Below, piece after piece: positions 1-64,000 of a stretch of DNA of 64,000 nucleotides (positions are counted from its first letter, which is position 1; every line of letters starts with the position of its first letter). Below the pieces are notes generated by a model. That model saw only the letters and a list, made by a program, of their open reading frames with translations, ran no database searches and was not told the DNA's origin. A program made the translations under genes and the position numbers. The stretch is from NCBI GenBank assembly GCA_947502265.1, contig CANMZB010000008.1:124001-188000 (forward strand), given 5' to 3'. The DNA is from an uncultured Sulfitobacter sp. (GTDB lineage: Bacteria > Pseudomonadota > Alphaproteobacteria > Rhodobacterales > Rhodobacteraceae).

Positions 1-750
1 TGTCATGGTGAAGGAGCGAAAAGCGCTGTTGGCACCGATGCGCGCGAACATATGCGTCACGGCGTGGCGTTCATGGTCGCGCCCCTGTGCGCGGACGTGG
101 TGGAATGACGCGGTGTCGGCCACCTCAACTTCCAGCACATTATTGAAACGCGCCGCCGCCGGACCATTTTCCAGAAGGGTCATTTCCGCGCCCGGATCCA
201 GCTTAATGCAACTATGCAAGATCGCATCGGAAGTATTTGATTCATGACGATAAATCAAATTTACCGGCTTTGACGGTTTGCCCGTCACATGGATCAGAAC
301 ACCATCGGTCGCAAAGGCTGTGTTAAGCGCAGCCAAGGGGCGCGCCACCGGCGTCTGGCCGCGCTCTTCGAGCACGCCATAAAGGTTCTTGGCCCAATGC
401 AAATCGCTCTGCGCCGCTTCCAGCCGCTCGATTGTGATCCCCTCAAGGCTAAGGTCGTCGGAGGCTGCGGCATCGAAAATGCCATCCACAAAGACGATCT
501 TCAGGCGGTCCGTCTCGTCGAACATTATCGTTTCGTCGTTGACTAGCACGGCAGCCTCGGGCGCGGCGAGCTGCGTCAGCGCGTCCGGACGGGTGTATTT
601 CCAATATTCATCGCGCCGTGTCGGCAGGCCCATCGCGCGCAGGCGCGCAAGCGCACTCTCGCGCGCAGGTCTGGCCCATGGTGCATCCGGCATCGCCAGC
701 GAGGTAATCATCGCTTCGGTCGGATCGGTATTTGTTGCTGTCCGGGCCAT
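1..750 (-). CDS. sufD: SufD, Fe-S cluster assembly scaffold subunit (3' part beyond window)
   Basis: Partial: about 250 N-terminal residues are read on the minus strand before the window ends. The sequence begins MARTATNTDPTEAM and carries the SufD-type N-terminal helical region (RRDEYWKYTRP, about residues 45-55) followed by the start of the beta-helical SufBD core. SufD joins SufB and SufC in the SufBC2D complex that builds Fe-S clusters in the cytoplasm. Its ATG overlaps the sufC stop by one base (TAATG), so translation is probably coupled. Being downstream of sufB and sufC in the same operon supports the call. The C-terminus, with the residues that contact SufB, cannot be assessed. Confidence 0.93.
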   Translation of the reverse strand, partial: MARTATNTDPTEAMITSLAMPDAPWARPARESALARLRAMGLPTRRDEYWKYTRPDALTQLAAPEAAVLVNDETIMFDETDRLKIVFVDGIFDAAASDDLSLEGITIERLEAAQSDLHWAKNLYGVLEERGQTPVARPLAALNTAFATDGVLIHVTGKPSKPVNLIYRHESNTSDAILHSCIKLDPGAEMTLLENGPAAARFNNVLEVEVADTASFHHVRAQGRDHERHAVTHMFARIGANSAFRSFTMT

Positions 751-1505
751 TATGCCACCTCGGCAAGAATATCTGTGTAACCGTTGTTCTCGACTTCGAG
801 CGCTAACTCGGGACCGCCGGTTTTGACGATGCGACCGTCCGCCATGATGTGCACAAAGTCGGGTTTGATGTGGTCAAGCAGACGCTGGTAGTGGGTGATC
901 ACCAGAAAACCACGGCCCTCGGAACGCAGCGCATTCACGCCTTCGGCAACCAGCTTCATCGCGTCCACATCCAGACCGGAATCGGTCTCGTCGAGGATGC
1001 ACATTTTTGGCTCCAGCATCGCCATCTGAAGGATTTCATTGCGCTTTTTCTCGCCGCCGGAAAAGCCCATGTTAACCGGACGTTTCAACATGTCCGCGTC
1101 AATTTTCAATTCTTTTGCTCGCGCCCGTACGGTTTTAAGGAACTCGGCCGCAGACATTTCATCCTCGCCGCGCGCCTTGCGCTGTGCGTTCACCGCGGTG
1201 CGCAGAAAGGTCATATTGCCCACGCCGGGAATTTCGACTGGGTACTGGAACGCCAGAAACAGGCCCGCCGCCGCGCGCTCTTCGGGCTCCATCTCCAAAA
1301 GGTCGATCCCCTCCAACTCGGCAGAGCCGCCGGTGACCTCATAGCCGCCCTTGCCCGACAGGACATAGGATAGCGTCGATTTGCCCGAACCATTCGGCCC
1401 CATGACGGCGTGGACCGTGCCGGCTTCGATCTCAAGATCAACGCCTTTGAGGATCTGCTTGTCTTCGTCTTCGAGTTTGACCGCGAGGTCTTTGATGCTC
1501 AGCAT
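750..1505 (-). CDS. sufC: SufC, Fe-S cluster assembly ATPase
   Basis: A 251-residue ABC-type ATPase that powers the SufBCD scaffold. Walker A is GPNGSGKST near residue 34, the signature is FSGGEKKR and Walker B is CILDETDSGLD; the short switch-His motif (VITHYQR) is also present. The ATG at 1505 is preferred over the in-frame ATG at 1523, because AAGGAG lies 8 bases upstream of 1505 and would overlap the earlier start. Length and motif order match the family. It is the penultimate gene seen in the suf operon, 14 bases after the pyruvyl transferase-like gene, and overlaps sufD. Confidence 0.97.
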   Translation of the reverse strand: MLSIKDLAVKLEDEDKQILKGVDLEIEAGTVHAVMGPNGSGKSTLSYVLSGKGGYEVTGGSAELEGIDLLEMEPEERAAAGLFLAFQYPVEIPGVGNMTFLRTAVNAQRKARGEDEMSAAEFLKTVRARAKELKIDADMLKRPVNMGFSGGEKKRNEILQMAMLEPKMCILDETDSGLDVDAMKLVAEGVNALRSEGRGFLVITHYQRLLDHIKPDFVHIMADGRIVKTGGPELALEVENNGYTDILAEVA

Positions 1506-1519
1506 GGAAATGCTCCTTT

Positions 1520-2356
1520 TCAATGGGTTGGCGTCCGCTCGGGGGCGCCGTTTGGGCGCAATGCGCCTGATTTCAATCGTTTGGGAAAGCTGGCGTGCAG
1601 GGCGTCGCGCGCGTCTGCAATCCCGTCTTGATAGGGGATCGGGCCGCCGCGTGCGGCGCCGTTGATTTCGTCAAAACGCAGCGGCGCTTTCATGTCGCTG
1701 CGTCCGACGGAGGCCGCATAATCGAGATATTTCAGCCATGACTGGCCCACGGGATCGATCCATGTATTCGACACGCCGTAGGCATCCGCCACAATCAACC
1801 CGTGCAGCGAAGAGGCGAAAACATGCGCACAGGTCGCGATCCGGTGACACACGTCCGACGCATCGCCGCGCGGATCGATCAGCACAAACGCCGGATCAGA
1901 GGCGACCAAAGCATGCAATTCAACGTCCTCCATCAATGTGTAATGCGGCACGATGCCGATCCGGTCCTGTTGCGCGCCGTCAAACGGCAGCGCCTCGTTA
2001 ATCAAAAGCCCCGGATCGCCAAACCGCCGTTCGGGCCGTTTGACCAAGGCCGCCGTGACCGGGCCGCGCAGCAGCGCCAGATCCACGTTCTCCAGAAAGT
2101 CATGCCCGAAAACAGGACGGATAAGCCCTGTTCCCCAGACACAAACCTTTTCGCCCTCGCGGGGCTCTTTGTGGCTACGTTTGACGACCTGCAACATAGA
2201 TCCGATCGCAAACATATCCGCCTTGCGCGGCCCCGCATGTTCGACCACGCGACCGGACATATACCCGACGATCAAAGGATTGATCGCATCGCCGAAATTC
2301 GGCTCCGCTTTCCACCAATGCAGGCAGAGCGGCGAGAGGGTCACATCATGTATCAT
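1520..2356 (-). CDS. Polysaccharide pyruvyl transferase family protein inside the suf operon
   Basis: A 278-residue protein with the N-terminal pattern LHWWKAEPNFGDAINPLI typical of ExoV/CsaB-like polysaccharide pyruvyl transferases, and a later segment FASSLHGLIVADAYG that matches the conserved SLHG motif of the family. Such enzymes transfer pyruvate from phosphoenolpyruvate to sugars of exopolysaccharide or cell-wall polymers. The ATG at 2356 has no Shine-Dalgarno sequence but overlaps the stop of a 19-codon ORF (TGATG), suggesting reinitiation. Its place between sufB and sufC is odd, since no Fe-S role is known for this family. The acceptor substrate cannot be inferred. Confidence 0.8.
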   Translation of the reverse strand: MIHDVTLSPLCLHWWKAEPNFGDAINPLIVGYMSGRVVEHAGPRKADMFAIGSMLQVVKRSHKEPREGEKVCVWGTGLIRPVFGHDFLENVDLALLRGPVTAALVKRPERRFGDPGLLINEALPFDGAQQDRIGIVPHYTLMEDVELHALVASDPAFVLIDPRGDASDVCHRIATCAHVFASSLHGLIVADAYGVSNTWIDPVGQSWLKYLDYAASVGRSDMKAPLRFDEINGAARGGPIPYQDGIADARDALHASFPKRLKSGALRPNGAPERTPTH

Positions 2357-2415
2357 CAGATTGATGAAACCGCGCCGCCAAAGGTTGACGCCATCGTGGT
2401 GGTCGTGACGATCAT
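2356..2415 (-). CDS. Possible 19-residue coupling ORF
   Basis: A short ORF reading MIVTTTTMASTFGGAVSSI. It has an AAAGGA sequence 8 bases before its ATG, that ATG overlaps the stop of the upstream small membrane-protein gene (ATGA), and its own stop overlaps the start of the pyruvyl transferase-like gene (TGATG). It may be a translational bridge with no function as a peptide. It could also reflect an old frameshift near the 5' end of the downstream gene. Confidence 0.35.
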   Translation of the reverse strand: MIVTTTTMASTFGGAVSSI

Positions 2416-2597
2416 GATTTGCGTCCTTTAAAATATCTGATTGCCAACCCGACAAGCAGATAAAACACCGTAAAGATGGCTGTATTGAGCAAAACCACCT
2501 GCCACCCCTCGCCCTCTTCCATGCCAAAGCGGAACACGCCGCTCAGCAAGGCGAAAAGCAGGGCAGCAACGCCCGTTTCCTTTAGCAGCCTTGGCAT
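2412..2597 (-). CDS. Small two-segment membrane protein of the suf operon
   Basis: A 61-residue protein starting [15 protein letters not shown]. Two hydrophobic stretches (about residues 8-22 and 35-54) are separated by a charged acidic loop (MEEGEGW) and followed by a basic tail (RYFKGRKS), as in a small inner-membrane hairpin protein. Its ATG overlaps the sufB stop (TAATG), so it is probably translated with sufB. I do not recognise a family. Rhodobacterales suf operons often contain small uncharacterised genes between sufB and sufC, and this looks like one of them. Confidence 0.7.
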   Translation of the reverse strand: MPRLLKETGVAALLFALLSGVFRFGMEEGEGWQVVLLNTAIFTVFYLLVGLAIRYFKGRKS

Positions 2598-4117
2598 TAA
2601 CCCACGGAGCCTTCCAGAGAGATCGCCACAAGCGCCTGTGCTTCCATCGCGAATTCCATCGGCAGCGCTTGCAATACGTCCTTGCAAAAGCCGTTCACGA
2701 CCAGGGCAACCGCCTCTTCTTCGTCCATCCCGCGCGAGCGGCAATAGAACAGCTGGTCATCATCTACTTTGGATGTCGTCGCCTCATGTTCAACCCGCGA
2801 GGAATTGTTGCGCACCTCTATATACGGCACCGTATGTGCGCCGCATTTATCACCGATAAGCAGGCTGTCACATTGGGTATAGTTACGCGATTCCTTCGCC
2901 TTGGGATGCATTGAGACAAGCCCGCGATAGGTGTTTTGCGCCCTGCCCGCGCTGATCCCCTTGGAGACGATCCGCGATTTCGTGCGTTTACCCAAATGCA
3001 CCATCTTGGTGCCGGTATCTGCCTGCTGCATGTTGTTGGCGATGGCGATGGAGTAAAACTCGCCCTGCGAGTCATCACCGCGCAGAATGCAGCTCGGGTA
3101 TTTCCACGTCACCGCAGAACCGGTTTCGACCTGCGTCCACATCACCTTGGCACGGTCACCACGGCAATCCGCGCGCTTGGTCACAAAGTTGTAAATGCCG
3201 CCCTTGCCGTTTTCATCACCGGGATACCAGTTCTGCACGGTGGAATACTTCACCTCCGCATCTTCTTCGATGATGATCTCGACAACCGCCGCGTGCAGCT
3301 GTGCTTCGTCACGCTGCGGTGCCGTACACCCCTCAAGATAGGACACATAGCTGCCTTTGTCGGCGATGATCAGCGTTCGTTCGAACTGTCCGGTGTTTTC
3401 CGCGTTGATGCGGAAATACGTAGACAGCTCCATCGGACAGCGCACACCCGGCGGGACGTAAACGAACGACCCGTCCGAGAATACGGCGGAATTCAGCGTC
3501 GCATAGAAATTGTCCGAGACCGGAACAACCGTGCCAAGGTATTTCTTCACTAATTCAGGATGATCACGGATCGCCTCCGAGATCGAGCAGAAGATCACAC
3601 CGGCCTTCAACAACTCCGCCTGAAATGTGGTCCCGACAGAGACGGAATCGAACACCGCATCCACGGCCACGCGGCGCGGCTCCTCGGACATTTCCTCGGC
3701 ACCTTCAACCCCCGCAAGGATTGCCTGCTCCTTCAATGGAATGCCAAGCTTTTTGTAGGTTTCCAAAAGCTTGGGGTCCACATCGTCCAAAGACTTCGGT
3801 TTGACCGCCATGCTTTTGGGGCGTGCATAGTAATACAGTTCCTGAAAGTCAATTTCAGGATAATCCACCATCGCCCAATCCGGCTCTTTCTTGGTGAGCC
3901 AGCGCTCGTAAGCTTCCAGCCGCCAGTCGGTCATCCACTGCGGCTCTTCGTTCTTCTTCGAGATCAGCTTCACGATATCGGGCGACAAGCCCAAGGGCGC
4001 ATAGTCCATCTCGATGTCTGTGGACCAGCCATGCTTGTAGGCGCCGCCCACCTCGCGCACCGCATCTACCGTTTCCTGATCGACACCGTCTTTTACGATT
4101 GTGTTATCCACGCTCAT
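2597..4117 (-). CDS. sufB: SufB, Fe-S cluster assembly scaffold
   Basis: A 506-residue SufB beginning [11 protein letters not shown]. The body contains the strongly conserved [20 protein letters not shown] region, the [19 protein letters not shown] block, the segment [16 protein letters not shown] and the C-terminal [20 protein letters not shown] region. These are signatures of the catalytic scaffold that receives sulfur and, with SufC and SufD, assembles [4Fe-4S] clusters. Length is normal for alphaproteobacterial SufB. It follows the cysteine desulfurase gene after a 24-base gap and overlaps the next small gene by one base. Confidence 0.98.
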
Positions 4118-4141
4118 GTTCCTCTTTGCATCAGGGCCGCT

Positions 4142-5242
4142 TTACGCTGCCCGCTTCTCGTGTTTATTGAATTTTGCGGCCCAGCTTTGCGTAAAGCGGC
4201 GCACATCATCCTCAGTAGTCTCAAGCCCGAGCGACACCCGAATGGCACAGGCCGCGTCTTGCTCATTGTATCCCATCGCGGTCAACACCTTGCTGGCCTT
4301 GACCTTGCCCGACGAACAGGCAGAGCCGGCCGATATCGCAAAACCTGCCAGATCCATCTGCATCACCTGCGTCTCGCCTTTCCAGCCGGGCGTAAGCATC
4401 AGCGATGTATTGGGCAGACGCGCGGCAGCTTTCCCGACAAAAATAGTCTTCTTTGAGACAGCCGCAATAGCGTTTTCTAGAATATTTCTAAACTGAGCCA
4501 CTTCGTCCCACCTTCCTGCGGCCACATCGCGCCCGGCCGCCTGCGCCGCCGCACCGAATCCGGCGATTCCAATCACGTTTTCCGTACCGGAGCGCCGCCC
4601 CATTTCCTGTCCGCCGCCACGCAACATTGGCGCGGGATCGTCGGACGTAAAGTTGATGAGCGCGCCCACGCCTTTGGGCCCGCCCAGCTTGTGCGCCGAT
4701 AGAATGGCATAGGACGGGGTCACAGCCTCATAGAGAACGGGCAACTTGCCAGCAACTTGTGTGATGTCACACAGCACCGAATACCCCTCGCCACTGCCTG
4801 CGACCCTCTTGGAGGGCCGCAAAATCCCTGTCTCGCTGTTGGCGGCCGAAACCGCGACCAGAGCGCCTTGCGCCAGATCGGCTTCGGCTCCGGTGACATG
4901 TCCGTCCCGGTCGTAAAGACCCGACACATCGATATCGCCCCACACCGAAACACAATCATGCTCCGTTGGCAAAGCTGCGAATGTCCCGCCGTGCCGGTCT
5001 TTTTGCGCGACAGCCATTGCTGCGGCCTCGGTTGCACCGCTCGTAAAAACCACCTGCGTAGCTTTGCACCCGACCAGTTCCGCCACCTGCGCGCGCGCGC
5101 GCTCAACCAGCATCTTAGCCGTGCGCCCTTCCGCATGGACCGACGACGGATTGCCGGTTACATCCATCGCGTCCAGCATCGCCATGCGTGCCTCCGCCCG
5201 CAAAGGGGTGGTCGCATTATGATCAAGGTAGACCCTGCTCAT
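4142..5242 (-). CDS. Cysteine desulfurase (NifS/IscS-like, class V aminotransferase)
   Basis: A 366-residue PLP enzyme that takes sulfur from cysteine for Fe-S cluster assembly. The N-terminus YLDHNATTPL, the PLP lysine in LSAHKLGGPKG and the persulfide cysteine in SAGSACSSGKV are all visible. The short insertion-free active-site Cys loop is typical of group I (NifS/IscS) enzymes, not group II SufS. It lies between iscR and sufB on the same strand, as in Rhodobacterales suf operons, where the operon usually also carries a separate sufS further downstream. That part lies outside this window, so no specific symbol is given. Confidence 0.93.
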   Translation of the reverse strand: MSRVYLDHNATTPLRAEARMAMLDAMDVTGNPSSVHAEGRTAKMLVERARAQVAELVGCKATQVVFTSGATEAAAMAVAQKDRHGGTFAALPTEHDCVSVWGDIDVSGLYDRDGHVTGAEADLAQGALVAVSAANSETGILRPSKRVAGSGEGYSVLCDITQVAGKLPVLYEAVTPSYAILSAHKLGGPKGVGALINFTSDDPAPMLRGGGQEMGRRSGTENVIGIAGFGAAAQAAGRDVAAGRWDEVAQFRNILENAIAAVSKKTIFVGKAAARLPNTSLMLTPGWKGETQVMQMDLAGFAISAGSACSSGKVKASKVLTAMGYNEQDAACAIRVSLGLETTEDDVRRFTQSWAAKFNKHEKRAA

Positions 5243-5276
5243 TTCTTTTGGCCTAAAATATCCATAACCCGCCCTC

Positions 5277-5735
5277 TCACTCGTCCACGACGGCGAAAAG
5301 GATGGGAACCGCCGGACAGGGGGTCAACTCGTTAGACACAACATCAGAAAGCCGCGTCTGGTGCAAAAACACATAGACATGCGCGCTCAGCCCCTGCCAC
5401 AGCCGGTTGGTGAGCGATTGCGCGCGGCTTCCCGATGCGCCGCCCGAGGCACCCGCGCCTTTGTGCATCGCATCCACCGTCTCGTCCACAGCGCGCAGAA
5501 CATCGACCACGCGGATGTCGTTGGCAGATCGCGCAAGACGGTATCCGCCACCAGGCCCACGCACAGAACTGACCAGTTCCGCGCGCCGCAGCTTCACAAA
5601 AAGCTGTTCCAGATATGGCAGCGAGATTTGCTGACGTTCGGAAATATCACCCAGTGAGACAAGCGTATTTTCTGGCTGAAGGGCGATATCGGCCAGCGCG
5701 ACCATGGCATAACGCCCTTTTGTCGACAGCTTCAT
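5277..5735 (-). CDS. iscR: IscR-type Rrf2 transcriptional regulator with one cysteine
   Basis: A 152-residue Rrf2-family winged-helix regulator: MKLSTKGRYAMVAL at the N-terminus, recognition-helix region ISLPYLEQLFVKLRRAEL and wing VRGPGGGYRLAR. It heads the suf operon and presumably represses or activates it according to Fe-S status. The classical three-cysteine cluster-binding loop of IscR (around residues 92-104) is absent; that stretch reads DAMHKGAGASGGASG. The only cysteine is near the C-terminus (ELTPCPAV). R. sphaeroides IscR has been reported to bind a cluster with a single cysteine, so this is probably the same subtype. Confidence 0.92.
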   Translation of the reverse strand: MKLSTKGRYAMVALADIALQPENTLVSLGDISERQQISLPYLEQLFVKLRRAELVSSVRGPGGGYRLARSANDIRVVDVLRAVDETVDAMHKGAGASGGASGSRAQSLTNRLWQGLSAHVYVFLHQTRLSDVVSNELTPCPAVPILFAVVDE

Positions 5736-5832
5736 TGCAACTCCTTTACAGCCGGGGCGGTCTTTTGTTTGACGCGCGCGGCCTTAATGCCTATCTCGGC
5801 TAAGTGCTGTCCACCTGATGTGGATGCCCGAG

Positions 5833-5849
5833 TTTAGAAACGTTCTAAG
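5833..5849. promoter_or_regulatory. Irr/ICE-like palindrome upstream of iscR
   Basis: TTTAGAA-ACG-TTCTAAG: two 7-base arms around a 3-base spacer, of which 6 pairs are perfectly complementary. It resembles the iron control element (consensus recalled as TTTAGAA-N3-TTCTAAA) bound by Irr in alphaproteobacteria. It lies about 100 bases upstream of iscR and about 60 bases upstream of the divergent hydrolase gene, so it could serve either promoter. No promoter was mapped. Confidence 0.6.
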
Positions 5850-5911
5850 GTGCCTGACGGAATTCGTCAAGAATTACATCCGCCCTTTTGAACTTGCAAG
5901 AGAGTATGCCC

Positions 5912-6565
5912 ATGCCCGAGGTCATTTTCCCCGGCCCCGAAGGCCGCCTTGAAGGCCGTTACCATCCCCAAAAAGAGCGTGATGCGCCGATCGCCATCGT
6001 GCTGCACCCCCACCCCCAATTCGGCGGGACAATGAATCACAAGGTTGTCTACAATCTTCACTACGCCTTTTACAGAATGGGCTTTACCGTTCTGCGGTTC
6101 AATTTCCGTGGCGTTGGCCGCTCACAGGGTGAATATGATCAAGGGATAGGCGAGCTGTCCGACGCGGCTTCCGCGCTCGACTACCTGCAATCTATGAACA
6201 ATAACTCCAAGCACTGTTGGGTCGCGGGCTTCAGTTTCGGCGCATGGATCGGGATGCAGCTTTTGATGCGCCGCCCCGAAATCACCGGATTTATCTCGGT
6301 GGCCCCCCCCGCCAACATGTATGATTTCAGCTTCCTCGCGCCCTGCCCGGCCTCCGGCCTGATCATCAACGGCACAGGCGACCGCGTGGCGCCGCCGGCG
6401 GATACGGTCAACCTGGTGAACAAGCTGCACGAGCAAAAAGGCATTACCATCACCCATCAGGAAGTTGAAGGCGCGGGCCACTTCTTTGAAGAGCCGCACA
6501 TGGACACTCTGATCGATTCCACAACTGAATACGTCCGCCGTCGCCTGACAGAAAACACCCGCTGA
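5912..6565 (+). CDS. Alpha/beta hydrolase (dienelactone hydrolase-like, function unknown)
   Basis: A 217-residue alpha/beta hydrolase. The N-terminus MPEVIFPGPEGRLEGRYHP is followed by an oxyanion-hole-type HPHPQFGGTMNHK segment, the nucleophile elbow GFSFGAW with serine in G-x-S-x-G, an acid region NGTGDRVAPP and a terminal histidine in GAGHFFEE, so the catalytic triad is complete. The ATG at 5912 is chosen because AAGAGAG lies 7 bases upstream; an in-frame ATG at 5906 is too close to it. The stop overlaps the next gene (TGATG), placing it in a three-gene unit with a small hypothetical protein and an HD hydrolase. The substrate is unknown. Confidence 0.85.
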   Translation: MPEVIFPGPEGRLEGRYHPQKERDAPIAIVLHPHPQFGGTMNHKVVYNLHYAFYRMGFTVLRFNFRGVGRSQGEYDQGIGELSDAASALDYLQSMNNNSKHCWVAGFSFGAWIGMQLLMRRPEITGFISVAPPANMYDFSFLAPCPASGLIINGTGDRVAPPADTVNLVNKLHEQKGITITHQEVEGAGHFFEEPHMDTLIDSTTEYVRRRLTENTR

Positions 6566-6804
6566 TGGCGGACGAATCAGTCATTGCAATGGCCAACAAA
6601 CTGGCCGAAGAGTGCCTCGCCGTTCAGAAAGAGACCGGCGAGGACCGTTTGTTCATGCAGGTGGGCGACGTTCTGGGCGCGTCTTCGCAAACCCTCGAAG
6701 AGGCGTTCCTTACGGCGATCCGCACCCGTATGGCCGAACAGAATGGCCGTAAGTTTCTGGCCAACAAGCTGCGCACGCACCGCGCAGCGGCCAAAGACGG
6801 ATGA
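6565..6804 (+). CDS. Conserved small hypothetical protein
   Basis: A 79-residue, probably soluble helical protein with sequence such as MADESVIAMANKLAEECLAV at the start and a basic C-terminal end (KFLANKLRTHRAAAKDG). It has no membrane segment, signal peptide or recognised domain. Start and stop both overlap neighbours (TGATG with the hydrolase before it and ATGA with the HD gene after it), which argues strongly that it is translated. I do not recognise its family; it may be a small partner of one of the flanking hydrolases, but that is a guess from context only. Confidence 0.7.
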   Translation: MADESVIAMANKLAEECLAVQKETGEDRLFMQVGDVLGASSQTLEEAFLTAIRTRMAEQNGRKFLANKLRTHRAAAKDG

Positions 6805-7394
6805 GCCCGCGCCTCGACCGCCAGATCGCTTTTCTCAACGAGGCCGACAAGCTCAAGACCGTGATCCGCGCCACCGAATTGTGTGATAACTCGCGCTACG
6901 AAAATTCGGCGGAGCATTCGTGGCATCTGACGCTTTATGCATTGGTACTGGCGGATCAGGCCGGCGCGGACGTAGACATCACCCGCGTGATCAAAATGCT
7001 GATCCTTCATGATCTGGTCGAGATTGACGCCGGTGATACCCCCATCTTTGGCACCTATGACGCACAAGCGACGGCTACCGAAGAGAAACGCGCAGCCGAC
7101 CGTATATTTGGACTTCTTCCTAATGACTTGCGCGACGATCTTCGTGCCATTTGGGAGGAGTTCGAAGCCGCACAATCCGCTTCCGCACAGTTCGCCAAAT
7201 CGTTAGACCGCTTTCAACCCCCAATGCAAAATCTGCAATCTGGCGGCGGCAGCTGGATCAAGTACAACGTGACCGAGCAGATGATCGCCGACCGGGTGGG
7301 CCGTAAAATTGCCATCGGCGCACCGGAACTATGGGGCTATGCGCGCAGAAGGATCGCTGCGTTCTTTGCGCGACGACCGCCCTCCACGCGCTGA
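6801..7394 (+). CDS. HD-domain phosphohydrolase (YfbR/HDDC2-like nucleotidase)
   Basis: A 197-residue HD-superfamily protein. Metal-binding residues are visible in order: H in AEHSWHLTLYA (about residue 33), the HD pair in LILHDLVEIDAGD (about residues 68-69) and a distal aspartate in AKSLDRFQP (about residue 135). This arrangement is that of the HD_3 group, which includes the dNMP 5'-nucleotidase YfbR and HDDC2. It is therefore probably a cytoplasmic nucleotidase or phosphohydrolase. It overlaps the preceding small gene by ATGA and is the last gene of the unit, with a convergent radical SAM gene 10 bases away. Confidence 0.85.
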   Translation: MSPRLDRQIAFLNEADKLKTVIRATELCDNSRYENSAEHSWHLTLYALVLADQAGADVDITRVIKMLILHDLVEIDAGDTPIFGTYDAQATATEEKRAADRIFGLLPNDLRDDLRAIWEEFEAAQSASAQFAKSLDRFQPPMQNLQSGGGSWIKYNVTEQMIADRVGRKIAIGAPELWGYARRRIAAFFARRPPSTR

Positions 7395-7404
7395 ATTGTG
7401 CCGT

Positions 7405-8430
7405 CTAAACCCCCGCCAGAACAGGTTTTTTCTGCATCTCTTTTGACGCAATCCTTTTGAAATGACGGCAATCCTTGCACTGCGAGGCTGGTACCTGCGT
7501 CTCGACATTCATAAGTTGCGTACGGTTGGGTGCCATCCGTGCGCCCCAGACATCTTCGACTGCTTCGGTAAGCAAGTTGCCGACAACCATGTTCTTTTCA
7601 GTTACCGCCGTACACGGATAAACATCACCATTGTAGTTTATGATCATGATTTCAAAAGGCATTCTGCAAAGATTGCACACCTGCGGAAGACGCGGATCAA
7701 GGGTGACCGGACCGAGATCAGGATGGTGGCGATTAGGCCATTTTTCTTCCAGATTCTCGGGTGGCGCGAACAGTTGCGGAACCGTTTTTAATAGATGCGT
7801 TTGAAAATCATCCGGACAAGACAGCTCTTTAAACCAGATCGAAACACCCATTTTCTCGGCGCGCCGGCGGGCTGCGGGCACCTGCTCTTCGTTATGACGG
7901 TTGACGTAATACGCCCAGATCAGGTGCGGTGTCTGCGACCCCAGCCGCTGCTTGGTTTTTTCAATATTTTCGAGATTTGCCAATGCCTTGGATACGTCTC
8001 CGTTACGACGGTAAGCTTCATAAGCTTCCTGTTTTACGCCGTCGATCGAAGCCAGCAATGACGTCAGTCCGGATTTCACCAATCGCTCAAGCTCTGCTTC
8101 ATCGAACAGTCTGACAGTCAGATTGCTGCTGATCATCGTGCGGATGCCTTCCTGATCCGCTTTTTCGATAAAAGTGTAGAGACTTTTATGCATAAACGGC
8201 TCGCCCCAGTTGAACAACTGAATCACCTTGGCATATGGCTTTATCTTATTGAAAATAGTATCAAAATTCAAATCAGAGATATATCCGCGTTGATGTAGGG
8301 GTATCGCACCGTTTCCCGTCGGGCAGTACGGGCATTTCAAATTGCAATGCGATGATATCTCTATGTTATACCACGCAGGCATAGGGACAGATGCTGGCTC
8401 GTATCTCATGGAAAATCTCTGTTTTGGCAT
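7405..8430 (-). CDS. Radical SAM/SPASM domain protein
   Basis: A 341-residue radical SAM enzyme. The CNLKCPYC motif (about residues 29-36) binds the SAM [4Fe-4S] cluster, and a C-terminal SPASM-like set follows: CNLCRMPFE, GDVYPCTAVTE and CKDCRHF, giving auxiliary-cluster cysteines. SPASM proteins modify peptides, proteins or small molecules. No precursor peptide gene or obvious partner is visible beside it, so the substrate is unknown. The start at 8430 has only a weak ribosome site; an ATG seven codons later (MRYEPASV) is a possible alternative. It converges on the HD gene and is divergent from icd. Confidence 0.82.
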   Translation of the reverse strand: MPKQRFSMRYEPASVPMPAWYNIEISSHCNLKCPYCPTGNGAIPLHQRGYISDLNFDTIFNKIKPYAKVIQLFNWGEPFMHKSLYTFIEKADQEGIRTMISSNLTVRLFDEAELERLVKSGLTSLLASIDGVKQEAYEAYRRNGDVSKALANLENIEKTKQRLGSQTPHLIWAYYVNRHNEEQVPAARRRAEKMGVSIWFKELSCPDDFQTHLLKTVPQLFAPPENLEEKWPNRHHPDLGPVTLDPRLPQVCNLCRMPFEIMIINYNGDVYPCTAVTEKNMVVGNLLTEAVEDVWGARMAPNRTQLMNVETQVPASQCKDCRHFKRIASKEMQKKPVLAGV

Positions 8431-8523
8431 TTTGACCAGCTATTACAAAACGTCACTGCAAAGGCAAATGCTTACACGACAAAACTGTCTGCGCGACACA
8501 ATGACTGCCCAACAGCATTTTCG

Positions 8524-8539
8524 GTATACAACCGTATAC
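8524..8539. promoter_or_regulatory. Paired GTATAC boxes upstream of icd
   Basis: Two copies of the self-complementary hexamer GTATAC lie at 8524-8529 and 8534-8539, separated by four bases and about 70 bases before the icd start. Such spacing could suit a dimeric regulator. The pattern is short and its function is not known. Confidence 0.25.
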
Positions 8540-8609
8540 TGACTTTTAAACCGGGCAGACTTACGCTAAACGCATGCCAAAGACCCCGTCACTATGCAAA
8601 GGAACTCAC

Positions 8610-9824
8610 ATGTCCAAAATCAAGGTAGAAAACCCCATCGTCGAACTTGATGGCGATGAAATGACCCGCATCATCTGGGATTTCATCAAAAAGAAGCTCA
8701 TCCTTCCCTATCTCGATGTCGATCTGAAATACTATGATCTTGGCATTCAGGCGCGCGACGAGACGGATGACCAGATCACCATTGATGCCGCCCATGCGAT
8801 CAAGAAATACGGCGTTGGCGTCAAATGTGCGACCATCACGCCCGACGAGGGTCGCGTCGAGGAATTTGGCCTGAAAAAGATGTGGCGCAGCCCCAACGGT
8901 ACGATCCGCAACATTCTGGGCGGTGTCGTGTTCCGTGAGCCGATTCTGTGCAAAAACGTACCGCGCCTTGTGCCCGGTTGGACACAGCCCATCGTCATCG
9001 GCCGCCACGCTTATGGCGACCAGTACCGCGCCACCGACATGAAATTCCCCGGCCCCGGTACGTTGTCGATGAAATTCGTCGGCGATGACGGCACGGTCAT
9101 GGAAGAGGAAGTGTTCCAGGCACCCTCCTCCGGCGTCTATATGGCGATGTATAACCTTGACGATTCAATCAAGGATTTCGCCCGCGCCTCGATGAACTAT
9201 GGCCTGCAACGCGGCTGGCCTGTGTATCTGTCGACCAAGAACACGATTCTGAAAAACTATGACGGCCAGTTCATGCTGCTGTTCCAGGAAATCTTTGACA
9301 CCGAATTCAAAGACAAGTTCGAAAAAGCGGGCATCACCTATGAGCACCGCCTAATCGATGATATGGTTGCGGCTGCGATGAAATGGTCCGGCGGCTATGT
9401 CTGGGCTTGCAAGAACTACGACGGCGATGTGCAATCCGATACGGTTGCGCAGGGCTTTGGCTCGCTTGGCCTGATGACTTCCGTGCTGATGACACCCGAC
9501 GGGCAGACCGTCGAGGCCGAAGCAGCACACGGCACCGTGACGCGTCACTACCGCCAGCACCAGAAGGGCGAAGAGACGTCTACCAACTCCATCGCGTCGA
9601 TCTACGCATGGACCGGCGGTCTCAAGCACCGTGGCAAGCTGGATGGTAACGAAGCGCTGACCAACTTTGCCGAGACGCTTGAAAAAGTTGTCGTGGACAC
9701 TGTGGAAAGCGGCGACATGACCAAGGATCTGGCGTTGCTTGTTGGCCCCGACCAGAAGTGGCTGACCACTATGGGTTTCCTCGAAAAAGTCGACGAAAAT
9801 CTGAACGCTGCGCTGAAAGGCTAA
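8610..9824 (+). CDS. icd: NADP-dependent isocitrate dehydrogenase
   Basis: A 404-residue enzyme of the eukaryote-like homodimeric NADP-IDH type, oxidising isocitrate to 2-oxoglutarate in the TCA cycle. Visible signatures are [16 protein letters not shown] at the N-terminus, the substrate loop [21 protein letters not shown] and [12 protein letters not shown] near the C-terminus. The start at 8610 has AAGGA six bases upstream; the in-frame ATG at 8574 lacks one and adds residues not seen in the family. A strong terminator follows, so icd is probably monocistronic. Confidence 0.97.
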
Positions 9825-9840
9825 GCGTTAGGATGTACCG

Positions 9841-9871
9841 AAGGGGCCGCTTTTACAGCGGCCCCTTTTTT
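9841..9871 (+). terminator. Rho-independent terminator of icd
   Basis: A perfect 10-bp stem (AAGGGGCCGC / GCGGCCCCTT) with a 7-base loop is followed by a T run. It starts 16 bases after the icd stop. Confidence 0.93.
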
Positions 9872-9905
9872 ATGCGCGACGTGATCTGCTCGGTGTTTTC
9901 GGTCG

Positions 9906-10112
9906 TTACTGCGTTCGGTTATGGGTACGCGCATAAAGCTCCGCAATGATGGTGCTTGCGGTCTTTTCAAAGAGACACGGCACAAAAGCATGGACCATCG
10001 CAGCACCACCCGCCAGAAACAACTTGCCCGAAAACTTCAGCGCGAAAGCCATATGCTGAAAGAAGCTCTCGTCGACTTTTGCGGGATGTTCGAGGAAAAT
10101 GCGGCTAATCAT
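9906..10112 (-). CDS. DUF6356 family small membrane protein
   Basis: A 68-residue protein beginning MISRIFLEHPAKVDESFFQH with one hydrophobic segment, about residues 32-47 (LFLAGGAAMVHAFVP). The EHP...ES...HM pattern and the AG...VHAxVP segment match my recollection of the DUF6356 family, which is widespread in Rhodobacterales and has no known function. AGGAG stands upstream of the ATG at a normal distance. It is convergent with icd across the terminator and divergent from the Lrp-type regulator. Confidence 0.75.
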   Translation of the reverse strand: MISRIFLEHPAKVDESFFQHMAFALKFSGKLFLAGGAAMVHAFVPCLFEKTASTIIAELYARTHNRTQ

Positions 10113-10235
10113 GGGTGATGGCTCCTGCTGGCGAATTTTATTTGCAACAGCTTACCCTGCGCACCACGCCCATTCGTCCCAAAAACCGGGCGTTGCAGGG
10201 TTGATTTTGGGACAATTTCACACCAAACATATAAA

Positions 10236-10694
10236 ATGAGTGAAATTGATGACATCGATCGCCGTATTTTGAGCGCTTTGCAACGTGACGCCGGTCAATC
10301 GCTTGATGCGTTGGGGGTGCAGATCGGGTTGTCGCGCAACGCCTGCTGGCGCCGCATTCGCCAGATGGAAGGTGCGGGCGTAATTACCGGGCGTATCGCG
10401 ACTGTCGATCCGGCCAAGCTTGGTCTGGGGCTATGCGTCTTTATGCAGGTGCGCACCAATGCCCATACCCCGGACTGGCTTGAAAAATTCTCCGCTGCGA
10501 CCAAAGCGATGCCCGAGATACAGGGGGTCTACCGGATGAGCGGTGATCTTGACTATTTGATCCGCGCGCGTGTAGCGGATATGGCAGGGTACGACCGGCT
10601 TTATCAACGACTCATCAGCAAGGTTGCATTGTCGGATGTCTCGGCCAGTTTTGTTATGGAAGAGATCAAGGAAACGGCACAATTGCCGCTTTAA
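10236..10694 (+). CDS. Lrp/AsnC family transcriptional regulator
   Basis: A 152-residue regulator with an N-terminal HTH (DIDRRILSALQRDAGQSLDAL; recognition helix near GLSRNACWRRIRQME) and a C-terminal RAM/AsnC ligand domain (about residues 70-145, including VYRMSGDLDYLIRARV). Proteins of this family sense amino acids and form octamers on DNA. It sits 15 bases upstream of an SMR exporter gene, so it may control that exporter; many Lrp-type regulators control amino-acid efflux. The ligand cannot be read from sequence. Confidence 0.92.
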   Translation: MSEIDDIDRRILSALQRDAGQSLDALGVQIGLSRNACWRRIRQMEGAGVITGRIATVDPAKLGLGLCVFMQVRTNAHTPDWLEKFSAATKAMPEIQGVYRMSGDLDYLIRARVADMAGYDRLYQRLISKVALSDVSASFVMEEIKETAQLPL

Positions 10695-10709
10695 AAGGAG
10701 TTAAACCCG

Positions 10710-11042
10710 ATGCCCGTATATCTGGTGCTTGCCCTCGCGGTGCTGACTGAAACCATCGGGACAACCGCCCTACAGGCGAGCCAGCAATTTACCAAGCTCG
10801 GACCGTCGGTGTTGGTCGTGGTGGCTTATGCGCTCTCCTTCTATCTGCTCTCCATCACGCTGCGGACAATGCCTGTTGGTGTAGTCTATGCATTGTGGAG
10901 CGGCTTGGGCATCATCCTCATCGCCGGTATCGGTTACGTTGCTTTTGGTCAGCGGCTTGATTTTCCAGCTATAATCGGCATGCTTCTGATCGTTGCGGGA
11001 ATCGCGACGATTAACCTGTTTTCGGCCACAACAACTCATTGA
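10710..11042 (+). CDS. SMR family multidrug efflux protein (EmrE/QacE-like)
   Basis: A 110-residue protein with four hydrophobic helices, the family's usual size. The essential membrane glutamate is present at residue 14 (LTETIGT), and Trp63 in YALWSGLG matches the conserved EmrE tryptophan. Such dimers exchange cationic compounds, guanidinium or polyamine-like molecules for protons in the inner membrane. AAAGGAG lies upstream of the ATG. The gene follows the Lrp-type regulator and probably shares its transcript. Confidence 0.93.
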   Translation: MPVYLVLALAVLTETIGTTALQASQQFTKLGPSVLVVVAYALSFYLLSITLRTMPVGVVYALWSGLGIILIAGIGYVAFGQRLDFPAIIGMLLIVAGIATINLFSATTTH

Positions 11043-11120
11043 TCGCATCTCGTTGCGGCCTGAACGGGCGCTGTGGAACTATTCAACACCGCCCGCGTTA
11101 AGGATATGTGAGCGCATTTT

Positions 11121-11167
11121 TGGGCGGGTACTGATCCGCCTAACTGGTCGTCAACCGGATAAGCCCA
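11121..11167 (+). promoter_or_regulatory. Possible structured element in the gap before typA
   Basis: In the 257-base gap between the SMR gene and typA I see an outer pairing TGGGC/GCCCA enclosing a weak inner hairpin (GCGG/CCGC) and a better one (CTGGT/ACCGG). It could form a small branched RNA leader. No known riboswitch or ncRNA is recognised, and no ORF of note lies in this gap. Confidence 0.2.
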
Positions 11168-11299
11168 TTCAAATAGCCGCTTTTGATCCTGCGTGCGTGC
11201 GAGAAAGACAGCAACGACGCAGCGTGATATCCTTTTTTTGCTGGTCATTGCTGCGGATGCACGGTAAGGCCGCTCAACTCTCCGAGACAAGGTATACCA

Positions 11300-13117
11300 A
11301 TGGACCTGCGTAACATCGCAATTATCGCTCACGTTGACCACGGCAAAACGACGCTGGTGGACGAGCTTCTCAAGCAATCCGGCACCTACCGCGAAAATCA
11401 GGCAACGACTGAACGCGCGATGGACAGCAACGATCTGGAGCGCGAGCGCGGCATCACCATTTTTGCCAAGCCGACATCCGTCGAATGGAAAGGCACGCGC
11501 CTCAACATCGTCGATACCCCCGGCCACGCCGATTTCGGTGGCGAGGTGGAGCGTATTCTGTCGATGGTTGACGGTGTTGTTTTGCTGGTGGATGCGGCCG
11601 AAGGCCCGATGCCCCAGACCAAATTCGTGACATCCAAAGCGCTGAAGCTGGGCCTGCGCCCCATCGTCGTGATCAACAAGGTCGACAAGCCCGATGGCGA
11701 ACCCGACCGTGCGCTTGACGAGGTTTTCGACCTGTTCGCGAACCTCGACGCGACCGAAGAGCAGCTTGATTTCCCTATGATGTATGCGTCCGGCCGGTCC
11801 GGTTGGGCCGATCACACGCTGGACGGGCCGCGCAAAGGTCTGGACGCGCTGTTCGAGTTGATCCTCGAACATGTCCCTGCGCCAAAGCAAATCGAAGACA
11901 TCGACAAGCCGTTTACCATGTTGGCGACCACTTTGGGCGGGGATCCGTTTCTGGGCCGTTTGCTGACGGGCCGTGTTGAAACCGGAACGCTGAAGGCGGG
12001 CCAGACGATCAAAGCCATGTCGCGCGACGGCACACTGATCGAAAACTTCCGCTGCACCAAAATCCTCGCTTATCGCGGGCTGGACCAGACAGCGATTGAT
12101 ACGGCCGAAGCGGGCGATATCGTCTCGATTGCGGGCATGACGAAGGCCACTGTGGCCGACACGCTGGCGGAGCAATCTGTCACGGACGCGATTCCAGCAC
12201 AGCCCATTGATCCGCCGACCATCACCGTTACTTTCGGCATCAACGATAGCCCGCTGGCGGGTCGTGACGGCAAGAAAGTGCAGTCGCGCGTGATCCGTGA
12301 GCGGCTCCATAAAGAAGCCGAAAGTAACGTCGCGATCAAGATATCCGACACACCGGGCGGCGAAGCCTTTGAAGTCGCCGGTCGTGGCGAACTCCAGATG
12401 GGTGTTCTGATCGAGAACATGCGCCGCGAGGGATTCGAATTGTCGATCTCGCGCCCGCAGGTTCTGTTTCAGGAAATCGACGGCGTGCGTCATGAGCCGA
12501 TCGAAGAAGCTACCATCGACGTGGATGACGAATACTCCGGCGTTGTGATCGAAAAGCTGACCGGCACGCGCAAGGGCGAACTGGTCGAGATGAAGCCCGC
12601 TGGCGCTGGTAAAACCCGCATCGTGGCGCATGTGCCATCGCGCGGTTTGATCGGCTATCACGGCGAATTCCTGACTGATACACGTGGCACGGGCGTTCTG
12701 AACCGGGTGTTCCATGCATGGGCACCACACAAAGGTGCAATCCCTGGCCGCCGCGCAGGTGTTCTGATTTCGATGGAGAACGGCACGGCTGTTTCATACG
12801 CCTTGTGGAAGCTGGAAGATCGCGGACGCTTTTTCATCGGTGCACAAACGGACGTGTACACCGGCATGATTATTGGTGAGCACAGCCGCGAAAACGATCT
12901 GGAAGTGAACCCGTTGAAAGGCAAGCAGCTGACCAACGTGCGCGCCTCCGGCACCGACGAAGCAGTGCGTTTGACCACGCCCATCACGCTGAGCCTTGAA
13001 GAGGCGATTGCATATATTGACGATGACGAGCTGGTCGAAGTGACACCGAATGCGATCCGTCTGCGCAAGCGTTATTTAGATCCGCACGAGCGTAAGCGGA
13101 TGTCAAAGGCGAGCTGA
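11300..13117 (+). CDS. typA: TypA/BipA ribosome-associated GTPase
   Basis: A 605-residue translational GTPase. The G motifs are [10 protein letters not shown] (G1), RGITI (G2), [14 protein letters not shown] (G3), NKVDKPD (G4) and SGRSGW (G5 region), followed by EF-Tu-like domain 2, EF-G-like domains III and V and the TypA-specific C-terminal domain. TypA binds the 70S ribosome and aids 50S assembly and stress or cold adaptation. Length is standard. AAGGT stands before the ATG, and a strong terminator lies 20 bases after the stop. Confidence 0.97.
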
Positions 13118-13136
13118 TCCCCGTCGCACGAATTGG

Positions 13137-13167
13137 AAAAGGCGCCCCGTTGAGGGCGCCTTTTTTG
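13137..13167 (+). terminator. Rho-independent terminator of typA
   Basis: The stem GGCGCCC / GGGCGCC has a 6-base loop and is preceded by AAAA and followed by TTTTTT. The A and T runs extend the stem, so it could work in both directions and also serve the convergent DUF1330-alaS unit. Confidence 0.92.
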
Positions 13168-13231
13168 TTGAAACGGGGTTAGCGGCTACGCCGCATGAGT
13201 TTAAAGGCCAAATGAAGCCGTGAGACGGTGC

Positions 13232-13519
13232 CTATTCAGACGTCTCTACGATCATTAATTCGCGTTCGGACGCACCGCGTGCATGGTTGAGAGCGGCCTG
13301 ATAGGCATCTGAATAATAGCATTTTTCCGCGCTCTCGACATCTGAAAACCGGGCCACGACATTTCGTGGACGTTCCTTGCCTTCAAGCTGCACAAAACGG
13401 CCACCGCGCGCGATGAACTTGCCGCCATGATCTGCGATGGCTTTGGTCGCGCCTTCTGCATATTTCTTGTAAGCCTCTTCATCGGAGACTGTGACGTGGG
13501 CGATCCAGAGTGCTGGCAT
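13232..13519 (-). CDS. DUF1330 family protein
   Basis: A 95-residue alpha/beta-barrel-fold (ferredoxin-like) protein starting MPALWIAHVTVSDEEAYKKY. The conserved DUF1330 features GGKFIARGG and the C-terminal SDAYQAALNHARGASERE are present. Function of the family is unknown, though members fold like dimeric alpha-beta barrel proteins. It lies three bases after the alaS stop on the same strand and is probably cotranscribed with alaS, which says little about its role. Confidence 0.9.
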   Translation of the reverse strand: MPALWIAHVTVSDEEAYKKYAEGATKAIADHGGKFIARGGRFVQLEGKERPRNVVARFSDVESAEKCYYSDAYQAALNHARGASERELMIVETSE

Positions 13520-13522
13520 GGT

Positions 13523-16180
13523 CTATCCTTTCAGTACGGTTTCGGCGGCAGCTATGGCGGCTTGGGCGTTTTCAGCAGACGCGCCGCCGCCTTGCGCCAT
13601 GTCTGCGCGGCCACCGCCACCTTTGCCTCCCAACTCTGCCACAGCAGCGCGGACAATGTCGACGGCAGAGAGAGTGGAGATAAGATCTTCGGTAACACCG
13701 GCCGCGACAGCAGCCTTGCCGCCTGTATTAGCGATCAACAGCACAGCGCCGGATTTCAGGCGCGCCTTATGTTCGTCCACAAGCGCCGGTAAATCCTTGC
13801 CCGTTACGCCAGTAAGAACCTGCGCGTGAAATGCGGTGCCGCCCACGTCGCGGGATTCCGGCGCGGCATCGCCGGTGCCAGCCATCGCAAGTTCGCGGCG
13901 CAGTTGTGCGACCTCGTTGGTGAGCGCGCGACGCTCGTCGATGAGTGACTTCACACGCTTCGGCACGTCGGATGGCGCGGTTTTCAGCGCATCCGCCACT
14001 GTCGCCAGTGCTTTTTGCTGGTGACGCAACCACGCCAAAGCCTCGGGCCCTGTCAACGCCTCGATCCGGCGAACGCCGGCGCTGCTGGCACTGTCGCCCA
14101 GCAAAACGAACGCGCCTATGTCGCCGGTCTGGCGCACATGGGTGCCGCCGCACAGCTCCAGTGAATAGGTCGTTTTATCAACCCCTTTGCCAGAACCGTC
14201 TTTGCGCCCCATGGAAACAACACGAACCTCATCACCGTACTTCTCGCCAAAAAGCGCCTGCGCACCGAGCGCTCGCGCGTCGTCCGGCGTCATGATCCGG
14301 GTATCGACGATGGTGTTCTGGCGAATATAATCGTTCACTTCACGCTCGATTTTAGCGAGTTCCAGCGCGTCGAGAGCCTGATTGTGGCTAAAATCAAAAC
14401 GAAGACGGTCATCGGCATTGAGCGATCCGCGTTGTGCAACATGATCACCAAGCGTGCCGCGCAGGGCCTCGTGCAGCAGATGCGTCGCAGAGTGATTGGC
14501 GCGGATCGCCGTACGGCGGGCGTGATTCACTTCAAGGGTGGCCGCTTGCATGTTGTAAATATTACCTTTTTCAACAGTGGCAAAGTGAACGACAATGCCT
14601 GCACTTTTTCTCGTGTCTGTCACACGCGCCTCACCGCTCTCGGTCGTGATACGACCAGTATCGCCCACCTGCCCACCACTTTCTGCATAAAACGGGGTCT
14701 GGTTCAGCGCGATCTGGACGTTGTCACCTTCTTTGGCTGTCTTGACTTGCGCGCCATCCTGCACGAGGGCTGCGATCTTTCCTTCGGCGGTTTCGGTCTC
14801 GTAGCCGAGAAAATCCGTCACACCAGCCTTGTCGGCGACATCGAACCAAACGGTTGCATCCTCCGCTTCGCCTGAACCGGCCCAGGCCGCGCGTGCTTTG
14901 GCCTTTTGCTCTGCCATTGCCGTATCGAAACCAGCGGTATCAACCCCAAGTCCTTTTTCACGCAGTGCGTCTTGGGTCAGATCCAACGGAAAGCCGAAGG
15001 TATCGTACAGCTTGAACGCCGTTGCACCGGGCAAATCAGCCCCTTTGTCCAAGCCGACCAGCTCGTCGTCCAACAGTTTCAAACCGCGATCAAGCGTCTG
15101 GCGAAAGCGCGTTTCTTCTTGCAGGAGTGTCTGTTCAATCATCGACTGCGCCTGCCCCAATTCCGGATACGCCGCACCCATCTGCCGCACGAGCGCCGGC
15201 ACAAGCCGGTGCATCAGAGGATCCTGAACGCCCAACAGATGTGCATGACGCATCGCGCGCCGCATGATCCGCCGCAGCACATAGCCCCGACCATCGTTGC
15301 TGGGCATCACGCCATCCGCCATGAGGAACGAAGTGGAGCGCAGATGGTCAGCGATCACACGGTGATGGGTCTTTCCCGCGCCGTCCGGATCGGTATTGGA
15401 AACATTGGCAGACGCCTCGATCAGGCTGCGCATCAGGTCCGTCGCATAATTGTCGTTTGTGCCCTGCAACAAAGCCGCAACGCGCTCGATGCCCATGCCC
15501 GTGTCGATGGATTTGTTCGGCAGGTCGCGACGGCTGCCGTCTTCGAACTGCTCGTATTGCATAAAAACGAGGTTCCAGATTTCGACAAAGCGGTCACCGT
15601 CTTCTTCGGGAGAGCCGGGAGGACCACCCCAGATGTGATCACCGTGATCGTAGAAAATTTCCGTACAGGGGCCGCAGGGACCAGTCGGACCGGCGGACCA
15701 GAAGTTGTCATCCGTCGCGATCCGGATGATGCGATCATCACCGAGGCCCGCGTGCTTTTTCCAGATTGCGACTGCTTCGTCGTCCGTATGATAGACGGTG
15801 ACCAACAGCCGATCAGGATCAATGCCGAACTCTTTGGTCAGAAGATCCCAAGCGAGCGGGATTGCGTCTTCCTTGAAGTAGTCACCGAAGCTGAAATTAC
15901 CCAACATCTCGAAAAAGGTATGGTGGCGTGCGGTGTAACCTACATTGTCGAGATCATTGTGTTTGCCGCCTGCGCGGACGCATTTCTGCGCAGTGGTTGC
16001 GCGGGTGTAGTCGCGGGTTTCGACGCCGGTAAACAGGTTCTTGAACTGAACCATGCCGGCCGCAGTAAACATCAACGTCGGATCATTGCGCGGCACCAGC
16101 GGGCTGGAGGGCTGCACCGAATGGCCATTGCGTTCAAAATAGCTGAGGAACGTCGAGCGGATGTCGTTTAGCGTTTGCAT
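13523..16180 (-). CDS. alaS: Alanyl-tRNA synthetase
   Basis: An 885-residue AlaRS. The N-terminal aminoacylation domain begins [15 protein letters not shown]; the editing domain carries the zinc-binding [11 protein letters not shown] and [10 protein letters not shown] motifs; a C-terminal DHHA1-type domain ends in the glycine-rich [15 protein letters not shown] segment. It charges tRNA-Ala and clears mischarged serine or glycine. The start at 16180 gives the family-typical N-terminus; an in-frame upstream extension of 40 residues is not homologous and includes part of the recA terminator region. Confidence 0.98.
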
Positions 16181-16261
16181 AGGGGTCCGTCCTTTTGGCG
16201 CGGTGAATTCGGTCCCCGTCAGATACCCCCGCGCGGCAAGGCTGTCCACAGGCGCACCACG

Positions 16262-16294
16262 TAAAAAGGGCGCTGCCCGGCCGGACAGCGCCCC
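16262..16294 (-). terminator. Rho-independent terminator of recA
   Basis: Read on the minus strand, GGGCGCTG and CAGCGCCC form an 8-bp stem around a GC-rich inner loop, followed by TTTTT. It lies about 28 bases after the recA stop and before alaS. Confidence 0.9.
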
Positions 16295-16321
16295 GTTCAT
16301 GTGTCGTTGTACGCGCCGCGA

Positions 16322-17392
16322 TTATTCTTCAAGGATATCGGGATCGTCCATTTTTTCTGAACCGTTGAAATCCAGACCATTGGCTGCGCGAATCTTGTCT
16401 TCGATCTCGATCGCCATGGCTTCGTTCTCGCGCAGGAATGTTTTGGCGTTTTCGCGCCCTTGCCCGATCCGTTCATCGCCATAGGAGAACCAACTGCCGG
16501 ACTTGTCCACGATGCCCGCCTTCACACCCATATCAAGGATTTCACCCATCTTGGAGATGCCCTCGCCATACATGATGTCGAATTCGACCTGCTTGAACGG
16601 GGGGGCCACCTTGTTTTTGACGACCTTGACCCGCGTCTGGTTACCGGTGATCTCGTCACGGTCCTTGACCGAGCCGATGCGGCGGATATCGAGGCGGACA
16701 GAGGAATAGAACTTTAGCGCGTTTCCGCCCGTTGTTGTTTCCGGAGAACCGAACATCACGCCGATTTTCATGCGGATCTGGTTGATGAAGATCACCATAC
16801 AATTCGACCGCGAGATCGAACTGGTGAGTTTGCGCATCGCCTTGCTCATCAGACGGGCCTGGACCCCGACAGAGCTGTCGCCCATTTCGCCCTCAAGCTC
16901 CGATTTTGGCGTCAACGCCGCAACCGAATCTACAACGACCATGTTGACGGCCCCCGAACGCACCAGCGTGTCAACGATCTCAAGCGCCTGCTCGCCCGTA
17001 TCAGGCTGCGAGATCAGCAATTCATCCACGTCCACGCCCAGCTTGCGTGCATAAAGCGGGTCAAGAGCGTGTTCCGCATCTACAAAGGCGCAAACGCCCC
17101 CGAGCTTTTGTTGCTCGGCCACGCAATGCAGCGTCAGCGTGGTTTTACCTGATGATTCAGGGCCATATATCTCGACAATACGGCCCATCGGCAGGCCGCC
17201 AATGCCAAGCGCTATATCAAGGCCAAGCGATCCGGTCGACGATGCGGTGATATCGCGCATCGCACTGCCATCGCCCAGCTTCATGATCGAGCCTTTGCCG
17301 AACTGCCGCTCGATCTGCGCCAAGGCGCTGTCGAGCGCCTTTTTCTTGTCTGCTGATTTCTTATCCATTGTCAAAAGATCTGCCGTTGCCAT
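16322..17392 (-). CDS. recA: RecA recombinase
   Basis: A 356-residue RecA with Walker [10 protein letters not shown], the conserved MKLGDGS region, the LexA/DNA-binding loops ([19 protein letters not shown]) and the acidic C-terminal end. It performs homologous strand exchange and activates LexA self-cleavage in the SOS response. The ATG at 17392 is supported by AGGGAAG upstream; an ATG eight codons later has no ribosome site. The upstream SOS box and downstream terminator make it a single-gene unit. Confidence 0.98.
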
Positions 17393-17458
17393 TTGGGTTC
17401 TTCCCTTACTGTCACAGGGTTGCGCCGGCTACAATCAAAGCCTTCGACCTGTGAATTT

Positions 17459-17473
17459 GTTCTACTAATGTTC
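17459..17473. promoter_or_regulatory. Alphaproteobacterial SOS (LexA) box of recA
   Basis: GTTC-TACTAAT-GTTC exactly fits the direct-repeat GTTC-N7-GTTC operator known for alphaproteobacterial LexA. It is 67 bases upstream of recA. It is also about 120 bases upstream of the divergent sulfotransferase-like gene, which could share the control. Confidence 0.88.
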
Positions 17474-17594
17474 TTATGTGGACAAAGTGAGAACATTTCA
17501 ATCAAATTCTGCACAACCCATCTTTGCCCCCTATTGGTTAAGAACTGGTTTATGTTATGCAGTGTCATGCATACCGCCCCGAAGGAGACGTCAG

Positions 17595-18194
17595 ATGCTT
17601 GTTTTCTTTAAAGAGCGTCTCGCGTTTTTGTCTGTCCCGAAAACCGGAACAACAGCCTACGAAAAAGCGCTGGCACCGCGGGCTGACATGGTGATCAGCG
17701 ATCCGCCGCTTCTCAAGCATGCGCCCGTTTACCGTTACAACCGTTTTGTCCGGCCGATGTTTTTAAAGGTCTGCGATGCCGAAATGGAGTTGATGGCGGT
17801 CATGCGTGAACCGGTGAGCTGGCTCAGCAGTTGGTATCGCTATCGCCAGCGTCCGTTTATGAAGGGCAAGCCAAACAGCACACATGACATCAGCTTTGAT
17901 GATTTTGTGCTGGCCTATATGAAGGGCAAACGTCCCGGATTTGCCGAGGTAGGCAGCCAGCTGAAATTTCTGGAGCAGCAACCGAATGGAACGGGAATCA
18001 CGCATCTGTTCCGTTATGAGGAGCAGCCCCGCCTCCGGTATTTTCTGGAAGAGCGGCTGGAGATCAAGCTCGACCTCACGCGGGAGAATACATCGCCTCC
18101 GATGGACGTGACGCTTTCCCCCGATGTCGAGAGACGTTTTCGACGCAAATTTGCAGAAGAATTCGCGCTCTACAACAGTATCCCGCGCGATTAG
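17595..18194 (+). CDS. Sulfotransferase-fold protein
   Basis: A 199-residue protein with a 5'-phosphosulfate-binding type loop SVPKTGTTAYEKAL near the N-terminus and a 3'-phosphate-type motif VMREPVSWLSSWYRYR near residue 70, the layout of PAPS-dependent sulfotransferases. The start at 17595 has AAGGAG eight bases upstream; a longer in-frame reading from 17478 is not supported. Close relatives in Rhodobacterales are often labelled gamma-glutamyl kinase in databases, which the motifs do not support. The acceptor is unknown. It converges on cckA, 11 bases away. Confidence 0.8.
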   Translation: MLVFFKERLAFLSVPKTGTTAYEKALAPRADMVISDPPLLKHAPVYRYNRFVRPMFLKVCDAEMELMAVMREPVSWLSSWYRYRQRPFMKGKPNSTHDISFDDFVLAYMKGKRPGFAEVGSQLKFLEQQPNGTGITHLFRYEEQPRLRYFLEERLEIKLDLTRENTSPPMDVTLSPDVERRFRRKFAEEFALYNSIPRD

Positions 18195-18205
18195 AGCGCC
18201 CCGCC

Positions 18206-20518
18206 TCAATGTAGCTGTTTATTCACGGTTTCTGTTAAATCATTGAGCGAAAACGGCTTGGGGAGAAAAACGGAATTCGGAATTCTCATTTGGGCTTCGC
18301 CAAGGCTGTCCTCGGCATAGCCCGAGACAAAGACAACCCGCACGCCCGGACGCGCCTTGAGCGCTTCGCGTACCCAGCTTGGCCCATCCATTCCGGGCAT
18401 TACGACGTCCGTTACGAATACATCAATCTTCAAACTTTCATCCTCAAGCGTCAGGAGAGCCGCTTCGGCGTTTTCCGCTTCAAGCACCGTATAGCCGCGC
18501 AACCGCAGCGCGCGGCTGGCAAAAGCACGCACAGGTGCTTCGTCTTCGACCAATAAGATGACACCACCCGTCGCAGGTCCCGCCGCCGCAATCTTTTCGA
18601 ACGCAGGTTTCGGGGCTTCTGGGGACAGCATCTGCGCCAGCACGGGAAAATACAGTGTAAAGGAGGTGCCGACCCCTTCTTTGCTGTCGACGAAAATATA
18701 GCCCCCCGTCTGCTTTACGATCCCATAGGCTGTCGACAGACCAAGGCCGGTACCCTCCCCCGTCCTCTTGGTCGTAAAGAACGGCTCAAACACTTTATGG
18801 AGCTTGTCGGGCTGGATTCCGACACCGCCATCGTTAACCTGAATGGTCACATACTCTCCCGCTGGCACAGTCACCTGATCGCGGCACAGCGGCTTGTCGA
18901 GGTGGGCACATTCAGTGATAATCTTGATCTCCCCGCCCGACGGCATCGCGTCGCGCGCGTTGACCACGAGATTCATCAGGACCTGTTCCAGCTGTCGCTT
19001 GTCCGCGCGGATCGGTTGCAGGACCGGATCATGGCTGAGCGTCAGCGTGATTTTCTCGCCCACCAACCGGTTCAGAAGATGGGTTAAATCGGCCAGTGTA
19101 TCGCGCATATCAAGCGTCTCAGGACGTAGCGTCTGCTTGCGCGAGAAGGCCAGCAATTGCCCGACAAGAGCCGCCGCGCGATTTGCGTTCTGGTTGATTT
19201 GCACAAGATCGCCATAGTCCTGATCGCCGGGATCGTGACGCAGCAGCAAAAGGTCGCAATGGCCGGAGATGGCAGTGAGCAGATTGTTGAAATCATGCGC
19301 AACGCCCCCCGCCAACTGCCCGATCGCCTGCATTTTCTGGCTCTGCACAAATTGCGCTTCAAGGGACTTCAGTTCTGTCGCATCGTGCAGAACCGCGATC
19401 AGGGCCGGCTCCCCTTCCTCCTCGATCCGGTTAAGCGTCACCTGAACAAAGGTTTCCTTATCGCCACGGCGGAGCCTGAGAAACTCTGATTTCTGCGCAA
19501 GGCGACCGGCCAGCGTGTCTTCAAGCCAGTCACTTATTGCGCGGCCCAACCCTTCCATCAACGTGGAAAGATGTGCGCCCTCGACAAGGGCAATGCCGAT
19601 CAACTTGGCAGCGCGTTTGTTGAAAGACTGCACGTTGCCGTCCGGCGCGATCTTTATCATCGGGATCGGCATGTCCTGAAAAACCTGCCAATTCGGATGT
19701 GCAACCGCGTTTCCACTGGCCGGTGGAGGCAGCAGATAAAGCGCCTGACGTCCCGCACCGGCGTCGGTTTGCGCGATGAGGGCGGGATGGTTGCCCGATG
19801 TGGTGGACACGTCCATCACCGTGCCGGGAACGACCACCTGCTCGGGAAACAGCAGATCGATCGACTTGCAACGCGCACCTACAAATTGCCGCGCAGCATG
19901 GTTCATCGACAGAATCGCGCCACTGCGCCCGATCATAATCATCGGGAGTATCCGCGTTTCTCCCTGCGGGGCACCGGTCTGCTGGGTGTTCATCGGCTCG
20001 ACCCGCCAGGCAAAACCGTCCTGCCCGATGTCATGAACGGCCAGAATGATCTGTCCACTGCTGGTCACGATCTCCTCGCGCGCGCACCCTGCGCCCTCGG
20101 CCCGCGATTGCAGGCGGAAAAGGATCGGACCGGGATTGGCGATATGCGCGCAAAGTACTTTGGCCAGTGTGGAGACAACGGTATCGCCGAACTGTCCGAA
20201 AGCAGCCGGATTGGCAAAAGTGATTTGCCCGTCTGCCGTGACGATAAATCCCGGCGCGCTGTCATTGGCGATAAACTGCGCCGCTGTATGATGGGACTGG
20301 GCACGCGCCGCGCGTTGGCCCAGTTGCAACAGGCACAACCCGGTGACGAGCACAGCAAGGCTGCCTCCGGCGGCAAACACCGTCCGCTGCATCCCGCCAT
20401 CCAGAATCAGAAGGGCAGCAATGCCCACCACTCCCGCAAGTACCGCCAGCACCGCAATGCGAGGCGGTGAAACATGGTTGAGACGCTCTGTGAGCGTCCC
20501 ATGGGCAAATCGGTACAT
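18206..20518 (-). CDS. cckA: CckA-type hybrid histidine kinase
   Basis: A 770-residue hybrid kinase. Two transmembrane helices lie near residues 20-65, then PAS regions, a HisKA domain with the hallmark GGVAHDFNNLLTAISGH (phospho-acceptor His), an HATPase with NLVVNARDAMPSGG and GEGTGLGLSTAYG, and a C-terminal receiver (VILLVEDEAPVRAF; phospho-acceptor Asp in FVTDVVMPGMDG). CckA feeds the ChpT-CtrA phosphorelay controlling motility, gene transfer agents and cell cycle in this class. The ATG at 20518 has AGGGGA just upstream and is preferred over two earlier in-frame starts. Confidence 0.92.
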   Translation of the reverse strand: MYRFAHGTLTERLNHVSPPRIAVLAVLAGVVGIAALLILDGGMQRTVFAAGGSLAVLVTGLCLLQLGQRAARAQSHHTAAQFIANDSAPGFIVTADGQITFANPAAFGQFGDTVVSTLAKVLCAHIANPGPILFRLQSRAEGAGCAREEIVTSSGQIILAVHDIGQDGFAWRVEPMNTQQTGAPQGETRILPMIMIGRSGAILSMNHAARQFVGARCKSIDLLFPEQVVVPGTVMDVSTTSGNHPALIAQTDAGAGRQALYLLPPPASGNAVAHPNWQVFQDMPIPMIKIAPDGNVQSFNKRAAKLIGIALVEGAHLSTLMEGLGRAISDWLEDTLAGRLAQKSEFLRLRRGDKETFVQVTLNRIEEEGEPALIAVLHDATELKSLEAQFVQSQKMQAIGQLAGGVAHDFNNLLTAISGHCDLLLLRHDPGDQDYGDLVQINQNANRAAALVGQLLAFSRKQTLRPETLDMRDTLADLTHLLNRLVGEKITLTLSHDPVLQPIRADKRQLEQVLMNLVVNARDAMPSGGEIKIITECAHLDKPLCRDQVTVPAGEYVTIQVNDGGVGIQPDKLHKVFEPFFTTKRTGEGTGLGLSTAYGIVKQTGGYIFVDSKEGVGTSFTLYFPVLAQMLSPEAPKPAFEKIAAAGPATGGVILLVEDEAPVRAFASRALRLRGYTVLEAENAEAALLTLEDESLKIDVFVTDVVMPGMDGPSWVREALKARPGVRVVFVSGYAEDSLGEAQMRIPNSVFLPKPFSLNDLTETVNKQLH

Positions 20519-20635
20519 GGCGTCCCCTGACAGCATTCGAATCGTGAATTCCAGCATCGGCTACAAACAGTTAATCAGGGATTAATCATGAAGCAGAATT
20601 CGCAGAAACTTCCCGCGTCAGTTGAGTAAGCGCGA

Positions 20636-21799
20636 TCAAACCACGTGCGTCAAGTGCGCAGTGAAGAAACCGTCCCCGTCCGCGCTCACGGCGAAGGTCT
20701 TTTGAAAAACGCAGGTCCAACCGGGATGACGGTCCAGAAACGCCTGAACACGCGCTTCATTTTCGACATGCAAAACGGAACATGTCGCATAGGCAAGCGT
20801 TCCACCGACACCGATCATCGGGGCGGTTGTGTCGAGAATATCGTCTTGTATGGCCGTGAGTTCCTTCAGACGCTCGGGTGTCAGACGCCATTTAGCCTCC
20901 GGCGCGCGGCGCCACGATCCGCTGCCGCTGCAAGGTGCGTCAACCAAGACCAGATCGAAGGGCGCTTCTGTCGCGATCTGTTGCGTGGCGATCTGCGTGA
21001 TCTGCGCTCCTGCGCGCGCAGCGCGTGAGGGCAGATCGGACATGCGGGCAGGATCAATGTCATGCGCGAAAACACAGGTCTCGTCGCGTAAGGCCAGCGC
21101 CAGCGCCTTCCCGCCGCCCCCGGCGCAATAGTCAAGTACGCGCGCCGCGCGAGGCAGCGCATCCACAACCGCCTGACTGCTCGCATCCTGAAGCTCGACA
21201 AAGCCTTCCTGATACGCAGGCGCACTGCGCACGCGCCGACTGCCGTCGAGCACAGTCAAAGCGGTCGGGCCAAGCGGGTTTTCAACAACCGTCACGCCGC
21301 TTTGATCTAACATCAACAGTGCTTCGGAAGAAGTTGTTTTTGCTGTATTTACCCGCATGGTTACGGGTGCGCGCCCTTGCAGCGCCAGTGCCGTCTTCTC
21401 TGCGTCATCGCCCAAAGACGTGTCAAACTCCCGGATCAGCCAATCAGGCAGGTTCAGCTTGATCGCGCGCGCCATATCCGCGTCTGGCGCGGCTTTTTCA
21501 TGCTCCAGTAACACGGGCGGCGCATGACCTTCACCGGTGAACAGGGTTTCGGGATCGACGCCCTGCTGGCGCAGCATTCCGATCATCAGGCCGCGCCCTG
21601 TCTGCGCACCGCCAAGATGCGCTGCACTGCGCCAGCAGCGCAACACATCAAAGACATGATCGCGGATCGCGGCGCGGTCCTTGGACCCCGCAAAGCGGTG
21701 ACCGCGCGCCCAGCGGGTCAAAACCTGTTCGGCAGCCATGCCGTCAGTCACCTGATCGAGTATTTCGATGGCCGCGGCCACCCTTGCGCCCGGTGTCAT
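20636..21799 (-). CDS. RsmB/NOP-family rRNA cytosine-C5 methyltransferase
   Basis: A 387-residue SAM-dependent methyltransferase of the RsmB (Sun/Fmu) type. The N-terminal NusB-like helical region covers about residues 1-130; the SAM site includes LDYCAGGGGKALALA, and the two catalytic cysteines are in DAPCSGSGSWRR and YATCSVLHVEN. Such enzymes make m5C in 16S rRNA; the exact position is not certain, so no symbol is assigned. The start overlaps a 34-codon ORF resembling the GuaB C-terminus (ATGA). Confidence 0.88.
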   Translation of the reverse strand: MTPGARVAAAIEILDQVTDGMAAEQVLTRWARGHRFAGSKDRAAIRDHVFDVLRCWRSAAHLGGAQTGRGLMIGMLRQQGVDPETLFTGEGHAPPVLLEHEKAAPDADMARAIKLNLPDWLIREFDTSLGDDAEKTALALQGRAPVTMRVNTAKTTSSEALLMLDQSGVTVVENPLGPTALTVLDGSRRVRSAPAYQEGFVELQDASSQAVVDALPRAARVLDYCAGGGGKALALALRDETCVFAHDIDPARMSDLPSRAARAGAQITQIATQQIATEAPFDLVLVDAPCSGSGSWRRAPEAKWRLTPERLKELTAIQDDILDTTAPMIGVGGTLAYATCSVLHVENEARVQAFLDRHPGWTCVFQKTFAVSADGDGFFTAHLTHVV

Positions 21800-21900
21800 G
21801 GATGCTTCCTTTTTAATAACGTTTCGAAAACCCTAACCAATCTGGCGTTCGGGGATTCGCGGATGATCTGGACGTCCTGCATGCCCATTTCAGTCAGCAT
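21796..21900 (-). pseudogene. GuaB C-terminus-like 34-codon fragment
   Basis: A short ORF on the same strand as guaB contains DVQIIRESPNAR, which matches the extreme C-terminus of the GuaB in this window ([12 protein letters not shown]) at 10 of 12 residues, then continues into unrelated sequence ending at the rsmB-like gene start (ATGA overlap). An in-frame stop lies just before its ATG. It looks like a relic of a second guaB 3' end left at the far edge of the inserted arginine block. A real small gene is possible but less likely. Confidence 0.5.
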
Positions 21901-21972
21901 TTCTCAACCCCCGCCATCAATATTTTCCCCGCTGGCCGCCACACGGGGCGACAAAGGGGCGCGACCGAACCT

Positions 21973-22755
21973 TCAAAACCTCAGCGACAGACAAGACATG
22001 CCGCCATCAAGCTTGGCACACTCGGAGTTATTGATCTCGACGACGTCATATCCGGCGTCGCTTAACATCCCCGCCGTACGCGGGAAACCCGCCGGACACA
22101 GCACAAACCGGTTGAAACGTATGCTGTTGGCGGCTGCTTCCTCCCCTTCGGCGACATGCAGCACGCGGTAGCCGTCAAAACAACCCGACGCGTCCAGCCG
22201 TTGCGTTGACAGGATGGTTTCCGCGTCCAGCAATGAACAATCGGTTTTGAAATGCAACACCCCCGGCGGGGTAAAAACCTCGCGCAGCTTATGGCCCCAT
22301 TCGGTCATGATTTCCACCAGTTCGGCCACGCCTGCGGCATCGGTCCGATCCGAGCGGCCAACCAGAACTTCGCGCCCTGTCACCAGAATATCACCGCCCT
22401 CAATATGCCCCGGACCGCTGATCTTGCGAACATCATCATACGCTGCGCGCAGGGCCGGTTCCATCTCGGCCACCTCGCCCATTCGGCTGCTTGCCCCCGG
22501 ACGCATAAGAACAGCCCCCCGAGGCAGGCACAGCGCCGTATCCTCGACAAAAACGGCATCGGGATAGGCGTCAAGCGGCGGCAATTCGATCACCTCCGCT
22601 CCGGTTTCTTTCAACGTAGCAACGTAATGTGCGTGATCGGCCAGCATCTGATCCAGATCGGGGGTGCCGGTATCTGTGGCGCGTAGACCATCAACGATAC
22701 TGCTTGCCGGTCGACGGGTGATCGCGCGGGTGAACTCAAAACTCGGGTCGCTCAT
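21973..22755 (-). CDS. Dimethylarginine dimethylaminohydrolase (DDAH)-family amidinohydrolase
   Basis: A 260-residue guanidino-modifying enzyme of the DDAH/arginine deiminase superfamily. Conserved parts are FVEDTALCLP, the HIEGGDIL motif, an active-site histidine in GVLHFKTDCSLLD and the catalytic cysteine in DGGMSCLSLRF at the C-terminus. DDAH hydrolyses methylated arginines to citrulline and methylamines. The gene follows the AruI-type decarboxylase by 15 bases on the same strand, so it joins an arginine or methylarginine catabolic unit. The true substrate could be another guanidino compound. Confidence 0.85.
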   Translation of the reverse strand: MSDPSFEFTRAITRRPASSIVDGLRATDTGTPDLDQMLADHAHYVATLKETGAEVIELPPLDAYPDAVFVEDTALCLPRGAVLMRPGASSRMGEVAEMEPALRAAYDDVRKISGPGHIEGGDILVTGREVLVGRSDRTDAAGVAELVEIMTEWGHKLREVFTPPGVLHFKTDCSLLDAETILSTQRLDASGCFDGYRVLHVAEGEEAAANSIRFNRFVLCPAGFPRTAGMLSDAGYDVVEINNSECAKLDGGMSCLSLRF

Positions 22756-22770
22756 TGGTGTCTCACTTGT

Positions 22771-24366
22771 TCAGGAAGAATGTGAAAGGTTCGGGGCCTG
22801 CACCTCGATCAGGGTCGGCCCGGCCTTGGCTGATGCGGCTTTCAGGGCCGCGGCGAATGCATCAGCATCCGGACCACAGCGCCAGAACGGCATGCCACAG
22901 GATTGGGCCACAGCGGCAAAGTCCGGCGGTGTCGGATCACATCCCACCACCGTGACCCCGACGGCCTGCATAGACGTGGCAATCTCCTGATACCCGTGAT
23001 TGTTCCAGATCACGAAGGTGATCGCCAGCTTCTCGTCCACCGCGCACATCAGCTCCGGCAGACTGAATTGCGCGCCGCCGTCGCCGGCAATGCAGATCAC
23101 CGGGGCCGAAGGATCAGCCAGCGCCGCACCGATAGCCGCCGGAATTCCGTAACCCAATGCGCCAAATCCGGTGGCAGCATTGAACCACCCCCCCGGCCGA
23201 TCGTGATCGTAATAGAGGTTGCCCGCATAAACCGGATAGGAAGAATCCCCTACCATGATCGCGTTGGGAACAGCGTCACGCGCCGCGTTCAGCAAAGTGC
23301 AAAGCGCGCGCATCTCGGGACCGATTTCCTCAAAGGCGCGGCTGCGCGCCTCTGCCGCCCGGGGCGCGCCATTTGTGTTTTCGGAGCGCGCAAGGCGCTC
23401 GTTCAGAGCCTCCAGCGTCGCCAATGCGTCGCCCTTGATCGGCAACTCGGTTGCATGGCGCGCCAACTGCTCAGCGCAAAGATCAATGCGGATCAAGGTA
23501 TTCATAACCGGCATCGTGCCGGTGCCATTCATGTCGTAATCCGTCCGCCCCAGTTCGGTTCCGACGGCCAGAACAACGTCGGAGGCGGCGATCAGATCAC
23601 GCACCGCCTGCAAGCTTGGGCTGGCGGGGACACCGAGCGGATGTTCGTGCAGGATACCACGCGCATTCACCGTCTGCACCACGGGCGCGTCCAGCTTTTC
23701 TGCAAGCGTCCGGATCATCTGCGCCGCGCGGCGCGCGCCGCCTCCGGCCAGAATAACAGGCGCATGGGCCGCCCTCAGCAACGCTGCGGCTTGTGTGATC
23801 TGATCCGCGTTGACGGGGATCTCATCGGCTGGCGCGGCGGTCGCCGTCTGCGTGGCAAAGCCTGATCCCGCCACATCAAGAGGGATCTCGATGTGCGTTG
23901 GGCCCGGTCGGCCGGTGTGAAACGGTGCAAAGGCACGATCCAGCGCGGGCGTCAGATCATCCGCCCCCTCAATGCGCTCAGATACCAGCGCCACCGTGCG
24001 CGCCATGGCCCGTTGGTCCGGCAGCTCGTGCAAATGGCCCAGACCTTTTCCAAGACTGGCAAGGGTATTCACCCCCGATACCACCAGCATCGGTACGCTA
24101 TCGGCGCGCGCCTGCCCCATCGCGGTCAGTGTATTGGTTAACCCCGGTCCGGTGATCACAAAGGCAACGCCTGGCTTGCCCGAAACGCGGGCATACCCAT
24201 CGGCCATAAACCCCGCCCCCTGTTCATGGCGCGGGGTGACGTGGCGGATACCCGATCCGGCCAACCCGCGATAAAGTTCGACCGTATGCACACCCGGAAT
24301 ACCAAAAACGGTATCCACCCCACGTTCGGCCAGTCGGGCGACCAGCGCCTCTGCGATACTTGTCAC
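22771..24366 (-). CDS. aruI: Thiamine-diphosphate-dependent 2-ketoarginine decarboxylase (AruI-like)
   Basis: A 531-residue ThDP enzyme of the acetolactate-synthase fold: N-terminal PYR domain (HEQGAGFMADGYAR with the conserved Glu), central domain and C-terminal PP domain (GDGGAQFSLPEL, then NNHGYQEI). By neighbourhood with an arginine-type aminotransferase and DDAH it best fits 5-guanidino-2-oxopentanoate (2-ketoarginine) decarboxylase of the arginine transaminase pathway. The start is GTG, overlapping the aminotransferase stop (GTGA). Acetolactate synthase proper is less likely, because there is no regulatory-subunit gene nearby. Confidence 0.75.
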   Translation of the reverse strand: MTSIAEALVARLAERGVDTVFGIPGVHTVELYRGLAGSGIRHVTPRHEQGAGFMADGYARVSGKPGVAFVITGPGLTNTLTAMGQARADSVPMLVVSGVNTLASLGKGLGHLHELPDQRAMARTVALVSERIEGADDLTPALDRAFAPFHTGRPGPTHIEIPLDVAGSGFATQTATAAPADEIPVNADQITQAAALLRAAHAPVILAGGGARRAAQMIRTLAEKLDAPVVQTVNARGILHEHPLGVPASPSLQAVRDLIAASDVVLAVGTELGRTDYDMNGTGTMPVMNTLIRIDLCAEQLARHATELPIKGDALATLEALNERLARSENTNGAPRAAEARSRAFEEIGPEMRALCTLLNAARDAVPNAIMVGDSSYPVYAGNLYYDHDRPGGWFNAATGFGALGYGIPAAIGAALADPSAPVICIAGDGGAQFSLPELMCAVDEKLAITFVIWNNHGYQEIATSMQAVGVTVVGCDPTPPDFAAVAQSCGMPFWRCGPDADAFAAALKAASAKAGPTLIEVQAPNLSHSS

Positions 24367-25550
24367 GCGGTTTCCTTCTGTAGGGTGCTGGCGTGCCGGA
24401 TGATCCGGTCACAGGCGGTGTCAAAACTTGAGTCGTCCACCGTCAGCGCGATGCGCACCCAGCTGTCCAGCGTTTCACCAAAGGACGATCCCGGCATCAC
24501 TGCGACACCGCCGAACTCCAACAAATGGCGTGCATAATCGTAACCGCTCAGACCCGTGGCGGACACATCCATCATGGCAAACATTCCCGCGCGGGGTTGA
24601 TGCACCGTAAAACCGGTTTCACCAGACAGGCGTTGATGTAACCGTTCGGCGCGCGCGGCATAACGCTGCCGCATGCCCTGTGCCACGGACGAGCCGTCAC
24701 GGATGGCCATTTCGGTCATATCGGCAATGAAAGGTTGATTGCCGAACAGCATGGTCTCCGACAGGGGCAACAGCGCCTCGATAAAATCGGTGGGGCCGAC
24801 GCACCAGCCACTGCGAAAGCCCGGCGCAGCATGGGATTTCGAGATCGAAGAGACCACAATCACCCGGTCGGCAAATTCGGAATGCGCCAGGGGGGAGGCA
24901 AACTCCGCACCGTCAAAAACCAGATCCTGATACACCTCGTCCGAAATGATCCACAGATCATGCTCAAGCGCCAGTTTTCCAATGGCATCAATATCGGCCG
25001 CAGTCAGAATTGATCCGGTGGGATTATGCGGTGTGGTCAACAGGATGGCAGTTGTTCTTGATGTGATCCGCTCCGCGATATCCGCCGCGTTGATGCGAAA
25101 TCCGTTTTCGGGACGCAACGGCACTGCCACCATGTCGGCACCGCTGGCACGGATCACCCCTTCATAGGTGGCATACATCGGATCACCGACAAGCACCTCG
25201 CAACCGGCTTCTGCCACCCCCATCAACACTGCATAAAGCGATGTCTGGGTACCGGGAAAACACAGGATCTGATCGGCCCCGATATGGCGCCCCGCAGTGC
25301 GGGTATATTTTTCGCCAAGCGCGGCCCTAAGCCCCGCCTCCCCGCGCCCGTTTGAATAGGTGGTCCGCCCCCGGCGCATTGCATCCACTGCCGCCTCGAC
25401 CAACGCTTCAGGGGTTGCAACGTCCGGCTCGCCAATCGTCATTTCGATGATATCGCGGCCTTGGGCAACCAGCGCTTTGGCCTCAAGGTAGACTTCCCAT
25501 TTGGCCCCGCCCAGGCCCGACAAGCGTTTGGTAATGTCTGTGTATTTCAT
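24363..25550 (-). CDS. Class I/II aminotransferase, probably arginine:pyruvate type (AruH-like)
   Basis: A 395-residue fold-type I PLP aminotransferase. Visible parts are EMTIGEPDVATPEAL, TTPHNPTGSIL, SDEVYQDL and the PLP lysine in SSISKSHAAPGFRSGW. The ATG at 25550 has GGAGG upstream; a longer in-frame reading enters the TetR gene. It overlaps both neighbours, the TetR stop before it (ATGA) and the AruI start after it (GTGA), so the three genes form a tight unit. Context implies transfer of the alpha-amino group of arginine to pyruvate, giving 2-ketoarginine; sequence alone does not fix the substrate. Confidence 0.82.
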   Translation of the reverse strand: MKYTDITKRLSGLGGAKWEVYLEAKALVAQGRDIIEMTIGEPDVATPEALVEAAVDAMRRGRTTYSNGRGEAGLRAALGEKYTRTAGRHIGADQILCFPGTQTSLYAVLMGVAEAGCEVLVGDPMYATYEGVIRASGADMVAVPLRPENGFRINAADIAERITSRTTAILLTTPHNPTGSILTAADIDAIGKLALEHDLWIISDEVYQDLVFDGAEFASPLAHSEFADRVIVVSSISKSHAAPGFRSGWCVGPTDFIEALLPLSETMLFGNQPFIADMTEMAIRDGSSVAQGMRQRYAARAERLHQRLSGETGFTVHQPRAGMFAMMDVSATGLSGYDYARHLLEFGGVAVMPGSSFGETLDSWVRIALTVDDSSFDTACDRIIRHASTLQKETA

Positions 25551-26194
25551 GTCCAGCCTCCAACATATTCCAATTCCAGCCCGATAATCGCGCCCACCGA
25601 TTTCAACCCGATTTCGGGCAGTTCCCCCGGTTCGAACGCGCCCGGCAAGGCACCACCTTCGATCCATAAACCGTCGATCACGGCGTTGCAGGCGATGGCC
25701 AAACGGCGAAGCGCGCGCGGTTCTGTCGCGATTCCCGCCTCGCAGAGCGCATCGGCAATCAACGCCTCCAGACGGTCACGAAAATCGTGATAGGTCTGTT
25801 CGTGGATCTCCCGCATCTTTGCGTCCACGCGCAGCTTGTTCAAAAAGCTGGCCCATAAACTGACCATACCGGGATCGACCACGGGCGGGACCAGACCGGT
25901 TGCAACAAATGCCTCAAGCCGTGCTTTGGCCGATATGCCGGTCGTCAACGCGGGCGCTGTCGTAAGGTTTGTCATATGGCTCATGTGATGTGCGTAAGCG
26001 GCAGTAATCAGGTCTTCCTTTGAGGAAAAGTGATGCCGGATCAGGCCTTGGCTCACCTCGGCGCGGTTGGCAATGGCCCGCACTGTGGCCCCTCGCACGC
26101 CGTCCTGCGCGATCAGGGCAAGCGTCGCCAGAATGAGCGTCTCTTTGCGCTGCGCCGCAGATTCACGCCTGAATTTAGGAGAGCTTTTAATCAT
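25547..26194 (-). CDS. TetR/AcrR family regulator (BetI-like)
   Basis: A 215-residue regulator. The N-terminal HTH is GVRGATVRAIANRAEVSQGLIRHHFSSKEDL in outline (about residues 33-65), and the C-terminal ligand domain resembles the BetI/TetR_C_6 group (VVDPGMVSLWASFLNKL). It is transcribed with the aminotransferase gene (ATGA overlap) and divergently from the ABC importer. A strong palindrome lies in the 80-base gap between the two start codons. It probably represses both arms in response to arginine or a guanidino intermediate; the ligand is inferred from context only. Confidence 0.88.
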   Translation of the reverse strand: MIKSSPKFRRESAAQRKETLILATLALIAQDGVRGATVRAIANRAEVSQGLIRHHFSSKEDLITAAYAHHMSHMTNLTTAPALTTGISAKARLEAFVATGLVPPVVDPGMVSLWASFLNKLRVDAKMREIHEQTYHDFRDRLEALIADALCEAGIATEPRALRRLAIACNAVIDGLWIEGGALPGAFEPGELPEIGLKSVGAIIGLELEYVGGWT

Positions 26195-26211
26195 CGGCGG
26201 CCTCGGCTTCC

Positions 26212-26233
26212 TAATTATACGGTTGCATAATTA
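26212..26233. promoter_or_regulatory. Candidate TetR operator
   Basis: A perfect inverted repeat with arms TAATTAT and ATAATTA spaced by 8 bases lies in the short gap between the divergent TetR gene and the ABC ATPase gene. Arm and spacer lengths suit a TetR-family dimer. Confidence 0.65.
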
Positions 26234-26276
26234 CGGAAAGCCCGCCTTACTACAAGCCAGAAAACTAGGAACCACG

Positions 26277-27077
26277 ATGACAACGTCAGATTCGACGATC
26301 CAGAATAACGCGCCCTGCGAGGTGCAGGATGAGGCGATACGCGTCATGGATCTGCATAAATCCTTCGGGATGCTTGAGGTGTTGAAAGGTGTCTCGCTGA
26401 AGGCGCAAAAAGGCGATGTCGTGGCAATCATCGGGGGCAGCGGGTCGGGAAAATCGACTTTTCTGCGCTGTATCAACTTTCTGGAAACGCCCAGCTCCGG
26501 CCAGATATTCGTAAACGGTGAAGAAATTCAGATGCGACCGGACGGATCACCCGTCAATCGCCGCCAGATCGAACGCATCCGCACGCGTCTGGGTATGGTA
26601 TTTCAGGCCTTCAATCTGTGGACCCATCGTACATTGCTGGAAAATGTAATCGAAGTGCCGGTTCATGTCCTCAAGGTGCCCCGCGCCGAGGCGATTGAAC
26701 GCGCCAAGGTGCTGCTTGACCGGGTCGGGTTGCGCGACAAGGCCGACACATTTCCCGCCTTCCTGTCGGGCGGCCAGCAACAGCGGGCCGCGATCGCGCG
26801 CGCTTTGGCCGTTGATCCCAGTGTGATGCTGTTTGACGAACCCACCAGCGCGCTGGACCCCGAACTGGTTGGCGAGGTTCTGACCGTTATCCGCGATCTG
26901 GCCGCCGAGGGGCGCACCATGCTGCTGGTCACTCATGAAATGAAATTCGCCCGCGAAGTGGCGACCCATGTCGTCTATCTTTATCAGGGTTTGATCGAAG
27001 AACAGGGCCCACCCGCCGAATTATTCGAGAATCCGAAATCCGCCCGACTGCAACAGTTCCTGAAGACAGTCGGTTAG
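26277..27077 (+). CDS. Amino-acid ABC transporter ATP-binding protein (HisP/ArtP-like)
   Basis: A 266-residue ABC ATPase of the polar amino-acid class. Walker A is IGGSGSGKST, the signature is LSGGQQQR, Walker B is VMLFDEPTSALDPE and the switch region is LLVTHEMKFAREVA, which is the pattern of HisP/GlnQ proteins. The ATG at 26277 with TAGGA upstream is preferred over a long in-frame extension that overlaps the divergent regulator. It is the first gene of a four-gene importer (ATPase, binding protein, two permeases) divergent from the arginine-type catabolic genes. Confidence 0.94.
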   Translation: MTTSDSTIQNNAPCEVQDEAIRVMDLHKSFGMLEVLKGVSLKAQKGDVVAIIGGSGSGKSTFLRCINFLETPSSGQIFVNGEEIQMRPDGSPVNRRQIERIRTRLGMVFQAFNLWTHRTLLENVIEVPVHVLKVPRAEAIERAKVLLDRVGLRDKADTFPAFLSGGQQQRAAIARALAVDPSVMLFDEPTSALDPELVGEVLTVIRDLAAEGRTMLLVTHEMKFAREVATHVVYLYQGLIEEQGPPAELFENPKSARLQQFLKTVG

Positions 27078-27130
27078 TAAGGCAGTCGGGTAGTAAGAAA
27101 CGAACCAATTAAAAAAGAGGGAGAATATCT

Positions 27131-27904
27131 ATGGAACTCAAAAAAATACTGGTGGCAACTTTGGCGACCACACTATTGGGCGCAGGTGTCGCCAGCGCCG
27201 AACAGGTCAAAATCGGCATCGCCGCTGAACCCTATCCGCCTTTCACATCGCTCAACTCGTCGGGCACATGGATCGGCTGGGAGGTTGATATCATCAACGC
27301 GGTCTGTGCCGCAGGCAAGCTTGATTGTGTTGTCACGCCGGTGGCTTGGGACGGTATCATTGCGTCGCTGAACGGCCAACAGATCGACGCGATCATGTCG
27401 TCGATGTCAATCACCGAAGAACGCATGAAAACCATCGACTTCAGCGACGCATACTACAATACACCCGCTGTGATTGTGGCTGATAAATCCATGGATATCG
27501 CGCCGACACCGGAATCTCTTGCGGGTAAAATCGTCGGCGTTCAGGCATCAACCATCCATCAGGCTTATGCCAACGCCCATTTCGCCGATGTCGCCGAAAT
27601 CCGCGTGTATCAAACCCAGGACGAAGCCAATCAGGATCTGGTTGCAGGTCGGGTTGATGCGATTCAGGCCGACAGCATTGCCATGGCCGGTTTTGTTGAA
27701 TCCGATAACGGCTCGTGTTGCGAAATCAAAGGCATCGTCGCCAAGGACGAGGCCATTTTGGGCAAAGGTGTCGGCGCAGGTGTCCGCAAGGGCGAGGATG
27801 CCCTGCGTGAAAAGCTGAATGCGGGCATTGCGGCAATTCTGGAAAATGGCACCCACGCCGAGATTACCTCGCAGTATTTCACGTCCAGCATTTTCCACGA
27901 ATAG
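27131..27904 (+). CDS. Periplasmic amino-acid-binding protein of an ABC importer
   Basis: A 257-residue SBP family 3 protein. The signal peptide runs to about residue 23 with a probable cleavage after GVASA. The mature part opens with the family motif KIGIAAEPYPPFTSLNSSG and includes GWEVDIINAVC and SMSITEERMKTIDFSD, typical of lysine/arginine/ornithine- or histidine-binding proteins. Two cysteines in SDNGSCCEIKG may form a disulfide. The ribosome site lies in AGAGGGAG. Context suggests arginine or a derivative as ligand, but the binding pocket cannot be judged here. Confidence 0.92.
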   Translation: MELKKILVATLATTLLGAGVASAEQVKIGIAAEPYPPFTSLNSSGTWIGWEVDIINAVCAAGKLDCVVTPVAWDGIIASLNGQQIDAIMSSMSITEERMKTIDFSDAYYNTPAVIVADKSMDIAPTPESLAGKIVGVQASTIHQAYANAHFADVAEIRVYQTQDEANQDLVAGRVDAIQADSIAMAGFVESDNGSCCEIKGIVAKDEAILGKGVGAGVRKGEDALREKLNAGIAAILENGTHAEITSQYFTSSIFHE

Positions 27905-27913
27905 GGCGTCCTT

Positions 27914-28666
27914 TTGGAACTCATCCTCGAAACGCTTGGTTTGGCCAAAAGCGCAGAGCTTTTGTCCCTCAGCCCTCCGGGATGGGGCGCTAACCTTCTG
28001 CGCGGCCTTGCCAATTCGTTGCAAATCGCCTTTGGCGCGTTTGGTTTCGGCTTGGTGATCGGGCTGTTCGGGGCCTATGGAAAACTTTATGGCGGGGTGG
28101 TCGTGCGCGACCTTCTCGCCATTTACACGACAGTGATCCGGGCCGTTCCCGAACTCGTCCTGATCCTGATTCTATATTATGTCGGCACCGACGTGATCAA
28201 TCAGGTCTCGCAAGCGATGGGATACGGGCGCGTCGAAATCAGCGGTGTTGTGGCGGGCATCTGGGTTCTGGGTATCGTTCAGGGTGCCTATTCTACCGAA
28301 GTACTGCGCGGCGCCATTCAAGCGGTCCCCCCCGGCCAGATCGAGGCCGCGCGCGCCTTCGGAATGCCGCCTTTTATGCTGATGCGCCGTGTTACAATTC
28401 CGGCGATGCTGTCTTTTGCCACACCCGGTCTCGCCAACTTGTGGCTGATTGCCACCAAGGATACGGCCCTTCTGGCGATTGTCGGCTTTAGCGAGTTAAC
28501 TTTGGAAACCCGTCAGGCCGCAGCCAGCACCCGCGCGTATTTCACCTTCTTTCTGGCCGCCGGAGCGCTTTATCTGATTGTCACCTTATGTTCAGGCGCG
28601 GTTTTCGCACGGATCGAAAAATGGAGCCGCCGTGGCCAGCCCTCTTTGAGGGGGTCAAATAAATGA
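27914..28666 (+). CDS. Amino-acid ABC transporter permease (HisQ-like)
   Basis: A 250-residue inner-membrane permease with the HisMQ-type segment ANSLQIAFGAFGFG near residue 30 and the EAA loop GAIQAVPPGQIEAARAFGM around residue 135. Several hydrophobic helices are visible. No ATG or GTG is available at the expected place, so the start appears to be TTG at 27914, with AGGGCG just upstream. The stop overlaps the next permease (ATGA). It pairs with that permease to form the channel of the importer. Confidence 0.9.
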   Translation: MELILETLGLAKSAELLSLSPPGWGANLLRGLANSLQIAFGAFGFGLVIGLFGAYGKLYGGVVVRDLLAIYTTVIRAVPELVLILILYYVGTDVINQVSQAMGYGRVEISGVVAGIWVLGIVQGAYSTEVLRGAIQAVPPGQIEAARAFGMPPFMLMRRVTIPAMLSFATPGLANLWLIATKDTALLAIVGFSELTLETRQAAASTRAYFTFFLAAGALYLIVTLCSGAVFARIEKWSRRGQPSLRGSNK

Positions 28667-29439
28667 AGAACTGGCGCGCCCTGATGCAACCGCACCGGAT
28701 TGTGTTGATGGCCTTGTTTGTCGGGTTCGTGATCTGGTGCGCCATTGCGCTGCGGTGGGACTGGATCCCGAAATACACGCCATTGGCGCTTGGAGGGCTG
28801 TGGCGTACGATCTGGATTCTGGTTGTCACCACCGTCATGGGATTTTTACTGGCCATCCCTTTGGGGCTGGCTCAGGCCGTCGGCCCTTGGTACCTGTCGG
28901 CCCCCGCCAAAGTGTTTTGCACCGTTATTCGGGGCACCCCCTTGCTGCTCCAGATCTGGCTGCTTTATTATGGGCTGGGGTCTCTTTTTCCGCAGATCCC
29001 GTGGATTCGCGGAAGCGAGCTGTGGCCCTATCTGCGCCAGGCCTGGCCCTACGCCGTGCTGGCGCTCACGCTGTCTTATGCGGGATATGAAGGCGAGGTG
29101 ATGCGCGGCGCATTCTCGGGCGTAAACAAAGGCCAGCTTGAGGCAGCAGAGGCTTTCGGGATGCCCCGCTTTACCATGTTCCGCCGTATCTGGTTGCCGC
29201 AAGCTGTCCGGAACGTACTGCCCACGCTGGGCGGAGAAACGATCCTACAGCTCAAGGCAACACCACTGGTCGCCACAATCACGGTGGTCGAGATATATGC
29301 AGTGTCCTCTCGCGTGCGTTCGGACACTTTCATCGTCTACGAGCCGCTCCTGTTGCTGGCGCTGGTCTATATGATCATTGCGGGAATCATCACGCTGTTG
29401 TTTCGACGTTTCGAAAATCGGGTCAACGGAACCAGGTGA
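28663..29439 (+). CDS. Amino-acid ABC transporter permease (HisM-like)
   Basis: A 258-residue inner-membrane permease, partner of the preceding one. It has an N-terminal helix (HRIVLMALFVGFVIWC), a conserved RGTPLLLQIWLLYYGLG segment and the EAA loop GAFSGVNKGQLEAAEAFGM, all of HisM/ArtM type. It starts within the stop of the HisQ-like gene. It is the last gene of the importer; after it comes a 286-base gap with two hairpins before the convergent guaB. Confidence 0.92.
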   Translation: MKNWRALMQPHRIVLMALFVGFVIWCAIALRWDWIPKYTPLALGGLWRTIWILVVTTVMGFLLAIPLGLAQAVGPWYLSAPAKVFCTVIRGTPLLLQIWLLYYGLGSLFPQIPWIRGSELWPYLRQAWPYAVLALTLSYAGYEGEVMRGAFSGVNKGQLEAAEAFGMPRFTMFRRIWLPQAVRNVLPTLGGETILQLKATPLVATITVVEIYAVSSRVRSDTFIVYEPLLLLALVYMIIAGIITLLFRRFENRVNGTR

Positions 29440-29615
29440 CGGCCTCTCATATAATCCCGGAGCCGCGAGGTTGATAAGGAACCTGCCTTGGAAATACCGT
29501 GGCTGATCTGCCGGAATAGCGAGGCTTTGGAGCACACCAGAAGGGCAGTAATATCCGATCAACCGTGCCGACGCGCGTTGCAGACATCGCCAATATCGAA
29601 ACCCCGACGCCGCGC

Positions 29616-29650
29616 AGGGCGCATCAGTTGGGCCGCTGATACAGCGCCCT
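29616..29650. terminator. Long imperfect hairpin downstream of the ABC importer and guaB
   Basis: Outer arms AGGGCGC/GCGCCCT and inner arms ATCAG/CTGAT form a stem with a 3-base bulge. It sits in the convergent gap (29440-29725) between the importer and guaB. There is no long T run on either side, so termination is likely but not certain. I see no gene in the gap. Confidence 0.4.
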
Positions 29651-29671
29651 CTTGCGTACGGGATCCGCCCC

Positions 29672-29695
29672 CGATGGATGCCAAAGCATCCATCG
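29672..29695. terminator. Perfect 10-bp hairpin after guaB
   Basis: Arms CGATGGATGC and GCATCCATCG enclose a 4-base loop, about 30 bases past the guaB stop. The stem is perfect but lacks a U tract, so it may act as a 3'-end stabiliser or a Rho-dependent terminator. Confidence 0.45.
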
Positions 29696-29725
29696 CCCTC
29701 ACGGAAATTCAGCTAATATAACGAC

Positions 29726-31174
<1,449 letters not shown>

Positions 31175-31307
31175 TCAAACCTCCAAGGTGACGGCATCAT
31201 TTGGCGGTTTTCTATTTCACGGTTATGCGGAATTGGAAAGGGTCAAAGACGCACAGGACTTGCATTGCACGCGCACTTCACCAAAGCTGCGAAAAAATGA
31301 GGACTTT

Positions 31308-32267
31308 ATGAGCAAACACGGATACGAAGGCGGCAGGCTGGACCTGCCCTTTGTCGGGATTTCAACCTTTGCCAAACGCCCCTATGAGCAGGACTGGAGC
31401 AAACTGGATGCCGATGTGGCAATCCTTGGTGCGCCCTTTGATGCGGGTACACAATGGCGTCCAGGTGCACGATTCGGTCCGCGCGCGGTGCGCGAGGCCT
31501 CGACCCTGTTCAGCTTTGGCCATGGGGGTGCGTATGATCACGAGGACGACGCGACCTACCTGCCCGGCGATGTGAACATTGTCGACATGGGCGATGCCGA
31601 TATCATCCACACGGACACCGAACAAAGCCACGCCAACATCGAGGCGGGCGTGCGCGCCGCCTTGGAGGCCGCCGCCCTGCCCGTGGTGATCGGTGGCGAT
31701 CACTCAATCAACATCCCCTGCATTCGCGCGTTTGACGGCCAGGGCGACATCCACATCCTGCAAATCGACGCGCATCTGGATTTCGTTGATGAGCGCCACG
31801 GCGTGCGCCATGGTCACGGCAATCCGATGCGGCGCGCCGCCGAGCAAGAGTATGTCACAGGCCTCACCCAAGTCGGCATTCGCAACGTCAGCTCCACCGC
31901 CAAAGAAGGTTATGAGGCCGCGCGCGCCATGGGAGCGGATATTATCAGCGTGCGACAAGCCCGCAAGATGGGCACCGGCGGCATCATGGCGCATATTCCG
32001 GCCGATGCACGTGTCTATGTCACGCTTGATATTGACGGATTTTGTCCGTCCATTGCGCCCGGCACCGGCACACCCTCGCATGGCGGATTTCTGTATTACG
32101 AGGTGCTGGAACTGTTGCAGGCGGTGGCAGAACGGCATGAGGTTGTCGGAATTGACCTTGTCGAAGTCGCCCCCGACTATGATCCCACCGGCAGCACCCA
32201 AATCTTGGCTGCGCAGGTTTTGCTGAACTTTCTCGGCTTCATCTTTCACGCTCGCCGCGCGACCTGA
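31308..32267 (+). CDS. Agmatinase/guanidinobutyrase family ureohydrolase
   Basis: A 319-residue member of the arginase superfamily. The binuclear manganese ligands are visible in GGDHSINIP, DAHLDF and DIDGFCPSIAPGTGTP. The start at 31308 has TGAGGA upstream and gives the normal agmatinase length; an upstream in-frame extension overlaps guaB and is rejected. The reaction releases urea from agmatine or 4-guanidinobutyrate. Given the AruH- and AruI-like genes at 22.8-25.5 kb, guanidinobutyrase (product GABA) is the attractive assignment, but agmatinase cannot be excluded from sequence. Confidence 0.88.
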   Translation: MSKHGYEGGRLDLPFVGISTFAKRPYEQDWSKLDADVAILGAPFDAGTQWRPGARFGPRAVREASTLFSFGHGGAYDHEDDATYLPGDVNIVDMGDADIIHTDTEQSHANIEAGVRAALEAAALPVVIGGDHSINIPCIRAFDGQGDIHILQIDAHLDFVDERHGVRHGHGNPMRRAAEQEYVTGLTQVGIRNVSSTAKEGYEAARAMGADIISVRQARKMGTGGIMAHIPADARVYVTLDIDGFCPSIAPGTGTPSHGGFLYYEVLELLQAVAERHEVVGIDLVEVAPDYDPTGSTQILAAQVLLNFLGFIFHARRAT

Positions 32268-32286
32268 ACGCGCGCCTGCCGAAAAT

Positions 32287-32330
32287 GACGCGTATGCGTC
32301 GATTTATGGCGCGGCAGGCCTTTCGCCTGC
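32287..32330. promoter_or_regulatory. Two small hairpins between the ureohydrolase and RACo-like genes
   Basis: GACGC-GTAT-GCGTC at 32287-32300 and GCAGGC-loop-GCCTGC at 32314-32330. Without a T run they may weaken read-through or protect the ureohydrolase mRNA. Function is unproven. Confidence 0.3.
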
Positions 32331-32378
32331 GCGGCGCATGGCTATGGTGCGACGTAACCAGTAGCGGGAAGTATCACG

Positions 32379-34430
32379 ATGACCGACGATCCACTTGTCA
32401 TTTTCACCCCATCGGGCAAACGGGGGCGTTTTCCCGTGGGCACAGCAATCCTGACCGCCGCGCGCCAGTTGGGCGTGGATCTTGATTCGGTCTGCGGCGG
32501 GCGCGGCATCTGCTCGAAATGCCAGATCAGCCCCGGTTATGGCGAATTCTCGAAACATGGTGTGACCGTGGCCAAAGACGCGCTGTCGCCGTGGAACGCC
32601 GTCGAGGCGCGCTATGACGAAAAGCGGGGGCTGAAGGAAGGTCGCCGTCTGGGCTGTCAGGCCACCGTGCAAGGTGATGTCGTGATTGACGTTCCCGCCG
32701 AAAGCCAGGTCCACAAACAGGTGGTGCGCAAGCGCGCCGAACTGCGCGACATCACGCTCAACCCCTCGACCAAGCTTTATTATGTCGAAGTTGAAGAGCC
32801 CGATATGCATGATCCTTCCGGTGATCTGGAGCGGTTGCGCAAGGCGCTTCTTGAGCAATGGGAACTGGACGAGGTCGCGGCCGACCTGCACATCCTGCAA
32901 AAGATGCAGCCAATCCTGCGCAAAGGCGGCTGGAAAGTCACCGTGGCAGTGCATCTGGGTGATCACGAAAACAAACCGCGCATCATGCACATCTGGCCCG
33001 GCTTTTACGAAGGCACGATCTATGGCGTTGCTGTCGATCTCGGCTCCACCACCATTGCGGCGCATTTGTGCGATCTGCAAACCGGCGAGGTCGTCGCCTC
33101 CTCGGGAATGATGAATCCGCAGATCCGCTTTGGCGAAGATCTGATGAGCCGCGTCAGCTATTCCATGATGAACCCCGACGGCGCAAACGAGATGACAGTC
33201 GCCGTGCGCGAAGGCATGAACGCCCTGTTCACGCAGGTCGGTACAGATGCGAATGTGGATAAATCGCTGATCGTTGATGTTGTTTTCGTCTGCAATCCGG
33301 TGATGCACCACCTGCTGCTCGGAATTGACCCGTTCGAATTGGGACAGGCACCTTTTGCGCTGGCCACGTCCAATGCGATGCGCCTGCGCGCGGATGATCT
33401 TGATCTTTCCATCCACCCGTCCGCCCGCGTCTATTTGCTGCCCTGCATTGCCGGGCATGTCGGTGCGGACGCCGCTGCCGTGGCACTGTCGGAAAGCCCC
33501 AACACCTCCGAAGATCTGCTGCTGGTGGTCGATGTCGGCACCAACGCCGAGATTTTTCTGGGCAACAAGGAAAAGGTGCTGGCCTGTTCCTCGCCCACCG
33601 GCCCCGCCTTTGAGGGGGCACAGATCAGCTCGGGCCAACGCGCAGCACCCGGCGCGATCGAACGGGTAGAAATCGACCCGCTCACCAAATTGCCCCGCTT
33701 CAAGGTGATCGGCTCGGATCTGTGGTCGGACGACGAAGATTTCAAGGCGGCAATAGCGTCCACCGGCGTCACCGGCATTTGCGGGTCCGGCATCATCGAG
33801 ATGGTGGCAGAAATGCGGATGCACGGCATTGTGGATGCGCCGGGTCTGATTGGCACCCCCGAGCAAACAGGCTCGTGCGCAGTGTTCGCCGACGGGCGGA
33901 CGAACAGCTATCTGGTCTATGACGGCACCGCCGACGGCGGGCCGAAAATCACCGTAACCAACCGCGACATCCGCGAAATACAGATGGCCAAGGCCGCGCT
34001 ATATTCCGGCGCGCGCCTGTTGATGGACAAGTTCGGCGTCGACAAGGTGGACCGTGTGGTGCTGGCCGGCGCGTTTGGCGCGCATATTTCGTCGAAACAT
34101 GCGATGGTGCTGGGCATGATCCCGGACGCGCCTTTGGACAAGGTCACATCGGCGGGCAATGCCGCAGGCACTGGCGCACGCATCGCCCTGCTCAACCGCG
34201 AGGCGCGCGCCGAGATCGAGGAAACAGTGCGTAATATCCACAAGATCGAAACTGCGATCGAGCCACGCTTTCAGGAGCATTTCGTCAACGCGTCCGCCAT
34301 GCCGAACGCTGTCGAACCGTTTCCGATCCTCAATTCTATCGTCACCCTGCCCACCCGCACCTTCAACACCGGCGGCAGCGGGAACGGAGGTGGCAGCCCA
34401 CGCGGCGGACGCCGCAGGCGGCGTGATTGA
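32379..34430 (+). CDS. RACo-like ASKHA/ferredoxin protein (corrinoid activation)
   Basis: A 683-residue protein. An N-terminal plant-type [2Fe-2S] domain has cysteines in SVCGGRGICSKCQ plus a later cysteine in RRLGCQATV. A middle linker follows, then a large ASKHA (actin-like ATPase, DUF4445) domain with nucleotide-binding motifs VAVDLGSTTIAAHL, VVDVGTNAEIFLG and LAGAFGAHI. This is the architecture of reductive activators of corrinoid methyltransferases (RACo/RamA-like). A Gly/Arg-rich tail (GGRRRRRD) ends it. No corrinoid protein or methyltransferase gene lies in the window, so its partner must be elsewhere. Confidence 0.87.
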   Translation: MTDDPLVIFTPSGKRGRFPVGTAILTAARQLGVDLDSVCGGRGICSKCQISPGYGEFSKHGVTVAKDALSPWNAVEARYDEKRGLKEGRRLGCQATVQGDVVIDVPAESQVHKQVVRKRAELRDITLNPSTKLYYVEVEEPDMHDPSGDLERLRKALLEQWELDEVAADLHILQKMQPILRKGGWKVTVAVHLGDHENKPRIMHIWPGFYEGTIYGVAVDLGSTTIAAHLCDLQTGEVVASSGMMNPQIRFGEDLMSRVSYSMMNPDGANEMTVAVREGMNALFTQVGTDANVDKSLIVDVVFVCNPVMHHLLLGIDPFELGQAPFALATSNAMRLRADDLDLSIHPSARVYLLPCIAGHVGADAAAVALSESPNTSEDLLLVVDVGTNAEIFLGNKEKVLACSSPTGPAFEGAQISSGQRAAPGAIERVEIDPLTKLPRFKVIGSDLWSDDEDFKAAIASTGVTGICGSGIIEMVAEMRMHGIVDAPGLIGTPEQTGSCAVFADGRTNSYLVYDGTADGGPKITVTNRDIREIQMAKAALYSGARLLMDKFGVDKVDRVVLAGAFGAHISSKHAMVLGMIPDAPLDKVTSAGNAAGTGARIALLNREARAEIEETVRNIHKIETAIEPRFQEHFVNASAMPNAVEPFPILNSIVTLPTRTFNTGGSGNGGGSPRGGRRRRRD

Positions 34431-34502
34431 ACGCGGCCTCCCAAACAGCGACATCCTGCGCATCCGTGCGCTGGCCAACTGCGCCACATCGCGTAAACCC
34501 TC

Positions 34503-34531
34503 TTGACGGCTGTGCCTTGCGGGCCTACTCC
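34503..34531 (+). promoter_or_regulatory. Possible promoter of the tRNA-Gly gene
   Basis: TTGACG and TACTCC are spaced by 17 bases and end 14 bases before the tRNA. The -35 is good and the -10 is poor. Assigned by pattern only. Confidence 0.35.
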
Positions 34532-34545
34532 GGTCGCATCGGCGC

Positions 34546-34619
34546 GCGGGTATGGTGAAAAGGTATCACGGCAGCTTCCCAAGCTTTAGTTACGAGTTCG
34601 ATTCTCGTTACCCGCTCCA
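34546..34619 (+). tRNA. tRNA-Gly (anticodon CCC)
   Basis: A 74-base cloverleaf with the CCA end encoded. The acceptor stem GCGGGTA/TACCCGC pairs fully, the D stem is GTGA/TCAC, the anticodon loop is TTCCCAA and the T arm is ACGAG-TTCGATT-CTCGT. The anticodon stem GCAGC/GCTTT holds one C-T mismatch and one G-T pair, so the gene looks slightly degenerate. It would read GGG codons. It precedes a gene-free AT-rich stretch. Confidence 0.85.
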
Positions 34620-35027
34620 AATACACACATAAGCTATTTATTAAAAAGATATCAGTATGGCGTGTCCGTTCACCCCGCCCAAACGCCCCCTAACTTATAA
34701 ATATTTAGATTTACCATAGGCTTGATGGGCAAACATCGACCTGCCCCGTGCTGGTTTGTTGATCGAATTTTCAAAGATTTTGTTCCGGTCGATGTATCTA
34801 AACCGCTTTGCGCATACGCGCTCTTACAACGGTCAAACAATGAAGAGTGCAAATCGTGACCGGCGCCCTAGAGTTCACGCCAGATTATGCTTGATACTTA
34901 AGCTGGGCTTAAGATGTTGCGCCTACACTGTTTTATCTACCCTTACCAACCCACCAGATACTGCGCCGCCGCTGCGCTTCCCTCGCCATAGGTCCCGTGG
35001 TCGCTTTATTATTCAGACCAGGCAGGA
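34620..35027. other. Gene-free AT-rich stretch after the tRNA
   Basis: This 408-base stretch shows no convincing ORF and is visibly richer in A and T than its surroundings, mainly in 34620-34720. One compact hairpin, CTTAAGC-TGG-GCTTAAG at 34897-34913, is the only structure I see. It lies between the tRNA-Gly gene and the 3' end of pgi, the kind of place where integrated DNA may have come and gone. Confidence 0.5.
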
Positions 35028-36620
35028 TTAGCCTTGGTGGCGGTGAATATACGCCACAAGCGTGGCCGTTGACGGGTAATCGTTCGACGCCTGCTTGGTC
35101 CCGTCCACGACCGGCTGCAGGGAGGTCGCGAGCTCCTTGCCCAGCTCCACACCCCATTGATCGAAAGAATTGATGCCCAGAATAACACCTTCGACAAAAA
35201 CGCGATGCTCGTAAAGGGCAATGATCTGACCCAGTGTGAAAGGATCAAGCTGTGGATAGAGCAGTGTTGTGGAGGGACGGTTCCCCCCGAAAACACGATG
35301 TCTGGCCTGACGCTCCAGATCGGCACCGGTAAAGCCTTTGTCGGCCGCTATTTTGCGTGCCGTCTCAAGCGAGCGGCCCTCCATCAGGGCTTTTGACTGG
35401 GCGAGGCAATTGGCAATCAGCAACTGGTGATGGTGGTGCAAATCCGGCTCGTGCCCCCGCGCCGCGAGCAGGAATTCACAAGGAACGATGCGCGTACCCT
35501 GATGGATAAGCTGGTAAAACGCGTGTTGCCCGTTTGTGCCCGCAGCACCCCAAACAACAGGGCCGGTGTGGTGCGGCGCATCACTGCCGTCCATGAGAAC
35601 CCCCTTGCCGTTTGATTCCATTTCGAGTTGCTGGAGGTAGGACGGCAACATCGCCAACCGCTCGTCATAGGGAAGCACCGCGCGGGTGGCGTAGCCGCAA
35701 ATCTGATTGTGCCAGATGCCGGTCAGGGCCAGCAAAACCGGCATGTTTTCATGCAGGTCAGCGGCGCGAAAATGAATATCCATCGCCTGCGCCCCGCGCA
35801 GGAAAGCGTCGAATGCTTTTGCCCCGATGGCGATCATCAGCGACAATCCTATCGGTCCCCAGACCGAATAGCGCCCGCCGACCCATTCTTCGAAACCGAA
35901 AACCTGATCGGGATCTATGCCAAAGCTTTCTGTTTTGTCTGTCGCGCTGCTGAGCGCGGCAAACTGGCGTTTGGGATCGCCGCCATGATCACGCATCCAC
36001 GCGCGGGCGGTCCGCGCGTTCGTCATGGTCTCAACTGTGGTGAAGGTTTTGGAGGCAACAATCACAAGCGTCGTTTTCGCGTCAAGCCCGCGCAATTTGT
36101 CCGAGATGTCCGCACCATCCACGTTCGATACAAAATGGCACCGCGGGCCGTCGTGATAGGGAGAAAGCGCAGCCGTCGCCATCGCGGGGCCAAGATCGGA
36201 GCCGCCAATGCCGATATTGACCACATCCGTGATGCCGCTTTCGCGTATCCGGTTTGCAAAACGGCGCATGGCGGCAAGCGTATCATGTACCTGCGCCATC
36301 ACATCCTGCCCGTCGAACATGACCGCGCCACCGTCAAGATTGCGCAAGGCCGTGTGCAAAACGGCGCGGCCTTCCGTTTCGTTGATCTTTGCGCCTGTGA
36401 ACATCGCCTCACGCCGGTCTTCGACGCCTGCATCGCGGGCCAGCAACACCAGCGTGTCACGGGTCGCGGCGTCTATGTTCGTTTTGGAATAATCGAACAA
36501 CATATCGCCGGTTTGTGTGCTGAAAACCGCCGAGCGGTTGTTATGCCTGAAAAGATCGGAGATCCGTCGTTCCTGCGCGCCAGCGGCCTGCGCACCCAGC
36601 GTTTGCCAATGGTCCGTCAT
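35028..36620 (-). CDS. pgi: Glucose-6-phosphate isomerase (intact copy)
   Basis: A 530-residue PGI interconverting glucose-6-phosphate and fructose-6-phosphate. Signatures are [68 protein letters not shown] with the catalytic residues and the C-terminal [12 protein letters not shown]. Start overlaps the pgl stop (TGATG). It ends the zwf-pgl-pgi operon. The window's second pgi (49-51 kb) is disrupted, so this copy is probably the working enzyme for both glucose and polyol-derived fructose. Confidence 0.97.
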
Positions 36621-37291
36621 CAGGTGCTCCAGTGAACTGTGGCTTGGGCCAGCACGGTTTTGACGGGGGCCTGATCGGCGGGCAATTCTGCGGCACGCGC
36701 GACGGCGTCGCGCTTTTGCGCGCCGGTGATCAACACATGTATCGACATCGCCCCCTCCAATGCGGGTGCCGTAAGCGTAAGTCGGCGGACCGGATCGCCC
36801 GGCAGGGTGACGGGCGCGACCATGGACGCATCACGCGCCATCGCAGCGCCCAGTCCATCAGCACCCGGAAAAAGAGAGGCAGTGTGCATATCCTCGCCCA
36901 TGCCAAGCAACAGCACATCAATAGGCAGCGCGCCCGACAGGGTGGCGGACAGGTCGACAGCGGCCTCTTCGATGGTGCGGCTTTCGGAAAAGTAGGGCGT
37001 GAACCGCGCCGCGGCGGCCTTGTCTTTGAGCAGTCGCGCCCGGATGAGCGCGGCGTTGGATCGGGCGTTTTCTTCGGGTACCCAACGTTCGTCCGTGAGG
37101 ATCACATGGACCCTGCCCCAATCAAGGCTCACACCGCAAAGCGAATCAAACACCGGTCCCGGCGTTGTGCCGCCCGGCACGGCAAGGGTTACGGTTTCGC
37201 GCTGCTGGAGTGCCGCGCGCAGTTCAGAGGCGAGCATCTGGGCCACATCCATGGCAAGCATCTCGCGGTCTGCATATTCGATCAGTTTCAT
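36620..37291 (-). CDS. pgl: 6-phosphogluconolactonase
   Basis: A 223-residue DevB/Pgl-type lactonase. It begins [20 protein letters not shown] and contains [32 protein letters not shown] and [17 protein letters not shown], the family motifs around the active site. It hydrolyses 6-phosphogluconolactone made by Zwf. The ATG at 37291 overlaps the zwf stop (ATGA); an ATG six codons earlier is less likely. It sits between zwf and pgi in the same operon. Confidence 0.95.
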
Positions 37292-38757
37292 TCGGTCACC
37301 TGTCGCCATTCGCGCTTTTCACGGCGCAGCATTTCATGGGCAGCGATAGGGCCTGTGCTGCCAAAATCATAGGGTCTTGGCACATCATTGCGCGCCTCCC
37401 ATCCTTCGATAATCGGATCGGTCCACTCCCACGCCGCCTCGACCTCGTCACAGCGCATGAACAGCGTCTGGTTGCCACGGATAACATCCATAATCAGCCG
37501 TTCATAGGCGTCTACATGTTCGATCTCGTCCGCATCCAGGGTTTCCGCAAATGTCATGTCCAGCGGCACGTCGATCAGGCGCATCCCACCGGGGCCGGGT
37601 TCCTTGATCGTCACGCCAAGCGTAATGCCCTCGTTCGGTTGCAGGTGAATAGACAGAACATTGCGGTGGCGGCCCGCATCTTCCTCGAAGATGTTGTGGG
37701 GCGTGTCCTTGAACACCACTGTGATCTCGGAGGAGCGTTCCGCAAGCCGTTTGCCGGTGCGCACATAAAACGGTGTGCCCGCCCACCGCCAATTACTGAT
37801 TTCGATGCGCAACGCGATAAAGCTTTCGGTGCGCGAGCGCGGGTTCTCGACTGCGGTGCGGTAGCTGGGGTGTTGTTCCTCGTTACCCGGCTCTGCCTGA
37901 TACTGCCCACGCACGATATGATGCGGCTCGACCGGTTCGAGCGCGCGGATCACCTTGAGCTTTTCATCACGCACCGCATCGGGTGAAAACCGCGCGGGCG
38001 GCTCCATCGCGATAAGGCATAAAAGCTGCATCAGGTGGTTTTGCACCATATCGCGCATGGCACCCGCGTTATCATAATAATCGCCCCTGCCCGCCACGCC
38101 CACTGTTTCGGCCACCGTGATCTGGATGTGATCGACATACTGGCTGTTCCACAACGGCTCGAACAACATGTTACCAAAGCGCACCGCCATCAAATTCTGC
38201 ACGGTTTCCTTGCCCAGATAATGATCAATCCGGTAAATCTGGTCTTCATTGAAATAGGTCGCCAGCGTTTTGTTAAGCGCGCGCGCGGTGGTCAGATCCC
38301 GGCCAAACGGCTTTTCGACAACAATCCGCGCCCCCGCGTCGGCCAATCCCCACTTTTTCAGGCGTTTTGCAATATCGCCGAAAAGCGCGGGTGCTACGGA
38401 AAAATAATAGGCCTCGATCCGGTCGGTGCCCGCCATCAGATCGGCCAACTCCTTCCAGCCGTCATCGCCGCGCGCGTCGATCACGACATATTCGATCATC
38501 TGCAAGAAGTCGTCCAGATGGTCGCATGCGTCCGCCCGCGCTCCGCCGAATTCCTCGATCGCCTCGCGCACGATCTGGCGGTATTCGTCCGTGTTATGCG
38601 CGCTGCGCGCGGCACCGATCACGCGCGCGCCCGCAGGTATCTGGCCGGCACAAAACCGCCGGAACAGGCCTGGCAGGATCTTGCGACGGGCCAGATCTCC
38701 GGTGCCGCCAAAAATCACCAGATCGAATGTGTCTACAGGTATGACGCGTGAAACCAT
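37288..38757 (-). CDS. zwf: Glucose-6-phosphate 1-dehydrogenase (copy 1)
   Basis: A 489-residue G6PD. The NADP-binding GGTGDLARRKILPGLF motif is near residue 17, and the substrate motif RIDHYLGKETVQNLM (catalytic-site region) near residue 180. It catalyses the first step of the oxidative pentose phosphate and Entner-Doudoroff pathways. It is the first gene of zwf-pgl-pgi and overlaps pgl by ATGA. The 207-base upstream gap to the divergent radical SAM gene holds the promoter. A clear paralogue lies at 53.6-55.1 kb. Confidence 0.97.
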   Translation of the reverse strand: MVSRVIPVDTFDLVIFGGTGDLARRKILPGLFRRFCAGQIPAGARVIGAARSAHNTDEYRQIVREAIEEFGGARADACDHLDDFLQMIEYVVIDARGDDGWKELADLMAGTDRIEAYYFSVAPALFGDIAKRLKKWGLADAGARIVVEKPFGRDLTTARALNKTLATYFNEDQIYRIDHYLGKETVQNLMAVRFGNMLFEPLWNSQYVDHIQITVAETVGVAGRGDYYDNAGAMRDMVQNHLMQLLCLIAMEPPARFSPDAVRDEKLKVIRALEPVEPHHIVRGQYQAEPGNEEQHPSYRTAVENPRSRTESFIALRIEISNWRWAGTPFYVRTGKRLAERSSEITVVFKDTPHNIFEEDAGRHRNVLSIHLQPNEGITLGVTIKEPGPGGMRLIDVPLDMTFAETLDADEIEHVDAYERLIMDVIRGNQTLFMRCDEVEAAWEWTDPIIEGWEARNDVPRPYDFGSTGPIAAHEMLRREKREWRQVTE

Positions 38758-38964
38758 GATCTCTTTCCGGCTGCGGCTGTTGTTACTGCGTTACATAGCG
38801 GGTTCATCAAAACTTGTCAGCCCTACTGACGTTTGCACAACAGCACGTAATTTTCCCACGTTCACAAGACTGTGCGCTCGAAAGGCGCGGCTTTTCTCGT
38901 ACTCTGGATTACCTTAGCACATCAAAAGCACTTGTTGACGTGTAATGGACGGAGACTGGCCGGA

Positions 38965-39913
38965 ATGAAAGATATTGTATCTGCGAACGTGGGGAAATTC
39001 ACCGATCCCGATTTTACCGCACAAGGCGAGACCCGCGCGCGCGCACCTCTGGACGATCCGCAGACGCTTTGGTTCAACACCGGCACATTGTGTAACATCG
39101 AATGTGCCAATTGCTATATCCTCTCCAGCCCCACGAACGACGCGCTGGTCTACATCACCGCAGCCGAAGTCGCTGATTATCTGGACCAGCTTGAGACACG
39201 CAATTGGGGGTGTGCGCGAGATCGCCTTTACCGGCGGAGAGCCGTTCATGAACCCTGAAATGATCGACATGACCGAGGCCTCGCTTGCGCGCGGATACGA
39301 TGTGTTGATGCTGACCAATGCGATGCTGCCGATGATGCGCAAGAAGATGCGCGAAGGGTTGTTGCGTCTGAATGCTGCCTATCCGGGCAAGATGACGTTG
39401 CGTATTTCCGTGGATCACTATGACCCGACGCTTCACGATGCCGAGCGCGGCAAGGGGGCGTTTGATAAAACCGTGACGGGCATGACGTGGCTTGGCAAAA
39501 ACGGGTTTCGCATGGCGGTGGCGGGCCGGTCGGTCTTTGGCGATACCGATGCCGACAGCCGAGCGGGGTATGGCGAATTCTATGCCCGTCACGGCTTTAA
39601 TATCGACGCGCAAGATCCGGGAATAACTGTTCTTTTCCCCGAAATGGACGAAACAGTTGAAGTGCCGGAAATCACCACCGCCTGCTGGAAGATCCTTGAT
39701 AAATCACCCGATTCCGTTATGTGCGCGTCCTCGCGGATGGTGGTCAAACGCACGGGCGCGGACAAACCCGCCGTGCTGGCATGTACCTTGCTGCCCTATG
39801 CGCCCGAATTCGAATTGGGCACTACGCTGGAGGAGGCCGAGCGCGACGTCGCCCTCAACCATCCGCATTGTGCCAAGTTCTGCGTGCTGGGCGGGGCCAG
39901 CTGCTCCGCCTAA
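38965..39913 (+). pseudogene. Radical SAM protein, frameshifted
   Basis: The N-terminal part (from MKDIVSANVGKF) contains the cluster motif CNIECANC and runs in one frame to LETRNWG; the rest, VREIAFTGGEPFMNPEM to the C-terminal CAKFCVLGGASC, continues in another frame. The switch falls on a run of five G at 39206-39210, where four G would restore NWGVREIAFTGGEP. So a single extra base breaks the gene, or a sequencing error does. Both halves are well conserved, so decay is recent if real. The family appears to be an unassigned radical SAM group with C-terminal cysteines. It converges on the DUF2855 gene with a 4-base overlap. Confidence 0.82.
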
Positions 39914-40974
39914 AGGGTAATGATATGACCGTGGCGCGGATTGGCGGTGCCCTCCGCGAGGGCGGTCCACACATCCGCCACCTGCCCGATCCCCGCGTGT
40001 TCTTGCAGGTCAAGCCAGCCTGATGCATCGTCGCCCAGCCGCTTCCAGCTTTCGGTGATCTTTTTCTCGATCACGCCCGGCCCCCATTCCTCGCGCCGTT
40101 TGGCGATCTGGGCAGGCGCGAAAAAGAACTGCGGATTTGGCCCCTCAAGGGCAATCTGCGGCTGGAACTGGTCCCAATGGCTGATCCCCACGGCAGACGA
40201 GTGTTTGAGTTGATCCTTCAGCCTCGCATGGATCTGCTGTTTCACCGCACCGTTGCCGGACATATCGACATAAACGGATGGCGCGCGCGCCAATTCGTCA
40301 ATCTCGTCATAGCTTAAAACCTGATCGCAAGCGCCAAGGCCTGCCACAAAGTCACGATTTCGCCCAGAGGTGACGCCGATGATCTTGTAGGGGCGCTGCG
40401 CCGGTTCGGCGAGAAATTTACACAACCCCAGCCCCGTTTTCGACGAAGCGCTGCCAACAATGATCTGTGTCGCGCCAAAGCAGTCATTGTACATCAACCA
40501 GTCGTAAATCAGATATGACGTGGCCAGAAGCGGCTGTAAAAGCGCGCGCATGTGATCTTCATGTGCCTTGCCTGCGCGCACAGGCGTATATCGGTTGTAG
40601 ACCGCGGGAAGCTCTGCGCGGTGCGCCGCAACGTCCACAATCGCGCCATGCCCGTCGGGCTGCGGTGTGATCACCAGCTCTTCGGCCATTGGATAAAAAC
40701 CATAAAGCCGCGTCCCGGTTTCCAACGTATCAGATGTGCTTTCTATCACCTCTGCCGTACCCCAGACTGGCACCAATCCCTGCCCGTCGATACCCGAGGG
40801 GAAGAATTGCCAGTAACCGATGGCAAAGCCGGAAGCGGCATAGGTGACGTTGTTGGACGTCAGCGCAAAACTCAGCAGCTTAAGCCGCGCCTGCCCCTGG
40901 CTCAGCGGCTCTTGTGCCATGTCCTCCAACCGTGTGTGCGGAATACTTTTCTGATCGACCAATATCCGTTGCAT
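39910..40974 (-). CDS. DUF2855 family protein
   Basis: A 354-residue protein of the DUF2855 family, with the fold outline of medium-chain dehydrogenase/reductases: an N-terminal GroES-like part (LTSNNVTYAASGFAIGYWQFFP) and a Rossmann-like segment IIVGSASSKTGLGLCKFL. No zinc site is apparent. Function is unknown. It overlaps the end of the convergent radical SAM gene. Its start region lies next to the integrase relic, so it marks the last ordinary gene before the sugar island. Confidence 0.82.
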   Translation of the reverse strand: MQRILVDQKSIPHTRLEDMAQEPLSQGQARLKLLSFALTSNNVTYAASGFAIGYWQFFPSGIDGQGLVPVWGTAEVIESTSDTLETGTRLYGFYPMAEELVITPQPDGHGAIVDVAAHRAELPAVYNRYTPVRAGKAHEDHMRALLQPLLATSYLIYDWLMYNDCFGATQIIVGSASSKTGLGLCKFLAEPAQRPYKIIGVTSGRNRDFVAGLGACDQVLSYDEIDELARAPSVYVDMSGNGAVKQQIHARLKDQLKHSSAVGISHWDQFQPQIALEGPNPQFFFAPAQIAKRREEWGPGVIEKKITESWKRLGDDASGWLDLQEHAGIGQVADVWTALAEGTANPRHGHIITL

Positions 40975-41036
40975 TTAGCGTCCTCCCAAGTTCGTTTTCA
41001 CCAGCCTACCCGTAGCGCAACCCTAAATGCAGAGGA

Positions 41037-41264
41037 ATTTCAGGTGACGTTGAAGCTGCAGGCATTCCCAACTACGGTCCACATGCATTTCGTCACACGC
41101 TGGCCCGCCATGCAGCCAAACATTGCATGTCTGTTGCAGAATTGGTCGCCACCTCTCATAACCTTGGGCACACGGATATTTTGACCACTTTGCGCAGTTA
41201 TGGCCAAATCAGCCGCGATGCACAACGTAAACTGATTACAGGCAACACGTCTGATGTAGACTGA
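41037..41264 (+). pseudogene. Tyrosine recombinase (integrase) C-terminal remnant
   Basis: A 75-codon stretch without an upstream start reads through IPNYGPHAFRHTLARHA, then LGHTDILTTLRSYG, and stops. These are the conserved H-x-x-R, the LGH and the catalytic tyrosine regions of phage-type integrases, in the correct order and spacing. The catalytic N-terminal half is missing and a stop codon lies in frame just upstream, so the gene is dead. It lies about 200 bases from the left copy of the direct repeat that bounds the sugar block, suggesting it belonged to the element that created that boundary. Confidence 0.82.
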
Positions 41265-41467
41265 AAGTACCCAATCTGAGCAAAGGCACGATGTGGGAAC
41301 GGAATATTAAAAATTCGACGTTTTTTATTCAAATCCACAATTTGAGAAGATATCTGGCGGAGGCTCAGTCAGCCACCCACTCATCTAATTCTAAATATAT
41401 TATTCACAAACAAAGACTTACTATAACAAGTCAATTAATGAGTGTAGCAAATTGTTTCTGCGGACTG

Positions 41468-41510
41468 TTGGTTGCGGGGGCTCGATTTCAGAAATACTTG
41501 CCTTTGTATA
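41468..41510. repeat. Left copy of the 43-bp direct repeat flanking the sugar block
   Basis: Begins TTGGTTGCGGGGGCTCGA and ends CCTTTGTATA. It matches 58890-58932 at 42 of 43 positions in the same orientation, with weaker similarity for another 20 bases. It lies beside a truncated kinase and near an integrase relic. Read on the minus strand, its end CCCCCGCAACCA resembles the 3' end of an initiator tRNA. The remaining bases of the 563-base gap 40975-41537 are AT-rich and otherwise without a gene. Confidence 0.9.
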
Positions 41511-41537
41511 CGGCGCGGAAAGTAAATCACTTTAGCC

Positions 41538-41783
41538 TCACGAACCCCCTGCGTCAAAGGTCTCGGGCGCGCCTTTTGCGGTGAAGCAGCCCCATCGCAC
41601 CAATGGATGAAACCCGTCCATCGGCAGGACAGCGGCACTGTGGCCGAAGCGCCTAGCCAGATCGGCGGCCAATGTCGATTTCCCTGATGCAGGCGCGCCG
41701 GCGATTGCGACGATATACCGATCTGACCGAGCTGCACGCCCCTTGATGATTTGGGCAAGATCGGCAAATGTCACATCCGTCAC
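41538..41783 (-). pseudogene. Decayed P-loop sugar/nucleoside kinase
   Basis: The N-terminus is that of an FrcK/uridine-kinase-like P-loop kinase: Walker A GAPASGKSTLAADL followed by VLPMDGFH. After that the expected frame is lost: the piece matching GLLHRK lies in another frame, then KGAPETFDAGG resumes and the gene stops, about 80 codons in place of roughly 200. So it has internal deletion or frameshift and a truncated 3' end at the island boundary. Its position after mtlK is where a fructose kinase is found in related polyol clusters. Confidence 0.75.
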
Positions 41784-41792
41784 GGTGAGCTC

Positions 41793-43298
41793 CTACCCTG
41801 TTTTTACGGGTTTTTCGCTTTGAAGCGCATCACCTGCATATCTGAGCAGAGTGGCCTCGCAACCGTCAGCCCAGATCATGCTCAGCCAGCCTTCAAAAGC
41901 CTCGCGAAACGACGCAGCCTCAGCCAGATTACCGTAAATATTGCCTTGCTCAAGCCATGCATGCGGACGGATTTTGGCCGCGCGCGCGACGGCGTTCAAC
42001 TCATCCCAAATCGGGTCATTCGGCTCGATCCGGGTGCCGTCCTCGCGCGTGCCTTGGCACATGCGCGCCCAGAGTGCCTCGACAAGAGCCAGCCCCGCAA
42101 CCGCACCACCAGCCGCGAGCTGATCGCGCAGGATTGGCAACACAAAGCCCGTGTGGCGCGCCGAGCCGTCAAAGGCGACACGGCGTGTCGTGTCAATGAT
42201 GCGCGGATTGGAAAAGCGGTGTTCAATGAGGTCGAGATAGGCCAGCGGCGTCATGTCCGGCACGGGGGCGACTGTCCGGGTGATCTCCTCGGTTTGCACC
42301 TTGTGGAACATCGCGCGGATCGCAGGGTGAGCCATGCACTCGGAGATCGTCGCGAGGCCAAGAACTTCACCCACATTGGCTAGGATCTGATGGCCCGCAT
42401 TCAGAATGCGGATTTTCATGGTCTCATAAGCGTGAACATCGCCTGAGAAGGTCGCGCCGACCGCGTCCCAATCGGGCCGACCGGCGCAAAACCTGTCCTC
42501 AATGACCCATTGGCGGTAGGCTTCATGAGTGACAGGCGCGGCGTCGTCGATGCCGAAGAATCTTGCCAGCGCGACTTCCTTGGGTCCGGTGGCAGGTGCT
42601 ATGCAATCTACCATCGAATTGGGAAAGGTTGCCTGCACATCGATCCAGTCCGCCAGATCAGCGTCAGTGAGCCGCGCAAGCGACACGACCGCCTGGCGCA
42701 GAACGTCGCCGTTGCCTTGCAAGTTGTCACAGCTCAACCCCGTAAAAGGCCCGTGCCCGGCGGCGCGGCGTGCGGCCAAGGCCGCGACCATAGCGCCAAA
42801 GGCAGTGCGTGGCGTGGCCGGGTTGGCGGCGTCATGCAGGATGTCGGGGTGCGCGGCATCAAAGCCCTTGCTGACCGGGTCGATGTAATAGCCGCTTTCT
42901 GTCACTGTGAGGGCCACGATGCGAATGGAGGGATCAGCCATGGCCACGATCAGCGCGGCGTTGCCGTTCTCGATTGGCAGGTAGTCGATCATCGAGCCGA
43001 TCACTTCAGCCGAGGTCTCGCTCGGGTCAAGTTCGATCAGAGTTGTCAGGCAGTCCTGTGCCAGAAGTTTTTCGCGCATCGCGGCGTCATAGGGGCGCAC
43101 GCCCGCGCCGATGATCGCCCAGTCATGCGCTTTATCAGCTTGCATGAGGCTGTGTAGATACCATGCCTGATGGGCGCGGTGAAAATTACCGACGCCGATA
43201 TGGACGATCCCTGCGGTAAGCGCCGCGCGGTCATAGTGCGGATGCTTGATTGCGAGTTGGTCAAGCGTTGCATTTGATAGTTTGATCAGCTCATCCAT
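41793..43298 (-). CDS. mtlK: Mannitol 2-dehydrogenase
   Basis: A 501-residue long-chain polyol dehydrogenase. It has the N-terminal nucleotide-binding pattern IVHIGVGNFHRAHQAWYLHSL, the conserved KIRILNAGHQILANVGEVLG motif with the catalytic lysine and the NSMVDCIAPAT segment. It oxidises D-mannitol to D-fructose with NAD+. Length matches R. sphaeroides MtlK. It overlaps the smoS end by 13 bases and is the last intact gene of the polyol operon. Confidence 0.93.
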   Translation of the reverse strand: MDELIKLSNATLDQLAIKHPHYDRAALTAGIVHIGVGNFHRAHQAWYLHSLMQADKAHDWAIIGAGVRPYDAAMREKLLAQDCLTTLIELDPSETSAEVIGSMIDYLPIENGNAALIVAMADPSIRIVALTVTESGYYIDPVSKGFDAAHPDILHDAANPATPRTAFGAMVAALAARRAAGHGPFTGLSCDNLQGNGDVLRQAVVSLARLTDADLADWIDVQATFPNSMVDCIAPATGPKEVALARFFGIDDAAPVTHEAYRQWVIEDRFCAGRPDWDAVGATFSGDVHAYETMKIRILNAGHQILANVGEVLGLATISECMAHPAIRAMFHKVQTEEITRTVAPVPDMTPLAYLDLIEHRFSNPRIIDTTRRVAFDGSARHTGFVLPILRDQLAAGGAVAGLALVEALWARMCQGTREDGTRIEPNDPIWDELNAVARAAKIRPHAWLEQGNIYGNLAEAASFREAFEGWLSMIWADGCEATLLRYAGDALQSEKPVKTG

Positions 43299-44062
43299 TG
43301 GCCGCCATCCACATTGTATGTTTGCGCGACGACATAGTCGCTTTCGCGGCTCGCAAGGAACACTGCCATGCCTGTCAGATCACTCGCTATTCCCATCCTC
43401 CCGAAGGGAACAGCCGCACCCACTTCGGCTTTTTTCTGGCCGGGGGACTTGTTCTCGTATGTTGCAAAGAAGGCATCGACACCGTCCCAATGTTCGCCAT
43501 CGATAACCCCGGGGGAGATCGCGTTGACGTTGATCCCGTGCTTGATCAGGTCAAGCCCTGCCGACTGCGTGAGGCTGATCACCGCGGCCTTGGTTGCGCA
43601 GTAGACAGCGACCAGCGGCTCGCCGCGCCGCCCGGCCTGGCTGGCCATATTGATAATCTTGCCCTTGGTGCCTGTCGCGATCATTTGGCGTGCCACAGCT
43701 TGCAGCGTAAAGAGCGTGCCCTTGACGTTGACGTCGAACGTGCGGGCGTAGTCGTGCTCCTCTATCTCGACGATTGACGCGGCTGTGAAGAGCGCGGCGT
43801 TGTTGATCAAGATGTCGATGGGGGTGAACCCGTGGCTTTCGGCAACGCCAAGTGCCGCGTCAATGCTGCTGCTGTCTGTCACGTCCATAGCCACGGCCAG
43901 CGCTTTGTCGCGGCCCAGCGCCATAGCCGTGTCAGAGGCGCGTGCCGCGTCGATATCGGCAATAATGACGCGCGCGCCCTCGGTGATGTAGGCCTCGGCA
44001 AAAGCGCGCCCGATCCCGCGTGCAGCACCCGTGATCAGGGCTGTTTTTCCCGCCAGTCGCAT
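43286..44062 (-). CDS. smoS: Sorbitol (L-iditol 2-) dehydrogenase, SDR family
   Basis: A 258-residue classical short-chain dehydrogenase. Cofactor motif TGAARGIGRAFAE, NNAA motif INNAAL, the catalytic Ser in INMASQAGRRGE and the YCATK motif are in place. The sequence closely fits the R. sphaeroides SmoS type, which converts sorbitol to fructose and galactitol to tagatose. The ATG overlaps the smoK stop (TGATG), and its end overlaps mtlK. Together with MtlK it channels two polyols into fructose. Confidence 0.9.
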   Translation of the reverse strand: MRLAGKTALITGAARGIGRAFAEAYITEGARVIIADIDAARASDTAMALGRDKALAVAMDVTDSSSIDAALGVAESHGFTPIDILINNAALFTAASIVEIEEHDYARTFDVNVKGTLFTLQAVARQMIATGTKGKIINMASQAGRRGEPLVAVYCATKAAVISLTQSAGLDLIKHGINVNAISPGVIDGEHWDGVDAFFATYENKSPGQKKAEVGAAVPFGRMGIASDLTGMAVFLASRESDYVVAQTYNVDGGQWMS

Positions 44063-45066
44063 CAGTCTACCCGCAGGCCCTGAGCGTCGAACTTGTGCAG
44101 CTTGTCGAGCTGGGGTGTGAGGTAGATCGTGTCGCCGTGTTTGACAGGCAGTTCGCCATCAACGCGCGCAGTCATCGGATCACAGCCTTCCATGCCGTGA
44201 ATATGCAAAAAGGTGTCTGAACCCAAATGCTCGGCGATCCCGACAGTCGCCTTCCAGGCACCATCCGTCGAGGAAACATCCAGATGCTCTGGTCGGATAC
44301 CGATTGTCGCCACGCCATGCTGGTCAGCCTCGGCGCCCTTGATCAGATTCATCTTCGGAGAGCCGATGAACCCCGCGACAAACTCGTTGCACGGCTTATG
44401 ATAGAGTTCGAGTGGCGAGCCGATCTGTTCGATGAACCCTGCCCGCAGCACGACGATCCTGTCAGCCATAGTCATGGCTTCGACTTGATCGTGCGTCACA
44501 TAGACCATCGTTGTCGCGAGCTTCTTGTGCAGCTCGGAAATCTCCATCCGCATCCCCACGCGCAAAGCGGCGTCGAGATTGGAAAGCGGTTCATCAAACA
44601 AAAACGCCGAAGGCTCGCGCACGATTGCGCGTCCAATGGCTACGCGCTGGCGCTGACCGCCGGAAAGCTGGCCCGGGCGACGGTCCAGATAGTCTGTGAG
44701 GTTTAGCGCCTTGGCGGCGGCGTTAATGCGGCGTTCCTGTTCATCGGCTGGCACACCCGCCATCCGCATCGGAAAGGCGATGTTCTTGCGCACCGACATA
44801 TGCGGATAAAGCGCATAGGACTGAAACACCATGGCCAGCCCGCGCTTGGCCGGAGGCACGTTGGTCGCATCCGCACCATCGATCTCGATGTGGCCGGACG
44901 TGATGTCCTCTAGCCCCGCGATCAACCGCAGCAGCGTTGACTTGCCGCAGCCCGAAGGCCCGACAAAAACCGTGAACTCGCCGTCTTCGATGGTAAGGTC
45001 CAGCGGCGGGATAACTTCCACGTCGCCAAAGCTCTTGGACACTTGGTTGAGTTTGATTTGTCCCAT
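44062..45066 (-). CDS. smoK: Polyol ABC transporter ATPase (MalK/UgpC-like)
   Basis: A 334-residue ABC ATPase with Walker [10 protein letters not shown], signature [14 protein letters not shown], Walker [14 protein letters not shown] and a C-terminal regulatory TOBE-type domain ([10 protein letters not shown]). These features define the MalK class that energises CUT1 sugar and polyol importers. It lies downstream of two permeases and a binding protein and before smoS. The motif set and length are normal, so the importer's motor is probably functional. Confidence 0.93.
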
Positions 45067-45116
45067 AGGTCTGTTCCTTGTTCTTGCGGGCCTACCGCTT
45101 CGCTACTTGAGGCCGA

Positions 45117-45947
45117 CTATTTCACGGCGCCAAAGGTCAGGCCGCTGACGAGTTGTTTCTGGCTGAACCAGCCGAGAATGAGGATCGGCGCAATCGCCAT
45201 GGTCGAGGCAGCGCTCAGTTTGGCGTAAAAGAGCCCTTCAGGGCTGGAATAGCTGGCGATGAAGGCTGTGAGTGGCGCTGCTTTTGCAGCCGTGAGGTTG
45301 AGCGTCCAGAAGGCTTCGTTCCATGCCAGAATGACGTTGAGCAACATCGTCGACGCAATGCCGGGGATCGCCATGGGCGTCAGGACGTAGAGAACCTCGT
45401 CCTTGAGCGACGCTCCATCCATCCGCGCGGCTTCAAGAATTTCGCCGGGGATTTCCTTGAAGTAAGTGTAAAGCATCCAGACGATGATCGGCAGGTTGAT
45501 CAGCATCAGAATGAACACCAGCGCGATCTTGCTGTCGAGAATGCCGAACCGGATGCAGAGCAGATAGATCGGGTAAAGCACGCCCACCGCAGGCAGCATC
45601 TTGGTCGAGAGCATCCAGAGCAGGATGTCCTTTGTCCGTTTGGACGGAACGAAAGCCATCGACCAGGCCGCGGGCACTGCAATGATAATGCCGAGTATGG
45701 TCGAACCGCCCGCGATGATGATCGAGTTCCAGAGAAAGCGGCCGTAGTTGCTGCGCTCCAGCACCGCCTTGTAGTTTTCAAGCGTCCAGTCGAAGCCCAG
45801 AAAAATGGGTGGATCGGCGATCGCCTGTGCTTCGGTCTTGAAGCTGGTGAGGATCGTCCAGAGGATCGGGAAGAAGATCAGCAAGCCCACGGCCCAAGCG
45901 GCGGTGGTGTTGATGATCTTGCGTTTGTTTGTGACGTTGCGTGCCAT
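45117..45947 (-). CDS. smoG: Polyol ABC transporter permease (MalG-like)
   Basis: A 276-residue membrane protein of the MalG class with about six hydrophobic helices. The EAA loop near the C-terminus reads EIPGEILEAARMDGASLKDE, the segment that contacts the ATPase. The N-terminus begins with basic residues and a helix (TTAAWAVGLLIFFPILWT). It follows the MalF-like gene by 10 bases and precedes smoK, as in the R. sphaeroides operon. Confidence 0.92.
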   Translation of the reverse strand: MARNVTNKRKIINTTAAWAVGLLIFFPILWTILTSFKTEAQAIADPPIFLGFDWTLENYKAVLERSNYGRFLWNSIIIAGGSTILGIIIAVPAAWSMAFVPSKRTKDILLWMLSTKMLPAVGVLYPIYLLCIRFGILDSKIALVFILMLINLPIIVWMLYTYFKEIPGEILEAARMDGASLKDEVLYVLTPMAIPGIASTMLLNVILAWNEAFWTLNLTAAKAAPLTAFIASYSSPEGLFYAKLSAASTMAIAPILILGWFSQKQLVSGLTFGAVK

Positions 45948-45957
45948 GATTTTCTCC

Positions 45958-46833
45958 TCACGCGTCCAGGTTCTTGCCGACGATGCGCATCAGGAAGATG
46001 GCAACGATATTGGCGAGAATGATTGCATAGACGCCACCGGCCGAGCCGAGGCCCACGTTCTGGCTCTCCAGAACGCGCTGGAAGATGAGATAGGTCAGCG
46101 TCTTGGTGCCAAAGGCACCGCCCGTGGTGACGTAGATTTCCGCAAAGATCGACAGCAGAAAGATCGTCTGGATCAGGATCACAACCGTGATGGCGCGGCC
46201 CAGATGCGGCAGCGTGATGAAGGCAAAGCGCTTTGACGCAGGCGCGCCGTCCATCTCGGCCGCTTCCAGTTGCTCTCTGTCCAAAGACTGGATTGCAGTG
46301 AGAAGAATGAGCGTCGCAAAAGGCAGCCATTGCCACGACACGATGATGACGATTGAGGTCAGTGAGGCCTGGCTGAGCCATTGGACAGGCGTTGCGCCAA
46401 AGAATTCCCAGAGATGCGCCAACAATCCGTAGTTCGGATCCATGAACATGTTCTTCCAGACAAGCGCCGAGACGGTTGGCATGACGAAGAAGGGGGCGAT
46501 GACTAGGATACGAACCATCCCCTGCCCCCACATCGGCTGGTTGAGCAGGATCGCAAGGCCGATCCCGAGGATGACCGTGATCGCCAGCACGCCGCCGACG
46601 ATGATCAGCGTGGTCATGACCGAGGGCCAGAACGCGCTGGACGTCACGAAGCGCACGTAGTTGTCAAAACCGGCCCACCCGAGATCACCGCCGCGCAGGG
46701 GCAGATATTTCTTGAACGAGAAGTAGACGGTCATCGTCAGGGGGACGAGCATCCAGCCCAAAAGCAGGACCACCGCCGGTGCCATCATAAGGCGTGCTGC
46801 TGATCGGGAATGTTGGGTTGCCATCGGGCACAC
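45958..46833 (-). CDS. smoF: Polyol ABC transporter permease (MalF-like)
   Basis: A 291-residue inner-membrane permease. Several hydrophobic helices are visible, the first near residues 12-33 (LMMAPAVVLLLGWMLVPLTM), and the EAA loop is LDREQLEAAEMDGAPASKRF. It forms the channel with SmoG. A hairpin separates it from the upstream binding-protein gene, a common way to keep the binding protein more abundant than the membrane parts. AGGAGG precedes the start. Confidence 0.92.
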   Translation of the reverse strand: MCPMATQHSRSAARLMMAPAVVLLLGWMLVPLTMTVYFSFKKYLPLRGGDLGWAGFDNYVRFVTSSAFWPSVMTTLIIVGGVLAITVILGIGLAILLNQPMWGQGMVRILVIAPFFVMPTVSALVWKNMFMDPNYGLLAHLWEFFGATPVQWLSQASLTSIVIIVSWQWLPFATLILLTAIQSLDREQLEAAEMDGAPASKRFAFITLPHLGRAITVVILIQTIFLLSIFAEIYVTTGGAFGTKTLTYLIFQRVLESQNVGLGSAGGVYAIILANIVAIFLMRIVGKNLDA

Positions 46834-46900
46834 CTCCTCTGTTGACGGGCTAAAGCCGCTTCAGATGAAAGATAACATGTTAAGGTGGTCGGTCGAGTGA

Positions 46901-46920
46901 GGACGGCGCTGCCGCCGCCC
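46901..46920 (-). promoter_or_regulatory. Intercistronic hairpin between smoE and smoF
   Basis: On the minus strand GGGCGGC and GCCGTCC form a 7-bp stem (one G-T pair) with a 6-base loop, shortly after the smoE stop. There is no T run. It probably stabilises the upstream message or partly terminates it. Confidence 0.5.
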
Positions 46921-46936
46921 TCTGGGTTCTTGGAGC

Positions 46937-48241
46937 CTAGCGGTAGCCCGCTGCTTCCATCGCTTCGTTGGTGATATCTTGCGCCTTGGCAAGAGCCTCC
47001 TCAATGGTCTGCTGGCCTGCGTAAGCGGCCGAGAACTCCTGACTCACTTCAGTTGCGATACCGGCAAACTCGGGGATCGCCGCGAACTGGATTCCGACGT
47101 AGGGCGACGGCTCTACAGTCGAATTCCGGGGGTCAGCCGAGAGGATCGAGTCGAGTGTCATCTGAGCGAACGGCACTTTCTGATACTCCGGGTTCTCATA
47201 GAGCGACGCGCGCGCGCCGGGAGGAACATTTGCCCAGCCTTCTTTGGCGGCAACCAGCTCGATGTAGTCTTTGGACGTTGCCCACTCGATAAACTCTTTT
47301 GCAGCCGCTTCATTCTGCGTGCCCGCAGGGATCGCAAGGGCCCATGCCCAGAGCCAGTTGGAACGTTTGCCGAGGCCCGTGTCCGGCGCAAGCGCAAAGC
47401 CTACCTTGTCGGCAACTGTCGAGTCGTCAGCGTTTGTCACAAAGGAGGCCGCAACCGTCGCGTCGATCCACATGCCGCACTTGCCCTGCTGGAAGAGCGA
47501 CAGGTTTTCGTTGAACCCGTTTGCCGCGTAGCCCGCAGGGCCGCTTTCGTCCATCATGTCTTTGTAGAAGTTAAGCGTATTGGCCCAGGCATCCGTGTCA
47601 AACTGTGCATTCCAGTCCTCGTCGAACCAGCGAGCGCCAAAGGAGTTTGACATGGCCGTGATGAAAGCACCGCCTTCGCCCCAGCCGGCCTTGCCACGCA
47701 GGCAGATGCCGTTGATGTCATCGTCACGGTCTGTCATGGCCGCTGCGGCTTCCTTGATGAATTCCCACGTCGGGGCCTTTGGCATTTCCATACCGGCCTT
47801 TTCCATCAGGTCTTTGCGATACATGATCATCGAGCTTTCGCCATAAAATGGCGCAGCATAAAGCGTGCCATCGTGGCTCAGGCCGTCTGCCATCGCTGGC
47901 AGGATGTCGGCGGCATCATATTCAGCGCTCAGGTCGTTCAGCGGCACGAGCCAGCCGTTTGCACCCCAGATCGGCGTCTCGTACATGCCGATCGTCATGA
48001 TGTCGAATGCGCCGCCTTTGGTCGAGATGTCGGTCGTGACGCGCTGGCGCAGGACGTTCTCTTCCAGCGTGACCCACTCGACTTCGTGGCCTGTTTTGGC
48101 CGTGAAATCGTCGGTGTAGCCTTGCATGCGGATCATGTCGCCATTGTTCACAGTTGCGATCGTGATTGTGTCCGCGGCAGCACCACTTGCCGTGATAAGC
48201 GACAATGCCGTCGCAGCGTAGAGTGAATTTTTAAAGAACAT
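46937..48241 (-). CDS. smoE: Polyol-binding periplasmic protein
   Basis: A 434-residue family 1 solute-binding protein. The signal peptide ends near residue 24 (ITASGAAA). The mature part has the family pattern GHEVEWVTLEENVLRQRV and, near residue 140, KAPTWEFIKEAAAAM. This is the sorbitol/mannitol-binding type. It is the first gene of the importer, preceded by a LacI-type operator-like palindrome and the regulator gene, both on the same strand. Confidence 0.92.
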   Translation of the reverse strand: MFFKNSLYAATALSLITASGAAADTITIATVNNGDMIRMQGYTDDFTAKTGHEVEWVTLEENVLRQRVTTDISTKGGAFDIMTIGMYETPIWGANGWLVPLNDLSAEYDAADILPAMADGLSHDGTLYAAPFYGESSMIMYRKDLMEKAGMEMPKAPTWEFIKEAAAAMTDRDDDINGICLRGKAGWGEGGAFITAMSNSFGARWFDEDWNAQFDTDAWANTLNFYKDMMDESGPAGYAANGFNENLSLFQQGKCGMWIDATVAASFVTNADDSTVADKVGFALAPDTGLGKRSNWLWAWALAIPAGTQNEAAAKEFIEWATSKDYIELVAAKEGWANVPPGARASLYENPEYQKVPFAQMTLDSILSADPRNSTVEPSPYVGIQFAAIPEFAGIATEVSQEFSAAYAGQQTIEEALAKAQDITNEAMEAAGYR

Positions 48242-48310
48242 CCGAAGCTCCTCCCTCTTAAGATGATGAGGGTAGCTTAGCGATCAATCTGACGCGCAGT
48301 CAACCTAAGT

Positions 48311-48325
48311 TTTACGCGCGTTAAA
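48311..48325. promoter_or_regulatory. Candidate LacI operator before smoE
   Basis: TTTACGCGCGTTAAA, a near-palindrome centred on CGCG, lies 70 bases upstream of smoE. The core TACGCGCGT recurs at 49414-49422 upstream of the regulator gene, which supports it as the regulator's site. Confidence 0.6.
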
Positions 48326-48356
48326 TACTCAGGGGATATCACATAAATCCAGAGCA

Positions 48357-49388
48357 TTAAGCGGAGTCCCGCATCACCAGTTTGCCCTCATAAAGCGTCT
48401 CTTCGCGCTCTGACAGGCGGGTTTCCGCATCCAGAATCCGGAACAATGTGCTGGCGGCGCGATTCGCAATCGCGGCATAATCTTGCGCGATGGTCGTCAG
48501 CGACGGGCAGGTGTAGCGGGAAAACGGGTGGTCATCATGACCGGCAATGCGCAGCGCGCCGCCCTCGCCATGGCCGACAACTATCCCCAGCCCATAGGCC
48601 GCCGACAACATCCCGATGGCCAGCCGGTCATTGGAACATAACACCGTGTTGGTCGCGAGTGCATTTTTAGACATTAGGCGCCCCCCCTCGATGCTGCCGA
48701 TCTCTTCGAATTTCCAGCCCTCTCCCTCAGCCTGATATATATGCGGCGTGTGGCCGTGCCTTTGCATGCTTTCAAGGTAAGCTTGCCGTCGCTTGTTCGC
48801 GTTCGGATTGCTTGGTGATTTCATCTCGAAAAAACACGGGGGTTCACCGCTTCGGCATAGATATTCGACAATAAGGTCGACGCTTTGAAAGTTGTTCGTT
48901 CCAACAAAGGCCTCGCACGCACCTTCGATATTGGCGTCAAACAGAACAACCGGCACGTCCTTGTTGAAGGCTTCGATGTCAGCACGGTCAGACGCCCGGC
49001 CAAAAGGAGCCAACAGCACCCCTGCGGGCTTGAGCAAGCGAAGCGCCTCGAGGTTGGCACGCTCTTGTTCCGGGTTGCCATGCGAGCTGAGCAAAATAGG
49101 ACTATATCCCGCTGCAAGACAGGCAAGTTCGACTTCGCGGCCTATTTCCGAAAAGAACGGGTCTGCAAGATTGGGAACCACAACACCGATGTTCTTCGTC
49201 TTGCTTCTGTTCTGGTTCACCGCATAGACGTTGGGCCGATAATCATACTGCGTCAGCGCCTGCTCGATCCGATCTCGCGTAGACCTGCGCACGCTGTCTG
49301 GATCGTTGAAATACTTGGAGAGCGTGGGACGCGATATACCGCTGACCGCGGCAAACTGCTCCATGTTGCGGACCTTTTTCTGTTCCAT
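48357..49388 (-). CDS. LacI family transcriptional regulator of the polyol operon
   Basis: A 343-residue LacI/GalR protein. The HTH covers about residues 9-28 (MEQFAAVSGISRPTLSKYF) with the hinge near DYRPN, followed by a periplasmic-binding-like sensor domain beginning KNIGVVVPNLADPFFSEIG. The ATG at 49388 has GGAGG upstream. It is transcribed toward smoE and lies between two copies of a CGCG-centred palindrome, so it probably controls both the importer and itself in response to a polyol or its product. Confidence 0.92.
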   Translation of the reverse strand: MEQKKVRNMEQFAAVSGISRPTLSKYFNDPDSVRRSTRDRIEQALTQYDYRPNVYAVNQNRSKTKNIGVVVPNLADPFFSEIGREVELACLAAGYSPILLSSHGNPEQERANLEALRLLKPAGVLLAPFGRASDRADIEAFNKDVPVVLFDANIEGACEAFVGTNNFQSVDLIVEYLCRSGEPPCFFEMKSPSNPNANKRRQAYLESMQRHGHTPHIYQAEGEGWKFEEIGSIEGGRLMSKNALATNTVLCSNDRLAIGMLSAAYGLGIVVGHGEGGALRIAGHDDHPFSRYTCPSLTTIAQDYAAIANRAASTLFRILDAETRLSEREETLYEGKLVMRDSA

Positions 49389-49411
49389 TCCTCCCCCGAT
49401 CTTTACGAATT

Positions 49412-49425
49412 GATACGCGCGTAAA
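49412..49425. promoter_or_regulatory. Candidate LacI operator before the regulator gene
   Basis: Contains the perfect palindrome TACGCGCGTA, 25 bases upstream of the LacI start. It matches the site upstream of smoE and suggests autoregulation. Confidence 0.58.
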
Positions 49426-49473
49426 CTTTTTGCAGCATACGGGCAAGGTCGAGGATTGTGCAATGCCGGAGTT

Positions 49474-51130
49474 TCACCAGCATCGAGGATTGCACTTCAC
49501 GACAGGAAAGTGTCCAAATTCATGGCCTTGACGTGCGTCTTGCGCTGTCAGCTTCTTCAACAGTCCCCTCGTAGAGGCATCCTTTGAGGTGCAGTCAGAG
49601 CCCTGAACCATAGGCAGCAGCGCGTTCGAAAGTTCCTTGCCAAGTTCGACACCCCATTGGTCGAAAGAGTTAAACCCCCAAATCACGCCTTCAACAAACA
49701 CACGGTGCTCGTAAAGCGCGATGATCTGCCCCAGCACAAAGGGCGTGAGCTTGGGGTAAGCCAAGGTGATCGAGGGGCGGTTGCCCGGAAAGCTGCGCTG
49801 CGCGGTTTGGCGCGTCTGTTCCTGCCCGCCATAGCCGAGGTTCGCGGCGATCTCCATCGCCTGCTTTTGGGACCGCCCCAGCATCAAGGCCTCTGACTGC
49901 GCAAGGCAGTTGGCCTTCAGCAGCGCGTGATGGTGCGACAACTTAGGCTCATGGCTCTCCGCCGCGATCAGGAATTCGGCGCGGATCACGTCCATGCCCA
50001 GATGCAAAAGTTGATAAAAGGCGTGCTGTCCGTTTGTCCCCTGTCCGCCCCAGACAACCGGGCCAGAAGCATGCGCGAGCGGCGCGCCGTCTTTGCTCAC
50101 GCACTTGCCGTTGCTCTCCATGTCGAGCTGTTGCAGGTAGGCGGGCAGTCGCGGTAGCCGCTGCTCATAAGGCAGCACAGCGCGCGAAGGATAGCCACAG
50201 AAGTTGCGGTGCCACACCCCAACAAACGCCATGAGCATCGGCAGGTTTTGCCGCGGCTCGGCAGTTTGGAAGTGGCGGTCCATCGCGGCTGCACCGGCGA
50301 GAAAACTGCGGAAGTTTTCCGGCCCCACTGCCAGCATGAACGGCAGCCCGACAGGCCCCCAAAACGAGTAACGCCCGCCAACCCAATCGGCAAAACCGAA
50401 CACGCTGCTCTCGGCTATGCCCATCTTGCTTGTCAGCTCCAACGCGGTCGACACTGCAGCCAGATGCGCGCCGATGTCCGGCCCGACGCCATCGCGCAAC
50501 CAGCCCAGAACGGTCCGCGCATTTGTCATTGTCTCGGTGGTCGTGAACATCTTTGATGCCACGATCACAAGTGTCGTCTTTGGGTCAAACTTCTTCAGGA
50601 TGTCATAAGCATGTGCTCCGTCGACATTGGACAGAAAGTGGCAGCGCGGCCCGTCGTGATAAGGTGCGAGCGCCAGTGTCGCCATCACGGGGCCGAGATC
50701 AGATCCGCCGATGCCGATGTTGATCACATCCGTGAACCGCGCGCCGCCTTGCCCCGCGATCGATCCGTCCCGCACGCCCTGCGCAAATTGCTTCTCACGT
50801 GCCAGTGTTTTCGCAATGGCAGGGCGCACATCCTCCCCTTCCACGACCAGCGGCCCGGTCGCTGTTGAGCGCAGCGCGGTTCTCTGTTTCGTTGATTTTG
50901 TCACCGCACAGCATCGCCGCCCGCGCCTCTGCAACGCCTGTCTCGCCCGCCAACTTGACTAAAAGCCCGAGCGCGGCGTGGTCGAGGTTTGCCTTGGAGA
51001 CATCAAGCAGCAGATCGTCGCTCGACGCGGAAAAGCGTTCAAATCGCCCGGTGTCTTCGAAAAGCGAGATGATTGTCCGCTCCTGAGCCGCCGCCGCATT
51101 GGCCTCCAGCTTCTGCCAGGTTTCCGTCAT
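49474..51130 (-). pseudogene. pgi: Second glucose-6-phosphate isomerase gene, frameshifted
   Basis: The N-terminal 90 or so codons (MTETWQKLEANAAAAQER to KINETENRA) lie in one frame and the remaining 450 in another, joining near 50,870. Compared with the intact pgi at 35 kb ([18 protein letters not shown]), the residues matching VLHT are missing, so a short deletion whose length is not a multiple of three is the cause. Everything downstream, including [27 protein letters not shown] and the end region, is well conserved, so the damage is recent. The C-terminus is longer than usual. Its start overlaps eda (ATGA). Confidence 0.85.
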
Positions 51131-51780
51131 TGCACGTCTCCCAGCTTCGCCGCTTCCCGTGCCCAAGCTTCGATCCCTGACCAGTCACCGCTCATGACTT
51201 TGTCATTCGGCGCAACCCAGCTTCCTCCCGCACAGAGCACGTTCGGCAGATCCAAGTAAGTCCGCGCATTCGCCGGGCTCACGCCGCCTGTCGGGCAGAA
51301 CATGATTTGCGGCAGCGGCGCGCCGATCGCTTTGACCGCCGCCGCCCCGCCCGAGGCCTCAGCCGGGAAGAACTTGAGCATGTCATAACCCCGCTCCAGC
51401 AAACGCATTGCCTCGCTCGCCGTGGCCGCGCCGGGCAAAAGCGGCAGTTCCTCTTCCTCGCAGGCCGCAATCAGCGCGTCTGTTGCCCCCGGCGAAACAC
51501 CAAAGGTAGCGCCCGCCGCCTTTGCCGCGCGCACATCTTCAGGGGTGATCAGAGTGCCGGCGCCCACATGGCCGCCCGCCACCTTTGACATGACGCGAAT
51601 GGCCTCAAGTGCTGCGGGTGTGCGCAATGTCACCTCAAGCGCGGGCAGCCCGCCCGCGACAAGAGCCTCGGCCAGACAGCGCGCTGTGTCGGCATCTTCG
51701 ATGACAAGCACAGGGATTATCGGGGCGAGCGCGCAAATTTCGCGCGTGCGTTTGCTGGCAGTTCTGGCGGAAAGGGTCAT
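51127..51780 (-). CDS. eda: 2-keto-3-deoxy-6-phosphogluconate aldolase
   Basis: A 217-residue class I aldolase of KDPG/KHG type. The Schiff-base lysine is in MLKFFPAEASGG, and the motifs PVLVIEDADTA, ALEVTLRTPAALEAI and GTLITPEDV are present. It splits KDPG to pyruvate and glyceraldehyde-3-phosphate, the last step of the Entner-Doudoroff pathway. It follows edd by 3 bases and overlaps pgi2. Length is normal. Confidence 0.96.
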   Translation of the reverse strand: MTLSARTASKRTREICALAPIIPVLVIEDADTARCLAEALVAGGLPALEVTLRTPAALEAIRVMSKVAGGHVGAGTLITPEDVRAAKAAGATFGVSPGATDALIAACEEEELPLLPGAATASEAMRLLERGYDMLKFFPAEASGGAAAVKAIGAPLPQIMFCPTGGVSPANARTYLDLPNVLCAGGSWVAPNDKVMSGDWSGIEAWAREAAKLGDVQ

Positions 51781-51783
51781 GGG

Positions 51784-53622
51784 TCAATCTCCGAAAATGG
51801 TTGCGCCGCTCGTGGCGGCACCAACGGTGTTGCGAAATGCCGCGAACAGCTCGCGCCCCGTACCGGCCTGCGCGGTGGAAAGGTCAACGGTCGTATTGAG
51901 GCGCGTGTCAAGATCGCCGGCCAAGACATCGAGCGTGCCAGCCACTGCATCAACGCGCACCATATCGCCGTCACGCACGCGGGCGATCGGGCCACCGTCG
52001 ACAGCCTCGGGGGACACATGGATTGCGGCAGGCACCTTGCCCGATGCGCCCGACATGCGCCCGTCTGTCACGAGGGCGACCTTGTGGCCCCTTCCCTGCA
52101 GGATGGACAACAGCGGTGTCAGGCTGTGCAATTCGGGCATCCCGTTGGCCTTAGGCCCCTGGAAGCGCACGACAACAACAACATCGCCTGTAAACTCGCC
52201 CGCCTTGAAGGCGTCTTTGACAGCGTCCTGATCGGCAAAGACGCGCGTGGGCGCTTCGATCACATGATGCACGAGAGCGACGGCAGAGACTTTCATCACT
52301 GCGGTGCCCATCGAACCCGTCATGCGCTTCAGCCCGCCAGTGCTTTGGAACGGATCACGTGCGGGGCGCAGGATCTTTTCGTTGAGGCTGGTGCTTGCAC
52401 CCTTTTCCCAGACAAGCCCCTCCTCTTTCAGCTTCAGCTTCAGCTTCAGCTTCAGCTTCAGCTTCGGCTCGGCAGTGTAGTGCTCAAGCCCTTCGCCAGC
52501 GACAGTCATCGTGTCGGGATGTAACAAGCCTGCTGTGAGGAGTTCACCAATCATATAACCAAGCCCGCCAGCCGCGTGGAAATGATTCACGTCCGCCAGC
52601 CCGTTGGGATAGACCCGCGCGAGAAGCGGCGTGACATCGGAAAGCTCCGAGAAATCCTGCCAGTCCAGAATGATGCCGCCTGCCCGCGCCATGGCGACAA
52701 GGTGAATGAGCAAGTTGGTCGAGCCGCCCGTGGCGTTGAGCCCGACAATCCCGTTCACAAAGGCGCGCTCGTCAAGGATGGCGCTCACAGGGGTGTAGTT
52801 GTTGCCCAATGCGCTCAGCGAAAGTGCCCGCTTGGCCCCTTCCTGCGTGAGGGCATCGCGCATCGCGCCGTTTGGTGGCACAAAGCTTGCGCCCGGCAGG
52901 TGTAGCCCCATGAACTCCATCAGCATCTGGTTGGTGTTGGCGGTGCCATAGAATGTGCAGGTGCCGGGGCCGTGGTAGGCCGCCATCTCGGCGGCCATCA
53001 GCACCTCGCGGCCCACTTCGCCGGCGGCGAATTGTTGACGCACTTTGGCTTTTTCATCGTTGGAAAGGCCGCTTTCCATTGGTCCTGCGGGGAGGAAGAC
53101 AGCAGGCAGGTGCCCGAAGGCCTGTGCCGCAATCACAAGACCCGGCACGATTTTGTCGCAGACACCCAGAAAGACGGCCGCGTCAAACGTGTTGTGGCTA
53201 AGCGCAACGGAGGCGGCCAGCGCGATCACGTCGCGTGAGAACAACGAAAGCTCCATGCCCGCTTCGCCTTGGGTGACGCCGTCACACATTGCCTGAACGC
53301 CGCCAGCAACTTGCGCGGTGCCGCCCGCTGCGCGCGCCGCCTCGGGGATCAGATCGGGGAAACGCTCAAAGGGCTGATGTGCCGAGAGCATGTCGTTGTA
53401 TACCGTGATGATTCCGAGATTTCCCGCAGCACCTATGGCCAGTTTGTCTTTGTCGTCACCCGAGGCAGCATAGGCATGCGCCTGCCCGCTGCACGAAAGG
53501 TGCCCGCGCGCCGGACCTTTGACGCGTGCCGCATCCATACGGTCGAGGTATGGGCGGCGCGTGGCTTCGCTGCGCTCGATAATACGCTCTGTAACGCTCT
53601 CTAAAGTACGGTGCAGTGTCAT
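51784..53622 (-). CDS. edd: 6-phosphogluconate dehydratase
   Basis: A 612-residue IlvD/Edd dehydratase with [4Fe-4S] cysteines in VQAMCDGVTQG and LGVCDKIVPG. It converts 6-phosphogluconate to KDPG. The ATG at 53622 has AAAGGA upstream. Around residues 386-399 the protein carries a run of six Lys-Leu pairs encoded by a hexanucleotide tandem repeat, in a segment following EHYTAEP, an unusual insertion that keeps the frame. zwf2 ends 11 bases before it; eda starts 3 bases after it. Confidence 0.95.
   Translation of the reverse strand: MTLHRTLESVTERIIERSEATRRPYLDRMDAARVKGPARGHLSCSGQAHAYAASGDDKDKLAIGAAGNLGIITVYNDMLSAHQPFERFPDLIPEAARAAGGTAQVAGGVQAMCDGVTQGEAGMELSLFSRDVIALAASVALSHNTFDAAVFLGVCDKIVPGLVIAAQAFGHLPAVFLPAGPMESGLSNDEKAKVRQQFAAGEVGREVLMAAEMAAYHGPGTCTFYGTANTNQMLMEFMGLHLPGASFVPPNGAMRDALTQEGAKRALSLSALGNNYTPVSAILDERAFVNGIVGLNATGGSTNLLIHLVAMARAGGIILDWQDFSELSDVTPLLARVYPNGLADVNHFHAAGGLGYMIGELLTAGLLHPDTMTVAGEGLEHYTAEPKLKLKLKLKLKLKEEGLVWEKGASTSLNEKILRPARDPFQSTGGLKRMTGSMGTAVMKVSAVALVHHVIEAPTRVFADQDAVKDAFKAGEFTGDVVVVVRFQGPKANGMPELHSLTPLLSILQGRGHKVALVTDGRMSGASGKVPAAIHVSPEAVDGGPIARVRDGDMVRVDAVAGTLDVLAGDLDTRLNTTVDLSTAQAGTGRELFAAFRNTVGAATSGATIFGD
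52429..52464. repeat. In-frame hexanucleotide tandem repeat in edd
   Basis: Six exact copies of CAGCTT on the plus strand, read on the minus strand as AAG CTG, giving (Lys-Leu)6 in Edd. The unit is a multiple of three, so slippage would change length without breaking the frame. Confidence 0.95.
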
Positions 53623-53633
53623 TTGACGTCCTT

Positions 53634-55082
53634 TCAACTGATCTCGCGCCAGCGGCGTCCATCGCGGTGCATCAGCATCAATGCATCTTCCGGGCCGGAA
53701 CTGCCGGGGTCATAGCCTGCAAGTGTCTGTCCGGCCTCTTCCCAGCCGGAAATGATCGGATCAGCCCACGCCCATGCGGCCTCAACCTCATCGCCACGCA
53801 TGAACAGCGTCTGGTCCCCGCGGATCACATCCATAATCAGCCGCTCATATGCATCTTGAGGCTCGGTTTGCTCGCCAAGTGCGTCGGCAAAGGTCATGTC
53901 CAGCTTGACCTCGGCCAGACGCATGCCGCCGGGACCGGGCTCTTTGATAGTGTTGCGCAGGGTGATGCCCTCGTCGGGCTGCAAGCGAATGATGAGGGCG
54001 TTGCCTTCGCGGCGTTCCATCGCGGGGAAAATCATGTGGGGCGGATCGCGGAACACAACCGCTATTTCGGAACTGCGCCCGCGCAACTTCTTGCCCGTAC
54101 GTAGATAAAACGGTGTGCCTGCCCAACGCCAGTTGCCGATGGTGACCTTCATCGCAACAAAGCTCTCGGTGCGGCTGTCGGGGTTGCCGGCATGGTCGCG
54201 ATAGCTCCCCGCGCCGCGCTGATCGCGGTATTGGCCGCGCGCGACATCTGACGGGTCGACAGGTTCCAGCGCCTCGATCACCTTGACCTTCTCGTCGCGC
54301 ACGGCATTTGGATGAAACTTCGAGGGCGGCTCCATCGCCGTCAGGCACAAAAGCTGCATCAGGTGGTTTTGCACCATATCGCGCATCGCACCTGAACGGT
54401 CGTAGTATTCGCCGCGCCCTTCGACACCAAGGCTTTCGGCTACGGTGATTTGCACGTGGTCAATATGGGTCGCATTCCACAGCGGCTCCCATAGCGAGTT
54501 GGCAAAACGCAGGACCATCAGGTTCTGCACGGTCTCCTTGCCGAGATAATGGTCGATACGGTAAATCTGGCTCTCGTTGAAATTCCGCCGCAGCTCAGCG
54601 TTGAGTACCTTTGCGCTTTCAAGATCGTGGCCGAAGGGCTTTTCCACCACGATGCGGCTTTGAGGTGTGGAGATGCCATGTTGATGCAGGCTGGCGCCAA
54701 TGGCCCCGAACAGCGTGGGCGAGACAGACAGGTAAAAGGCCCGCACGACATCGCCGCGCATGACATCTTTCAGTTCGGACCACCCGTCCGAACCTGTCGC
54801 ATCGACGCGCACATAGGTCAGAATGTCGAGAAACTGCTCAACCAGTTTTGCTTGTTTTGCGGCCTTGGCTGCGAACTCGATGAGGCTTTCGCGCACAAGC
54901 TCGCGGAACGCCTCCTGCGTGAAATCCGACCGCGCCGCGCCGATGATACGCGCCTCCTCAGGCAGTTGGCCCACTGTAAATCTATGAAACAAGCCGGGCA
55001 GGATCTTGCGATGGGACAGATCGCCCGTGGCGCCGAAAATGACGAGGTCGAAGGGGTCAACTGGAATGACGCGAGAGACCAT
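53634..55082 (-). CDS. zwf: Glucose-6-phosphate 1-dehydrogenase (copy 2)
   Basis: A 482-residue G6PD with the NADP motif GATGDLSHRKILPGLF and the substrate motif RIDHYLGKETVQNLM. The first residues, MVSRVIPVDPFDLVIFG, are nearly the same as in the copy at 37-39 kb, but the two diverge through the middle and end, so they are paralogues of some age, not a fresh duplication. The start at 55082 is chosen by that alignment; upstream in-frame sequence belongs to gap. It supplies the first ED step within the zwf-edd-eda unit. Confidence 0.96.
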   Translation of the reverse strand: MVSRVIPVDPFDLVIFGATGDLSHRKILPGLFHRFTVGQLPEEARIIGAARSDFTQEAFRELVRESLIEFAAKAAKQAKLVEQFLDILTYVRVDATGSDGWSELKDVMRGDVVRAFYLSVSPTLFGAIGASLHQHGISTPQSRIVVEKPFGHDLESAKVLNAELRRNFNESQIYRIDHYLGKETVQNLMVLRFANSLWEPLWNATHIDHVQITVAESLGVEGRGEYYDRSGAMRDMVQNHLMQLLCLTAMEPPSKFHPNAVRDEKVKVIEALEPVDPSDVARGQYRDQRGAGSYRDHAGNPDSRTESFVAMKVTIGNWRWAGTPFYLRTGKKLRGRSSEIAVVFRDPPHMIFPAMERREGNALIIRLQPDEGITLRNTIKEPGPGGMRLAEVKLDMTFADALGEQTEPQDAYERLIMDVIRGDQTLFMRGDEVEAAWAWADPIISGWEEAGQTLAGYDPGSSGPEDALMLMHRDGRRWREIS

Positions 55083-55086
55083 TTGT

Positions 55087-56118
55087 TTAACCTGCCATCT
55101 TGAGCGGACGGGCATCGCGCAGCAAAGCCCCGATGGTGCGCCCGGTGTCAATCATGCGGTTCGAAAATCCCCACTCGTTGTCATACCAGCTCACCACGCG
55201 CACCATGCCAGCCTGCGTAGCGCTGGTTTGTGCCGCCGCGAAACATGACGAATGCGGATCATGGTTGAAATCGACCGAGACAAGCGGATCTTCCTCATAG
55301 GACAGAACGCCAGCCAGCTCACCGGCTGCGGCTTGCGCAATCACAGCATTGATCGCGTCGCGGGTCGCCTCGCGCTCGGGCATAAAGCTGAGGTCAATCA
55401 GTGAGACATTCGGTGTCGGCACGCGCACGGCAGAGCCTTCGAGCCTGCCTTCAAGGTGCGGCAGCACCAGCGAAATCGCCTTGGCCGCACCTGTCGACGT
55501 CGGCACCATCGACACAGACGCTGCACGCGCGCGGTAGAGATCATTGTGGTTTGTGTCATGGCTTGGCTGATCGCCGGTAAAGGCGTGGATCGTTGTCATG
55601 TAACCGGTCTTGATGCCAAAGGCGCGGTCCAGAACCATCGCCACAGGCGCAAGGCAGTTGGTCGTACAAGAGGCGTTGGAGACGATGACATCATCGGCTG
55701 TCAACTCTGTGTGATTGACGCCATATACCACCGTCTTGTCGGCGTTCTTGCCCGGAGCCGAGATCAGCACACGCTTTGAGCCGTTTTGCAAATATTGCGC
55801 CGCCGCCGCGCGTTCAGTGAAGAAACCTGTGCATTCATAGGCGATGTCGACGTCTTGCCAAGGCAGCTCGGACGGATTGCGCAGCGCTGTCAGGCGGATG
55901 CTGCGCGCACCTACGATGAGGCAGTCCCCCGCGATTTGCACCCGCTCGCGCAGACGCCCGTGAACGCTGTCGTATTTCAACAAATGGGCGATGTTTTCGG
56001 CGGGAGCGAGATCATTGATGGCGACGATGTCGATATCCGTCTCGCCGCTTTCAATGAGCGCGCGCAGAACACCGCGGCCAATGCGTCCGAAGCCATTGAT
56101 TGCAATCTTGAGTGTCAT
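55087..56118 (-). CDS. gap: Glyceraldehyde-3-phosphate dehydrogenase, type I
   Basis: A 343-residue GAPDH: NAD-binding INGFGRIGRGVLRAL, catalytic cysteine in SNASCTTNCLAP, and WYDNEWGFSNRM near the C-terminus. It oxidises the glyceraldehyde-3-phosphate released by Eda. It lies 4 bases before zwf2 and 90 bases after the fructokinase gene, so an internal promoter is possible. Conserved residues around the phosphate sites (TGAAKAISLVLP) are intact. Rhodobacterales usually carry another gap elsewhere; this one is tied to the ED cluster. Confidence 0.95.
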   Translation of the reverse strand: MTLKIAINGFGRIGRGVLRALIESGETDIDIVAINDLAPAENIAHLLKYDSVHGRLRERVQIAGDCLIVGARSIRLTALRNPSELPWQDVDIAYECTGFFTERAAAAQYLQNGSKRVLISAPGKNADKTVVYGVNHTELTADDVIVSNASCTTNCLAPVAMVLDRAFGIKTGYMTTIHAFTGDQPSHDTNHNDLYRARAASVSMVPTSTGAAKAISLVLPHLEGRLEGSAVRVPTPNVSLIDLSFMPEREATRDAINAVIAQAAAGELAGVLSYEEDPLVSVDFNHDPHSSCFAAAQTSATQAGMVRVVSWYDNEWGFSNRMIDTGRTIGALLRDARPLKMAG

Positions 56119-56208
56119 TGTCCTGTCCTTTTTTGAGTTGAAGAAAGGTGCAATTCTGATAGCGCTAACATTGTGGGGTAAGAAAAATCCGCAAACCTCG
56201 TGTTCATG

Positions 56209-57135
56209 TCAGAATTCCTCGGACCAAGGCGGGTTCGCTCCAGCGCGTGAAACCGTGATCGCAGCTACCTGTGCGCCATGCTCGAGAGCTTTGGTCAGTA
56301 CATCGGCTGACAGATCGGCCAGACCTGACTTGTGAAGCTGCCCCAGCTCTGAGAGCTTGGCCAGGATGCCCGCGTTGAACGTATCACCCGCGCCAACCGT
56401 GTCGGCGATCTCAGCCTTGACGGCGCATACCTGGACCTCCTCGCCGCTCGCCAGATAGCCTGTCGCCCCTTCACCGCCGCGCGTCAGGATCACAACAGAA
56501 GGCCCCTTGGCCATAAGTCTCTCCGTCTTTTCGCGCAGCGAGAGCGGCTCGGAAATCAGCCAGTTGAGGTCTTCATCCGAAACTTTGACGATATCTGACA
56601 GGGCCATCATACGGTCAAGCCGCGCGCGGTAGCACGCAATGTCACGGATAAAACCGGGGCGGATGTTCGGGTCGAGCATCACTGCCCTGCCCTGCGCGTT
56701 ACGCTCCAGCAAGCTGGCGTAAGCCTCTGCACCCGGTTCGCAGGCAAGGCTAATGCCGCCAAAGTAGAGCGCCGAAACCTCGCCCGAAAGCGCAGGCATG
56801 TCTTCGGGCGAGAGCATGCGCCCAGCCGAATTCTCATCATAAAAGTCGTATGTTGCGTGGCCGCCAACCAAGCGCACAAAGGCGAGCGTTGTCGGGCGTT
56901 CTGACATGATCAGATGGGAGGTATCGACATGGCTGGCCTTCAGCCCGTCCACAAGTTGCCGGCCGAACATATCTGTAGAGACGCCCGACAGCATGCCCGT
57001 CTGAACGCCAAGGCGGCCAAGCGCTATCGCGGTGTTGAACACCGCGCCGCCCGAATGCGGAACAAAGCCTTCAGCGCCCGTCACAGTCGCGGTTGGTATC
57101 ATGTCGATCAGGGATTCTCCGCAACAAAGTATCAT
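56209..57135 (-). CDS. PfkB family sugar kinase, probably fructokinase
   Basis: A 308-residue ribokinase-fold kinase. The PfkB signature 1 region is GGAVFNTAIALGRLG and the catalytic signature 2 is DTVGAGDTFNAG with the base aspartate. Context (mannitol and sorbitol dehydrogenases making fructose, followed by ED genes) favours fructokinase. It starts 3 bases after the ROK regulator stop, so the two are probably cotranslated. It could replace the decayed P-loop kinase at the other end of the block. 2-Keto-3-deoxygluconate kinase is an alternative. Confidence 0.87.
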   Translation of the reverse strand: MILCCGESLIDMIPTATVTGAEGFVPHSGGAVFNTAIALGRLGVQTGMLSGVSTDMFGRQLVDGLKASHVDTSHLIMSERPTTLAFVRLVGGHATYDFYDENSAGRMLSPEDMPALSGEVSALYFGGISLACEPGAEAYASLLERNAQGRAVMLDPNIRPGFIRDIACYRARLDRMMALSDIVKVSDEDLNWLISEPLSLREKTERLMAKGPSVVILTRGGEGATGYLASGEEVQVCAVKAEIADTVGAGDTFNAGILAKLSELGQLHKSGLADLSADVLTKALEHGAQVAAITVSRAGANPPWSEEF

Positions 57136-57138
57136 GGA

Positions 57139-58368
57139 TTACCCTTTCAAAAATGCGTTGCGATCGACGAGGAACCGATCCGAAAGTGGTAAGCTTGCGG
57201 CACCAAGCGATCGGGCATCGCCGCCGATCGTACCTGTCCGAACTTCGGGTATCTCGACACCGGACACAGCGAAGTCGTTCAGGCAAAGCCCTGTGCGCGC
57301 CACCAGATCGGCACGCACCTGCGCGGGAAGCGAGCCATCGATCAAAACGGTTTGAAAATCGATCAGGCAGTTGGCCGAAACGATCACCTGCGCCAAGCCT
57401 TTTGCCGCCCCGTCGAGCCAGTCGTTCAGAAGCTCGCGCGAGAAATCCCACGCATCAGGATGGCTCCAGCTCGTCGGCCTGCCCTGCCCCGCGCCCTCCA
57501 GCATCACCTCCAGCGTCGCCAGTGAAGCCACGTCAACAAGCTGCTGACGCGCGCCGCCCTCCTGTACCGCAACCGGCATAGACCCGAGCGCCGCCGCATT
57601 GCCGGTTCTGCCTTCGTAAAGTCTGTTGTCCAGAACAAGGCCGCCACCGACGAAATAGCCAATGTAGAAGTACAGGAAATCCCTCGGTTTGTCCTGATCA
57701 CCAGAGACGAGTTCCGCACCACAAGCCGCCGAGGCGTCATTGCAGAGATAGACGGGGAAACCGAATGACTTGCCAAGCTCCGCCGCAATATCGCGGTCGC
57801 GCCAGGCATCAAGCCTCCTGCCAACCTGCATCAATGACCTGTCCCACTCCCAAAGACGAAATGGCATGGCGATGCCGAGGCCTGCTACACGTCCCTGCTC
57901 GGCCTCTGACATGTCGCCCAGCCAAGCGGCGAGTGTCTCATTCGCAAAGTGCATGACAGCATCGGGCATTGGATGGCAATAAACTTCCTTTGTGTGGCGC
58001 CGCACCTTGCCTTCGAAGTCGACCAAAACGATCTCGGTGCTCCTGCGCCCGATCTTCAGCCCGAAAAAGAAGGCGCCATCGGCATTCAGGCCCATCGGAA
58101 CCGAAGGCTGCCCGACTTTACCGCGCACCCGCGCTCCCTTTTGCAACAGACTGTCGGCTTCAAGCGCACGCATGATGACAGAAACCGTCTGCGCAGAAAG
58201 CCCTGTGATACGGCTGATCTCTGCTTTTGACATCGGCCCATTCTCGCGCACCAGCGACAGAACCAGACGCTCATTGTAGGCCCGCATTCCGCCCTGGTTC
58301 GATCCGCGCGCAGCACGCCCTGTAAGGGCAATCTCACCTCTGGGTGCGTTGCGGAACTCGTTAAGCAT
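57139..58368 (-). CDS. ROK family transcriptional regulator
   Basis: A 409-residue ROK repressor (NagC/Mlc/XylR type). The N-terminal winged helix includes ENGPMSKAEISRITGLSAQT and the kinase-like sensor domain has the DNDASAAC-type segment YLCNDASAACGAELV and a sugar-binding VGGGLVLDNRLYEGRTGNA. It lacks a full ROK zinc/cysteine cluster in what I can see. It is the first gene of the operon ROK-fructokinase-gap-zwf-edd-eda-pgi, with an AT-rich inverted repeat upstream that could be its operator. Confidence 0.9.
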   Translation of the reverse strand: MLNEFRNAPRGEIALTGRAARGSNQGGMRAYNERLVLSLVRENGPMSKAEISRITGLSAQTVSVIMRALEADSLLQKGARVRGKVGQPSVPMGLNADGAFFFGLKIGRRSTEIVLVDFEGKVRRHTKEVYCHPMPDAVMHFANETLAAWLGDMSEAEQGRVAGLGIAMPFRLWEWDRSLMQVGRRLDAWRDRDIAAELGKSFGFPVYLCNDASAACGAELVSGDQDKPRDFLYFYIGYFVGGGLVLDNRLYEGRTGNAAALGSMPVAVQEGGARQQLVDVASLATLEVMLEGAGQGRPTSWSHPDAWDFSRELLNDWLDGAAKGLAQVIVSANCLIDFQTVLIDGSLPAQVRADLVARTGLCLNDFAVSGVEIPEVRTGTIGGDARSLGAASLPLSDRFLVDRNAFLKG

Positions 58369-58433
58369 GAGTTTTCCAATAACTGCCGGATGACGCTCTC
58401 CACGGCAAACTTCTAGATTCGGCGCCCCTTGTC

Positions 58434-58462
58434 AATTATTAAATCAATGTGAATTACTAATT
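58434..58462. promoter_or_regulatory. Candidate ROK operator
   Basis: An AT-rich inverted repeat with 11-base arms (AATTATTAAAT and AATTACTAATT, 9 of 11 pairs) around a 7-base centre lies 66 bases upstream of the ROK gene. NagC/Mlc-type operators are similarly AT-rich. Confidence 0.5.
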
Positions 58463-58502
58463 AGGGTCTTAGAAATTGATATCACGCCCTCTTCACGAGG
58501 GC

Positions 58503-58843
58503 AGTATCGAATGCGTAAACATGTGACGAACGCTTGAGTTGGTTGCAAATCCAAAAAAGCGCACAGAAAAACTCTCAACTAGGAGAATGTGACTGGATGC
58601 GAGCCGCATCACTGCACAGCTGAGCCTGGAGCTGTAAACGGATTAAGCACAGACCAGAAGTTGCTTGGAGTTTCCCCTAGCTCCAGCCGAAAGGAGCAAT
58701 GCAATACAGCTTGCTATCGTCAGTCTCCCTTAGTGATCGTGGTGTCGACAGGCGGTAAGCGTATGGCGCCGCAATTGCAGATTCACGACACTCTTCCCGA
58801 GATCCTGTCGATGGATTTCGGCGTAAACGTAAAGATCGAACAG
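58503..58843. other. Gap without a supported gene
   Basis: Between the ROK promoter region and the terminator at 58.85 kb I find no credible gene. A plus-strand ORF of 114 codons (58589-58933) has no ribosome site, no recognisable domain and runs through the terminator and the direct repeat, so it is not accepted. A small hairpin (GCCCTC/GAGGGC, 58486-58502) lies just before this stretch. Confidence 0.55.
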
Positions 58844-58870
58844 CAAAAAACCTCCTGCGAGCAGGAGGTT
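58844..58870 (-). terminator. Terminator of the two-component system operon
   Basis: Arms AACCTCCTGC and GCAGGAGGTT form a perfect 10-bp stem with a 2-base loop, and on the minus strand a run of T follows. It lies about 240 bases past the response-regulator stop, just inside the right copy of the direct repeat. Confidence 0.85.
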
Positions 58871-58889
58871 ATGAAAAGTATAGTATTTA

Positions 58890-58932
58890 TTGGTTGCGGG
58901 AGCTCGATTTCAGAAATACTTGCCTTTGTATA
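58890..58932. repeat. Right copy of the 43-bp direct repeat flanking the sugar block
   Basis: Same orientation as 41468-41510, with one mismatch (CGGGAGCTCG here, CGGGGGCTCG there). It lies between the terminator at 58.85 kb and the 3' end of the response-regulator gene, 17.4 kb from the left copy. Confidence 0.9.
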
Positions 58933-59112
58933 ATACGCCAAAACCAGATCACGCTTACCAAATCAATGCTTAGTGATTGCCAGCGACCACAGCTTTTACC
59001 GTCAAAGACGGCGGTTTGCAGACATTCTCTGCAGGTGCAAAAGACTAAAAAGCAGACTTGCAAGCGGACATTGATTTCAAAGGGGTGTGCCCCTAGCGCG
59101 TCGCCTACAGCC

Positions 59113-59742
59113 CTAGCGCAGTCCAAGCTGGCTTGCATGCCAAGCGGCTTCGGCGCGCGAGCTGATTCCAAGCTTGCTGTAAATGATCTTGATGTAACCG
59201 GCTACAGTGGAGGCAGCGATGCCCATTTCGGTTGCGACTTCTGCATTGCGCAAACCATTCCCGATTAACCGCAGGACTTCAGTTTCCCGTTCAGTGAGGT
59301 TATGTTTTTGCGAACTGGCGGGACCTGTCAGCCTGAAATGCTCCATGATCCTGCGCGCGATCGAGGGTGAGATGGCCGGGATGCCATGGGCCAGTTGTTC
59401 GAGATGACGTATAAGGACAGCCTCTTCGCTTTCCTTGAGCAAGTAGCCGTCTGCTCCCGCTGAAAGGGCCGCGACGATACTGGCATCGTCACCCATCACG
59501 GTTGTCACAACCTTGATCGAGGCCGGGTTTTCAAGCGTTAGCGTGCGAAGCACGTCAATGCCCGAGCCGTCGGGCAACCCTAGGTCGATCAGTGCAAGAT
59601 CGACTTTCGATGAGGCAAGCCTCTTTCCGGAGCGTACCCCTTCCGCGAGCATGATATTTGCGTCGGGATAGATTTTACGGGCGATATTTTCGAGCCAAAG
59701 ACGCACTTCTAGCAAGTCCTCCACGATGAGTATGTGCTTCAT
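59113..59742 (-). CDS. NarL/LuxR-type response regulator
   Basis: A 209-residue regulator. The receiver domain starts MKHILIVEDLLEVRLWLEN, with the phospho-acceptor Asp in ALIDLGLPDGSGID and the conserved lysine region YLLKESEEA; the C-terminal LuxR HTH is LTERETEVLRLIGNGLRNAEV. Phosphorylated by the adjacent kinase (ATGA overlap), it presumably activates genes such as the divergent lipoprotein and Slam-like pair; the target is inferred from position. A terminator lies downstream at 58.85 kb. Confidence 0.93.
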   Translation of the reverse strand: MKHILIVEDLLEVRLWLENIARKIYPDANIMLAEGVRSGKRLASSKVDLALIDLGLPDGSGIDVLRTLTLENPASIKVVTTVMGDDASIVAALSAGADGYLLKESEEAVLIRHLEQLAHGIPAISPSIARRIMEHFRLTGPASSQKHNLTERETEVLRLIGNGLRNAEVATEMGIAASTVAGYIKIIYSKLGISSRAEAAWHASQLGLR

Positions 59743-61904
59743 AACGCGGCTCCCACTCGAGGCTGTTCGATAGGAAACCGGGCAAACAGCACGGTGCCGA
59801 ACGCGTCGCTTTTCAAATCGAATACGCCACCCAAATTGGCAACACGGTTGGCGAGGTTGCTAATACCATTCCCTTTGGGGGAACTGTGCGGATCGAAACC
59901 GAGCCCATCATCACGCAAAGTGACTAAGAGTTCAGGGGCGGTATACAACAGCGCGTACACCACATTCTTCGCGCCTGAGTGACGAACGACGTTATTCGTC
60001 CCCTCGCGGAAGAGCGCCCGCAGCGTTTGCACGACCATTGGATCAATCTCGACATCAGGCAGCTCTGAATAGCGCCACTCCACAGCGATGTCTGCCACCT
60101 CGAAGTGGGTCGAGGCTTCGGCCCTCAGATCGGCGATAAGGCTGTGGAGCGCGCGTTTTTGTTTATCTGGATGAGCGGTGATCTCACGCAGATCTGTCAG
60201 GGTCTGGCGGATGAGGTCGTTCTTGCGGTCGCTGCGTGCGTCATGAAGGGCACTCACCAGCAGTACGCCGATGTTGTCGTGCATGTCACGGTTGATGCGC
60301 GTGCGTTCGGTCTCGATAGCATCAAGGTAGATCTGGTTCTGCTGCAGGCTTGTCTCGATAAAGCCGCTGATGGTTTTGGCACGCGTTAGGTCTTTGCTCG
60401 AGAACAAGCGCGTGCCTTGCTTGGCCCAGTCAAGGCGCAGAGCCGGCAAGCCAAAAACGGGCGCTATGGTCAGTGAAGCTCCATTCTCATGCAGTGCGGT
60501 TGTGACATCTGTACCTTTATCCAAAGGGGTGATGGACAAAGGGGAAAAAAGGTCATCCCAAAATTTGATCAGCACAGCCTCTTTTTGATGCGGCTCGATG
60601 CTATGGGGAATTTCGATGATGCGACGATAGATCTCTTCGGGGGGCATGGTGTCCTTTTTCTGGACCCAGTCGGCGACGCGTCTGCGAAAGGGCAGATATA
60701 GCATCCCGATTAAAGCGAGCGAGGTCGCGAAAGCGGGCGCGCGTTCAACCGAAAGACCATAGATCAATGCTGCATCTAACAGCAACAGTATCGCCACCCC
60801 AAACCCGTAGAACAGAATGCCAGCAGACCATGTGGGCAGATCAAACAACTGGTAGCGCGCAACGCCGAGCGCGATCCCTGCATAGATCAAAAGAAAGAAC
60901 AGGAATGCGGTACTTTGCGGCACCAAGACCTCGCGTCCCAGCAGCGTTGGCAGGATCGCAGTGATGACAAAACCACCAGCCCCGAGCGCAACAGACACGC
61001 CCAACCAGCCCAGCATCGCACGGGCGGCGGGATCGCGGCGATTCACGATAAGCTGAAACGCGATGGCCCCCAGCAAGGCAAGCATGATAACCGCAACCGA
61101 ATCTTGTATAAGTCCGACGTGCCGTGGCCAGTCAGCAATCTGGATAAAAAACATGACACTGCCAATGAGAACAGCAGGCAGGGGTAAGATAATACGCGGT
61201 ACGATCTGGCGCGGATAGATCAGGAACAATGTCAGGATTCCAATCCCAAATACAAATGTGCCAATGCTGTTGATGTGGCTTGCTGCTTTGAACACCCCGT
61301 ACCCAAGCGCCAGTTCGCGCGCGCTATATAACCCCGCAGCCCCCGACGACATCGCCAGACCGACACCTGTTAACAACACCATCCAAGCCGCAAGATCGCG
61401 TGTTCTAAGGCAAACAAGCCAAATTCCTATGATCAGCCCAACAAAGCCCACCGTCAGTTGCGTCCAGAACTTGATCGGCAGGTAAGAGATCTCGCGCCTT
61501 TCCCGCACTTTGGCCAATAGGGTGGTTTGCGCTTTTCCGTTCGAAACCGTCACCGACACCAGACCGCTGGTGAGCGCCTGAAAAAGCTGTTCTTGCTGCA
61601 GGTAAAAGTCCTTGGGCCCGCTCTCGCCGCCTATCATGTCGGGCTCTTCGATCAGGGTGACAGCGCTTACCTCGATAGGTGGTTTGCCTACCTCTCCGAT
61701 GCTGAGCAGCCTTTGAGAAATTGCAGATGTCGGCAGATCACTGCTTTGTTCGATCCCTGAAATAACGAGATACGCCCCATCGGCCTGCAGCCGTATTCCA
61801 AGCGAAGGCTGTGAGAGAGCCAGGAAAAGTACCCAAATGCCTACCAACAGGCTGCCAATCGTACATCCTGCAAAAATCAGCCCTGGTGCATACCATGCTC
61901 TCAC
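59739..61904 (-). CDS. Membrane sensor histidine kinase (NarL type, HisKA_3)
   Basis: A 721-residue kinase. An N-terminal transmembrane helix (about residues 7-30) is followed by an exposed region of about 120 residues and then a multi-helix membrane domain (roughly residues 148-390). In the last third lie the HisKA_3 motif RINRDMHDNIGVLL with the phospho-acceptor His, and an HATPase with GTNNVVRHSGAKN, DDGLGFDP and GNGISNLANRV. No known input domain is recognised in the external part. It is divergent from the lipoprotein gene and overlaps the regulator gene. Confidence 0.9.
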   Translation of the reverse strand: MRAWYAPGLIFAGCTIGSLLVGIWVLFLALSQPSLGIRLQADGAYLVISGIEQSSDLPTSAISQRLLSIGEVGKPPIEVSAVTLIEEPDMIGGESGPKDFYLQQEQLFQALTSGLVSVTVSNGKAQTTLLAKVRERREISYLPIKFWTQLTVGFVGLIIGIWLVCLRTRDLAAWMVLLTGVGLAMSSGAAGLYSARELALGYGVFKAASHINSIGTFVFGIGILTLFLIYPRQIVPRIILPLPAVLIGSVMFFIQIADWPRHVGLIQDSVAVIMLALLGAIAFQLIVNRRDPAARAMLGWLGVSVALGAGGFVITAILPTLLGREVLVPQSTAFLFFLLIYAGIALGVARYQLFDLPTWSAGILFYGFGVAILLLLDAALIYGLSVERAPAFATSLALIGMLYLPFRRRVADWVQKKDTMPPEEIYRRIIEIPHSIEPHQKEAVLIKFWDDLFSPLSITPLDKGTDVTTALHENGASLTIAPVFGLPALRLDWAKQGTRLFSSKDLTRAKTISGFIETSLQQNQIYLDAIETERTRINRDMHDNIGVLLVSALHDARSDRKNDLIRQTLTDLREITAHPDKQKRALHSLIADLRAEASTHFEVADIAVEWRYSELPDVEIDPMVVQTLRALFREGTNNVVRHSGAKNVVYALLYTAPELLVTLRDDGLGFDPHSSPKGNGISNLANRVANLGGVFDLKSDAFGTVLFARFPIEQPRVGAAL

Positions 61905-62117
61905 AGCTCGCGTCCTCTAACCGTAAAGAAATTCATTAATAGAAATAACCCTAAGATGGGTCAGGGTTTACCGCCAATTCTTTTTCGCGATTACCCCCTG
62001 AACGGGGGGCAGCAGGAACGAAGAAATTATCAAATGATGAACAAAGCTCGGATTGTGGCGGTGAAACAGGCCTCACACCGGAGAGTGATCGAAGTTGATT
62101 TTGGAGTACCTAAAACT

Positions 62118-62918
62118 ATGCATATTAAAAGCATATTTAAGACGGCAACCGCAGTTGTAGCAGTTCTATCGCTGGCTGGCTGTTTAGGCAGCAACTCGTC
62201 AAGCACGCCGACAAGCGCCCCTTCGGGCAGCACCGGCGGCAGCACAGCCGGTGGAACAACCGGTGGCGGCACGACCGGTGGAACAACCGGTGGCGGCACA
62301 ACCGGTGGAACAACCGGTGGCGGCACAACCGGCGGATCGACGACTGGTGGCGGGACCACTGGTGGCACCACAGGCGGTAGTACAAGCACTCAAGCCGCCT
62401 TTGACACCAAGTCGCAAAGCTACATCTTTTTAGTGCCGACAAGTCGGCCCATCACTGGCACCGCGAATTACACCGGCGAAATCTCCATGCTCACCCAAGC
62501 CAACGCCGCTGATGCTGCCGAAGCAGTGGTTGGTAATCTCAACATGGGCGTGAATTTCGGAAGTGGTGTTACAAATCCGGTTACGGCGACAGCTGGTAAC
62601 TTTTCGGGCAACGTAAACGGGCAAGCAACCACTTTAACCGGCACTCTGAGTACCGCAAATGCAATAGCCGGTGATGTAAATTCAGTTACTGCTACGACCA
62701 ATCAAGTGGGCACAATAACCGGTGTCACGGCCACCCTGCGCGGTGCTGTCAGCGGCCCGGGCGGCGGGTTGTCGGGCGACGCCCGAATGATCCTAAACGG
62801 AAACTTAAAGGAAGCGGGCGGCGCAAAAATCTCGGGGGGGCACCAGACCACGATCTTCCCGACGGGCGGGGGAACCTCGATCGCAACGGGTGGCAGCCTG
62901 TACGCCGACAAAAACTAA
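62118..62918 (+). CDS. Surface lipoprotein candidate with Gly/Thr repeat linker (TbpB-like C-terminus)
   Basis: A 266-residue lipoprotein. The signal peptide ends in the lipobox LAGC at about residue 19-22. A Ser/Thr/Gly-rich linker (about residues 23-90) carries GGTTGGGTT repeats. The remaining part is glycine- and threonine-rich beta-strand sequence, with NFSGNVNGQATTLTG and a final GGG segment, resembling transferrin-binding-protein-like beta-barrel domains of Slam substrates. The start at 62118 is chosen for the signal peptide, although the ribosome site is distant. It is followed three bases later by a Slam-like gene, its probable exporter. Confidence 0.75.
   Translation: MHIKSIFKTATAVVAVLSLAGCLGSNSSSTPTSAPSGSTGGSTAGGTTGGGTTGGTTGGGTTGGTTGGGTTGGSTTGGGTTGGTTGGSTSTQAAFDTKSQSYIFLVPTSRPITGTANYTGEISMLTQANAADAAEAVVGNLNMGVNFGSGVTNPVTATAGNFSGNVNGQATTLTGTLSTANAIAGDVNSVTATTNQVGTITGVTATLRGAVSGPGGGLSGDARMILNGNLKEAGGAKISGGHQTTIFPTGGGTSIATGGSLYADKN
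62250..62330. repeat. Three copies of a 27-bp in-frame repeat in the lipoprotein linker
   Basis: Units start at 62250, 62277 and 62304 and encode G-G-T-T-G-G-G-T-T. One synonymous base (acg for aca) in the first unit is the only difference. A degenerate continuation follows to about 62387. Copy number can change without loss of frame. Confidence 0.92.
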
Positions 62919-62921
62919 ACT

Positions 62922-64000
62922 GTGCATAAATTTCTGTGCATCTTCGTGTTGGGGCTGGGCGTGCTTTGCGCACAGCCCCATATCGCACGCGCCGCCCCGA
63001 ATACCTGGCCGCGCGCACTTGAGTTAATGGCCGCAGGCCAGGTCGAAGCGGCGCTGCCCTTGCTCGAGCGTTTGGTATCGGACAATCCCAATGATAAGAA
63101 TTACCGGTTCGAACTGGCAGTGGCCTTGTACCGCCTCGAAAAGAATTTTCGCGCGAAATGGCAGTTGGAACAGATACGTGGCGCCCGTCTGACGCCTGCC
63201 GAGTCGCAGATGGTAGAGACCTTCCTGGCCCAGATCGCAGCGCGCAGCGAGTGGTCGGGTTCTTTTGAAATTGCTGTAAAACCCGAAAGTAATATGGGCC
63301 AGAAAACCGATGTCGAGACCGTCAATATCGGTGGTCTCGACTTTGCACTCAACCCCGATGCGCGTGCAGAACCCGGAATGAGCCTGCTGGTCACTGCTGG
63401 CCTGCGCTATACCCCGAAGATCACTGAACAATGGGGCGCCGTTTTTTCCTTGGCGACGCATCTCCGATATAACGAGCGCGTCAGCCTGCGCGACTATCAG
63501 GTGTTCGCGCGGACAGGATTACAATATGCGCCGGATGCACGCAGCAGTACTGCCGCAGGAATTCAGCAAGAATACCGTTGGATTGGGAATGCCCCCTATT
63601 CGCGCACCAGCGGCATCTGGGCGGAATATGCCCGCCTCATCGGCACACGCGGCAGGTTAGATTTCGGGGTCAGTTTGGGTTTGACACGCCATGATGTCGC
63701 TCTGCCGGACAGTCGTCGTGGCCTGTTTAGCGCGAGCTATTCCCACGCAATCACAAGCAACGCGCGTGTCACGGTTTCTGGCTATTATGAGAAGACTTTG
63801 GGTAACCTGCCCAATCTGTCGGGGACCCGCACGGCCCTGAGCATATCGGGGCTTTATGCATGGCGGGGTGGGTTAATGACGTCTTTGGAACTGGGCCAGC
63901 ACTACGACAACAGGAACGGACCGGAGCCGCTGTTCGGTCTCACAAGAGAGGATGCGAAAACATCGCTCTCGGCAACCATATACCACCGCGATTTGCACAT
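62922..64000 (+). CDS. Slam-like outer-membrane protein (DUF560; 3' part beyond window)
   Basis: Open to the window end, at least 359 residues. A signal peptide (MHKFLCIFVLGLGVLCAQ, GTG start, no clear ribosome site) precedes a TPR-like part (AAGQVEAALPLLERLVSDNP and YRFELAVALYRLEKNFRA). After about residue 100, repeated amphipathic beta strands follow (SGSFEIAVKPESNMGQKT, GLRYTPKITEQWGAVFS), as in the DUF560 barrel of surface lipoprotein assembly modifiers. Slam proteins move lipoproteins to the cell surface. Placement directly after a lipoprotein gene supports this. Ordinary porin-like proteins with TPR are an alternative. Confidence 0.78.
   Translation, partial: MHKFLCIFVLGLGVLCAQPHIARAAPNTWPRALELMAAGQVEAALPLLERLVSDNPNDKNYRFELAVALYRLEKNFRAKWQLEQIRGARLTPAESQMVETFLAQIAARSEWSGSFEIAVKPESNMGQKTDVETVNIGGLDFALNPDARAEPGMSLLVTAGLRYTPKITEQWGAVFSLATHLRYNERVSLRDYQVFARTGLQYAPDARSSTAAGIQQEYRWIGNAPYSRTSGIWAEYARLIGTRGRLDFGVSLGLTRHDVALPDSRRGLFSASYSHAITSNARVTVSGYYEKTLGNLPNLSGTRTALSISGLYAWRGGLMTSLELGQHYDNRNGPEPLFGLTREDAKTSLSATIYHRDLH

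Follow-up and report, generated by a model that had tools for sequence, protein, structure and literature searches.

Pairs made of an exported lipoprotein and an outer membrane protein of the Slam type (type XI secretion system [T11SS]) and the barrel rule that their cargo follows are already known, as set out in the relevant passages of PMC5449769, PMC8406197, and PMC9090332. In Slam1/TbpB and Slam-fHbp (Neisseria), HrpB/HrpC, and NilB/NilC (Xenorhabdus), as in the locus described here, a PF04575 barrel stands behind a TPR part (putative in our locus), and the adjoining exported protein ends in a barrel of the TbpB/fHbp kind, predicted in our case. PF04575 takes in PgaA-like exporters too, according to a passage in PMC8406197; a neighbor of the PgaA system was not noticed beside our pair. 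A preliminary description of the window (the whole stretch of 64,000 nucleotides analyzed here) had called such pairs little studied in marine alphaproteobacteria; this holds in part, but the main text of PMC12282271 reports a survey of 145 marine "cluster 3" T11SS proteins. The cluster 3 locus, as presented there, resembles ours in that its hosts are marine and come from the same broad group and in having a Slam adjoining a lipoprotein, whereas its partners DUF1194, glyoxalase, and ThyX were not among the ORFs read beside our pair. A locus of the cluster 3 type exists separately in the window's genome, on contig C11 (L094:5112-9997). In this second T11SS locus, Pfam identifies DUF1194 (211.9 bits), glyoxalase, lipoprotein, and ThyX-like genes are recognized by eye, and there is no kinase match of the kind described below in its vicinity. 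The terms "histidine kinase," "response regulator," and "two-component" have 0 occurrences in the main text of PMC12282271, and our literature search, mostly confined to papers outside subscription journals, found neither a T11SS tied to a two-component system nor anything on the regulation of environmental T11SS pairs.

The Slam gene of the window begins with a GTG at 62922 on the plus strand and runs through 64000 to window-equivalent position 64112, thus ending 112 bases beyond the window on the same contig. The window itself spans positions 124001 to 188000 of this contig (G000:C8). We obtained the sequence past 64 kb and ran the profile search that the preliminary description had proposed: the complete protein has 396 aa and matches PF04575 (DUF560) over the full model (positions 1 to 288 of 288) at 63.1 bits (cutoff, 22; E = 4e-17), preceded by a short TPR stretch at residues ∼28 to 85 (TPR_16, 5.3e-6; TPR_Slam, 0.0027; all below their cutoffs). 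Its assignment as a true Slam/T11SS outer membrane protein is therefore firmly supported by sequence comparison. A single-sequence search with this protein found no relative in the genome contigs searched, its relatives having come from a separate search of genomes, and there was no relative of use among the solved-structure sequences. About 3.4 kb past the gene, at the contig end (L002:11543-11932), lies a transposase-like helix-turn-helix ORF, which we take to be of the IS21 type.

Three bases upstream of the Slam gene ends the gene of the predicted T11SS cargo, a lipoprotein of 266 aa (62118 to 62918, plus strand), in which we found the lipobox, the Gly/Thr linker, and the beta-rich C terminus that had been attributed to it. 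The signal peptide ends in ..LSLAGC and has a lipobox by the usual rule (MHIKSIFKTATAVVAVLSLAGC); Cys22 is invariant across 36 aligned cargo-family sequences, whose starts were chosen by the lipobox rule. The Gly/Thr-rich repeat linker covers about residues 30 to 90 (62205 to 62390, limits approximate) and has low pLDDT in the AlphaFold2 model; a Gly-rich stretch occupies the same position in many relatives (alignment A2). The lipoprotein and the Slam are a sound but divergent member of the known pair type.

Divergent from this pair, as the preliminary description had noted, are the genes of a sensor histidine kinase of 721 aa (59739 to 61904) and of a NarL/LuxR-type response regulator (59113 to 59742; GerE, 1.5e-15; Response_reg, 1e-13), both on the minus strand. 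The kinase has no Pfam match at an E value of ≤0.01 and is covered in part by NCBIfam kinase models. Among 44 kinase relatives examined at this same threshold, HATPase_c is found in 42 and HisKA_3 in 24, with the window kinase matched weakly; H542, N638, D665, G667, G678, and G680 are invariant among 44 aligned kinases, and the profile of the family matches DesK. The DHp histidine, the HATPase boxes, and the REC and GerE domains of the regulator place the predicted two-component system with the HisKA_3/NarL kind. The structural model of the kinase (mean pLDDT, 87) consists of a first transmembrane helix, TM1 (residues 7 to 30), periplasmic strands and helices (residues 37 to 132), a set of helices (residues 144 to 384), and then the kinase domains. 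PDZ_6 was found in 2/44 relatives at an E value of ≤0.01 and in 4/44 at an E value of ≤1 (best, 5.6e-8; the piece from L202 matches at residues 22 to 55). The window kinase has no PDZ match, though its model puts strands and helices at that place, and there was no PDZ chain among the 50 structure matches listed for the model. Residues 140 to 353 align with a designed GPCR-like fold (Z, 17.6; root mean square deviation [RMSD], 3.4 over 203 residues) and, at a Z of about 15, with receptors that include mGlu2 and GABA(B), in a type of search where unrelated helical bundles reach a Z of about 13 to 14. A second kinase lineage is devoid of the first half of the periplasmic PDZ-like domain, which argues against a role of this domain in peptide binding in general. 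The nearest relative of the window kinase among the kinases compared is that of Sagittula marina (56%). The window's genome contains a second, related kinase in pieces with an internal stop (G000:C1, L091:5219-7379), adjoining a regulator.

We evaluated the association between this kinase and the Slam-cargo pair in several sets of genomes. The family sample comprised 295 genomes, 15 of which have a strong kinase (match at 1e-50 or better; of 26 family genomes matched by the kinase, 11 fall below this level and were left out), and a PF04575 gene is found within 2.5 kb of the kinase in 10/15. Two more (G037 and G229) have a lipoprotein adjoining the kinase and no intact Slam, and three (G234, G284, and G095, the last with its kinase at a contig end) have no Slam or cargo match beside it. 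At the G037 locus (G037:C84, L082:6290-9797), a stop interrupts the kinase and what is left of the Slam is a 97-aa remnant, next to a lipoprotein and a regulator that look intact; decay there seems to affect kinase and Slam jointly. The G229 locus (L084:5645-10832) has three tandem cargo-family lipoproteins with a kinase and a regulator, no Slam match, and a neighboring gene that presumably resembles the C terminus of TamB. In the window's genus (58 genomes), 12 genomes have the kinase and 10 have a close Slam, which adjoins the kinase in 10/10, with 0 close Slams lacking the kinase (Fisher, 1.3e-9, computed ignoring shared ancestry; 12 of 22 Slam rows, weaker than 1e-40 and at best 3.7e-18, were left out).

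When named genomes were searched with the kinase, the best 80 of the 146 loci were kept; of the 83 loci then scanned, 29 gave a Slam match and 33 a cargo match, the 29 including a weak match (L164) that stands outside the following tally. From 108 loci minus 12 duplicates we retained 96 distinct kinases, a nonrandom sample gathered with mostly Slam-linked queries and with some short contigs: 40 are located beside a Slam (35 with a cargo), 4 beside a cargo alone (among them two weak cases, L220, with a 5e-4 match to a 113-aa ORF, and L205, at 1e-5), 7 beside an autotransporter, and 45 beside neither. The cargo match of L086 stands at 6e-4, and no Slam or cargo match was found near 7 class-level kinase relatives from outside the family. 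With the PF04575 match at 4e-17 and the four genes recurring jointly in dozens of other loci, the arrangement of Slam, cargo, kinase, and regulator is far above chance, and the recurrence of the lipoprotein-Slam pair with the sensor, the regulator, and their predicted operator is strong as linkage.

The pair could nonetheless be an ordinary T11SS unit, with the two-component system a mere neighbor that controls other genes and the linkage a trace of shared island ancestry, a reading that we consider unlikely. It is favored by the existence of kinase relatives without any Slam and by the single divergent layout of 28/40 linked cassettes (27 fully divergent like the window and 1 divergent with the regulator cut by a contig end). 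Linkage is kept, however, in other gene orders: 5 tandem kinase-regulator-cargo-Slam loci, 4 Slam-kinase-regulator loci, 1 convergent locus, and 1 with the order cargo-Slam-kinase-regulator; 1 further divergent locus has no cargo match. The loci L112, L113, L114, and L115 are of the Slam-kinase-regulator order with no cargo match adjoining, and the gene beside the Slam in L112 and L114 is one that we take to resemble hemF. Across 33 complete cassettes (2 of 35 were left out for not having all four genes), gene distances correlate at 0.63 to 0.88 (Slam-cargo, 0.88; kinase-Slam, 0.84; kinase-regulator, 0.83), with partial correlations of 0.67 for Slam-cargo given the kinase and 0.16 for kinase-cargo given the Slam. 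Also against a mere neighborhood, the window kinase and the Slam/cargo pair differ in their nearest relatives after Sagittula. Slam and cargo are then closest to L116 (37% and 44%, respectively), whose kinase is just 32% identical; the window Slam is 43 to 46% identical to those of L112 to L115, whose kinases are at 30 to 31%; and the window kinase resembles cassettes whose Slams are 30 to 33% identical. By these comparisons, exchange seems to have moved the control part and the export part each as a unit, and yet they are still linked.

The remaining evidence against a mere neighborhood is a palindrome, CCCCCTGAACGGGGGG, located in the gap that separates the kinase gene from the divergent lipoprotein gene (61994 to 62009) and recurring across kinase loci with the consensus CCCC(T/C)GTTC(A/G)GGGG. 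A CCCC-gap-GGGG scan of kinase upstream regions returned a common center, GTTC or GAAC, that had not been requested; since the search pattern itself dictates the C4/G4 arms, only the center and the flanks of the letter counts are informative. With the gap fixed at N6, the center NG(TT/AA)CN was present in 53/86 matches near the kinase start versus 30/86 elsewhere (P = 7e-4), and the density of such matches is much higher close to the kinase (86 in 71.5 kb) than elsewhere (86 in 1.53 Mb). The strict palindrome occurs near the kinase start in 52/96 loci, versus about 1.4 expected from the remainder of the same loci; with more variants and the whole cassette span, 74/96 loci have it, versus 1/96 for a reversed control pattern, which is narrower. 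It is absent from 22/96 loci, including 8/40 Slam loci, 7 of these 8 belonging to the divergent second kinase lineage. In the 295 family genomes, the 16-base form tracks the kinase (10/15 kinase genomes versus 4/280 others; P = 2.4e-12), whereas the reversed 16-base control was found in 17 genomes and in 0/15 kinase genomes, the site totals being alike (19 and 18). In 8 of the 10 kinase genomes with the 16-base form, comparison of coordinates placed a site inside the cassette or at its edge.

Relaxed forms of the palindrome are common by chance, a point on the side of a mere neighborhood: in the genus, the 14-base pattern is at control level (18 sites versus 23 reversed, with 3/18 in cassettes), the one-mismatch count in the window's genome equals that of the reversed control (20/18 versus 19/21), and two mismatches give 6 matches in the window versus 6.9 expected. 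The window's genome has three further exact 14-base sites (on C9, C12, and C18), which were considered as a regulon beyond the cassette and rejected, as they lie inside unrelated-looking protein ORFs; with these sites intragenic and the one-mismatch count at control level, we claim no regulon there. We also considered that the cargo of L112 to L115 might be placed elsewhere under the palindrome, and rejected this too: 3/4 of these genomes have a distal site, with no cargo match there. Other kinase genomes have distal 16-base sites as well, and in 4/4 cases read a signal-peptide gene (by a crude rule) follows the site, the genes at such sites including a lipoprotein with a weak TbpB_B_D match (L254; 0.021) and a lytic transglycosylase (L253). 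Six sites read in the four kinase-free genomes gave 1 gene passing the signal-peptide rule, which is transporter-like. No sigma-70-like promoter was predicted between the divergent genes, and a literature search for the letters of the palindrome returned only four papers, all with unrelated titles.

Could the palindrome instead act as RNA in the divergent leader, as a hairpin, an attenuator, or a terminator-like element? It might fold into a C4-G4 stem that closes a loop of 6 bases, and prediction places two terminator-like hairpins close by (61946 to 61968, minus strand), versus 0.5 expected. These hairpins are not the palindrome, however, which in many loci lies about 50 to 140 bases upstream of both start codons. 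Read on the strand of the kinase, its center is, moreover, TT in some loci and AA in others, a variation that fits a DNA dyad better than an RNA tied to one strand. We regard the RNA explanation as improbable and propose that the palindrome is probably the operator of the regulator. The proposed control of the pair by the neighboring two-component system, a guess in the preliminary description, is backed by the conserved linkage and by the common palindrome.

We then analyzed the fold of the cargo, which had been called TbpB-like; the call stands through relatives, the family profile, and the predicted fold, while the window protein itself contributes no direct match, having none in Pfam at an E value of ≤1. 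TbpB_B_D was found in 9/36 aligned cargo-family members at an E value of ≤1 and in 4/36 at an E value of ≤0.01 (L205, 2.7e-11; L218, 4.7e-5; L201, 4.7e-4; L197, 0.0013), the window protein not being among them. Only L205 passes Pfam's cutoff for this domain, and it also matches FHBP_C. The cargo-family profile matches lactoferrin-binding protein B chains (2e-4, 0.002, and 0.029), amid which ranks a designed alphabody (0.0012) aligned in the linker, a match of the chance type. The AlphaFold2 model (36 aligned sequences; 149 residues with pLDDT of ≥90) has a single barrel in the C-terminal domain (residues ∼91 to 266), with nine strand elements from residues 115 to 265, one of them short; the TbpB-type C-terminal barrel of T11SS cargo is eight-stranded as published. 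The best structural alignment is with NHBA (Z, 12.3; RMSD, 3.4 over 133 residues; 18% identity), followed by fHbp variants (Z up to 11.8) and by TbpB and hemophilin (Z about 10), and these alignments support a predicted barrel of the TbpB kind. The OmpX, Ail, and OmpA barrels match nearly as well as NHBA and fHbp (Z, 9.6 to 11.6), and the Foldseek list is headed by PsbO of photosystem II (the sole match at an E value of ≤0.001; TM, 0.20), with NHBA next (1.2e-3); the cargo assignment is carried by sequence and neighborhood jointly.

Binding of metal, heme, or a host molecule, which the preliminary description had suggested for the lipoprotein, finds no support here. A role as a co-receptor passing iron or heme to a TonB-dependent receptor, like TbpB or hemophilin, would suit the kind of barrel and the 120/185 lipoprotein-bearing Slam clusters with such receptors reported in a passage of PMC5449769, but is very unlikely: between 57000 and the contig end there is no ORF of >410 aa, hence of receptor size, besides the kinase, a one-sequence phmmer scan for receptors (a weak test) matched 2/40 Slam cassette loci, and the modeled cargo has no handle or effector domain ahead of its barrel, where there is just a short helix besides the disordered linker of Gly and Thr.

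Other exported proteins are encoded beside the kinase in part of the loci. Eleven loci, with several near-copies among them, have an autotransporter near it, confirmed by PF03797 at four loci and recognized at the others by a profile built from those four; by record name, these loci belong to Sphingomonadales, Rhizobiaceae, Caulobacteraceae, Maricaulaceae, and mislabeled or mixed metagenome-assembled genomes (MAGs). The kinase locus of an "Accumulibacter" MAG (L176 and L177) looks like that of Novosphingobium hassiacum, and the record is possibly mislabeled. An RTX protein adjoins the kinase in G284, and in several further loci its neighbors are small lipoproteins or signal-peptide proteins (crude rule), the palindrome often lying in the gap. 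No exported-protein partner was visible beside the class-level kinase relatives in other families, so the association of kinase and exported protein is not a general rule. We tentatively raise the possibility, doubtful as it is, that sensors with a GPCR-like bundle, a periplasmic PDZ-like domain, and one operator, CCCCTGTTCAGGGG, constitute a widespread, undescribed family dedicated to surface display whatever the secretion route (T11SS pairs, autotransporters, RTX proteins, or lone exported lipoproteins), in which the periplasmic domain might read the assembly or backup of the exported protein and thereby close a feedback loop.

For the window itself, we consider it likely that the sensor, regulator, palindrome, lipoprotein, and Slam form one unit, a self-regulated type XI secretion cassette. 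The computed basis of this reading consists of the Slam family membership, the predicted cargo fold, the conserved linkage, the covariation of the genes, and the tie of the palindrome to kinase genomes; phosphotransfer, DNA binding, the direction of regulation, surface exposure, and cargo function are what we infer from it. The kinase, with its putative periplasmic PDZ-like domain and membrane helix bundle, would phosphorylate the NarL-type regulator, which would bind the palindrome and switch the divergent operons, kinase-regulator on one side and lipoprotein-Slam on the other. The lipoprotein would be exported by Sec, would be processed by signal peptidase II, and would be taken through the outer membrane by the Slam barrel, its Gly/Thr linker keeping the small TbpB-type barrel off the cell surface. 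Our best guess for the input signal, by analogy with ComP-like sensors, would be a cue from envelope assembly or a small hydrophobic ligand. The recurring sensor, regulator, and predicted operator make control of a T11SS pair directly testable in marine strains, and the palindrome offers a means to look for more surface proteins under the same control.

ComP of Bacillus is reported to have a PDZ domain between TM1 and TM2 (PMC9620489). The window kinase shares with it many transmembrane helices and the kinase domains that follow, and may share a PDZ-like domain at this place. ComA is, like the regulator of the window, of the LuxR type. Unlike ComP-ComA, the system described here is Gram negative and linked to surface-protein genes, with no ComX or ComQ noted in the cassette, and a second lineage of its kinase family has lost the first half of the PDZ-like domain. 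The cargo resembles NHBA, a neisserial surface lipoprotein with a flexible N-terminal part, in having one C-terminal barrel, and NHBA gave its best structural alignment. Compared with Slam1/TbpB, Slam-fHbp, HrpB/HrpC, and NilB/NilC, the TPR part of the window Slam is short (PF24575 is matched partly and below its cutoff), the cargo is one barrel on a Gly/Thr linker, and the cassette has a two-component system and no adjacent gene of TonB-receptor size. The Slam-cargo pair is of a known type; the conserved sensor, regulator, and predicted operator, through which the expression of the lipoprotein and its Slam would be regulated, are the new part.
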